Assembly: GCF_013415325.1 (NCBI RefSeq)
Contig: NZ_JACBYE010000041.1
Location: 1 to 39,069 of the forward strand
Source: Sanguibacter inulinus
GTDB lineage: Bacteria > Actinomycetota > Actinomycetes > Actinomycetales > Cellulomonadaceae
Reading direction: 5' to 3'
Length of the DNA stretch: 39,069 nucleotides
Position numbers and translations under genes: made by a program. Within the stretch, counting starts at the first letter, position 1, and each line of letters starts with the position of its first letter. The notes beneath the pieces are model-generated. The model ran no database searches, had not been told where the DNA came from, and worked only from the letters and a program-made list of their open reading frames with translations. Shown here piece after piece: positions 1 to 39,069 of the stretch.

Positions 1-68
1 CCCTCCTTCCGGCGCACGGCGCGCGCACCCCTGCCCTGTCCTGTCTCCCAGCGACCCCAACCAGACGC

Positions 69-136
69 CGAGATCGGCACCTCGGAGCGAGATCGATCCC
101 CCTGCAGCACGATCTCGCTCCGAGGTATCGATCTCG
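69..136. repeat. Palindromic repeat element, copy 1
   Basis: Two 27-bp arms (69-95 and 110-136) are inverted copies with 2 mismatches, separated by a 14-nt loop. The arms contain GAGATCGGCACCTC and GAGCGAGATCG. A second copy with the same arm and loop lengths lies at 37340-37407, so this is a dispersed repeat and not a gene-specific hairpin. It sits upstream of the GH3 gene; what lies to its left is outside the window. It could act as a terminator or a REP-like element. Confidence 0.85.
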
Positions 137-176
137 CTGCTCCTGCCCCCGGCAGGCACACAGCCTCCTCCAGATC

Positions 177-208
177 ACCTACCACCCGGTAGGTTTCAGC
201 GCTAGGCT
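177..208 (+). promoter_or_regulatory. GH3 gene promoter with overlapping operator-like palindrome
   Basis: ACCTACC (177-183) and GGTAGGT (188-194) form a perfect 7-bp inverted repeat around 4 nt. A TAGGCT -10-like hexamer lies at 203-208. A 17-bp spacer puts the -35 at 180-185, inside the palindrome, so a bound repressor would block the promoter. Which regulator binds is unknown; the TetR gene downstream of the GH3 gene is one candidate, but its own promoter carries a different palindrome. Confidence 0.5.
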
Positions 209-259
209 GGCCAGAGCACGCGCTGGAGCGTGCTCCGCCGACACCGAGGGAGTGCTCGC

Positions 260-2590
260 ATGACTTCTGCACCAACCACCACCACGGCAGGCCCGCTCGA
301 CGTCGAGCGCCTGATCCAGGACCTCACGCTCGAGGAGAAGGCCTCGCTGACCTCAGGCCTGGACTTCTGGCACACCCAGCCCGTCGAGCGCCTCGGCATC
401 GGCTCGGTCATGGTGACCGACGGCCCGCACGGCCTGCGCAAGCAGGACACCTCGGCCGACCACCTGGGCCTCGCCGAGTCCGTCCCGGCCACCTGCTTCC
501 CGACGGCTGCCGCCCTGGGCTCCACCTGGGACGTCGACCTCTTGCGCCGCGTCGGCAGCGCGCTGGGCCGCGAGACCCGCGCGAACGACGTCGCCGTCCT
601 GCTGGGCCCGGGGATCAACATCAAGCGCTCACCGCTGTGCGGCCGCAACTTCGAGTACTTCTCCGAAGACCCCGTCGTCTCGGGCGACCTCGGTGTCGCG
701 CTCATCGAGGGCATCCAGTCCGAGGGTGTCGGCACCTCGCTCAAGCACTTCGCGGTCAACAACCAGGAGACCGACCGCATGCGCGTCTCGGCCGACGTGG
801 ACGAGCGCACCCTGCGCGAGATCTACCTCACCGGCTTCGAGCGTGCCGTGACCCGCGCGAAGCCCTGGACCGTCATGTGCGCCTACAACAAGGTGAACGG
901 CACCTACGCCTCCGAGCACCCGTGGCTGCTCACCGAGGTGCTGCGCGACGAGTGGGGCTACGACGGGGTGGTCGTCTCCGACTGGGGCGCCGTCGCCGAC
1001 CGTGTGCCCTCCCTCGCCGCCGGCCTCGACCTGGAGATGCCGAACTCCGGGAACATCGGCGACGCCCAGGTCGTCGAGGCAGTCCGGTCGGGCGCGATGG
1101 ACGAGGCCGTCCTCGACCAGGCCGTCCGCCGTCTGCTCACCCTGCTCGCCCGCGCGCTCCCGGCTGCCGCAGAACCGTCGTCCTACGACGCCGGCGCCCA
1201 CCACGCCCTCGCCCGCGAGGCCGCGGCGGCCGGGTCCGTCCTGCTGAAGAACGAACCCGTCGACGGCGCTCCCCTGCTGCCGCTGCGGGCTGCTGACGCC
1301 GCTGGTGTGCTCGTCGTCGGCGAGTTCGCCAGGACTCCCCGCTACCAGGGGGCAGGATCGTCGCAGGTCAACCCGACCCGGCTCGACGACGCGCTGACGG
1401 CGATCGGCGAGCTCACAGGTGCGGACGTGAGCTTCGCCCCGGGCTTCACGATCGAGGGCGTGACCGAGGGCTCCGACGAGCAGCTGCGCGACGAGGCCGT
1501 CGAGGCCGCCAGGACTGCGACGACAGTCGTGGTCTTCCTCGGGCTGCCCGCCGCCGACGAGTCCGAGGGCTACGACCGCGACCACCTCGACCTGCCCGAC
1601 AGCCAGGTCGCGCTGCTGCAGGCTCTCGCCGAGGTGAACCCGCGCCTCGTGGTGGTGCTCGCCAACGGCTCCGCCGTGGCGCTCTCCGGCTGGGAGCACC
1701 TCACCCCCGCGGTCCTCGAGACGTGGCTCGGCGGCCAGGCCGGCGGCGGCGCCGTCGCCGACCTGCTCTTCGGCGCGCAGAGCCCCTCGGGTCGCCTCAC
1801 CGAGACGATCCCCGTCTCCCTGCGCGACACCCCCGCCTACGGCAGCTTCCCCGGCGAGCTCGGGCACGTTCGCTACGGCGAGGGGGTGCTGGTCGGCTAC
1901 AGGTACTACGACGCCAAGGGCATGGCGGTCTCGTACCCCTTCGGTCACGGGCTGACCTACACGAGCTTCGAGCACTCGGACGTGACAGCCACGGTCTCCG
2001 GAGAGGGCGACGAGGTGACGGTGACGGTCCGCGCGCGGATCACCAACACCGGCGCCGTCCGTGGTGCCGAGGTGGTCCAGGTGTACGTCGGCGACCCCGA
2101 GTCTGTGGTCCTGCGGCCCGAGCGCGAGCTCAAGGGATTTGTCAAGGTGGCCCTCGAGCCCGGTGAGTCCCGCGAGGTCGAGGTGGTCCTCGACGCCCGC
2201 GACCTCTCGTACTGGCACCCGACGCTGCGCGCCTGGACCCTCGAGGGCGGCGAGTTCCTCGTCTCGGTCGGGGCGTCCTCGCGCGACCTGCGTGCCACGG
2301 TGTCCGTCGACGTCACGGCTCCCCCGCTCGCGGCACCGCTCTCGGACGACTCGACCTTCGGCGAGTGGCTCGACCACCCCGTCGGCGGCGAGCTGCTGCG
2401 CGCCGAGCTCGCACGCCCGGAGACCGCGGGCGCCGACGACCAGGGCAACCTAGAGCTCGACGAGACGATGGCCAAGATGCTGCTCGACATGCCGGTCCGG
2501 GTGATCGCGAACTTCGCCGGGATGCTCTTCGACCGCGACGGCCTCGCCAGGCTCCTCGACCAGGCGCAGGAGCGCTCGGTCCGCGCCTGA
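260..2590 (+). CDS. Glycoside hydrolase family 3 (beta-glucosidase-like)
   Basis: This 776-residue retaining exo-glycosidase probably releases terminal sugars from short oligosaccharides or glycosides in the cytoplasm; no signal peptide is visible. The order is the GH3 N-terminal barrel (about 15-300), the GH3 C-terminal alpha/beta domain (about 340-560) and a fibronectin-III-like domain (about 600-690), followed by a C-terminal tail. The nucleophile Asp should be D241 in VVSDWGA, and KHFAVNNQETDR is the usual substrate-binding motif. ATG 260 is preferred over GTG 230 because GAGGGAG lies 7 nt upstream and the promoter candidate would leave a normal leader. The length suggests there is no PA14 insert. 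Similar GH3 proteins act on beta-glucosides or alpha-L-arabinopyranosides, so the exact substrate is open. A strong hairpin follows the stop codon. Confidence 0.9.
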   Translation: MTSAPTTTTAGPLDVERLIQDLTLEEKASLTSGLDFWHTQPVERLGIGSVMVTDGPHGLRKQDTSADHLGLAESVPATCFPTAAALGSTWDVDLLRRVGSALGRETRANDVAVLLGPGINIKRSPLCGRNFEYFSEDPVVSGDLGVALIEGIQSEGVGTSLKHFAVNNQETDRMRVSADVDERTLREIYLTGFERAVTRAKPWTVMCAYNKVNGTYASEHPWLLTEVLRDEWGYDGVVVSDWGAVADRVPSLAAGLDLEMPNSGNIGDAQVVEAVRSGAMDEAVLDQAVRRLLTLLARALPAAAEPSSYDAGAHHALAREAAAAGSVLLKNEPVDGAPLLPLRAADAAGVLVVGEFARTPRYQGAGSSQVNPTRLDDALTAIGELTGADVSFAPGFTIEGVTEGSDEQLRDEAVEAARTATTVVVFLGLPAADESEGYDRDHLDLPDSQVALLQALAEVNPRLVVVLANGSAVALSGWEHLTPAVLETWLGGQAGGGAVADLLFGAQSPSGRLTETIPVSLRDTPAYGSFPGELGHVRYGEGVLVGYRYYDAKGMAVSYPFGHGLTYTSFEHSDVTATVSGEGDEVTVTVRARITNTGAVRGAEVVQVYVGDPESVVLRPERELKGFVKVALEPGESREVEVVLDARDLSYWHPTLRAWTLEGGEFLVSVGASSRDLRATVSVDVTAPPLAAPLSDDSTFGEWLDHPVGGELLRAELARPETAGADDQGNLELDETMAKMLLDMPVRVIANFAGMLFDRDGLARLLDQAQERSVRA

Positions 2591-2596
2591 CACCCG

Positions 2597-2634
2597 AGCT
2601 CGTCCCCCGGGGCACACGCACCGGGGGACGAGCT
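2597..2634 (+). terminator. Intrinsic terminator after the GH3 gene
   Basis: AGCTCGTCCCCCGG (2597-2610) and its exact reverse complement (2621-2634) form a 14-bp stem with a 10-nt loop, 6 nt after the stop codon. There is no U-tract, as is common in high-GC actinobacteria. Confidence 0.8.
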
Positions 2635-2641
2635 GCTGGAC

Positions 2642-2740
2642 GTGCTGGGTCAGTCCGCCGAGGCCCACGCTCCTGGGGGCGTGCTGCGTCGGTCTGCCGG
2701 GGCACAGGCTCCCGGGGGACTCGCTGGGTCAGTCGCCTGT
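2642..2740. repeat. 39-bp tandem repeat at the 3' end of the TetR gene
   Basis: Units 2642-2680 and 2681-2719 match at 31 of 39 positions. A partial third copy overlaps the end of the TetR gene. The 12-mer GCTGGGTCAGTC occurs at 2644-2655 and again at 2723-2734, where it contains the TetR stop codon (TCA on the plus strand, 2729-2731). The array lies between two convergent genes. Confidence 0.7.
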
Positions 2741-3385
2741 GCCCCCAGGCCTCTGCGGCTCCACGAGGGGCGGCTCCACGAGGTACAGGGCGAGCGCGTC
2801 CTGCATGACGGCGGCCATGTCGACCTGGTCCTCGGAGCCGCGCTCGAGCAACCACTGGACCTGGAGCCCGTCCATGAGAGCCGTGAGCTGGCGGGCGCCC
2901 GAGGCTGGGTCGACCGAGGGGCGCAGCGCCCCGGCGTCGCGGAGCGCCTCGAGCTCCCGCGTGAGCAGCGCGATCGTCGTGGTGTACCTGTCGCGGAAGT
3001 ACCTGTGCGCGGGGTGGTCCGCGGCCGTGGCCTCGGCGGCGAGCGTGGTGAACAGCTCGACGATGCCGGGCCTCTCGGCGTTGCGGCGCACGAGCCTGAC
3101 GACCGCGTCGAGCAGCGCCGTCCCCGACGCGAGGTCTGCGGCCAGCGCTGAGTCGTCGATCTCGTCCCGGTGCTCGAGGACCGCGGCCAGCAGCACCTCC
3201 TTGGTCGGGAAGTGGTGGATCAGGCCGGGGTGCGAGATCCCGACGCGTGACGCGATCTCGCGCAGCGACGCAGACCTGTACCCGACCTCGCCGAACAAGA
3301 CCATCGCGGCCTCGACGATCTGCACGCGCGTGGCGCGCCCCTTGGCGTACCCCCGCTCGCGGCGCGGCTGCGCAGGTTCTGTCAC
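2729..3385 (-). CDS. TetR/AcrR-family transcriptional regulator
   Basis: This is a 218-residue one-component repressor. The N-terminal helix-turn-helix (about residues 15-65) includes ASLREIASRVGISHPGLIHHF, followed by the helical ligand-binding domain. The GTG at 3383-3385 is chosen because it gives a normal TetR length and removes a long Arg/Gly-rich extension; the Shine-Dalgarno is weak. A perfect palindrome between its own -35 and -10 points to autorepression. It converges on the GH3 gene, so control of sugar use is plausible but not shown. Its stop codon lies inside a tandem repeat. Confidence 0.88.
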   Translation of the reverse strand: MTEPAQPRRERGYAKGRATRVQIVEAAMVLFGEVGYRSASLREIASRVGISHPGLIHHFPTKEVLLAAVLEHRDEIDDSALAADLASGTALLDAVVRLVRRNAERPGIVELFTTLAAEATAADHPAHRYFRDRYTTTIALLTRELEALRDAGALRPSVDPASGARQLTALMDGLQVQWLLERGSEDQVDMAAVMQDALALYLVEPPLVEPQRPGGTGD

Positions 3386-3436
3386 GGTCTGACCCCATTC
3401 CTCGACGGGGCTGCAGTGCCCCCTCCGCGAGCAGGA

Positions 3437-3457
3437 CTCTACAGTCGGACGTCCGAC
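3437..3457 (-). promoter_or_regulatory. TetR autoregulatory operator and -10 element
   Basis: GTCGGACGTCCGAC (3444-3457) is a perfect 14-bp palindrome. Reading leftward on the minus strand it is followed by TAGAGT (3442-3437), a good actinobacterial -10. The palindrome therefore lies between the -35 and -10 of the TetR gene. Confidence 0.6.
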
Positions 3458-3551
3458 CTGCGATCTCACCTCCCCTGCGGCTCGACCGGCGGCTAGGCTG
3501 CCCGTGAGACGACTCCGGCGGTCCGACCGCCCTGAACCTAGGCGGTTGACC

Positions 3552-4688
3552 ATGAGCCACGTTCCTCCTCCCCCACCCGGCGCGGGCGCTCCTGGTCCCG
3601 GCGACGCCAAGACGCAGAAGCTCGGCGCGCAGCCGGGGTGGGGCGACCAGCAGGGCACGCAGGGCCCCTCGGCGTCCTATGGACAGCCGGGTCACGCAGG
3701 TCAGCCGAGCCAGCCCGGTCAGCAGCAGGGCCAGGCCGGTCAGCCCGGTCAGCCGGGCCAGGCCCAGCAGGGCGAATCCTGGCAGCAGGGCCAGCCGTCA
3801 CAGCCCGCGCCGCAGTCTCAGCCCGGTCAGCCCGGTCAGCCGTGGCCGCAGCCCACCCAGCAGTGGGGCCAGCCCGGCGGTCCGCAGCAGCATGGCAGCC
3901 CGCAGCAGCCCGCTGGTCCGCAGCATGGCCAGCAGCCGGCACAGCAGCCGTGGCAGCAGCAGCCGGGCCAGCAGCCCCAGCAGCCCGGCCAGCAGTGGGG
4001 TCAGCCTGGTCAGCAGCCGGGCCAGCAGCAGCCCGCACAGCAGTGGGGTCAGCCTGGCGCACCCGCCCAGCAAGGTCCCGGGCAGCACAGCCCCGGGCAG
4101 CAAGGCCCGTGGGGTCAGCAGCCCGCGCAGCAGCAGTGGGGCCCGGGCCAGCAGGGCGGCTACCCCGGCCAGCCCGGTCAGCAGAACCCGCAGTGGGGAC
4201 AGCAGCCCCCGAAGAAGTCGTCACGCGGCCTCATCATCGGGATCGTCGTCGCGGTGGTCGTGATCGGCCTCGCCGTCGCGGCGTTCTTCCTGTTCTTCTC
4301 CGACTCGACGCCCGAGGCCCTCGAGCCCGACGTGTCGTCGAGCACGAGCGCGTCGGTCAGCCAGCTCGTCGTCGGCAACTGCCTCGAAGACGTCTCGGGC
4401 AGCGGGTCCGTCGGCGAGGTCGACGTGGTGCCCTGCTCCGACGACCACGGCGCTCAGGTGGTCGGGAGCACGACCTTCACCGACGGTGACTTCCCCGGCC
4501 AGGACACGCTCGTCACCCAGACGACGGCGATCTGCTCCCCCGACCTCGTGACGAGCGGCGACGTCCCGGCCGACGACCTCAGCCTCGTCGTGTGGACCCC
4601 GAGCGAAGACTCGTGGGCTGACGACGACCGCACAGGTCTGTGCATCGCCGTCGTCGAGGGCGGGCTCTCCGGCAGCCTCCTCGACTGA
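3552..4688 (+). CDS. Septum-formation-family membrane protein with Q/P/G-rich tail
   Basis: This 378-residue single-pass protein begins with about 215 residues of Pro/Gln/Gly-rich low-complexity sequence built on QPGQ and QQWGQPG units. A transmembrane helix follows (GLIIGIVVAVVVIGLAVAAF, about 225-244), then an outer domain of about 130 residues. That domain has the G-NC...VPCSDDHGAQVV pattern of the septum-formation (DUF4190-like) family and four Cys that could form disulfides. ATG 3552 follows AGGCGG by 6 nt; the earlier in-frame start at 3504 has no ribosome site. The sibling lipoprotein beyond clpB carries the same tail on its C-terminus. The precise function is unknown; a cell-envelope or division role is inferred from family and topology. 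A strong terminator follows. Confidence 0.75.
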   Translation: MSHVPPPPPGAGAPGPGDAKTQKLGAQPGWGDQQGTQGPSASYGQPGHAGQPSQPGQQQGQAGQPGQPGQAQQGESWQQGQPSQPAPQSQPGQPGQPWPQPTQQWGQPGGPQQHGSPQQPAGPQHGQQPAQQPWQQQPGQQPQQPGQQWGQPGQQPGQQQPAQQWGQPGAPAQQGPGQHSPGQQGPWGQQPAQQQWGPGQQGGYPGQPGQQNPQWGQQPPKKSSRGLIIGIVVAVVVIGLAVAAFFLFFSDSTPEALEPDVSSSTSASVSQLVVGNCLEDVSGSGSVGEVDVVPCSDDHGAQVVGSTTFTDGDFPGQDTLVTQTTAICSPDLVTSGDVPADDLSLVVWTPSEDSWADDDRTGLCIAVVEGGLSGSLLD

Positions 4689-4737
4689 CCCCGCACCACC
4701 TCCAGCCGCCCGAGACCGGACGCGCGAGCACAGCAGC

Positions 4738-4773
4738 ACAGCAGCCGCACCGGATGACCGGTGCGGCTGCTGT
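4738..4773. terminator. Strong hairpin terminator
   Basis: ACAGCAGCCGCACCGG (4738-4753) pairs perfectly with 4758-4773 (16-bp stem, ATGA loop). It lies 49 nt after the stop codon of the septum-formation-family gene and may also serve convergent clpB. Confidence 0.85.
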
Positions 4774-4788
4774 CGTCTGGCTGGCCCC

Positions 4789-4886
4789 GCTCCTCGCAGA
4801 GCGCTCTCGCAGGAACGCTCTGAGCGAGGCACTCCCGACGGAGCGCTCACCGTGCGGCGCTCCTGGCGGAGCGCTCCTAGCGGAGC
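4789..4886. repeat. 14-bp tandem repeat starting on the clpB stop codon
   Basis: Seven consecutive 14-nt units run from 4789 to 4886. Clear members are GCTCCTGGCGGAGC (4859-4872) and GCTCCTAGCGGAGC (4873-4886). The last unit carries the final clpB codons and its TAG stop (plus-strand CTA, 4877-4879). Units diverge with distance from the gene. Confidence 0.8.
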
Positions 4887-7489
4887 ACCTCGACCACCAG
4901 GTTCCCCGCGCCGCCCTCGGGCGACTCGGGCCTGTCGACGAGGATCCTGTCGCCGTCGGCGATCTCACCCGCGAGGAGCGTCCGTGCGAGCCTGTCGCCG
5001 ATCTCCCGCTGCACGAGGCGGCGCAGCGGCCGCGCTCCGTAGGCGGGGTCGAAGCCCTCGATCGCGAGCCACTCCCGCGCAGCGTCCGTGACGACCAGCG
5101 TGATCCGCCGGTCGACCAGGCGCGCCGCCAGGGCCTCGACCTGGATGTCCACGATCTGCCCGAGCTCGTCGAGGTCGAGCGGGTCGAAGAGCACCACGTC
5201 GTCGAGCCTGTTGAGGAACTCCGGCTTGAAGGCGCTCTGCACGGCGGCCATGACCGACGCCCGCTTGGCCCCGTCGTCGAGCAGCGGGTCGACGAGGTAC
5301 TGCGACCCGAGGTTCGACGTCATCACGAGGATCACGTTGCGGAAGTCCACCGTCCGGCCCTGACCGTCGGTGAGCCGTCCGTCGTCGAGCACCTGGAGCA
5401 GGATGTCGAAAACCTCGGGGTGGGCCTTCTCGACCTCGTCGAGGAGCACGACCGAGTACGGACGACGCCGCACGGCCTCGGTCAGCTGACCGCCCTCTTC
5501 GTAGCCGACGTAGCCCGGGGGTGCCCCGACGAGGCGCGCGACGGTGTGCTTCTCCGAGTACTCGGACATGTCGATGCGGACCATCGCCCGGGCGTCGTCG
5601 AAGAGGAAGTCGGCGAGAGCCTTGGCGAGCTCGGTCTTGCCGACACCCGTCGGGCCGAGGAACATGAACGACCCCGTCGGGCGGTCGGGGTCGGAGACCC
5701 CTGCCCGCGCGCGGCGCACAGCGTCGGAGACCGTCGCGACAGCCGCCTTCTGGCCGATGAGCCGCTGCCCGAGGACCTCCTCCATGGACAAGAGCTTCTG
5801 GCTCTCGCCCTGGAGCATGCGTCCGGCGGGGATGCCCGTCCAGGCGGAGACCACCTCGGCGATCTCGTCGGCGTCGACCTTGTCCCCGACGAGCGGGGCA
5901 GGGCGGTCGACGGTCTCCTCGGCGTGCTCGGCCTTCTCGGCCTCGGCGAGCTCGCGCTCGAGCTGGGGGATGTCGCCGTAGCGCAGCCGCGACGCGGTCT
6001 CGAGGTCGGCCTCGCGCTCGGCCTTCTCGGCCTGGGCGTCGAGCTGGGCGAGCCTCTCACGGAGCTCACCGACCCTGTTGAAGCCGCCCTTCTCAGCAGC
6101 CCAGCGGGCCGTGAGCGAGGCCAGCTCTTCCTTGCGGTCGGCGAGGGTCGCGCGCAGCACCGACAGACGCTGGCGGGAGGCCTCGTCGTCGGACTTCTCC
6201 AGGGCGAGCTCTTCCATCTCGAGGCGTGTCACGGCGCGCTGGAGCACGTCGATCTCGACCGGGGACGAGTCCATCTCCATACGCAGGCGCGCGGCGGCCT
6301 CGTCGACGAGGTCGATCGCCTTGTCGGGGAGCTGGCGACCGGTGATGTACCTGTCGGACAGCGCCGCGGCAGCCACGAGCGCGGCGTCGGAGATGGTCAC
6401 GCGGTGGTGAGCCTCGTAGCGGGACTTGAGCCCGCGCAGGATCGCCACGGTGTCCTCGACCGTCGGCTCGCCGACGAACACCTGCTGGAAGCGGCGCTCG
6501 AGGGCGGGGTCCTTCTCGACGTGCTCGCGGTACTCGTCGAGCGTGGTCGCACCGACGAGGCGCAGCTCGCCGCGGGCGAGCATGGGCTTGAGCATGTTGC
6601 CCGCGTCCATCGCGCCCTCGGAGCCACCCCCGGCACCGACGACGGTGTGCAGCTCGTCGATGAAGGTGACGACCTCGCCGTCGGAGCCCTTGATCTCCTC
6701 GAGGACAGCCTTGAGGCGCTCTTCGAACTCACCGCGGTACTTGGCACCGGCGACCATCGCCGCGAGGTCGAGCGAGATGAGCCGCTTGCCCTTGAGCGAG
6801 TCGGGGACGTCGCCCGCGACGATGCGCTGGGCGAGGCCTTCGACGACGGCGGTCTTGCCGACGCCGGGCTCACCGATGAGCACAGGGTTGTTCTTGGTGC
6901 GGCGCGAGAGCACCTGGACGACGCGACGGATCTCGGAGTCGCGGCCGATGACAGGGTCGAGCCGGCCGTCGCGTGCGGCCTCGGTGAGGTCGACGCCGTA
7001 CTTCTCGAGCGAGTCGTAGGTGCCCTCGGGGTTGGGGCTGGTGACCCGGCGTCCACCGCGGACCACGGGGATCGCTGCGGCGAGCGCCTCACGCGTGGCT
7101 CCGGCGCGCTGGAGGATGTCGGCGGCCGGTGAGGGCGCGGCGGCGAGACCGAGCAGCAGGTGCTCGGTCGAGATGTACTCGTCCTGCAGCTCGGCGGCCT
7201 CGGTGCGGGCGCGCTGGAGCACGGCGGACATGGCACCCGAGAGCGTGGGCTCGGCGACCGAGGACCCCGAGAGGGTCGGCAGGGCGACGAGGGCCCGGCG
7301 GGCGGCGGCGCCGACGGCCTGGGCGTCCACGCCCGCCTGGGCGAGGAGGCCGGGGGTCGTGCCGGTCTGCTGGGCGAGCAGCGCGTCGAGCAGGTGGACA
7401 GGCTCGACCTGCGGGTTGCTGGCAGCCCCCGCGGACTGCACGGCGTTGCCGAGAGCGTCGCGGGAGAGGGTCGTGAGGTTGAGGTCCAT
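4877..7489 (-). CDS. clpB: ClpB, ATP-dependent disaggregase
   Basis: This is a full-length 870-residue Hsp100 chaperone that threads aggregated proteins through a hexameric ring together with DnaK. It shows the Clp N-domain (about 1-145), NBD1 with Walker [14 protein letters not shown] (about 205) and arginine-rich sensor region, the M-domain coiled coil (about 400-520), and NBD2 with Walker [15 protein letters not shown] (about 605). The D2 pore loop lies in [12 protein letters not shown] 7487-7489 is preceded by GGAGG at good spacing. A HAIR element upstream indicates HspR control. The gene stands alone, away from dnaK/grpE/dnaJ/hspR. The 3' end is embedded in a 14-bp tandem repeat. Confidence 0.98.
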
Positions 7490-7540
7490 GCAAGTCCTCC
7501 AAGGTCAGGGAACGGGTCTGTAGACGACAACGCCTCTAAA

Positions 7541-7561
7541 GTTGAGCGTATTCCACTCAAC
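7541..7561 (-). promoter_or_regulatory. HAIR element (HspR operator) at the clpB promoter
   Basis: GTTGAGC (7541-7547), a 7-nt spacer and ACTCAAC (7555-7561) form a near-consensus HspR-associated inverted repeat (CTTGAGT-N7-ACTCAAG) 52 nt upstream of clpB. On the minus strand its TTGAGT also reads as a -35, with TAGAGG 16 nt downstream as a possible -10. Confidence 0.85.
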
Positions 7562-7766
7562 TCTGCTCCGCCACTGCCGGGAGCAGCTCCAGAACCCTCG
7601 AGCGGGTGAACCCGTCGTCCACAGCCCCTCTGCGCTGGGGAGAAGTCCCCGGAAGCCTCAGATCGTGGGGCACAGAGGCACCCGGCATGCCAGAGTTGGC
7701 ACCAGTCGAGATCCTCACCCGTCGTCACCCCCCGGTGCGCGACCTGTCCCAAGGAGCCCACCGGCC

Positions 7767-9002
7767 ATGAAACGTCTCACAGCCCTCGCCGCAGGCGCGG
7801 TACTCGCTGTCACACTGACCGGCTGCATGCGCGTGCAGACCGACATCGTCCTCCACGACGACGACACCATGGACGTCCAGATGGTCATGGCCGTCGAAGA
7901 CGCTGCCATCGAAGAGCTCGGCATGACGTCCGACGACTTCCTCGAGCAGATGGAGACCGAGACCGGCGACGACTTCCTCGCGCCGGGCACCCAGAGCGAG
8001 TCGTACAAGCAGGACGGCTACACCGGCTACCTCTACTCGGTCGAAGACGCAAAGCTCGAGGACTTCTCGGACGAGGCGCTGTCGTTCACGCGCGACGGCG
8101 ACGAGTACGTCGTCAGCGGGACGCTCGAGAGCTCCGACACCGGACTGACGGACGACGACCTCGCCAACATGGAGAGCCTGGGGATGGGCGACCCCGACAT
8201 CACCTTCTCGGTCGAGTTCCCGGGCGAGGTCACCGAGTCCAACGGAGAGATCGACGGCAACACGGTCACCTGGACCTACGTCCTCGGTGAGCCCCTCGAG
8301 TTCGACGCCCGCGGCTCGGCCGGCGGGTCCGGCTCGGTCGTCGACCCGTCCGACGACGCCACGGACGACGCGACGGACCCCAGCACCGAGTCCACGCCTG
8401 ACAGCTCGGACTCCGCGAGCGACGAGCCCGAGGCCGACAGCTCCAGCTCCGACGACGAGGGTGTCAACTGGCTCCTCTGGGTCGGCATCGGCGTGGGCGT
8501 CCTCGCCCTCGCAGGACTCGCCACGTGGCTGATCCTTCGCAACCGCAAGGGTGGCGGCCAGGGCGGCCCCGGCGGACCCGGTGCGTACGCCGCAGCAGGC
8601 GCTCCCGCCTGGGGCCAGCAGCAGGGTCAGCCCGGCCAGCAGCAGTGGGGCCAGCAGCCGCAGCAGCCCGGCCAGCAGGGTCAGCAGTGGGGCCAGCCCC
8701 AGCAGCCCGGTCAGCCCGGTCAGCAGCAGTGGGGACAGCCCGGTCAGGGCCAGCAGCAGCCTGGCCAGCCCGGCCAGCAGTGGGGCCAGCCGGACCAGCA
8801 GCAGGGTCAGCAGGGTCAGCCCGGACAGCAGCAGTGGGGTCAGCCTGGACAGGGTCAGCCCCAGCAGCCCGGTCAGCAGCAGTGGGGACAGCAGACGGGC
8901 CAGCCGGGCCAGCCTGGCCAGGACCAGACCGGCCAGCAGTGGGGCCAGCCTGGGAAGCCTGGCGAGGAGCCTCCGGCACCCGGGCAGCAGCCCTGGCGCT
9001 GA
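7767..9002 (+). CDS. LppM-like lipoprotein with C-terminal Q/P/G/W repeats
   Basis: This 411-residue lipoprotein has a signal peptide with lipobox LTGC (lipidated Cys about residue 19), then an LppM-like outer domain of about 180 residues (starts MRVQTDIVLHDDDTMDVQMV). An acidic Ser/Asp/Glu stalk (about 190-230), one transmembrane helix (WLLWVGIGVGVLALAGLATW) and a basic stop-transfer (RNRKGG) come next. The cytoplasmic tail has about 140 residues of QPGQ/QQWGQ repeats. Start ATG 7767 follows AAGGAG by 10 nt; the longer in-frame ORF from 7542 lacks a signal peptide. LppM of mycobacteria modulates host phagocytosis, but the role here is unknown. The same tail type occurs at the N-terminus of the protein at 3552. 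The stop codon falls inside the first unit of a 17-bp tandem array. Confidence 0.75.
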   Translation: MKRLTALAAGAVLAVTLTGCMRVQTDIVLHDDDTMDVQMVMAVEDAAIEELGMTSDDFLEQMETETGDDFLAPGTQSESYKQDGYTGYLYSVEDAKLEDFSDEALSFTRDGDEYVVSGTLESSDTGLTDDDLANMESLGMGDPDITFSVEFPGEVTESNGEIDGNTVTWTYVLGEPLEFDARGSAGGSGSVVDPSDDATDDATDPSTESTPDSSDSASDEPEADSSSSDDEGVNWLLWVGIGVGVLALAGLATWLILRNRKGGGQGGPGGPGAYAAAGAPAWGQQQGQPGQQQWGQQPQQPGQQGQQWGQPQQPGQPGQQQWGQPGQGQQQPGQPGQQWGQPDQQQGQQGQPGQQQWGQPGQGQPQQPGQQQWGQQTGQPGQPGQDQTGQQWGQPGKPGEEPPAPGQQPWR

Positions 9003-9090
9003 CAGGCACGGCTGGCTGACGGCCACGGTCGGCTGACAGATGCGGTCGCCTGACAGCGACGGCCTGTCGACAGCTACAGTCGGCTGACAG
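8989..9090. repeat. 17-bp tandem repeat on the lipoprotein gene stop codon
   Basis: Five full 17-nt units run from 9006 to 9090, typified by CCACGGTCGGCTGACAG (9023-9039) and CTACAGTCGGCTGACAG (9074-9090). A sixth, diverged unit at 8989-9005 contains the TGA stop (9000-9002) in the same CTGACAG core, so TGA recurs downstream with a period that is not a multiple of three. Confidence 0.85.
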
Positions 9091-9113
9091 CCGCACACAG
9101 ACGCAGCACCCCC

Positions 9114-9158
9114 GACGGCGTGCGGCTCCCCTCGACCGAGGGCGAGCCGTACGCCGTC
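9114..9158 (+). terminator. Hairpin terminator after the lipoprotein gene
   Basis: GACGGCGTGCGGCT (9114-9127) pairs with 9145-9158 (14-bp stem, one G-U pair). The loop itself holds CCCTC/GAGGG, which can extend the structure. It ends 22 nt before the next start codon. Confidence 0.7.
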
Positions 9159-9180
9159 TCTCGTCGACGGAGATGACCCC

Positions 9181-10248
9181 ATGACCGCAGACCTCACCTC
9201 GGACAGCCGCTGGGAACCCGACATGCTCGGCGGCTCCTGGCTCGCCCGGACCCTCCGGCTGCGCCCCGACGAGGAGGGCGAGGTGGTCGCCACGCTCGTC
9301 GCCGACGGTGCACGACCGCGGACAGAGCGGGCGGTCCTCTACGTCCACGGCTACGTCGACTACTTCTTCCAGACGCACATGGCCGACGTCCTGGCCGACC
9401 ACGGCTACACCTTCTATGCCCTCGACCTGCGTCGCTACGGACGCTCGCTGCGTCCGCACCAGACGCCCAACTACGTGACGCGGCTGTCCGACTACGCCGA
9501 AGAGCTCGACACCGCGGCACGGATCGTCCGCGACGAGCTCGGCCACGAGGAGCTGGTGGTCCTCGGGCACTCCACGGGCGGGCTCGTGACAGCCCTCTGG
9601 GCCGACGCCCGCACGCGCGCGGGATCGGCGTCGGGCTCCGGGTCCGGTTCGACGTCGGGCACCAGCACGGCCACAGGCTCCGGCACTGCCGCAGGCTCGA
9701 CCGTGCAGATCGACACCGTCCAGATCGACGCCCTGGTCCTCAACTCCCCCTGGCTCGACCTCAACGAGCCGTGGTTCTCGCGCGTGGTGGCCACGCGGCT
9801 GATCGACGTGCTCGGTCCGCTCGCCCCGCGCACCCCCGTCGGCGGGCTGGGTCCGCACTACGGCCGGGCGCTGCACAAGGACACCGGCGGCGAGTGGGAC
9901 TACGACCTCACGCTCAAGCCGCACGAGGGCTTCCCTGCCCGGGCCGGATGGTTGCGGGCCGTCCGCCGCGGCCACGCGCAGGTGGCCCGGGGCCTCGACA
10001 TCCGCTGCCCGGTGCTCGTCCTGACGCCGGACGCCTCGGGCGACCCGAAGCGCTGGCACGACGCGATCCTCACGACCGACAGCGTGCTGGACGTGCAGCA
10101 GACCGCACGGCTCGCCCCGGGCCTCGGGCGTGACGTCACGCTGGTCACCGTCCCGGGCGCAGCCCACGATCTCAGCCTCTCGCCCGAGCCCGCGCGCAGC
10201 CGGTTCTTCGACGAGGTCACCGCCTGGCTGGCCTCGAAGGGCCTCTGA
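9181..10248 (+). CDS. Alpha/beta hydrolase (S33/monoacylglycerol-lipase-like)
   Basis: This 355-residue cytoplasmic serine hydrolase of the Hydrolase_4 type probably cleaves an ester. It has an oxyanion-hole motif YVHGYVDYFF (about 58) and nucleophile Ser in LGHSTGG (about 129). A late Asp and His (GAAHDLSLS, about 325) complete the triad. ATG 9181 follows GGAGAT by 6 nt. An unusual Ser/Gly/Thr-rich insert (about residues 144-178) interrupts the core after the nucleophile elbow and ends in a duplicated VQID. The substrate cannot be read from the sequence. It is followed at once by convergent mrpG. Confidence 0.85.
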   Translation: MTADLTSDSRWEPDMLGGSWLARTLRLRPDEEGEVVATLVADGARPRTERAVLYVHGYVDYFFQTHMADVLADHGYTFYALDLRRYGRSLRPHQTPNYVTRLSDYAEELDTAARIVRDELGHEELVVLGHSTGGLVTALWADARTRAGSASGSGSGSTSGTSTATGSGTAAGSTVQIDTVQIDALVLNSPWLDLNEPWFSRVVATRLIDVLGPLAPRTPVGGLGPHYGRALHKDTGGEWDYDLTLKPHEGFPARAGWLRAVRRGHAQVARGLDIRCPVLVLTPDASGDPKRWHDAILTTDSVLDVQQTARLAPGLGRDVTLVTVPGAAHDLSLSPEPARSRFFDEVTAWLASKGL

Positions 10249-10258
10249 CGGCCGCTGC

Positions 10259-10693
10259 TCAGGCCGGGGGCGCCTCGACGTCGCGCTTGTCCTTGCGGGC
10301 GGGGTTGTCGAGGCCGTGGTCGTCTTCGCAGCGGACAGGCTTCTCCGGCGCACGGAAGTGGTCTTCGGTGAGCTCGTCGACGACCAGCAGGTCGTTGCGG
10401 ACCTTGCCCGTGCGGTAGCCGGCCCGGCCGACCATGTGCGCCGCAACGGGGGCCGTGAGCAGCTGGAACACGATGATGAGCACGAGCATGCCGAGCACCT
10501 GCATGTTGCGCACGCGCAGCGCCTCACCGGTGAGCAGCAGGATGAGCCCGAGGACCTGCGGCTTGGTGCCCGCGTGCATGCGGGCGAGGAGGTCGGGGAA
10601 CCTCAGCACACCGACCCCGGCCGCGAGGGCGAGGAAGGAACCGGCGATGAGGCATAAGCCTGCTGCGACGTCGGCGAGGGTCGTCCAGCTCAT
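10259..10693 (-). CDS. mrpG: Mrp Na+/H+ antiporter subunit G
   Basis: This 144-residue subunit is the last gene of the operon. Three transmembrane helices (residues about 5-95) contain the family signature GVLRFPDLLARMHAGTKPQVLG. A hydrophilic C-terminal tail of about 45 residues follows. MrpG is a small subunit of the multi-protein Na+(Li+)/H+ antiporter used for sodium and pH homeostasis at the cytoplasmic membrane. Its ATG overlaps the mrpF stop as ATGA, which suggests coupled translation. Confidence 0.93.
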   Translation of the reverse strand: MSWTTLADVAAGLCLIAGSFLALAAGVGVLRFPDLLARMHAGTKPQVLGLILLLTGEALRVRNMQVLGMLVLIIVFQLLTAPVAAHMVGRAGYRTGKVRNDLLVVDELTEDHFRAPEKPVRCEDDHGLDNPARKDKRDVEAPPA

Positions 10694-11157
10694 CGCTCCT
10701 CCTTCGGTCCGGTGATGTCTTGCACAGCCTTGGCCGCCTGCGGGATCGAGCCGATGGTCGTGGTGTGCTCGGACCCCTTCGGGTCCTTCGGCTCGATGAG
10801 GTCGCGCGGCTCGTCGAGGATCGGGTGGTCCGCGTCGGCCTCGACCCGTGCGGCCTCCTCCTGCGCGATCTCCTCGAGGGTCCGCACACGTCCTTCGCCC
10901 TCGGGCTCGACGGCGGCGAAGCGCGCGATGGTCACCGAGCCGACGAAGCCGACGAGCGAGAGGACGATGAGGATCGGCAGGGTGTCGAGCCGCCCGGAGA
11001 GGGCCGACTCGAGCACGATCCCTCCGACGAGGGTCGTGACGAACACGTCGAGGGCGACGGTGCGGTCGAGCATGCTCGGTCCGCGCTCGGCACGGATCAG
11101 CGCGAGGATCGCGGCTGTCACGAGCATGACACCGCAGATGATGGCGACGACGGTCAT
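10690..11157 (-). CDS. mrpF: Mrp Na+/H+ antiporter subunit F
   Basis: This 155-residue subunit has three transmembrane helices in the first 90 residues and the typical RAERGPSMLDRTVALDVF motif. Usual MrpF proteins are about 90 residues. The extra C-terminal 65 are hydrophilic and acidic (LEEIAQEEAARVEADADHP), probably a cytoplasmic extension. The gene overlaps both neighbours by 4 nt. Confidence 0.93.
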   Translation of the reverse strand: MTVVAIICGVMLVTAAILALIRAERGPSMLDRTVALDVFVTTLVGGIVLESALSGRLDTLPILIVLSLVGFVGSVTIARFAAVEPEGEGRVRTLEEIAQEEAARVEADADHPILDEPRDLIEPKDPKGSEHTTTIGSIPQAAKAVQDITGPKEER

Positions 11158-11771
11158 GAGGAGGCCTCCGTGGTCGAGCTGGTCTGTGCGGACCGCTCGG
11201 CGTCGAGCGCCGCCTGGCCGCGTCGGGTCGTGGCGACACCCGCGCGCGCGAGCTCGTCGTCGGAGGCGAGGGCACGCATGACCCGGGCCTCGAGCTCGAG
11301 CGTGTGCTCGCGGACCTTGTCCGCACCGCCGTAGGACTCGATGTCGAGGACGTGCAGGTACAGCATGCCGGTGTTGCGGTGCGCCTCGATGACCAGCGAG
11401 CCGGGGACCAGCGAGCTGATCTCCGCCACGAGGGTCAGGTAGAGGTCGGAGGAGCTCCGCAGCTTGACACCGACGACCGCCCCGCGCGGGACCTTCCCGA
11501 ACCTGAAGGCGTAGAGGCTGACCTCGACCGACGCCACGACGAGCTCCCACAGGAAGCGCAGCAGCAGGACGAGGATGCCGAGCGGCCGGACACGGCCGTG
11601 GAAGTCGATGGTCGGCAGCGGCATGAGGACCGTGACGAGCAGCGCGATCCCGAGACCGGCCAAGACGTTGCCCCAGCTGAGCGTGCCCCAGAGCATCACC
11701 CACACGACGGCGAGCCACAGGACCGTGGGCCACTGCTCGGCGATCTTGCGGCGCCTGCGGTGGATCGTCAT
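11154..11771 (-). CDS. mrpE: Mrp Na+/H+ antiporter subunit E
   Basis: This 205-residue subunit has N-terminal membrane helices (about 18-60 and 65-85), then the conserved MrpE cytoplasmic part with LYAFRFGKVPRGAVVGV and SLVPGSLVIEAHRNTGMLYLHVLD. The C-terminal 45 residues are longer than in typical MrpE (about 160). It overlaps mrpD and mrpF by ATGA junctions. Confidence 0.93.
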   Translation of the reverse strand: MTIHRRRRKIAEQWPTVLWLAVVWVMLWGTLSWGNVLAGLGIALLVTVLMPLPTIDFHGRVRPLGILVLLLRFLWELVVASVEVSLYAFRFGKVPRGAVVGVKLRSSSDLYLTLVAEISSLVPGSLVIEAHRNTGMLYLHVLDIESYGGADKVREHTLELEARVMRALASDDELARAGVATTRRGQAALDAERSAQTSSTTEASS

Positions 11772-13390
11772 GAGTCGCCTCCGTCCGTGGTCTCGCTCGA
11801 GTCGTCGGCCGGCGTCCCGCTCGGGGACGGGACCGGGGTGTTGTCGATGCCGGGGTTGGGCACCGAGTCTGTCGAGTCCCCCTCGCCGCGGCCGTCAGGG
11901 CCGAGGACGGCGTCGATGTACTGGCTGGTGTCCTGCATGGTCGCGGCGGCGCGGTCGGAATAGCTGTAGAGCGGACCGGCGACCACCGTGAGCAGGAGCC
12001 CCACACCGACGAGGGCAGCCGTCGGGCCGACCATCGAACCGGGCAGGGTCGCGTCGGGCAGCGGCTCGGGCGGTGTCTGCCAGAAGGCCTTGTTCCACGC
12101 CTTGACGATCGCGTAGAGGGTGAGCAGCGACGTGACGACGCTGCCGACCACGAGCGTGTAGGCGAGGGTGGTGCCCTGCGCGACACCGGCCTCGAGCAGC
12201 CCGACCTTGCCGAGGAACCCGGAGAGCGGCGGGATCCCCGCGAGGTTCATCGCCGGGATGAAGAAGAGGATCGCGAGGCCCGGCGCGATCTTCGCGAGAC
12301 CGCCCAGCCTGTCGAGCGAGGTGGACCCGCCTCGGCGCTCGACGAGACCGACGACGAGGAACAGCGTCGTCTGCACGGTGATGTGGTGGGCGACGTAGAA
12401 GATCGACGCCCCGAGACCGGCCTGGCTGGCCAGCGCGATGCCGAAGAGCATGTACCCGATGTGGCTGACGAGCGTGAAGGACAGCAGTCGTTTGATGTCG
12501 CTCTGCGCCACGGCGCCGAGGATCCCGATGACCATGGTCGCCAGGGCGAGCCACATGAGCAGCGTGTCGAGGCGTCCGTCGGTGAACAGCAGCGTCTGCG
12601 TGCGCATGATCGCGTAGACGCCCACCTTGGTGAGCAACCCGGCGAAGACCGCGGTGACGGGCGCGGGGGCCGTCGGGTAGGAGTCGGGCAGCCACGCGGA
12701 CAGCGGGAAGATCGCCGCCTTGATCCCGAAGGCGAGCAGCAGCAGCAGCTGCAGCACGAGGGCCACCCCGGGGTCGATCTCGGGCAGGCGCTGCGCGAGC
12801 TGGGCCAGGTTGACCGTGCCCGTCGCGGCGTAGACGAGCGCGATCGCCACGAGGAAGATGATCGACGACAGCAGCGCGACGATCACGTAGATCGAACCGG
12901 CGCGGATGCGCTCGCCGGTCCCGCCGAGGGTCAGCAGCACGTAGCTGGCGGCCAGCAGGATCTCGAAGCCGACGTAGAGGTTGAAGAGGTCGCCCGCGAG
13001 GAAGGCGTTCGAGACGCCGGCCGCCAGGACGAGGTACGTCGGGTGGTAGATCGAGACAGGTGCGGCCTCGTCCCCGTCGGTGATGCCCTGCCCGAGGGAG
13101 TAGAGCAGGACGCACAGCATCACGGTGCTCGACACCGTGAGCATGAGCGAGGAGAGCCTGTCGGCGACGAGGTCGATGCCGACGGGCGCGGCCCAGCCGC
13201 CGATGTCGACAACCACGGGACCGGAGTCGGCGAGGAACAGCAGCCCCACCCCGACGGCGACCATGAGCGAGAGGGCGAGCACGGAGATGACCCGCTGCGC
13301 GCGGGGGTGCCTGTAGAGCGCGAGCGTCAGACCGGCCGCGAACAGGGGCATGACGACGGGGAGCGGCACGAGCCAGGTGTACTCACTCAT
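11768..13390 (-). CDS. mrpD: Mrp Na+/H+ antiporter subunit D
   Basis: This 540-residue proton-translocating subunit is homologous to NuoM/NuoN of complex I. About 14 transmembrane helices and the proton-antiporter domain (about 125-410) are present. The conserved Glu lies in FNLYVGFEILLAASYVLL and a Lys in LLLLAFGIKAAIFPLSAWLP. The last 60 residues are Pro/Asp/Ser-rich and acidic. It overlaps mrpC upstream and mrpE downstream. Confidence 0.95.
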   Translation of the reverse strand: MSEYTWLVPLPVVMPLFAAGLTLALYRHPRAQRVISVLALSLMVAVGVGLLFLADSGPVVVDIGGWAAPVGIDLVADRLSSLMLTVSSTVMLCVLLYSLGQGITDGDEAAPVSIYHPTYLVLAAGVSNAFLAGDLFNLYVGFEILLAASYVLLTLGGTGERIRAGSIYVIVALLSSIIFLVAIALVYAATGTVNLAQLAQRLPEIDPGVALVLQLLLLLAFGIKAAIFPLSAWLPDSYPTAPAPVTAVFAGLLTKVGVYAIMRTQTLLFTDGRLDTLLMWLALATMVIGILGAVAQSDIKRLLSFTLVSHIGYMLFGIALASQAGLGASIFYVAHHITVQTTLFLVVGLVERRGGSTSLDRLGGLAKIAPGLAILFFIPAMNLAGIPPLSGFLGKVGLLEAGVAQGTTLAYTLVVGSVVTSLLTLYAIVKAWNKAFWQTPPEPLPDATLPGSMVGPTAALVGVGLLLTVVAGPLYSYSDRAAATMQDTSQYIDAVLGPDGRGEGDSTDSVPNPGIDNTPVPSPSGTPADDSSETTDGGDS

Positions 13391-13863
13391 GGTGTGCCCC
13401 TCTCGGTCTCGTCGCGTGCCTCGGCGGCCTGTTCATCGGCACTCTCGCTGTCTTCCTCGGAGTCGGTGTCGTTGTAGGTCGGGGCGTTCTTGGCGGCGAT
13501 CCGGACGATGCGCTTGTCCTCGAGGTCGTCCTGCACCTCGTCGTGGCCGTGCAGCTGCCACGAGCGGTACGCCATGGCGAGCACGAAGGCCGTGAGGGCG
13601 AGGGTGATGACGATCGCGGTGAGGACCATCGCCTGCGGGAGCGGGTCGCTCATGTCGGCGGGGTCGGTGTCACCGATGATCGGCGCTCCCCCGGCGCGGC
13701 CGCCGGCCACCAGGAACAGCAGGTTCGCACCGTTGCCGATGAGGATGAACCCGATGAGCACACGGGTGAGGCTGCGCTCGAGGAGCAGGTAGACCCCTGT
13801 CGTGAACAGCACGCCGATCGCGAGGACGAGGAGCAGGTTGGGGCTGGTGTCGATGAGGTCCAT
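13387..13863 (-). CDS. mrpC: Mrp Na+/H+ antiporter subunit C (NuoK-like)
   Basis: This 158-residue subunit has three transmembrane helices in the NuoK-like region (about 8-100), with VYLLLERSLTRVLIGFILIG as signature. The remaining acidic tail of about 50 residues (DTDSEEDSESADE) is absent from most MrpC proteins (about 115 residues). Its ATG shares one base with the mrpA stop (TGATG). Confidence 0.94.
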   Translation of the reverse strand: MDLIDTSPNLLLVLAIGVLFTTGVYLLLERSLTRVLIGFILIGNGANLLFLVAGGRAGGAPIIGDTDPADMSDPLPQAMVLTAIVITLALTAFVLAMAYRSWQLHGHDEVQDDLEDKRIVRIAAKNAPTYNDTDSEEDSESADEQAAEARDETERGTP

Positions 13864-16800
13864 CAGATCCTCTCCTCGTGCTCGTTGGGACCGCGGGTCT
13901 CTGAGCCGTCTTCGGCCGAGCGGGTGACACCGCGCTCGTCGCGGACCCGGTCGGCCGCGCTCTCACGGGTGTGCTCGACGACGCTCGTGCCGGTCCCGAC
14001 CGAGATGGCCTCGGCCGAGCTCTGCGCGGCGGGCATGGCCAGGTCGATCTGCCGGTCGATCTCGGCTCCCAGGGACCGCAGGACGTCGAGGATGAGACCG
14101 ATGACCACGAGGAACACCCCGAGGTCGAAGAACAGCGCGGTGACGAGCTTGACGTGCCCGAAGAGCGGCAGCGTGAACTCGACGATCTCGCTCTGCAGCA
14201 CCCCGCCGCCGAAGATCAGCGAACCGAGGCCGACCCCTGCCGAGAGGAACAGACCGAGGCCGAGCAGCAGACCGGGCTGGACCGGGAGGGCCTCGCCGAG
14301 CTCGTAGCGACCGCCGGCGAGGTACCTCACGACGAGCGCGATGCCGACGACGATCCCTGCCGCGAAGCCTCCACCCGGGGCGTTGTGCCCGGCGAAGAGC
14401 AGGTAGACCGCGTAGACGATCATCGAGTGGAACAGCAGGCGCGTGACGACCTCGAAGATGACCGAGCGCCGCACGGGAGCGAGGGTCTTGCCGGCCGGCA
14501 GCCACACCCGCTGGCGCATGGACTGCGCAGGCGCGGCGGGGGCACCCTTGGCGGGCATGAGGGCGGCGACCTGCGGGCTCGCCTCGGCCTCGGTCTGTGC
14601 GGCCCACACCCTGTAGGCGTTGGCGGTGTCCGTCGTGACGTTCTGCGCCCGGAAGATCTCGCCGCCGCGGCGGCTGAGGAACACGAGCGAGGCGACACCC
14701 GTCGCGGCCACCAGCAGGACCGAGATCTCGCCCATGGTGTCCCACGCACGGATGTCGACCAGGGTGACGTTGACGATGTTCTTGCCACCGCCGAACTCGT
14801 AGGCCTCGTCGGGGAACTTGGTCGAGACGGCCTCGTGGATGCGCGCGCCGGGCACGACGAGCGCGAAGCCCATGACGACGAGCCCGACAGCCACGGCGAT
14901 GCCGAGGCGGACCCAGCGCGTGATGGCGAGCGGACGGTCGGAGAAGTACGCGGGCAGGCGTCGCAGCACGAGCACCATGACCACGAGGGTGACGGTCTCG
15001 ACGAGCACCTGCGTGAGCGCGAGGTCCGGCGCGCCGTGCAGCATGAAGAGGAAGGCGACCGAGTAGCCGGCAAAACCGGCGAGCAGCACGGCCTTGAGGC
15101 GGCGCCTGGAGCGCGCGGCGAGGATCGACGAGACCACGATGACGAGCACGGGCGCGAGCTGCGCGGCGCTGTCCCAGATCCGTGTCTCGGCAGGCCAGGC
15201 GTTCTGCGTGAGCAGCACACCACCCGGTCCGACGACCAGCACGATGAGGATCGCGCCGAGGTAGAAGGGCAGCGAACCGCGCTGGGTCATCGCGGTGACG
15301 TCCGCGGCGAGGTCGTCGAGGGCTCGCATCGAGCGGCGGTACGCCTTGTCGGCCTCGAGGGTGCGGGGCATCGCAGCCTGGAACCACTCGACCTGGCGGC
15401 GACCCCAGAACATCAGCGCACCGACCCCGAGGATCGCGGCCGTCAGCCCGAAGGCCGGGGTGACGCCGGCCCAGAGGACCAGGTGACCGGCCTCGCCCGT
15501 CGGGTAGGTCTGGGCGTGGGGCTCGAGCAGGTGCTCACCGAAGGTCGGGTTGAGCGCGGTGACCAGACCCAGGACCGCGAGGGTCAGGGCGGGCAGCACG
15601 AGCAGGAGGGACTGGCGCTTGATGCTCGCGGGGTCGACCGGCGCGGTCTCGACGGGGTGGCCCTCCGCGTTGACGGGGACGATCGGGATGGCCGGTGCGG
15701 ACTTCTTGGTCGCGAAGGCTCCCCAGAAGAAGCGCAGGCCGTAGGCGACGGTGAGCATCGAGCCGATCACGACGGCCGCGATGACGAGGATGCCGAGCCA
15801 CGGCAGCCCCAGGGGCGCCTCGTCGTGCACGAGGGCCTCGAGGGCCGCCTCCTTGGCGACGTAGCCGGCGAAGGGCGGCAGGCCGATCATCGAGGCTGTC
15901 GCGAGACCGCCCGCGAGGGCCGTCAGCGGCATGGCTCGGCCGACGCCGGACAGGCGCCGCAGGTCACGGGTGCCCGTCGCGGCGTCGACGATCCCGACGG
16001 TGAGGAACAGCGTCGCCTTGAACATGGCGTGGGCGCCGATCATCGCGAGACCGGCGAGCGCGGCGGCGCGCGAGCCGATGCCGACCATGAGGACGATGAG
16101 CCCGAGCTGGCTCACGGTGCCGTAGGCGAGGACGAGCTTGAGGTCGTTCTGCCGCAGCGCGCGGTAGCCACCGAGCAGCAGCGTGCCGCAGCCGAGCACG
16201 ACGACGATGACGACCCACACGGTGAGGTGGGAGTACGCCGGCGCGAAGCGCGCGACGAGGTACACACCGGCCTTGACCATCGCTGCGGCGTGCAGGTAGG
16301 CGGAGACGGGTGTCGGGGCGGCCATGGCTGCGGGCAGCCAGAAGTGCGTGGGGATGAGGGCGGCCTTCGACGCCGCACCGACGAGCAGGCAGACGACTGC
16401 TGCGGTGACCGCTGTGCCCTCGGGCGGGTCGGCGAGCAGGCCCGAGAGGCTGTACCCGGTCGAGGCGCTGTTCCCGAGGATCACGATGCCGACCAGCATC
16501 GCGAGACCGCCGGCTGTCGTGACGATGATCGCCTGCATCGCGGCCCGGCGGCTCGCCTTGCGGTCGTGGTAGTGACCGATGAGCAGGTAGGAGAAGACTG
16601 TCGTGAGCTCCCAGAACATGAAGAGCAGGAGCATGTCGTCGGCGGTGACGAGACCGACCATCGCACCGGCGAAGGCCGTGAGGACCCCGCCGAACTTGCG
16701 CAGGCCCGAGGCCGAGGCGGCGAAGTACGCCGAGCAGTAGACGAGCACCAGCGCGCCGACGCCGCCGACGAGCAGCAGCATGAGCCAGCCGAGGGTGTCG

Positions 16801-17015
16801 AGGCGGAACGACAGCTCGACACCGAGCGCGGGGATCCACTGCACGACCTCGGTCGGGTGGTCGCCGTCCATGACGCGGCTGGTCTGGGTGAGCGCGTAGA
16901 CCGCGGCCGACGCGGGGGCGAGCGCCATGACGAGGAAGGCCCGGCGGCCCAGCCAGGAGACCAGTGCGGGCGCGGCAAGTGCCATGACGACGTGGGCAAC
17001 GAGCAAGAGCAGCAC
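13863..17015 (-). CDS. mrpA: Mrp Na+/H+ antiporter subunit A fused to B
   Basis: This 1050-residue protein carries the NuoL-like proton channel (about 100-420; conserved [16 protein letters not shown] and [26 protein letters not shown]), the DUF4040/MrpB-N region (about 610-700), and a C-terminal MnhB domain (about 880-990; [19 protein letters not shown]). No separate mrpB is present, so this is the A/B fusion common in actinobacteria. GTG 17013-17015 follows CGGAGCGGAC on the minus strand and removes a non-hydrophobic extension seen from the farther start. It is the first gene of the six-gene operon. Confidence 0.95.
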   Translation of the reverse strand: [1050 protein letters not shown]

Positions 17016-17329
17016 GTCCGCTCCGTCCTGTTGTGGGCGGGTGGTCGGTCGGCCCCACGACGCGGGCAGGGCTCGATGGCCAGCGCGCACCCAGGGCAAG
17101 GTGGAGTTGTGGGGATCAGTTTACCAAGGCATGGCCTCGGACCGAGCCACCCGTGGCTCCGGTGGACTCCATTCTGGGGTACACAGGGGCTCTGCGCCCG
17201 GGCTGGGCGCAGCACCTCGGCGCGGGCCCACCGCGAGACGAGACGAACGCCACGCCGCGGCCCTGAGGACAAGGCGCAGATCTCGACCAGAAGCCGCAGC
17301 GGTGCGGACGTTCTCGGGCTAGATGCCCC
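17016..17329. other. 314-bp gap upstream of mrpA
   Basis: No gene is visible. On the minus strand TAAACT (17124-17119) is a possible -10 for the mrp operon, giving a leader of about 100 nt; no good -35 is seen. CTGCGCCC and GGGCGCAG (17192-17199 and 17205-17212) form an 8-bp hairpin that may terminate the leftward hypothetical gene at 17330. Confidence 0.4.
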
Positions 17330-18460
17330 TCAGACGTCGTCGGGTTCGACGAGGAACTCGTCCTGGTCGACGATCTCGCCGCCGACGGCGACGTGGACCG
17401 CCCGGGTGAGGGCTGCGACCACCCCGGCCGCACGGGTCCTGGACACCCTGTGCTCGAAGGACGGGAGCTCGCGCTGCCAGTCCACGAGGTCGTCGGGGGT
17501 CCAGCGCACCTGGTAGGCGATCGCACCGTCGACGGCCCACTCGAGGCCGCGCAGGACGAGCGGGAGCTGCTCGACGCCGCTGACCTCGACCGAGACGAGA
17601 CCGTCGTCGCCCAGGTCGACCTCGACGGCGTAGGCGGACAGCGTCCGCGGGCCTGTCAGGGCAGCGATGTCTGCGTCTTCGGCGCGGGCGTGCAGGGCCG
17701 CGAGCTGCTCGGGCGTGAGCGGTCCGTCAGGCTCGACCGGGACCGTGCCGGCTGTCTGCGGCGGCCCCTGCCAGGGCGTGCCTGTGCTCGCGAGGCGGGC
17801 GCTGCCGTCGGCCTGGGCGCACACCGCGAGGGCCGCGTCGGGTGAGAGCCACACGTCGGAGTACACGGTGAGGTCGACCGAGACCGCAGGGTCGGGCACG
17901 ACGAAGCGGGGCTCCGTGGCACCGAGGTCGAAGCGGACCGCGCCGCAGAGCCGCCGGGCTACCGCGACCAGCCAGGACGCGACCCGCGCCTCTTCACGGA
18001 TCGGGAAGGCCTCGGAGTAGACGCGCGCCAGGCCGTCCCTGTCGCCGCCGCCCTGGAAGGGCGCAGCACCGCGCTCCCGCGGGCAGAGCACCTCGTAGAC
18101 CATGCCGACAGGTCCGTCGAAACCGAGGGCCATACCGTCGTCGCTCGCCGGTGCGTAGGGCCCGGAGATGGTCGTGTGCCGTGAGGTGCGCAGCGTCCCA
18201 GGCACGAGCCTGTCGTGCACCTCGCTGCCCCTGCTCCCGCGGCCGGCCTTCGTCTGGACCACCTCGGGCGGAGTCTCCCACCGGGTCGCGGGGAACCTCG
18301 ACAGGGCGAGGGCCTCGATCTCGGAGGGGTCGACGTCCTCGTCGACCGCCAGCAGGTGACGGACGTAGAGGTCGGCGATCGGGTGCTCGCTGCTCCCGGG
18401 CAGCGGCACCAGCTCGGGTCGCGGGCCGTCGTCGGGGGGCAGGTCCTGCTCGTCGGTCAC
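17330..18460 (-). CDS. Hypothetical protein, coupled to dcd (paralogue of 25550-26446)
   Basis: This 376-residue soluble protein has no recognised catalytic motif or membrane segment. GTG 18458-18460 starts 2 nt after the dcd stop, with GAGG inside the end of dcd, which suggests translational coupling; the in-frame extension upstream overlaps dcd and is rejected. The middle (about 140-225; EEARVASWLVAVARRLCGAVRF, VVPDPAVSVDLTVYSDVWLSPDAAL) and the C-terminus (IAYQVRWTPDDL, GVVAALTRAVHVAVGG) align by eye with the hypothetical protein at 25550-26446. Both look like members of one actinobacterial family of unknown function. No function is assigned. Confidence 0.7.
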   Translation of the reverse strand: MTDEQDLPPDDGPRPELVPLPGSSEHPIADLYVRHLLAVDEDVDPSEIEALALSRFPATRWETPPEVVQTKAGRGSRGSEVHDRLVPGTLRTSRHTTISGPYAPASDDGMALGFDGPVGMVYEVLCPRERGAAPFQGGGDRDGLARVYSEAFPIREEARVASWLVAVARRLCGAVRFDLGATEPRFVVPDPAVSVDLTVYSDVWLSPDAALAVCAQADGSARLASTGTPWQGPPQTAGTVPVEPDGPLTPEQLAALHARAEDADIAALTGPRTLSAYAVEVDLGDDGLVSVEVSGVEQLPLVLRGLEWAVDGAIAYQVRWTPDDLVDWQRELPSFEHRVSRTRAAGVVAALTRAVHVAVGGEIVDQDEFLVEPDDV

Positions 18461-18462
18461 GC

Positions 18463-19038
18463 TCAGACCTCGGTGCGGTGGAAGCTCTGCCAGGACCGCG
18501 AGGCTGTCGGGCCGCGCTGCCCCTGGTAGCGCGAGCCGTACTGCTCGGAGCCGTAGGGGTGCTCGGCGGGCGAGGACAGCCTGAAGAAGCACAGCTGGCC
18601 GATCTTCATCCCGGGCCACAGCAGGATCGGCAGCGTCGCGACGTTGCTCAGCTCGAGGGTGACGTGCCCGGAGAACCCGGGGTCGATGAACCCGGCGGTC
18701 GAGTGCGTGAGCAGCCCGAGCCGTCCGAGGGACGACTTGCCCTCGAGGCGCGCCGCGACGTCGTCGGGCAGCGTGACGGCCTCGTAGGTCGAGCCGAGCA
18801 CGAACTCGCCCGGGTGCAGGATGAAGGACTCACCCTGCTCGACCTCGACGGCGCGCGTGAGGTCGGGCTGGTCGGCGGCCGGGTCGATGAAGGGGTACTT
18901 GTGGTTGTCGAACAACCTGAAGAACTTGTCGAGGCGGACATCGATGCTCGACGGCTGGATCATCTCCGGCGCGTAGGGGTCGAGCCTGACGCGTCCGAGG
19001 TCGAGCTCGGCGCGGATGTCACGGTCTGAGAGCAGCAC
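18463..19038 (-). CDS. dcd: dCTP deaminase
   Basis: This 191-residue trimeric enzyme converts dCTP to dUTP (or to dUMP in bifunctional forms) for thymidylate synthesis. The family signatures [16 protein letters not shown], the catalytic segment [33 protein letters not shown] (split here as two motifs around the active Glu/Ser region) and a Gln/Tyr-rich C-terminal lid ([14 protein letters not shown]) are all present. The start is GTG 19036-19038. TACCGT lies 6 nt before it, so the mRNA may be leaderless. The next gene begins 2 nt after its stop. Confidence 0.96.
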
Positions 19039-19044
19039 CCTGCA

Positions 19045-19050
19045 ACGGTA
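19045..19050 (-). promoter_or_regulatory. -10 element for leaderless dcd
   Basis: TACCGT on the minus strand ends 6 nt before the dcd GTG, the spacing expected if transcription starts at the first base of the start codon. No clear -35 and no Shine-Dalgarno are seen. Confidence 0.45.
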
Positions 19051-19162
19051 GCCGATCTGACCTGAGGGCTGGCGGCCGTGAGCAGCCCAGACGGCCGCGT
19101 CCTGACGAGGCCCGGGGACCGGGTGCCGTGTGACGGATGCCGAGGCCAGACCGGGGCCGGGA

Positions 19163-19182
19163 CCTGGCTCTCCAGGGCCAGG
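19163..19182 (-). terminator. Hairpin downstream of the TM2 gene
   Basis: CCTGGC (19163-19168) and GCCAGG (19177-19182) form a stem around 8 nt. It lies between the TM2 gene and dcd, just past the 16-bp tandem repeat. Confidence 0.45.
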
Positions 19183-19189
19183 CCCCTCT

Positions 19190-19237
19190 GTGGAGTGGTG
19201 CTTCCGTGGAGTGGTGCCTCCGTGGTGCGGAAGCTCC
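19190..19237. repeat. 16-bp tandem repeat directly after the TM2 gene stop
   Basis: GTGGAGTGGTGCTTCC (19190-19205) and GTGGAGTGGTGCCTCC (19206-19221) differ at one base. A diverged third unit (19222-19237) abuts the TM2 gene stop codon (TCA, 19238-19240). Confidence 0.7.
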
Positions 19238-19885
19238 TCAGCCGCGCAGCGGTCGACCGCTCGCGTCGCGCGAGTAGCTGCCGGTCTTCGAGACGAGATA
19301 GAGGATCCCCTCGATCAGTCCCCAGAGGCTCGTGACCGCCGCGAAGATGCCGAGCGAGAGCACGGTGACCAGCAGCATGATCATCCCGATGCCCGTGTGC
19401 CCCGTGTAGAAGCGGTGGATGCCGAAGGCCCCGAGGAAGATCCCGAGGAGCCCCGCGACCACCCGCGACTTCGCGTACGGGTCCTCCTGGACCCACTGCC
19501 CGGGGTACGGCTGCGCGGGGTGAGGCTGCGCAGCGTAGGGCTGAGCAGGGTAGGGCTGGCCAGCGGGCGGGTAGCCGCCGGGCGCCTGCGCGTAGCCCGG
19601 CTGGTTCTGCGGGTAGCCCGGCTGCTGCGGGGCCTGCGGGGGCGTGTACCCAGACCAGCTTCCGCCCTGCTGGCCCTGCGCCCCCGTCTGCCCGGGGTAC
19701 GGCGAGGCGTACGGCGTCGACGGTTCTGCCGGGGTCGACGGCTTGTCGAGGCTGTAGCCGTACTGCGCCGTCGGGGGCTCCTGCGACGACGGCCCGGAGG
19801 CCCCGGCAGGCCGCATCCACTCGGGTCGCTCGTGCTCGGGCACGGGCTCTGACGGGACCGACCCGTAGCCTGAAGAGCTGCTCAC
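19238..19885 (-). CDS. TM2-domain membrane protein with P/G/Y/Q-rich N-terminus
   Basis: This 215-residue protein starts with about 130 residues of disordered Pro/Gly/Tyr/Gln-rich sequence (repeated [18 protein letters not shown] type). A TM2 domain (about 140-205) follows: two helices joined by [16 protein letters not shown]2 proteins are small inner-membrane proteins of unclear role. GTG 19883-19885 is the start; GGGAG is 13 nt upstream, so initiation signals are weak. The gene diverges from tRNA-Gly. It is the third protein in the window with a long aromatic-spaced low-complexity cytoplasmic tail. Confidence 0.85.
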
Positions 19886-19916
19886 TTGTCGTTTGCTCCC
19901 GTCGTATGGGTATGAT
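19886..19916 (+). promoter_or_regulatory. tRNA-Gly promoter
   Basis: TTGTCG (19886-19891) and TATGAT (19911-19916) are separated by 19 nt, and the tRNA starts 26 nt past the -10. It overlaps the start region of the divergent TM2 gene. Confidence 0.45.
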
Positions 19917-19941
19917 CGTCGTCGCGCGAAGGTTGCGCAGT

Positions 19942-20015
19942 GCGGATGTAGTTCAATGGTAGAACTTCAGCTTCCCAAGCTGATAGCGCGGGTTCGATTC
20001 CCGTCATCCGCTCCA
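19942..20015 (+). tRNA. tRNA-Gly (anticodon CCC)
   Basis: A full cloverleaf is visible: acceptor GCGGATG pairs with CATCCGC, D-arm with AATGGTA, anticodon stem TCAGC/GCTGA around loop TTCCCAA (anticodon CCC), and T-arm GCGGGTTCGATTCCCGT. CCA is encoded (20013-20015). It reads GGG codons. Confidence 0.95.
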
Positions 20016-20034
20016 CAGCAGGTCAGGACGTGTC

Positions 20035-22050
20035 TCACCCGTCGACCTCCACCCCGAAGAGCCCGACCAGCTCAGCCAGCCCGGTCTCGTATCCCTGTCC
20101 CACGGCGCGGAACCTCCACGTGTCCCCTCGCCGGTACAGGACGGCCAAGACCATCGACCGCTCGACGGTGCCTGCGTCGAGCGTCGACCGGACCTCCTGA
20201 GCCCCGTCGGAACCACGCAGCACGAGCTCGAGCGGGCCGATATCCCCGAAGGTGACGTCCCCTGAGGTCGCCGCGGCGACGACGACGCGGGTCACCCCCT
20301 CCGGCAGCATCTCGAGGTCGACGTCGACGAGGGACTCGTCAGGGATCTCTGCCAGCACCGAGACCGACCCGCTCGGGTGGGACGGGGCGTTGAAGAACAC
20401 CAGTCCCGAGTCGTCGAGGACCCGCTCGGAGTCGTCGGTGAGGAAGGCGACGACGTCGACCTCCGCTGGTCCGTCGCCGCGGCGGACGCTGAGCGACCAC
20501 TGCTCGAGGTCAGGGAGGTCGACCACCCCACCTCGGGGCAGGACCGGGACCTCCACGGCTCTCGAGTCCCCGTGAGGCGCGGCGGAGGCCGTCGCGCTGG
20601 TCACCTCGGTCTCGTCCGACGGGGTGACCACGCCGCGAGCGGTGGTCAGACCTCCGGGCACGGCGACGGGCGCTCCCCTGCCGCCCAGTGACGTCACCTC
20701 TGGCAGCCCCACCCGCGTCGTCCGCAGGTGCTCCCGTGCTGTCGCGCTCGTGGGGGCCTGTGGCTCGGAAGAGCTCCGAGGCTCTGTCGCCGTCAGCGTC
20801 GCCGGGTCGAGGTGGTCGATCGCCGCCATGCTCTCGATACGAGCCCACCGGGGGTCTGACGTCGCGCCCCGGAGCGCGACGACGTCGGTGACGGCGGCCG
20901 TGAGGTTCACCGCGGCACGACCGCCCGCTCCCACGACGCGTGCCCTGACCTCCGATGACTCGGCATGCGTCCCACCCACCACCAGGACCCGTCTGCCCGC
21001 GAGCAACCCGTCGGGCTCCGGCGTGGAGGCGGGCGGAACGGTCCCGGCGGGTGCAGCACCCGGTGCCACTGCCGGGCGAACCCGTGCTGCTGCGGGACGA
21101 GCCACCCTGTCGGCCACGCGGGTGCCGGGTGCGACGCGTGCGACGAGGTCCCGGAACCTGCGCTCGTCGATCACGGGGATCCCGTGCGCACGCGCCGCGG
21201 CCAGCTTGCGCGTCCCGGAGCCCGGCTCGTCGCAGACCACGACGGAGGTCCGCGAGCTGGCCGAGTTCATGACGTCCAGACCGGCGTCGCCCGCGATCCG
21301 CACGAGCGTCTCTCGTCCTGACGGGGAGGCCCCGGTGAAGACGACCTTCATGCCCTGGACCAACGAGGACGTACCGTCCCAGCGCCCGGGCCACACCCAG
21401 TCGCAGGGGGTCCGCGGTGCCGGCGCCGGGCGCACAGGCCCGCCTCCCGGTGCGTCGCCGTCGCAGGCCGTGAGTGGCAGAGGCATGCCCAGGCTGTCGG
21501 CCGCGACCAGGGAGTGGCGCAAGATCTCGACGAGCACGCGGACGTCGTCTTCGGCGTCGTGCGCCCGCAGCTGTGCGACACCCCAGTAGGCGGCGACGCT
21601 CGCGAGCGTGAGGTTGGGGAGCGGGAGATCGAGCCTGCGGCTCAGCACCAGGGTGCAGAGCCGCTGGGCGACCGAGAGGGGCGCACGCGCACGGTGGGAC
21701 TCAGCCGACAGGAAGCCCCAGTCGAAGCGCGCGTTGTGCGCGACGAGCACACGACCTCGGACGAGATCGTCGAGCGCGCCGACCACCTCGGGATACTGCG
21801 GGGCCCCGGCGAGCCGTTCCCGGGTGAGCCCATGGACGTGGACGGGGCCGGGGTCGCACCCTGGGTCGAGGAGGCTGGACCAGGACCGCCCGACGGAGCC
21901 GTCAGGCTCGACCTGGGTCACCGCGACCTGGAGCACCCTGTGGTGGTTCGGGCTCAGGCCCGAGGTCTCGACGTCGACGACCGCGTACCCGTGCCTGTAC
22001 CGGCTCGCGACGCTCGCGGGCAGCAGCCCTCGCTGTGCGGACACACTCAT
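20035..22050 (-). CDS. DnaQ-like exonuclease - BRCT - BRCT - TerD fusion
   Basis: This 671-residue protein joins four modules. A DEDDh 3'-5' exonuclease (about 20-185) has Exo I D26/E28 in VVDVETSGL, Exo II D110 in HNARFD and Exo III H164/D169 in HDAEDD, so it looks catalytically complete. A BRCT domain (about 230-305; MKVVFTGASPSGRETLVRIA) and a weaker second BRCT (about 350-415) follow. After a Ser/Thr/Pro-rich linker comes a TerD domain (about 500-671; VDVVAFLTDD...DDSGLVFFN), the Ca2+-binding module of tellurite/stress-response proteins. ATG 22048-22050 is chosen; GGGGGA lies about 8 nt upstream. No other ter gene is nearby. A DNA-end or nucleotide-stress role is inferred. Confidence 0.88.
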   Translation of the reverse strand: MSVSAQRGLLPASVASRYRHGYAVVDVETSGLSPNHHRVLQVAVTQVEPDGSVGRSWSSLLDPGCDPGPVHVHGLTRERLAGAPQYPEVVGALDDLVRGRVLVAHNARFDWGFLSAESHRARAPLSVAQRLCTLVLSRRLDLPLPNLTLASVAAYWGVAQLRAHDAEDDVRVLVEILRHSLVAADSLGMPLPLTACDGDAPGGGPVRPAPAPRTPCDWVWPGRWDGTSSLVQGMKVVFTGASPSGRETLVRIAGDAGLDVMNSASSRTSVVVCDEPGSGTRKLAAARAHGIPVIDERRFRDLVARVAPGTRVADRVARPAAARVRPAVAPGAAPAGTVPPASTPEPDGLLAGRRVLVVGGTHAESSEVRARVVGAGGRAAVNLTAAVTDVVALRGATSDPRWARIESMAAIDHLDPATLTATEPRSSSEPQAPTSATAREHLRTTRVGLPEVTSLGGRGAPVAVPGGLTTARGVVTPSDETEVTSATASAAPHGDSRAVEVPVLPRGGVVDLPDLEQWSLSVRRGDGPAEVDVVAFLTDDSERVLDDSGLVFFNAPSHPSGSVSVLAEIPDESLVDVDLEMLPEGVTRVVVAAATSGDVTFGDIGPLELVLRGSDGAQEVRSTLDAGTVERSMVLAVLYRRGDTWRFRAVGQGYETGLAELVGLFGVEVDG

Positions 22051-22156
22051 CCTGCATTCCCCCTGCTCGACCTCGGCCAGCACACCGCGCCACGGCCTGT
22101 CCGGCCTGGAGACGTCGGTTCGCGACACACCGTACCGTCTGCGCCGGGCACCGAGG

Positions 22157-22750
22157 CTACTTCCTGAACACCCAGTGCCACGGTTCGCGTGGGGTGTCCT
22201 CGACGAAGCCGTAACGTCCGCCGTTGGCGCGCATCCAGGCCTGGCCCGCGGCGTCCAGGTCGAGGTCTGCGGCGATGCCCCAGCCGTGCGGGCTGGTCCC
22301 GGGCTCGGCTGCGAGGCCACCCTGGCTGTAGAGACCCTTGCGCTCGGCGACGTCGACCTGCGCGTCGTAGGAGCGGTACGAGTCGGTGACGCCGATGGTC
22401 ACGCCGTCCTTGGCGGCGTCGGCGATCACCTGCTCGAGGGCCGTCGCCGCGGGTGCCCACAGCCTGTGCCCCGTCTGCCCGACGCTCGCGAGCGCCTCAC
22501 GCGGGACGTTGCCGTTGCCGTACGGGAGCAGGTCGGAGGGGACGCCGGAGGTCCACGAGCCCGTCGAGGCCGCGGGGGTGCCCGTCGTCGCTGCCTCGGT
22601 CGCCGTGGTCTCGTCGACGGCCTGGGCGAGGACGTCGCCGAAGGTACCCGTGCCCATCGTCCCGGTCGCCGGCTGCGTGGCAGGCGCGAAGGAGCTCATG
22701 GTCGCCTGGATCGCAGCCATCCGCTGCGAGATCGCGACGATCCCGTCCAC
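22157..22750 (-). CDS. M15 (VanY-type) peptidase with FlgJ-like N-terminus
   Basis: This 197-residue putative peptidoglycan peptidase has the M15/VanY zinc motif SPHGWGIAADLDLD (His and Asp ligands) and the late PWHWVF His. Conserved VTDSYRSYDAQVDVAERKG precedes them. GTG 22748-22750 follows AGGAGG at 7 nt, an unusually clear ribosome site here. The N-terminus VDGIVAISQRMAAIQATMSSF, then an Ala/Thr-rich stretch with TFGDVLAQAV, resembles the N-terminal segment of actinobacterial flagellar-cluster hydrolases, and there is no signal peptide. Export by a flagellar route is therefore possible, but no flagellar gene is in the window. Confidence 0.8.
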   Translation of the reverse strand: MDGIVAISQRMAAIQATMSSFAPATQPATGTMGTGTFGDVLAQAVDETTATEAATTGTPAASTGSWTSGVPSDLLPYGNGNVPREALASVGQTGHRLWAPAATALEQVIADAAKDGVTIGVTDSYRSYDAQVDVAERKGLYSQGGLAAEPGTSPHGWGIAADLDLDAAGQAWMRANGGRYGFVEDTPREPWHWVFRK

Positions 22751-22875
22751 TGGTCTCCTCCTGCTGGTCGCTCGTGCGCACGTCCCGTCGGCTGGGAGTC
22801 GTGCGCACGACTCATCGGCCAGGGGTCCGCGGGCATGAGCGGTCTGACGGGAGTCGGCGCTGGCGGTCCGCGGTC

Positions 22876-22977
22876 TGGTCGCGGCTCCCACCACGCTCGC
22901 GGCTCCTAGCGCGCTCGCGGCTCCCAGCGCGCTCGTGGCTCCCGCCGTCCTAGCGGCTCCCAGCACGCTCGCGGGCC
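22876..22977. repeat. 18-bp tandem repeat spanning the acyltransferase stop codon
   Basis: Five 18-nt units run from 22876 to 22965, for example CGCTCGCGGCTCCTAGCG (22894-22911) and CGCTCGCGGCTCCCAGCG (22912-22929), with a further partial unit inside the coding end. On the minus strand each encodes E-R-A-G-S-R-like peptides; in one unit GAG is TAG, which is the stop codon (22952-22950). Confidence 0.85.
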
Positions 22978-24245
22978 TCTCGGGGCCGGCTGCCGCTGCC
23001 TGCCCTGCGCCGGACCCTGTCCGTCCCCGCGAGCACACCCCACAGGCTCAGCCCCAGGACGGCGTACCAGAGCGGCCGGGAGGCCCACCAGGCACCGCTG
23101 CCGGGGTCGGGGAAGGGCACGTGCAGGAGCAGCAGGACACCGGTGACGACCACCATGACGGGCAGGTGCCACAAGAACGCCCGCATCGAGGCGCCGGAGG
23201 CGACGTCGAGCACCCGTGCCACCCGCGGCCGCTCGAGCAGCGGCGCGACGACGGGGCGCAGCAGCAGGGCGACGGGGATCTGCACGAGGGTGAGGAGCAG
23301 CGGGACCGTCCCGGGCGGGCTGAAGTTCGAGCGCTCCCCCGACAGCCCGATCATCGACTCGGGCCACATCGGCGAGGCGGTCACGGCGACGAGTGCCACG
23401 AAGGCCAGCAGGGCCCACCACGCGACCGTGGACCTGCGCATCCGCTGGAGCGACCCGTCGGCGTAGGCGAAGCCGATCTGCTGGGCCGTCCCCCACACGA
23501 AGAGGTAGTTGAAGGTACCGACGGCCGAGCTGTCGGTCGCGATCCGCACGAGCTCGACGACGACCACGGCGACCGAGAGCGCGACGACGACCCACCACCT
23601 GTAGCGCGCGTGCAGGCGGAGCATCACCGGGGCGACAGCGGCGAGGGCCGCGAAGACGGCGACGAACCACAGCGGCATGACCACCACGACGGCGACGGTC
23701 CGGGTGAGACCGGCCGGGGCACCGAGTGCGAGTGCGATCCCCACGGCGACGGCGACGAGCAGCACGAAGGGGATCAGCGGCAGGAACAGACCGCTGAGCC
23801 GACGCCGCAGGAAGACGCCCCAGAGACGACCGAAGGACGGGGTGCGTCCTGTGCGCGCCGTCTCGCGCTCGACGACGCGCGACCAGCTGGTCGCGTTCGA
23901 GAAGCCACCGACGAAGAAGAACAGCGGGATGAGCACCAGGACCCAGGTGAGGGGCCACATCCAGCGCTCAATGTTGAGGATGTTGTCGACGGCGAGCCCG
24001 CCGTCGTCGTCCCGGCCGATCGCGGCCATCGTCCAGTGCCCGACGACGACCGCCCCCAGGGCGAGGGTGCGCAGCAGGTCGGCGAAGCGGTCGCGGGGCG
24101 CGGGAGAGGTCGGGGCGGAGGAGGTCTGCGCGGAAGAGGTCAGCGCAGGAGAGCTCGCCGCCGGAGACGTCGGCGCGGGCTCGACCGGTGCTGGCGCAGC
24201 CGGGACAGCATCTCGTCCGTGGGGCGCTTCAGGCGTCGTGCTCAG
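22950..24245 (-). CDS. Acyltransferase 3 family membrane protein (CTG start)
   Basis: This 431-residue multi-pass O-acyltransferase-like protein has about 10 membrane helices. After a Pro/Ser/Thr/Ala-rich N-terminus (about 55 residues) comes the family opening RDRFADLLRTLALGAVVVGH with the conserved His. The frame stays open upstream of the first ATG (24029), which would cut this motif, and contains no ATG, GTG or TTG. CTG 24243-24245 fits: GGAGG lies 8 nt upstream and CTGA overlaps the pirin stop. Likely substrate is a cell-surface sugar or lipid; unknown. The C-terminus is basic and runs into an 18-bp tandem repeat that also carries the stop. Confidence 0.75.
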   Translation of the reverse strand: MSTTPEAPHGRDAVPAAPAPVEPAPTSPAASSPALTSSAQTSSAPTSPAPRDRFADLLRTLALGAVVVGHWTMAAIGRDDDGGLAVDNILNIERWMWPLTWVLVLIPLFFFVGGFSNATSWSRVVERETARTGRTPSFGRLWGVFLRRRLSGLFLPLIPFVLLVAVAVGIALALGAPAGLTRTVAVVVVMPLWFVAVFAALAAVAPVMLRLHARYRWWVVVALSVAVVVVELVRIATDSSAVGTFNYLFVWGTAQQIGFAYADGSLQRMRRSTVAWWALLAFVALVAVTASPMWPESMIGLSGERSNFSPPGTVPLLLTLVQIPVALLLRPVVAPLLERPRVARVLDVASGASMRAFLWHLPVMVVVTGVLLLLHVPFPDPGSGAWWASRPLWYAVLGLSLWGVLAGTDRVRRRAGSGSRPREARERAGSR

Positions 24246-25351
24246 CTCGGGTTCCTCCGGGGTGCGAGGCGCACGTTGGGCAGCACGGGCGCGGGGAGCG
24301 GTGCGCCGTCGTAGCCGACGACGGTCCCGAACCTAGCGTCCTGGCCGGTGCCCGTCGATGGTGACTCCTGCCCGCCGGACCCGGCTCGGGCCCCGGGCGC
24401 CCCGAGAGTGTCGAGCGTCTCGAGGGTGTCGCGGTCGGCGCGACCGATCTGGCGCTGCCAGTCTGCCCGGGCGGCGACGACCTCGTCGTGGCTGCGCCCG
24501 ACGAAGTTCCACCACATGACGATCTCCTCGGTCGACGGCCGGCCACCGACGAGCACGAGCCTGGCGCGGCCCGTGGTCGTCAGCACGACCTCGTGCCGGC
24601 CGGGGGCGAGATAGCCGAGGTTGTCGGCGGCGAGGGGGCTCCCGTCGACGGTGACCTCGTCGCCCGAGTCCACGAGGAAGGCGTGCTCGTGCTCGGGGTC
24701 GACGGCGAGCGTGAAGCGGGTCCCCGGGTCGAGGTCGATCTGCGCACCGACGATCTCGGAGTACGTCGTCGCCGGGGACTCCATGCGCTCGACGACGCCG
24801 AGGCCCGGCTGCGCGGGGAGCGCGCCGAGGAACACCTGCAGCCGGACCCCGTCGACCTGCACGACGGGCAGGTCGTCGTGGTGCTCGAAGGCCGGGGCGA
24901 CCCCCGCGCTCGCGTGCGGGAGCGCTGTCCACAGCTGGACCCCGTGGAGGGTCGTGGTGGTCCGGTCGTCGGGCGAGTGCTCGGAGTGCGAGATCCCGCG
25001 GCCTGCGGTCATGAGGTTGAGCTCGCCAGGCCGCACGAGGCAGGCAGAGCCGACGGAGTCGTGGTGCTCGATCTCGCCGCCGAACAGCCACGTCACGGTC
25101 TGCAGACCCGTGTGCGGGTGCGGGGGCACCTGCATCCCCGGGCCTGTGGTCACGTCGTCAGGGCCGAAGTGGTCGAGGAAGCACCAGGCGCCCACGAGGC
25201 TCCGCGACCGCTGCGGGAGGGTCCGGCGGACGGTCATCGCCCGGGCTCCGCCGAGCGGCACCTCGCGCGGCTCGAGGACCTCGAGGGCCGTCGTCGGGCC
25301 AGGGAGGGCGACGCAGGTCTGCTCGTCGGGGGCGCTGTCGAGGTTGCTCAC
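24242..25351 (-). CDS. Pirin family protein
   Basis: This 369-residue bicupin has the metal-binding pattern PPHPHTGLQTVTWLF and LMTAGRGISHSEHS of pirins in its first half, and the pirin C-terminal domain in the second. Some pirins oxidise quercetin, others act as cofactors; the role here is unknown. GTG 25349-25351 is preferred over the farther start, because the extension is Cys/Gly-rich junk-like sequence. TACCCT lies 6 nt upstream, suggesting a leaderless mRNA. The stop overlaps the CTG start of the acyltransferase, so the two are probably co-translated. Confidence 0.88.
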   Translation of the reverse strand: MSNLDSAPDEQTCVALPGPTTALEVLEPREVPLGGARAMTVRRTLPQRSRSLVGAWCFLDHFGPDDVTTGPGMQVPPHPHTGLQTVTWLFGGEIEHHDSVGSACLVRPGELNLMTAGRGISHSEHSPDDRTTTTLHGVQLWTALPHASAGVAPAFEHHDDLPVVQVDGVRLQVFLGALPAQPGLGVVERMESPATTYSEIVGAQIDLDPGTRFTLAVDPEHEHAFLVDSGDEVTVDGSPLAADNLGYLAPGRHEVVLTTTGRARLVLVGGRPSTEEIVMWWNFVGRSHDEVVAARADWQRQIGRADRDTLETLDTLGAPGARAGSGGQESPSTGTGQDARFGTVVGYDGAPLPAPVLPNVRLAPRRNPS

Positions 25352-25405
25352 GCTGCGAGGGTATCGGGTGCCGCCCGCGAGGTGTCCTTGCCCAGGTGGA
25401 AGGGG

Positions 25406-25484
25406 TTTCCCACAAGGTTGTCCACAGCCTGTGCACCGCAAACCTCGCATCACCCACAAGCCTGTGGACGCATTCTGTGGATAA
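25406..25484. other. Cluster of DnaA-box-like sequences
   Basis: Within 79 bp there are TTTCCCACA (25406-25414), TTGTCCACA (25418-25426) and TCACCCACA (25450-25458) on the plus strand. On the minus strand there are GCGTCCACA (25463-25471) and a perfect TTATCCACA (25476-25484). The consensus is TTATCCACA. The cluster is in the gap upstream of the pirin gene. No dnaA, dnaN, rpmH or parAB lies nearby, so this is not an obvious oriC; a DnaA titration or regulatory site is possible. Confidence 0.65.
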
Positions 25485-25509
25485 CTCTCCGGCCTGCGAC
25501 GACCTCGTC

Positions 25510-25526
25510 TGCTGGTGGTGCCAGCA
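25510..25526 (-). terminator. Small hairpin after hypothetical gene
   Basis: TGCTGG (25510-25515) and CCAGCA (25521-25526) form a 6-bp stem with a 5-nt loop, 24 nt past the stop of the minus-strand hypothetical gene. Weak candidate. Confidence 0.35.
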
Positions 25527-25549
25527 CCGACCCGGCCGGCACTCTCGCG

Positions 25550-26446
25550 CTAGACCCCGACAGCAAATCCCGCGTCGTCGAGCACAGTGCCGGCGACGGC
25601 CCGCTCGAAGACCGCAGCGACCTTCTCGACCACTGGCGCGATGCGGCTCCGGGCCACCACGTGCAGCGAGGACGGATGGTCCGAGGCCTCGTCCTCTGGG
25701 CTCCCGGACCTCCAGCGGACCGCGTAGGCGAAGGGCCCCGAGTCGCGCCACGGCAGCTGGAGGAGGGCCGGCGGCAGGGCGTCGGTGCGGCTGAGGCTGA
25801 CCTCGACGGTGCCGTCGTAGGGCGTCTGCGTCGTGATCGTCCAGGCGACAGGCCCACCGTCCGTGGGCGCGGACTGCGCGGAGACGACGGCCTGGACGAG
25901 GACCGTGCGGACGAGCGCGAGGGCGTGCTGGGGCGGCAACGAGTGCGCGCTGTAGAGCGTGCGGTCGACCGACTGCCCGGCGTCGGGCACGACGGCCTGC
26001 GTGCGGCCGCTCTCGAGGACGGCGCCGTGGGCGTGACGCGCGGCGGCAGCCACCCAGGCGAGGACCCGGGCGGCCTCGCGCTCCTGCTCCTCGGGCGTCC
26101 CCTCACCCGTCGGCCGCACGACGTATCCCTCCACGTGCCGAGGTGGGAGCACGTAGGTGACGGTGTCTTCGGCGGTGAGCGGGTGGGGTCCTGTGAGCAC
26201 GTGGCCCGGGGCGAGCCGGAGCGTCCCGGGAGTGGCCTCGGGCTGCGCAGCCATGCCGCGGAACCGAGCGCCGCGCAGCGGCACGACCCGCGAGGTCGCG
26301 GTGTCGAGGCTGACGGGCTCGACCAGCCAGTCGGCGTCCGGGAACCACGCCCGGACGAGCGTCATGACGTCGACGTGGGCGGGCAGGGCGAGGAGGTGGT
26401 CTCCCGTGCGGCTGCCAGGGCCGAGCCTGTCGAGGAGTGCTGTCAT
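25550..26446 (-). CDS. Hypothetical protein, paralogue of 17330-18460
   Basis: This 298-residue soluble protein has no recognised catalytic motif. It matches the larger hypothetical beside dcd in order and content: EREAARVLAWVAAAARHAHGAV, VVPDAGQSVDRTLYSAHSLPP, FAYAVRWRSGSPEDE and IAPVVEKVAAVFERAVAGTVLDD each have counterparts. It lacks part of that protein's N-terminus and middle. TAGTGT lies 6 nt before ATG 26444-26446, so it may be leaderless. It is divergent from the TetR gene at 26648. Function unknown. Confidence 0.7.
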   Translation of the reverse strand: MTALLDRLGPGSRTGDHLLALPAHVDVMTLVRAWFPDADWLVEPVSLDTATSRVVPLRGARFRGMAAQPEATPGTLRLAPGHVLTGPHPLTAEDTVTYVLPPRHVEGYVVRPTGEGTPEEQEREAARVLAWVAAAARHAHGAVLESGRTQAVVPDAGQSVDRTLYSAHSLPPQHALALVRTVLVQAVVSAQSAPTDGGPVAWTITTQTPYDGTVEVSLSRTDALPPALLQLPWRDSGPFAYAVRWRSGSPEDEASDHPSSLHVVARSRIAPVVEKVAAVFERAVAGTVLDDAGFAVGV

Positions 26447-26622
26447 GCCCGGACACTACGAGGCGCAGAATGCCGGGAGGTTTCCGGCGTGCAACGGGTC
26501 GCGAACGTCTGCCGCAGCTCGGCCGCAGCTCGGACGCAGCTCGGAGGCACGGCTGACGCACGGACCGTCGTGCCACGTCAGGGGCTGCGCGCAGCCGCGG
26601 AATCCCGCCGATGTGCATGTTC

Positions 26623-26645
26623 TGACACTCCGTGGGATGCTGTCA
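26623..26645 (+). promoter_or_regulatory. Possible TetR operator
   Basis: TGACA (26623-26627) and TGTCA (26641-26645) form short inverted half-sites ending 2 nt before the TetR start codon. The position suits autoregulation, but the repeat is short. Confidence 0.3.
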
Positions 26646-26647
26646 CA

Positions 26648-27250
26648 ATGCCGAAGATCATCGGTGGGTCACTCCACGAGCACCGCGAACAGACACGCCA
26701 ACGACTCTTCACGGCACTGTCCACCCTCATGTCGGAGCGTGGTTTCGACGCGATCTCCTTCGCCGACATCGCCGCAGCAGCCGGTGTCGGACGGACCGCC
26801 GTCTACAACCACTTCTCGGACAAAGAAGCCCTGCTCATGGGTTTCATCACCTTCGAGACCGAGCGCTACGTCGAGACGCTGCGCAGGTCCCTCGAGGACG
26901 TCGAGACCCCCGTGCTGCGCCTGCGGACCTACGTCCAGGCGCACGCCCGGCTCAAGCGTGTGTTCCACGTGGCACCAGGACCAGACCTGCGCACTGTGCT
27001 GTCCCGCGGCACCCAGCAGCGCCTGCGCGAGCACGCCGTCGTGGTCGAGGAGATCCTGCGGGAGATCCTCGTCGCCGGCATCGCCCGCGGTGACTTCCCC
27101 GAGCAGGACATCGCGACGACGGTCGCGCTCATCAACGCGTGCCTGTCCGGCCGGCAGATCCCCGAGGAGCAGCCGGCCCGCGACCGCGCGATCCTGGCGA
27201 CGGAGTCCTTCGTGCTGCGCGCCGTCGGCGTCGAGCCCGCGCACGCCTGA
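26648..27250 (+). CDS. TetR-family transcriptional regulator
   Basis: This is a 200-residue regulator. The HTH (about 15-60) contains ISFADIAAAAGVGRTAVYNHFSDKEALL, a canonical TetR recognition helix; the remainder is an all-alpha ligand/dimer domain of unknown specificity. ATG 26648 has no good Shine-Dalgarno and may be leaderless. It is divergent from the hypothetical gene at 26446, which it might control. Confidence 0.9.
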   Translation: MPKIIGGSLHEHREQTRQRLFTALSTLMSERGFDAISFADIAAAAGVGRTAVYNHFSDKEALLMGFITFETERYVETLRRSLEDVETPVLRLRTYVQAHARLKRVFHVAPGPDLRTVLSRGTQQRLREHAVVVEEILREILVAGIARGDFPEQDIATTVALINACLSGRQIPEEQPARDRAILATESFVLRAVGVEPAHA

Positions 27251-27355
27251 GGACACCGCCGCCCGTCAGCGGGCGCAGCCCGGGCAGGCATCGTCCCTCT
27301 CCGACCAGGTTTAATCCGTTGACCGCCGTCGGCGCCCCCGACGAGCATCGTCCGC

Positions 27356-28480
27356 ATGACCTCTCGCCCCGGCTGGACCGTCCGCCCGATCTCGATCCCC
27401 GACTCCCTCGACTCCCCCGACGCCTGGGTGCTGCACGGGCTCGTCGCCGTCCAGCGTGAGGTCCACGAGGCGAGCTGGGGGCACGCGGACCTGCACCTCC
27501 CGGCCGAGATGCGGCTGGCCGTGATGCGCGACCAGATGCGCACCGAGCGCCTCGGCTTCGTCGCCGTCCGTGACCCTCTGCCCCAGACCCCGGGGCCTGA
27601 GGACGTCCTGGGCGTCTCGCTCGTCACCATGGAGCGCACGGGAAACACGCACGCGGCGAGCATGGGTGTCCTGGTCCGCCCGGAGCGGGTGCACGAGGGG
27701 ATCGGCACGGCCCTCGCCGACGCGACCGAGGCGGCCGTCGCGGCCAAGGGACGCACGACGGTGATCCTCGACATCGAGCACCCGGGCGAGCCGCCCGTGG
27801 ACGCACCCGACGTGGTCACGCCGCCGACCGGAGCCGGGCGGATCGCCGGAGACGCGGCCGGGGTCGCCTTCGCCCGTGGTCGTGGGTACTCGCTCGAGCA
27901 GGGCGAGAGGTTCAGCACGCTGCACCTGCCCCTCCCAGACGACAGCGTGGTCGACACGTTCTTGACCGAGTCCCTCGCCGCAGCGGGTGACGACTACGAG
28001 ACCGTGACGTGGCAGAACACCTGCCCGGAGGAGCTCGTCGAGGAGATGTCCGCGCTCGCGACCCTCATGACGACCGCCGTCCCCGTGGCCGGGCTCGACC
28101 TGGTCGAGCACGTGTGGACCGTCGAAGAGCTCCGTCAGCAGGAGGCGACCAACCGTGAGGCCGGGCACGACACCCTCGTGACAGCGGTGCGGCACCGCCC
28201 GTCGGGCGGGCTCGTGGCGTACAGCGAGATCGCGATGCCCACGCTGTACCGCTGGCTAGCGTTCCAGGACGACACCCTCGTGGACCCGGCTCACCGGGGC
28301 CACAGGCTCGGCATGCTCATGAAGGCGAAGAACCTCGTCGAGCTCCGCACGCTGCGCCCCGAGCTCGCGCGGCTGCACACGTGGAACGCCGAGGAGAACC
28401 GCCACATGCTCTCGATCAACGAGGCTCTCGGCTTCGAGCCCACGGGCGTGGTCGCGCTGTGGCAGAAGAAGCTGGTCTGA
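27356..28480 (+). CDS. Two-domain GNAT acetyltransferase
   Basis: This 374-residue protein has two GNAT folds. The first (about 60-190) has VLVRPERVHEGIGTALADATEAAV in the acetyl-CoA loop position. The second (about 220-374) has DPAHRGHRLGMLMKAKNLVELR and the closing TWNAEENRHMLSINEALGFEPTG, the usual acetyl-CoA and C-terminal motifs. The shape resembles MshD-type double GNATs of actinobacteria, but it is not clearly mycothiol synthase. The acceptor is unknown. ATG 27356 is the only sensible start; initiation signals are weak. Confidence 0.8.
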   Translation: MTSRPGWTVRPISIPDSLDSPDAWVLHGLVAVQREVHEASWGHADLHLPAEMRLAVMRDQMRTERLGFVAVRDPLPQTPGPEDVLGVSLVTMERTGNTHAASMGVLVRPERVHEGIGTALADATEAAVAAKGRTTVILDIEHPGEPPVDAPDVVTPPTGAGRIAGDAAGVAFARGRGYSLEQGERFSTLHLPLPDDSVVDTFLTESLAAAGDDYETVTWQNTCPEELVEEMSALATLMTTAVPVAGLDLVEHVWTVEELRQQEATNREAGHDTLVTAVRHRPSGGLVAYSEIAMPTLYRWLAFQDDTLVDPAHRGHRLGMLMKAKNLVELRTLRPELARLHTWNAEENRHMLSINEALGFEPTGVVALWQKKLV

Positions 28481-28492
28481 GACGACAGGCTA

Positions 28493-28511
28493 AGAGGGTA
28501 GGCAACCCTAA
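28493..28511 (+). promoter_or_regulatory. DtxR/IdeR-type iron box
   Basis: AGAGGGTAGGCAACCCTAA matches 14 of 19 positions of the consensus TTAGGTTAGGCTAACCTAA and keeps the central dyad. It lies about 100 nt upstream of the heme oxygenase gene, so repression by iron-loaded DtxR/IdeR is expected. Confidence 0.75.
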
Positions 28512-28609
28512 CCTCGATGGGGTACCGTTCCTGACAACGCGTCACCTCGGCCCGCTGGCCGTCGTCGACAGTGCCAGCGCATGCCCGCGTACCCGACCGA
28601 GGAGGACAC

Positions 28610-29260
28610 GTGACGATTCTCGCCACCGACCGCCCCACCCTGTCCAGCCGGCTCCGCGAGGGCACCCGTGAAGAGCACGAGAGCGCCGAGAGCTCCGGGT
28701 TCATCAGCAGGCTCATGTCCGGTGGGCTGAGCGTCGACGCCTACGTGGCGCTCGCCTCGCAGCAGTTCTTCGTCTACTCGGCCCTCGAGGCGATCGCCGA
28801 CGACGTCCGCACCCTCCCGCAGGGCTCGTCGCTGCTCTTCGACGAGCTGACCCGCACCCCGTCGATCGCCCGCGACCTCGAGCACCTGGTCGGCCCCGAC
28901 TGGCGTGCGATCGTCATGCCGCTGCCCGCGACGGTCCGCTACGTCGAGGCTCTCGAGGCGAGCGCCACCTCGCTCCCCCGCTACGCCGCGCACGCCTACA
29001 CGCGGTACCTCGGCGACCTGTCCGGCGGGCAGATCATCAAGCGGATGCTCGAGCGCCACTACGGCCTGGGCCCTGAGGGCATCACGTTCTACTCCTTCGA
29101 GGAGATCCCGAAGTCCAAGCCCTTCAAGGACGTGTACCGCGAGCGCCTCGACGGCCTCGAGCTCGACGAGGAGCAGCTCGCCGAGGCGGTCGCCGAGGCG
29201 AAGGGCGCGTTCCGCCTCAACCAGGACCTCTTCGCAGACCTCGGCGCGCAGCACTGCTGA
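28610..29260 (+). CDS. hmuO: Heme oxygenase (biliverdin-producing)
   Basis: This 216-residue heme oxygenase opens heme to biliverdin, CO and iron. H23 in REGTREEHESAESSGF is the expected proximal heme ligand, and YLGDLSGGQIIKRMLERHYG is the flexible distal-helix motif of the HmuO/HO-1 family. GTG 28610 follows GGAGG by 4-5 nt; the upstream ATG at 28581 is out of frame and the in-frame extension lacks a ribosome site. An iron box lies upstream, indicating use under iron limitation. No heme uptake genes are in the window. Confidence 0.95.
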   Translation: MTILATDRPTLSSRLREGTREEHESAESSGFISRLMSGGLSVDAYVALASQQFFVYSALEAIADDVRTLPQGSSLLFDELTRTPSIARDLEHLVGPDWRAIVMPLPATVRYVEALEASATSLPRYAAHAYTRYLGDLSGGQIIKRMLERHYGLGPEGITFYSFEEIPKSKPFKDVYRERLDGLELDEEQLAEAVAEAKGAFRLNQDLFADLGAQHC

Positions 29261-29335
29261 GGCACGCGTCCCCTGCGCGCTGTCCTCGTCGGAGCGCGTC
29301 CAGCCGGCCCTGCCTCTCCAGCCAGCGCCCTCTCG

Positions 29336-30106
29336 TCAGAGCACCTCGCGCGCGTACGCCGCCATCGCGTCGCGCACGAACACCGCCGTCCCCTCCCCCG
29401 CCCAGTCGTAGGCGGCCGTGAAGCGCGGGTCCGCGACGTACATCTCGCCGATCCCGGTGAAGTACTCGGCCGTGACCCCCGACTGACCGGTGGCCGTGGC
29501 CGACACCGCCAGCCAGGAGTGCTGGCGGCGGGTCACCGCGCGCACCTCGTCGCTGTCGGGGGCCAGGCCTGCCGCGCGGGCGTCGGCGTAGGCCTGGGCG
29601 ATCGAGCGCTGCTCGGCGAGGAAAGCCGTCCTCTCGTCCTGGGTCATCCCGGACCACCACGCGTCCCCGGCGCGGTACGCGTCCTTGCCCCATCTCTGCT
29701 CGACCTCGCCGCGGTAGGCGGTGTGGTCGAAGCCTGCGAACATGCGTGAGGGCACGAGGGCCTCCTTCGTCGTGAGCGTGTCGATCGTGGTCCGGACGGA
29801 CCCGATCTGGTCGGTGATCCTGCGCCTCTCGGACTCGAGCCAGGCGAGGTGGGCGCGCAGCGCGTGCGCCTCGTCCTGGTCGGAGTCGAGGGCCTCGGCG
29901 ATCGCCTGGAGCCCGAGACCGAGGTCGCGGAGCATGAGGATGCGCTGGAGCCTGACGAGCCCCGCAGCGTCGTAGCAGCGGGCGCCGCCGTGCGCTGTCC
30001 TGCTCGGCGTGAGCAGACCGATCGCGTCGTAGTGCCGCAGCGTCCTGCTCGTGGTGCCGGTGAGGCGGGCCACCTCCTGGATCGGCCAGTCCCTCTGCGT
30101 CGTCAT
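29336..30106 (-). CDS. MerR/TipAL-type regulator with TipAS domain
   Basis: This 256-residue regulator has a winged HTH (about 5-75; IQEVARLTGTTSRTLRHYDAIGLL), a linker coiled coil (about 80-110) and a TipAS-like antibiotic-recognition domain (about 130-250; AEYFTGIGEMYVADPRFTAAY). TipAL homologues bind thiopeptides or other drugs and activate their own promoter. ATG 30104-30106 is taken as the start because the -10 lies 7 nt before it; an upstream GTG (30112) is also possible. The promoter has the 19-bp spacer with internal dyad typical of MerR activators. Confidence 0.9.
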   Translation of the reverse strand: MTTQRDWPIQEVARLTGTTSRTLRHYDAIGLLTPSRTAHGGARCYDAAGLVRLQRILMLRDLGLGLQAIAEALDSDQDEAHALRAHLAWLESERRRITDQIGSVRTTIDTLTTKEALVPSRMFAGFDHTAYRGEVEQRWGKDAYRAGDAWWSGMTQDERTAFLAEQRSIAQAYADARAAGLAPDSDEVRAVTRRQHSWLAVSATATGQSGVTAEYFTGIGEMYVADPRFTAAYDWAGEGTAVFVRDAMAAYAREVL

Positions 30107-30113
30107 GCCCACG

Positions 30114-30148
30114 ACGCTAGGGCTTGACGCTGCGTCAACGTCAAGCCC
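30114..30148 (-). promoter_or_regulatory. MerR-type self-activated promoter
   Basis: On the minus strand TTGACG (30144-30139) and TAGCGT (30119-30114) are exactly 19 nt apart. GGGCTTGACG (30120-30129) and its perfect complement (30139-30148) form a 10-bp dyad that lies across the spacer and -35, the classic MerR layout. Confidence 0.85.
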
Positions 30149-30208
30149 TCACCCGCGACACGTCTGCCGGACCCCCGCTGAACGGCGCGAGACTGGCAGA
30201 CTGGAGCC

Positions 30209-30976
30209 ATGCAGACATCGGGGCGGACGCGGTCACGGCGCCGCTCGCGCCGTGTCGAGTTCGTCGCCGACCCGGTCCTCGGACTGACCGTCCGCAAGCC
30301 CGCGACCCGCGCCACCTACGGGGTGCACGCGCTGCTCACCCACCTCACCAACGTCGGCTTCGCGGGTGCACCTCGGTCCTTCGGCGTCGACGAGCAAGAA
30401 CGTCACGTCCTCGAGTACATCCCGGGGTCGACGGCCGACGAGGACGCGCCCTTCGACCACGCCGAGCTGACCCGCCTCGGCGAGCTCGTGCGGGACCTCC
30501 ACGACGCCGCAAAGTCCTTCGAGCCGCCGCCGGGCGTGCAGTGGCACGTGACCATCCCGTCGACCAGCACAGAGCTCGTGTGCCACAACGACATCTCGCC
30601 GTGGAACCTCGTGCGCGACGGCGAGCGCTGGGTGCTGCTCGACTGGGACGGCGCCGGTCCGGGCTCTCGCGTCGACGAGCTCGCCTCGGTCGGCCAGGCC
30701 TTCTTGCCCCTCCAGCCCGACGGCGACCCGCACCGGGACGGCGAGCGCCTGCGCTCCCTCGTCGACGGATACGGACTGACCGCCGGCCAGCGCCCGAGCC
30801 TCGTCCAGGCGGCAGCCGACCACACGCGCGGCGTGTACGACCTCCTGGTCGACGGCAGCCGCACGGGGGCGGAGCCGTGGGCCTCCCTCTACGCGGCCGG
30901 GCACGCCAAGCACTGGAAGTCGGCGGCAGACTACGTGCTCCGTCACCGGGGCGAGCTGCGGGCCGCGCTGCGCTGA
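30209..30976 (+). CDS. APH-family phosphotransferase
   Basis: This 255-residue protein-kinase-like phosphotransferase has the catalytic loop VCHNDISPWNLV (Asp base) and the metal-binding LLDWDGAG. The N-lobe is short: the adenine-lobe Lys may be in LTVRKPATRATYGVH. Such enzymes phosphorylate small molecules, sometimes aminoglycosides or macrolides, but the substrate is unknown here. ATG 30209 lies just after CTGGAGCC. It is divergent from the MerR/TipAL gene, so a drug-response link is conceivable but unproven. Confidence 0.82.
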   Translation: MQTSGRTRSRRRSRRVEFVADPVLGLTVRKPATRATYGVHALLTHLTNVGFAGAPRSFGVDEQERHVLEYIPGSTADEDAPFDHAELTRLGELVRDLHDAAKSFEPPPGVQWHVTIPSTSTELVCHNDISPWNLVRDGERWVLLDWDGAGPGSRVDELASVGQAFLPLQPDGDPHRDGERLRSLVDGYGLTAGQRPSLVQAAADHTRGVYDLLVDGSRTGAEPWASLYAAGHAKHWKSAADYVLRHRGELRAALR

Positions 30977-31019
30977 GACGCGCGCTCTCCCCGCAGCAGG
31001 CCGCTAGCCTCGCTGCACC

Positions 31020-31682
31020 TCAGCCCAGCAACAACCCCACCAGCTCTTCAGGCGTCTGCACGACCGCGAGCGGCGCAGCCTCGTCGATCTCTCCAGCAGG
31101 CGCATAGCCCCAGGCGACGCTCACGGTCTCGATGCCGTGCTGGCGTGCGCCGAGGACGTCGTGCTCGCGGTCGCCGACCATGACGATGCGCTCGGGGGCA
31201 GGCAGCCCGCGCTCGGTCGCGGCCATGGTGTCGAGGGCGTGGGCGACGACGTCGGCCTTGGTGCTGCGGGTGCCGTCCATGCTCGCGCCGCACACGGCCT
31301 CGAAGAACCCGTCGAGCTCGAAGTGCTCGACGATCTGCCGCGCGAAGATCTCCGGCTTGGACGTCGCCACGCACAACCGGAGCCCCGCGGCGCGCAGCGC
31401 GGTGAGGGCGTCGACGATCCCGGGGTACACGCTGTTGTCGAACATGCCGCCGCGGGTGAAGGCCGACCTGTACGCGGTGATCAGCTCGGGCACACGCTCG
31501 AGCGGCACACCGTTGCGCACGACGCTCTCCTCGATCGGCGGCCCGACGAACAGGGCGAGGGCCTCCTCGGAGGGGCGCGGGATGTCGAGGGCGTCGTAGG
31601 CGTGCTCGATCGAGGCGATGATGCCGGGTGCGGAGTCGGTCAGGGTGCCGTCGAGGTCGACGAGGGCGAGGTCGTAGCGCAT
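31020..31682 (-). CDS. HAD hydrolase, phosphoglycolate-phosphatase-like
   Basis: This 220-residue HAD phosphatase has nucleophile D9 and acid D11 in LVDLDGTLTDS, motif II Thr in LCVATSKPE, and motif III/IV in VMVGDREHDVLGARQHG. The helical cap (about 20-90) is of the Gph/PGMB class. AGAGGA upstream of ATG 31680-31682 is a fair ribosome site. Substrate likely a small phosphomonoester. Confidence 0.88.
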   Translation of the reverse strand: MRYDLALVDLDGTLTDSAPGIIASIEHAYDALDIPRPSEEALALFVGPPIEESVVRNGVPLERVPELITAYRSAFTRGGMFDNSVYPGIVDALTALRAAGLRLCVATSKPEIFARQIVEHFELDGFFEAVCGASMDGTRSTKADVVAHALDTMAATERGLPAPERIVMVGDREHDVLGARQHGIETVSVAWGYAPAGEIDEAAPLAVVQTPEELVGLLLG

Positions 31683-31689
31683 GCGTCGA

Positions 31690-31766
31690 TCCTCTCAGGC
31701 TGGCGCGAGCCTCACGCGCGCTGGCGCCGCTACCTGCCCTGGCCCGGCTACCCCGCTACCCCCGCA
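31690..31766. repeat. Short tandem repeat on the thioredoxin/NHL stop codon
   Basis: On the minus strand GGGGGTAGC and GGGGTAGC lie in tandem, the first carrying the TAG stop (31758-31756). Diverged units such as GCAGGTAGC and GGCGCCAGC follow with a period of about 9 nt. It is the weakest of the six stop-codon arrays. Confidence 0.5.
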
Positions 31767-33657
31767 GCGGCAGCGTGAGCACCTCGGGCGTCCCGGCGAC
31801 CACCCGCACGGGCACCCCCCAGTCCTGCTGGGCCAGGTGGCACGCCGGGTACTCGACGGCCGGGTCGGCGTCACAGCTGGCCGCCTGCGCGGTGACGTGC
31901 AGGACTCCCTCGGCGATCTCGGGGTTGATGCGCAGCGTCCGGACGAGCGGGAGGTCGCGGCCGGCCCCGTCGAGCAGCAGCTCGGGCGGGGTCGACGAGA
32001 CCGTGAGCTGGGTGGACGGGCCGAAGCGGTCGTCGTACTTCTGACCTGTCGCGGGCGTGAAGATCACGTCGAGGCGGATCTCGCCCGGCGGCACCTCGGT
32101 CACGGGGCGCTGCGTGCGGTGGGCACCCGAGTCGAGCACCTGACCGGCGAGCGACGCCGGGAGCGCGACGCGCGTGAGCCTGTGCGCGGTCGACTCGACG
32201 ACGAGCACGTGCACCTCGTCGCCGTCCACCTGCACGAGGGCGTCGCTCGGCTCCGCGAGGTCGCCGACGAGCGTCGTCACCTCGTCGGTCGCCGGGTCGT
32301 AGCGCCGCAGCGCGCCGTTGTAGGTGTCGGTGACGAGCACGGACCCGTCGGGCAGCGCGGCGACGCCGAGCGGGTGCTGGAGCAGCGCCTGCGCGGCGGG
32401 ACCGTCCCGGTGCCCGAAGTCGAAGAGCCCCTGCCCGACGAGGGAGGTGATGGTCGCAGACCTGTCGTCGGCGACGTCGACACGGCGCAGCGCGGAGGTC
32501 TCCGCGTCGGCGAGCCACACCGAGCCGTCGGGGGCGACCGACAGACCCGAGGGCTGCGCGAACCACGCCTGCGCGAGCGGACCGTCGAGCAGCCCCTCGT
32601 TCTGGGTCCCGGCGACCTGCTCGACGATCCCGGCCACGGGGTCGAAGGTCCACAGCGAGTGGTTGCCGGCCATCGCGACGAGGAAGGCCCCGAGCCGCTC
32701 CGACCAGACGACGTCCCACGGCGAGGTGAGCCTGTGACGCAGAGCAGGGGTCGCGTCGGGCGCAGCCGACTCGGGGACGACGTTCTCGGCGCCACCGACC
32801 ATGAGCTGCTCACCGGTCCCGGCGACCGTCGTCACGTGCCCGTCGGCGAGCCGCACACCGCGGAGCGCGTGGTTGACGGTGTCGGCGACGAGGACGTCGT
32901 ACCCGACCTGCTCGCGGAGTCCCTCGGGCACGAGGCAGAGCCCGTTCGGCTCGCTGAAGGCCGCGGCGTCCGGACCGCCGTCGGCCAGGCCGCGCTCACC
33001 CGAGCCGATCCGCCGGACGAGGGTCTCGCCGTCCGCGGCGAGCTCGGCGAGGCTGTGGTGCCCGGCGTCGGCGACGAGCAGGTTACCGGATCCGAGCGCG
33101 ATGACCGCGGCGGGGAAGCGCAGCGTCCCCGGGGTCGGCTCGGCCGGCACGTAGGGGCCGGAGCCGCGGTGCAGCGTGCCCTTGGCCGTGTGCTCCTCGA
33201 CGAGCTCGCGCACCAAGATCTCGAGGGTCGAGGCGTGACCCTCCCCCGCCATGTGCGCGACGACGTACCCCTCGGGGTCGATCACCACGAGGGTCGGCCA
33301 GGCGCGCGCCGTGTACGCGGACCACGTGACGAGGTCCGGGTCGTCGAGCACGGGGTGGCGCACCTCGTACCTGTCGACGGCGGCCGCGAGCGCGACGGGG
33401 TCGGCCTCGTGGACGAACTTCGGGGAGTGCACCCCGACGATCACGACCTCGTCGCGGTGCGCCTCCTCGAGCTCGCGGAGCTCGTCGAGGACGTGCAGGC
33501 AGTTGACGCAGCAGAAGGTCCAGAAGTCGAGGACGACGATCTTGCCGCGCAGGTCCGCGAGGGTGACGTCGGCGCCGCCGGTGTTGAGCCAGCCGCGGCC
33601 CACGAGCTCGCTGGCACGGACGCGGGGCAGGCGGGGGCTGGGGGTCGTTGCGCTCAC
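31756..33657 (-). CDS. Thioredoxin-like / NHL-repeat protein
   Basis: This 633-residue protein starts with a TlpA-like thioredoxin domain (about 15-170) whose active site is FWTFCCVNCLHVLDELREL (CxxC). An NHL beta-propeller follows (about 185-500; repeated GSGNLLVADAGHHSLAEL, LPDGSVLVTDTYNGALRRY). A C-terminal beta-rich domain (about 520-633) resembles that of NHLRC2-type proteins. No signal peptide is visible, so it is probably cytoplasmic. GTG 33655-33657 is the first sensible start and lies 14 nt after the WYL stop; the long upstream extension overlaps the WYL gene and is rejected. A redox-sensing scaffold role is inferred. Confidence 0.85.
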   Translation of the reverse strand: MSATTPSPRLPRVRASELVGRGWLNTGGADVTLADLRGKIVVLDFWTFCCVNCLHVLDELRELEEAHRDEVVIVGVHSPKFVHEADPVALAAAVDRYEVRHPVLDDPDLVTWSAYTARAWPTLVVIDPEGYVVAHMAGEGHASTLEILVRELVEEHTAKGTLHRGSGPYVPAEPTPGTLRFPAAVIALGSGNLLVADAGHHSLAELAADGETLVRRIGSGERGLADGGPDAAAFSEPNGLCLVPEGLREQVGYDVLVADTVNHALRGVRLADGHVTTVAGTGEQLMVGGAENVVPESAAPDATPALRHRLTSPWDVVWSERLGAFLVAMAGNHSLWTFDPVAGIVEQVAGTQNEGLLDGPLAQAWFAQPSGLSVAPDGSVWLADAETSALRRVDVADDRSATITSLVGQGLFDFGHRDGPAAQALLQHPLGVAALPDGSVLVTDTYNGALRRYDPATDEVTTLVGDLAEPSDALVQVDGDEVHVLVVESTAHRLTRVALPASLAGQVLDSGAHRTQRPVTEVPPGEIRLDVIFTPATGQKYDDRFGPSTQLTVSSTPPELLLDGAGRDLPLVRTLRINPEIAEGVLHVTAQAASCDADPAVEYPACHLAQQDWGVPVRVVAGTPEVLTLPLRG

Positions 33658-33671
33658 AGGACGATTCTGCC

Positions 33672-34457
33672 TCAGGAGGCGGGGTGCCTGACGGGCCGTG
33701 CGCTCGCCGGTGGCTCGCCGGCCTCCTCGGCGGGGCGCGGCTCGTAGACCTCCGCCGTGAGGTCGGCTCGTTCGACCCTGTCGAGGCGGAACCACCGCAC
33801 GGCCTCCCGGGTGCGGCACCACGCGATGAGGTACCAGGCCTGCCCGGTGTGGGCGAGCAGGACGGGCTCGACGTGCCTGGAGGTCGCCGTGCCCCCGCTG
33901 TCCCGGTACCGCAGGGCGAGGACACGGTGGCGGGCGAGGGACTGCTCGACCGCGCGCAGGGTCGCGGGGGTGGTGAGGGGCGCGGAGGACGGCGCGGTGG
34001 CAGAGACGGAGGCCGGGGCGTCCAGGGCTTCCGGCTGTCCGCCGCGCGCCTCGGGCACGCCCGTCCCCCGGTCGACCCACACCCTCGCCGCGAGCGTGGA
34101 CGCCCGTTCCCGGGCCTGCGGGCCGAGGGCGTCCCAGATCTTGTCCTGCGCCGCCGCCGCGTCGACCGCGAAGGGGCTCCCGGGCGGGAGCGCCGCGAGG
34201 GCGATGGCGAGGGCGACGGCCTGCTGGGGTGTGAAGTTCACAGGTGGCAGCGTCGCCGAGGCATCGAGGACGTAACCACCGCCTGGACCGGCCTGCGCCC
34301 AGACGGGCAGGCCGGCCTGCTGGAGGGCGGAGACGTCGCGCTTGATCGTGCGCTCGCTGACCTCGAAGAGCCTCGCGAGCCGGGGTCCGGTGGTGCCGGT
34401 CCGGCCTGCTCGGCGCAGCTCTTCGGCGACGGCGTAGAGCCGTTCGGTCTTGTCCAC
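33672..34457 (-). CDS. WYL-domain transcriptional regulator (YafY type)
   Basis: This 261-residue regulator has an N-terminal HTH (about 5-60; GPRLARLFEVSERTIKRDVSAL), a linker rich in Ala/Pro, and a WYL domain (about 165-250; HVEPVLLAHTGQAWYLIAWCRTREAVRWFRLDRV, cited only for its W-Y-L core). GTG 34455-34457 follows GGAGGA at about 5 nt. It probably heads a two-gene operon with the thioredoxin/NHL gene and is divergent from the hydrolase at 34541, a frequent WYL arrangement. Confidence 0.88.
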   Translation of the reverse strand: MDKTERLYAVAEELRRAGRTGTTGPRLARLFEVSERTIKRDVSALQQAGLPVWAQAGPGGGYVLDASATLPPVNFTPQQAVALAIALAALPPGSPFAVDAAAAQDKIWDALGPQARERASTLAARVWVDRGTGVPEARGGQPEALDAPASVSATAPSSAPLTTPATLRAVEQSLARHRVLALRYRDSGGTATSRHVEPVLLAHTGQAWYLIAWCRTREAVRWFRLDRVERADLTAEVYEPRPAEEAGEPPASARPVRHPAS

Positions 34458-34498
34458 GTCTCTCCTCCGGCCTGGAGGCCCAGACGCCTCTCGACAAT

Positions 34499-34518
34499 GG
34501 TGACAGACAGGTGTCACC
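34499..34518. promoter_or_regulatory. Divergent-promoter palindrome between WYL and hydrolase genes
   Basis: GGTGACA (34499-34505) and TGTCACC (34512-34518) form a perfect 7-bp inverted repeat around 6 nt, in the 83-bp gap between divergent starts. It is a good candidate operator for the WYL protein. Confidence 0.6.
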
Positions 34519-34540
34519 AAGGGCCTGCGAGGCTTGTCTC

Positions 34541-35314
34541 ATGACTGATCACGCCTCGCTCCCGCACACGCACCCCGTCCACCCCGTCCACGTCGTCCTC
34601 GTCCCCGGTTTCTGGCTCGGAGGCTGGGCCTGGGACGACGTCGTCCCGCACCTGCAGGACGACGGCCTGACCCCGCACGCCGTGACCCTCCCGGGGCTGG
34701 ACGACGTCGCGACAGACCGCTCCGGCATCACCCACGACGACCACGTGCGCGCCGTGCTCGACGCCGTGGCGCCGCTCGAGGGCGAGGTGGTGCTCGTCGG
34801 GCACAGCGGCGCCGGGGCCGTGGTCCACGAGGTCGTCGACAGGGACCCCTCGCGGATCCGCAGGGTCGTGTACGTGGACTCCGGGCCGCTCGTCGACGGG
34901 GCCTCGCTGCGCCCGGGGCTGCCCGAGGGGACCGTCGAGCTGCCGCTGCCCACGTGGGAGGAGCTGGCTGAGCAGGGGTCGAGCGTCGAGGGGATCGACG
35001 AGGCAGGGCTCGCCCAGTTCCGGGCCCGCGCCGTGCCGCACCCGGCCGGTGTCGCGACCGGGACGGTCCACCTCACCGACCCGGCCCGCCTCGACGTCCC
35101 CGTCACGGTGATCTGCACGAGCCTGCCGTCCGAGATGCTGCGTCAGATGGCGACCCCCGGCCCGCCCTTCCACACCGAGCTCGGCAGCCTCCAGGCGACC
35201 TACGTCGACCTCCCGACGGGCCACTGGCCGATGTTCTCCAAGCCTGCCGAGCTCGCACGGGAGATCGCGACGGCGGCGCGGACCGATATACGGCCTGCCC
35301 TGGAAAAGGCGTAG
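34541..35314 (+). CDS. Alpha/beta hydrolase (esterase-like)
   Basis: This 257-residue hydrolase has the oxyanion segment LVPGFWLGGWAWDDV (about 20), nucleophile Ser in LVGHSGAGAVVHEV (about 88), and His in LPTGHWPMFSKP (about 238). The length and motifs match the short pyrethroid-esterase/salicylate-esterase type. ATG 34541 has no clear Shine-Dalgarno. It is divergent from the WYL regulator, which probably controls it. Substrate unknown. Confidence 0.85.
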   Translation: MTDHASLPHTHPVHPVHVVLVPGFWLGGWAWDDVVPHLQDDGLTPHAVTLPGLDDVATDRSGITHDDHVRAVLDAVAPLEGEVVLVGHSGAGAVVHEVVDRDPSRIRRVVYVDSGPLVDGASLRPGLPEGTVELPLPTWEELAEQGSSVEGIDEAGLAQFRARAVPHPAGVATGTVHLTDPARLDVPVTVICTSLPSEMLRQMATPGPPFHTELGSLQATYVDLPTGHWPMFSKPAELAREIATAARTDIRPALEKA

Positions 35315-35317
35315 TAT
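35312..35317 (+). promoter_or_regulatory. -10 element for leaderless DUF3800 gene
   Basis: TAGTAT overlaps the TAG stop of the hydrolase gene and ends 6 nt before ATG 35324, the spacing of a leaderless transcript. It is the best -10 match in this part of the window. Confidence 0.55.
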
Positions 35318-35323
35318 GCGCTG

Positions 35324-36028
35324 ATGCTCCTGGGATACGTAGATGAGTCGTATACGTCCAGCTACTTCTACCTAGGGGCTCTCGTCATCAGCTCGGGCGC
35401 CCAGGCCAAGGCGATCGAGGACGGTCTGGACCGCCTTGTCGAGGAGTTCCGACGGTCAGGCGCCGCGCCGGTCGCCCCCGACGTCGAGCTGCACGGCAAG
35501 GAGATTTTCCACGGCCAGGACGGGTGGGACGGGGTCCCTGTCCGCGCCAGGATCGCCATCTTCAGGCGTGCGATGAAGGTCGTGCGGGAATCAGGTGCCC
35601 GATACGTCGTCCGCGGTATGGATTCCGAGCGACACAGGGCTCGGTACGCCACACCGTTCCCACCTCACGAAGTAGTCCTGGCACATCTCCTCGAGTCCCT
35701 CGATGCTCTGGCACAAGACGAGGACGAGCACATCCTCGTGGTGGCGGACGAGATCCACTCCCAAGACCGCCACAGGAGCAACTTCCGGGACTACAGGTCG
35801 TGGGGTACGCCCGGCTACAAGAGCCGGAGACTCGACAGAGTCCGAGACACGATCCACTTCGCACCGTCGCACTACTCACGCCTGCTCCAGGCTGCTGACC
35901 TCGTGACCTACCTCTACCGCCGGCGCAGGACCCACTCAGAACCTGATGCGAGAGCCCAGGCCGCAACCGACACGGTCTGGGCAGAGATCCAACCTGCGGT
36001 CGCAGTCGCCTCGACATGGATCCCCTGA
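35324..36028 (+). CDS. DUF3800 domain protein
   Basis: This 234-residue protein starts with the family signature LLGYVDESYTSS (two acidic residues) and includes VELHGKEIFHG, ILVVADEIHSQD and HYSRLLQAADLVTYLYRR, the acidic and Gln/Asp positions expected of the RNase-H-like DUF3800 family. A metal-dependent nuclease activity is suspected for the family but not established. The gene has more A/T at third positions (GAT, GTA, TAT, ATA) than its neighbours, suggesting recent acquisition. DUF3800 genes are often found near mobile or defence genes; none is seen here. A terminator follows. Confidence 0.85.
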   Translation: MLLGYVDESYTSSYFYLGALVISSGAQAKAIEDGLDRLVEEFRRSGAAPVAPDVELHGKEIFHGQDGWDGVPVRARIAIFRRAMKVVRESGARYVVRGMDSERHRARYATPFPPHEVVLAHLLESLDALAQDEDEHILVVADEIHSQDRHRSNFRDYRSWGTPGYKSRRLDRVRDTIHFAPSHYSRLLQAADLVTYLYRRRRTHSEPDARAQAATDTVWAEIQPAVAVASTWIP

Positions 36029-36037
36029 ACGCACGAA

Positions 36038-36059
36038 GGCCCCATCCGTAGATGGGGCC
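36038..36059 (+). terminator. Terminator after the DUF3800 gene
   Basis: GGCCCCATC (36038-36046) and GATGGGGCC (36051-36059) form a perfect 9-bp stem with loop CGTA, 10 nt after the stop codon. Confidence 0.75.
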
Positions 36060-36212
36060 CAAGGCAGTGCGGGAGGTCTTCCGACGTCCTGCACTTCCAG
36101 CGTACTCACGCGAACCTCGATACGCCAGTGGCCTGAGCGACAACGAGGCGGTCGCGTCATCTCACCTGCGAAGATGGCCCCTGACCAGCCAAGATCTACG
36201 GAAGGTGGACCC

Positions 36213-36620
36213 GTGCCCCAGGCAGTGACCCTCGTCCGTTCCAGCGCTCTCTCCGACACCGCCGAGTACGCCTACGCGGCGACAGCTCCCGCCGAGGCGC
36301 GTCTGATCTTCCTCGCCGGGTCGTGCCCGCTCGAGGCCGACGGCTCGACGGCCGGCGTGGGCGACTACGCGGCGCAGGCCGCGAAGTGCGTCGAGAACAT
36401 GACGATCGCCCTCGCAGAAGCAGGGGCGACGATCACCGACGTCATCAGCACCCGTGTCCTGGTGGCGTCGAGCACGCAGGCCGATCTCGTGGCCACGTGG
36501 GAGGTCGTCCGGGACGCCTTCGGCGACCACGACGTCCCGAGCACCCTGCTCGGCGTGACGGTCCTCGGCTACGACGACCAGCTCGTGGAGATCGAGGCCG
36601 TCGCGGCCGTCCTCGACTGA
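36213..36620 (+). CDS. RidA/YjgF family protein
   Basis: This is a 135-residue trimeric enamine/imine deaminase-like protein. The order LIFLAGSCPLEADGS, DYAAQAAKCVENMTIALAEAG, ITDVISTRVLVAS (candidate catalytic Arg) and STLLGVTVLGYDDQLVEIEAVA follows the RidA fold. Whether it is a true RidA or a relaxed Rid subfamily member cannot be told. GTG 36213-36215 follows GGAAGGTGG at usable spacing. A perfect terminator follows. Confidence 0.88.
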   Translation: MPQAVTLVRSSALSDTAEYAYAATAPAEARLIFLAGSCPLEADGSTAGVGDYAAQAAKCVENMTIALAEAGATITDVISTRVLVASSTQADLVATWEVVRDAFGDHDVPSTLLGVTVLGYDDQLVEIEAVAAVLD

Positions 36621-36627
36621 CACCGAT

Positions 36628-36658
36628 GGCACGCCGGGCACCTTCTGCCCGGCGTGCC
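36628..36658 (+). terminator. Terminator after ridA-like gene
   Basis: GGCACGCCGGGCA (36628-36640) pairs perfectly with 36646-36658 (13-bp stem, 5-nt loop), 7 nt after the stop codon. Confidence 0.85.
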
Positions 36659-36689
36659 GCACCCCAGGAGGCTCACGTACGGTGGTCCG

Positions 36690-37295
36690 GTGAACTCTCC
36701 GGCCAGGCGCGCCACGCGCGACGACCTCCCCCGAATAGCCAGCACGCTCGGAGCAGCGTTCAGCGACTACCCCTGGACACGCTGGACCGTCTCCGAGCCC
36801 GACCACGAGGCCCGTGTCGCGGAGCTGCAGAGGCTCTACGTCGAGCACGTGGCCCTGCCGCACGGCACCGTGTGGGTCGACGACGAGGTGACCGCCGTCG
36901 CCGCCTTCCTCCCGCCCGTCCTGCCTGAGCTCCCCGGTGCCGTCATGGAGCGCATCGCCGCGCTGCAGGGCGACGACGGGCTCGCCCGTCAGGCCGCGGC
37001 CGACGCCGCCGTCGCGGCCCGCGCGACCGAGATCCCCGACGACACCCGCGAGGTCTGCTCGCAGGCCTGGGTCCTCGCGACTGTCGGCGTGCACCCGGAC
37101 CACCGAGGCGCCGGTCTGGGATCTTCCGTGATCGATGCCGGCCTCGCGGACCTCGAGGAGTCGATGGCCTCGTGCACCCTCCAGACGAGCGACGAGCGCA
37201 ACGTCGTGTTCTACGAGCGGCTCGGCTTCGCGGTGACGACCGTCATCGAGGTCCCCGGCGGCCCGACGGTGTGGTCGATGCTGCGGGCGAGCTGA
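36690..37295 (+). CDS. GNAT family N-acetyltransferase
   Basis: This 201-residue single-domain GNAT carries the acetyl-CoA loop VGVHPDHRGAGLGSSVIDAGL (pyrophosphate motif DHRGAGLG) and the terminal LQTSDERNVVFYERLGFAV. GTG 36690 is chosen because TACGGT ends 6 nt upstream, consistent with a leaderless transcript; the earlier ATG 36654 overlaps the preceding terminator arm. The acceptor substrate is unknown. It converges on the sensor kinase across the second palindromic repeat. Confidence 0.87.
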   Translation: MNSPARRATRDDLPRIASTLGAAFSDYPWTRWTVSEPDHEARVAELQRLYVEHVALPHGTVWVDDEVTAVAAFLPPVLPELPGAVMERIAALQGDDGLARQAAADAAVAARATEIPDDTREVCSQAWVLATVGVHPDHRGAGLGSSVIDAGLADLEESMASCTLQTSDERNVVFYERLGFAVTTVIEVPGGPTVWSMLRAS

Positions 37296-37339
37296 GGCTG
37301 CGATCGAGCCCAGCAGGATCGCCCCCGGACCAGCACCAG

Positions 37340-37407
37340 CGAGATCGGCACTTCAGAGCGAGATCGTGCCCCGCGAGGATCGATCTCACTCCGGAGTGCC
37401 GATCTCG
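37340..37407. repeat. Palindromic repeat element, copy 2
   Basis: The 27-bp arms (37340-37366 and 37381-37407) have 3 mismatches and enclose a 14-nt loop. The left arm differs from that of copy 1 (69-95) at only 2 positions. It lies between the convergent GNAT and sensor kinase genes, where it could act as a bidirectional terminator. Confidence 0.85.
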
Positions 37408-37434
37408 TTCGCCGCTGCGTCCTGGCGTCGCACG

Positions 37435-38670
37435 TCATGATGAGCAGGCCTGCAACGTCAAACGGACGACCAGACCGTCCACGTATCCCGGCTCGACCAC
37501 GAGCACCGCGTCGTGAGCCGCAGCAATGCTCTCGACGATCGTCAGACCTAGTCCTGTTCCCGGTGTACCGGCGAGACGTGTCTGCCCACCTCGGTTGAAG
37601 GCTTCTGTCAGGCCAGTCACCTCGTCCGCGGAGTACACGGGGCCCGAGTTGCCGACAGCCAGCACCACCCGATCTCCGAGCACACGGAGGTCGACAGAGA
37701 TCCATCCGTCGTCGCGATTGTGCTGGACCGCGTTCCGCAGGATGTTGCCCACCGCGATGGCGATCACCCCTGCACTCACCTCGACGAAGACCGAGTCCTC
37801 GATCCCCGAGCACTCGACCCGGAGCCCACGGGCCTGTGCGAGGACCTGGATCGCCTCCAGCTCGTCCCGTACGCACATCGCCAGGTCGACGCGGCTCCGC
37901 TGGTCTGCGTCGAGGTGCCGACTCCGCGCGATCAGCAGGAGGGCGGCGATCAGGTCGTCCATCCGTCGGACCGAGCGCAGTGCCCTGTGGACGTAGGGCT
38001 GAAGGTCGGGCGGCACACGGCCTTGGGTCAGAGGAGCCTCGAGCGCGGCGCGCACCGACGTGATCGGCGTCCGCAGCTCGTGAGAGGCGTTGGCGACGAA
38101 CTGCTCCTGACTCGCGAAGGCTCCTTCGAGCCGCGCGAGCATCGTGTCGACCTGGTCCGCCAACCGGGTGATCTCGTCACGTGGGCCCGCGAGAGCGATG
38201 CGCTGCGACAGATCTCGCTCCGAGATCTGTTCCGCGAGCTGGGCCACGTCGCTGATCTTCCTCGCCGGACTGCGAGTGAGACGCCAGGACAGGGCGGCCG
38301 ACACGACCGCGAAGACCACGAGGAGGACCAACGTCCACATCATGTATCTGTCCATGACGTCGGCGGCGACGAGACGTCCATAGCTCGACGTCTCGTCGGA
38401 GACCTCCACCAGGCAGTCGGAGGTCTCGACGGTCGTGACGCACTCGACCGTGTCCTTCAGGCTCGCAGGGTCCGGCAGGACGACCGGTGCCTCTACATCT
38501 ACCGGCCCACCGATGCTGACGTCGATCGTGCTGGCGATGCTCTGCGAGAGGATGGCGACCTGGACCGCGACGAGGCATGCTCCCAGGACGATGAAGGTCG
38601 CAGCGATCGAGAGCGCCAGCTTCCCCCGGAATCCCCAGAAGGCACGCCCCAGCCGAGCACCGACCCTCAC
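37435..38670 (-). CDS. Two-component sensor histidine kinase
   Basis: This 411-residue kinase has two membrane helices (about 18-40 and 110-130) around a 70-residue outer loop with two Cys (C77, C86) that might form a disulfide. HAMP follows (about 132-184), then HisKA with H197 in ANASHELRTP, and HATPase with N-box GNILRNAVQHN, G1 GNSGPV and G2 GTPGTGLGLTIV. GTG 38668-38670 overlaps the response regulator stop as GTGA. The stimulus is unknown; the outer sensor domain is small. Confidence 0.94.
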   Translation of the reverse strand: MRVGARLGRAFWGFRGKLALSIAATFIVLGACLVAVQVAILSQSIASTIDVSIGGPVDVEAPVVLPDPASLKDTVECVTTVETSDCLVEVSDETSSYGRLVAADVMDRYMMWTLVLLVVFAVVSAALSWRLTRSPARKISDVAQLAEQISERDLSQRIALAGPRDEITRLADQVDTMLARLEGAFASQEQFVANASHELRTPITSVRAALEAPLTQGRVPPDLQPYVHRALRSVRRMDDLIAALLLIARSRHLDADQRSRVDLAMCVRDELEAIQVLAQARGLRVECSGIEDSVFVEVSAGVIAIAVGNILRNAVQHNRDDGWISVDLRVLGDRVVLAVGNSGPVYSADEVTGLTEAFNRGGQTRLAGTPGTGLGLTIVESIAAAHDAVLVVEPGYVDGLVVRLTLQACSS

Positions 38671-39069
38671 GCCGCGACCGCGATGTAGTAGCCGCGGCCT
38701 GGGCTGTGCTCGATCCGGACGGCCTCTCCGAGCTTCTTGCGCAGCGAGTGGATCACGACCCGGACCGCCCCGTGAGTCCGCTCGAAAGGGTTGTCCCAGG
38801 CTGTCCTCAAGAGGCGCTCGGTACTGAGCGAGCCGCCGCTCTCCCGCATCAGGGCCTCGAGGACGTCGATCTCTTTGAGCGTCAGGGCGATCGGCAGCCC
38901 GTCGACCTCCAACGTGCGTCGTGAGCAGTCCAGCCGGGCACCCCCGTGGGCGATGATGGACGACGCGGCGTAGTCGCTGCGGCGAGAGAGCGCCCGCAGC
39001 CTGGCGACCAGCTCCGGGTATGCGAAGGGCTTGGTGAGGTAGTCATCGGCCCCCAGGTCGAGCCCACCC
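38667..39069 (-). CDS. OmpR/PhoB-family response regulator (5' part outside window)
   Basis: The C-terminal 133 residues are visible. The end of the receiver domain shows GADDYLTKPF (the conserved Lys of the signalling site), then the winged-helix DNA-binding domain with LTLKEIDVLEALMRESGG and RVVIHSLRKKLG, ending in GRGYYIAVAA. The phospho-acceptor Asp is beyond the window edge. It is co-transcribed with the downstream kinase through a 4-nt overlap. Confidence 0.94.
   Translation of the reverse strand, partial: GGLDLGADDYLTKPFAYPELVARLRALSRRSDYAASSIIAHGGARLDCSRRTLEVDGLPIALTLKEIDVLEALMRESGGSLSTERLLRTAWDNPFERTHGAVRVVIHSLRKKLGEAVRIEHSPGRGYYIAVAA

Follow-up and report, generated by a model that had tools for sequence, protein, structure and literature searches.

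Short, gene-specific tandem arrays in the 3′ flanks of genes and their turnover between sister species

Tandem arrays in the window

The window, a stretch of 39,069 nucleotides, is contig 45 of genome G000 (4.26 Mb in 109 contigs; GC 71%). The clpB gene in this window adjoins a convergent gap, and from its last codons onward it is followed by an array of seven 14-bp units that is composed of small inverted repeats and shows strong folding (z −4.36). As delimited by TRF, the array covers the clpB stop codon TAG (4877–4879); a strong inverted repeat that is a candidate bidirectional terminator lies separately from it. An earlier note on this DNA had described arrays at the 3′ ends of six genes, namely clpB and the TetR, LppM-like, TM2, acyltransferase and thioredoxin/NHL genes. 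These and further features are listed in Table 1. The identities of the genes were obtained with Pfam (TetR_N, LppM, TM2, Acyl_transf_3, and NHL with AhpC-TSA/thioredoxin), and the name clpB was taken from the earlier note, relatives of this gene matching at up to 93%. Gene ends are those of our own gene caller, which keeps the best set of frames by codon log-odds and permits small overlaps, and not those of a curated annotation. Arrays were detected by our own ungapped self-alignment (periods 5 to 60, score at least 18), and TRF was run too.

The arrays were evaluated against chance by comparing the best self-alignment score of each gap with those of 300 dinucleotide shuffles. It was found that 0 of 300 shuffles reached the observed score in each of the TetR, clpB, LppM, TM2 and acyltransferase gaps. 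The thioredoxin/NHL repeat was at chance level, with 33 of 300 shuffles reaching the best score of its gap, and that score comes from a repeat other than the one at the stop. Therefore, five of the six arrays stand and the sixth does not. When compared by eye, the units of the five confirmed arrays are mutually unrelated, which agrees with the earlier statement that the units are gene-specific and share no common repeat. The TetR array occupies a convergent gap between a GH3 gene and the TetR gene, and the acyltransferase array covers the last 25 nt of its gene. Two arrays absent from the earlier note were also found. One starts 38 nt 3′ of the stop of a pirin gene, and the other, which lies between two gene starts, is a counter-example to placement at 3′ ends.

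Apart from these arrays, tandem codon repeats (CAGCCCGGC-like, Gln/Pro/Gly-rich) occur at 3684–4132 and 8553–8950 within two coding sequences, a gene at 3552–4688 with a weak Septum_form match and the LppM-domain gene. A tRNA gene identified with Rfam (19942–20012, + strand) lies between the TM2 gene and an exonuclease/TerD gene.

Table 1. Arrays and associated features of the window, with positions in the window
Feature	Position	Strand	Repeat	Associated genes or remarks
TetR array	2638..2734	-	39 bp x 2.1-2.4	GH3 gene 260-2590 +; TetR gene 2729-3385 -
Strong inverted repeat	4738..4773	.		candidate bidirectional terminator
clpB 3′ array	4788..4886	-	TRF 14 bp x 7.1 (also 28 bp), degenerate	
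clpB coding sequence	4877..7489	-		870 aa
LppM-like array	8998..9092	+	17 bp x 5.6	LppM-domain gene 7767-9002 +
TM2 array	19187..19237 (19185-19237 overall)	-	16 bp x 2.6-3.2	TM2 gene 19238-19816 -
Acyltransferase array	22879..22974	-	18 bp x 5.3	acyltransferase gene 22950-24029 -
Pirin array	24097..24203	-	15 bp x 7	pirin gene 24242-25351 -
Divergent-gap array	26493..26563	.	11 bp x 6.5, degenerate	genes 25550-26446 - and 26648-27250 +
Thioredoxin/NHL repeat	31743..31762	-	8 bp x 2.5, at stop	gene 31756-33657 -

Distribution of arrays relative to gene ends

We scanned 600 kb of G000 together with the window and, from the same genus, 560 kb of the sister species G003, 200 kb of G004, 120 kb of G005, 80 kb of G002, and 32 kb of G001. 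More distant relatives, scanned over 200 kb each, were G015 (same family) and G025 and G034 (same order). Gaps shorter than 60 bp or longer than 600 bp were excluded from the counts by gap type. In G000, arrays were present in 20/51 convergent, 23/194 co-directional, and 4/77 divergent gaps (convergent versus divergent, Fisher p = 2.8e-6), whereas shuffling gave 0.2, 0.2, and 0 gaps with arrays, respectively. Using TRF (score at least 40), the values for G000 were 21/51 convergent versus 11/77 divergent gaps (p = 0.0008). The sister species had arrays in 10/40 convergent, 20/165 co-directional, and 4/53 divergent gaps (p = 0.037), so that the convergent bias holds in both genomes. The other members of the genus gave small samples, none of them significant, with convergent versus divergent counts of 3/10 and 1/17 (G005), 1/5 and 0/10 (G002), and 1/9 and 0/24 (G004); the G001 sample contained no convergent gap and an array in 1/4 divergent gaps. 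The data thus suggest a bias in the genus. Outside the genus no convergent bias was seen in the small samples available: the difference in G025 was without significance (3/12 versus 4/28, or 3/12 versus 7/28 by TRF), and the bias was absent from both G015 and G034 (0/10 convergent versus 2/23 divergent gaps in each).

The coverage of bases by arrays was calculated around genes for gaps of at least 100 bp. Over the first 200 nt behind the stops of G000 genes it increased from 5.6% to 17%, and it amounted to 9–17% of bases at 20 to 200 nt behind stops as opposed to 0.4–4.8% before starts; the value for the last 200 coding nt was 0.8–2.3%. The contrast was weaker in G003 (4.9–9.2% behind stops, 1.5–3.9% before starts, and 0.3–5.4% in the last 200 coding nt) and slight in G015 (2.4–7.4% behind stops versus 2.2–5.8% before starts).

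A comparison of 30 clpB loci, from 39 genomes searched, gave arrays with a score of at least 14 in 11/30 of the 3′ flanks and 1/30 of the 5′ flanks (0.6 and 0.1 in shuffles), and at a score of at least 18 the numbers were 6 and 0. The clpB 3′ array has a period of 14 bp in G000 and 8 bp in G003; in G002 the last three codons and the stop are present in duplicate (12 bp; score 16), G004 has a weak array (score 16), and none was found in G005 or G001. The enrichment in G000 and G003 relative to divergent gaps, and in the 3′ relative to the 5′ flanks of clpB, bears out the earlier proposal of a recurrent 3′-flank feature, and in G000 and G003 arrays were not equally common in other intergenic DNA.

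Stop codons, folding, and turnover

The earlier note placed the beginning of each array at or on the stop codon. The LppM and acyltransferase arrays indeed overlap the stop with both detectors, whereas the result for the other three depends on the detector: the TetR and clpB arrays overlap the stop by TRF but have their starts 10 nt (TetR) and 0 nt (clpB) behind it with our own detector, and the TM2 array starts 0 nt (own detector) or 12 nt (TRF) behind it. The claim was therefore overstated, as was the related one that the stop triplet is repeated within most units. This is clearly so only for LppM, in which TGA is present in 5/6 copies (the last copy being partial) and the period is no multiple of three; TAG is present in 2/5 full copies of the acyltransferase array, at differing positions of the unit, and in one copy of the clpB array.

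The positions of array edges were evaluated for 98 arrays of G000, G001, G002, G003, and G005, with G004 and the arrays of the GAGGTCGYAC family (see below) excluded. In convergent gaps, 20/36 arrays had their nearest edge at −40 to +15 of a stop, compared to 21.9 expected under random placement (p = 0.82), and 9 arrays compared to 6.2 expected had one in the narrow range of −10 to +5 (p = 0.15). Arrays in co-directional gaps were nearer to the stop than expected (24/49 versus 14.1, p = 0.001; 9 versus 4.0 in the narrow range, p = 0.016). Exclusion from promoters would produce this pull, given the promoter at the distal end of co-directional gaps, and we read it as such an exclusion combined with the coding boundary. 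In G025 the pull was strong (9/11 versus 3.4), with one dispersed element (described below) carried by 6 of these 11 arrays. At clpB, 8/11 arrays start at −17 to +4 of the stop (scanned from −20), which favours the earlier note. Anchoring on the stop as such was not borne out: edges did not pile up there in convergent gaps, although those in co-directional gaps and at clpB were drawn to it somewhat, and the stop-codon reading of the arrays is mostly unsupported.

Stop triplets within the arrays were counted on the sense and antisense strands. Arrays that start behind the stop contained 42 sense versus 43 antisense triplets in G000 and G003, and 64 versus 61 in six genomes, whereas arrays that overlap the gene's own stop contained 85 versus 19 (G000 and G003). 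The sense excess is therefore limited to the overlapping arrays, whose very construction would produce it, and the recurring stops look like a by-product of the gene's own stop lying in the duplicated piece and not like a selected part of the unit. Given equal numbers of sense and antisense triplets where the array starts behind the stop, backup stop codons were rejected. Array-free 3′ flanks had 365 sense versus 281 antisense stops in G000 and 177 versus 183 in G003. Periods showed no clear preference for multiples of three (remainders 0, 1, and 2 in 27, 19, and 28 of 74 arrays).

Folding was compared between 74 arrays of G000 and G003 and 366 array-free 3′ flanks, and it was found that the arrays fold less strongly (median z −0.07 versus −0.76, p = 0.0014). 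Values below −2 were obtained for 10/74 arrays, clpB, LppM (−2.74), and TM2 (−4.29) being among these exceptions, as opposed to 32% of array-free flanks. The C-over-G skew of the 74 arrays did not differ from that of other 3′ flanks (p = 0.85). As a class, the arrays thus lack the folding of intrinsic terminators, and by C-over-G skew, the one property used for Rho-dependent terminators (rut), they do not stand out either; a terminator or rut reading was rejected for the class. Hairpins outside the array were present in 14/30 array-bearing versus 38/61 other convergent gaps and in 10/43 versus 125/316 co-directional gaps, where masking of the array leaves shorter pieces to be searched. Backup termination and mRNA protection, both of which had been suggested earlier, get no support from the sequence when the arrays are taken together.

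The presence of arrays in the sister species G000 and G003 was compared at 54 3′ flanks for which both neighbouring genes are orthologous (at least 50% identity) and at least one gap is of 60 bp. Both species had an array at 2 flanks, G000 alone at 10, G003 alone at 4, and neither at 38. The array-bearing flank was the longer one in 13/14 one-sided cases (p = 0.0018), with a median of +95.5 bp for the ten G000 cases, whereas the median length difference of array-free pairs was −1.5 bp. A looser set of 73 flanks, in which a convergent gap is entered once from each side and which includes 3/26 array-bearing pairs below 50% identity, gave 4, 17, 5, and 47, respectively. At the loci with an array in each of the two species, namely clpB, TM2, acyltransferase, and L045|9 with L072|7, the two periods are not the same. 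Such turnover between sister species speaks against a conserved role at each gene.

The protein ends agree within 1 residue in 20/26 array-bearing pairs, and three of the six pairs with differing ends are doubtful orthologues (below 50% identity). It thus seems that the stop was already in place when most of the arrays arose behind it. The earlier proposal that units grow from the last codons of their own gene holds in some cases, such as TM2 of G003, where 25-bp copies consist of the last codons of TM2 plus the stop, and the clpB duplication of G002; judging from these repeats, the last codons of a gene may sometimes seed its array. A different situation was found for the acyltransferase, the last 11 residues of which do not align with G003, the final ones being encoded in the array, so that this reading frame probably runs into its array. 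The similarity of copies was evaluated in arrays of four species with at least four copies and a period of at least 7, including GAGGTCGYAC arrays. Neighbouring copies were the most alike in 34/41 arrays, with an identity of 0.781 for adjacent versus 0.694 for non-adjacent copies (p = 1.5e-6).

Origin of the arrays, related systems, and dispersed elements

We think it likely that the arrays represent degenerate minisatellites, young and specific to the lineage, which arose by stepwise tandem duplication in tolerant DNA behind genes. This reading draws on the 3′ bias observed in G000 and G003, the gene-specific units, the likeness of neighbouring copies, the lengthening of gaps, the turnover, and the protein ends. 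Local tandem duplications, made by what we infer to be slippage or strand misalignment, would accumulate stepwise behind genes with fast birth and loss, and the resulting arrays would persist because the DNA there would be without a promoter or a ribosome-binding site, and such tolerance would explain the bias. Duplications across the stop would be harmless, since the first copy of the stop would still terminate the protein; thus, some units would hold the last codons and the stop, array edges would meet the coding boundary, and this boundary would be permeable for a few codons. The acyltransferase would represent another route, with a frame that terminates inside the array. The arrays would have no selected function, and none is needed to explain them, the tests for termination and backup stops being negative for the class. 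On this explanation, arrays would mark weakly constrained 3′ DNA and feed new C-terminal codons. Observations that run against it are the nearness of co-directional edges to stops, the starts of the clpB arrays, the small samples of G015, G034, and (by TRF) G025 that have no convergent bias, and the weaker coverage contrast in G003 and the slight one in G015; the threefold higher frequency of arrays in convergent than in co-directional gaps (20/51 versus 23/194) may tell against tolerance alone.

That excess is the main hint of a higher birth rate of arrays at the ends of transcription. A mutational hotspot, with more tandem duplications in termination zones, chiefly where polymerases (and replication forks) converge, would make the 3′ bias a reflection of where duplications are born, beyond tolerance alone. 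We regard this as rather unlikely, even though arrays in convergent gaps of G000 are about threefold as frequent as in co-directional gaps, which also own a 3′ end, and about 7.5-fold as frequent as in divergent gaps. Some excess would follow from tolerance alone, given that both flanks of a convergent gap are 3′ flanks and that it lacks a promoter, and none of the ten convergent gaps of either G015 or G034 has an array. In its fuller form, which we advance as a tentative idea only, termination zones, chiefly convergent ones, would be duplication hotspots in this lineage, array positions would record where polymerases stop or collide, and stop-spanning duplications would extend the hotspot harmlessly into the last codons. 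For genomes that lack RNA data, arrays would then record in the sequence where transcription ends or collides, and comparison alone would suffice to test whether termination and duplication are linked. It is improbable that the arrays are functional 3′-end elements that terminate transcription, protect mRNA ends, or supply backup stops. The inverted repeats of the clpB array, the folding of the clpB, LppM, and TM2 arrays beyond that of shuffles, and the recurrence of the LppM stop out of frame fit such a function, and the sense excess in array-free flanks of G000 indicates that backup stops as such may matter there; against it stand the weaker folding of the class, its C skew, which does not differ from that of other flanks, the lack of a sense excess in arrays that exclude the gene's own stop, and the unconserved presence of arrays between sister species. 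That genes ran into pre-existing arrays and terminated at the first stop met there is very improbable: the C-terminal residues of the acyltransferase are what it would predict, but the shared protein ends of most array-bearing pairs, and the doubtful orthology of half of the six differing pairs, argue against it.

REP/BIME sequences are a dispersed palindromic family that forms clusters between genes, whereas the window arrays have no excess folding as a class, and no sequence common to many loci was found in them. The MIRU elements of mycobacteria are short repeats at gene junctions that may be in tandem. According to PMC12548453, MIRU seem to be mobile and to insert at start codons, with coupling; in contrast, the units of the present arrays are unrelated and peak in convergent gaps, where coupling is impossible, and a conserved unit between co-directional coupled genes was not found. 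The TAACTGA direct repeats of Beggiatoaceae are intergenic tandem heptamers with stop triplets and differ in being one fixed heptamer located mostly just upstream of start codons (PMC4679880). The arrays resemble the intergenic minisatellites/VNTR of bacteria, which likewise have short units, degenerate copies, and gain and loss among relatives. The arrays described here had copies above chance (5/6), stepwise growth, and gain, loss, and length change between species; they differ in being concentrated behind genes, and their length change was compared between species only. Minisatellites or satellites are counted in PMC2884548 (E. coli, S. aureus) and PMC6749651; the term "stop codon" is absent from both texts. 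A tree-of-life survey, PMC12699852, which also tests repeat density relative to gene starts and ends, reports in its excerpted portions a weak enrichment of short tandem repeats upstream and downstream of bacterial and archaeal genes, and these portions deal with short units and make no mention of longer gene-specific ones. A search of open-licence papers brought up no account of arrays that are gene-specific and clustered 3′ of genes.

A single mobile repeat family scattered behind genes, resembling REP/BIME, is a highly improbable source of the window arrays, and this reading is close to refuted. Such families do exist nearby, GAGGTCGYAC in G000 and another in G025, but the window units are unrelated by eye, the only exact GAGGTCGYAC of the window is a single one at 30835, outside the arrays, and excluding GAGGTCGYAC arrays reduces the G000 convergent count only from 20/51 to 18/51.

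The GAGGTCGYAC element of G000 was seen outside the window at L145:1501-1664, L153:1501-1665, and L170:1501-1645, among others. Its left half consists of [GAGGTCGYAC N10]n followed by GAGGTCGYAC-RGACACGCC, and, after about 27 nt, the right half consists of GGCGTGTCY-GTRCGACCTC followed by [N10 GTRCGACCTC]n. The 10-nt spacers vary, which is hard to obtain by plain slippage and suggests an array that is bound or paired. No Rfam match was found for the element in L145 or L170. Exact GAGGTCGYAC pairs spaced by 20 bp numbered 36 in G000 and 0 in the reversed control, and sites of the core pattern numbered 25 in G000, 13 in G003, and 0 in G001, G002, G004, and G005; among the 39 genomes searched, nine others had 1–7 sites, and the control gave 1 each in G004 and G030. 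The 17 loci examined were convergent in 10 cases, co-directional in 7, and divergent in 0. The G025 element (L177 and L111:2082-2192, among others) is GTGATCATGCAATCCCGCCA, with 334 exact copies (168+166) and 0 in the reversed control, often as 2–4 tandem copies that are commonly about 37 bp apart. Of 18 placed copies of GTGATCATGCAATCCCGCCA, 1 was in a coding sequence, and 12 were on the gene strand, 7–123 nt behind a stop.
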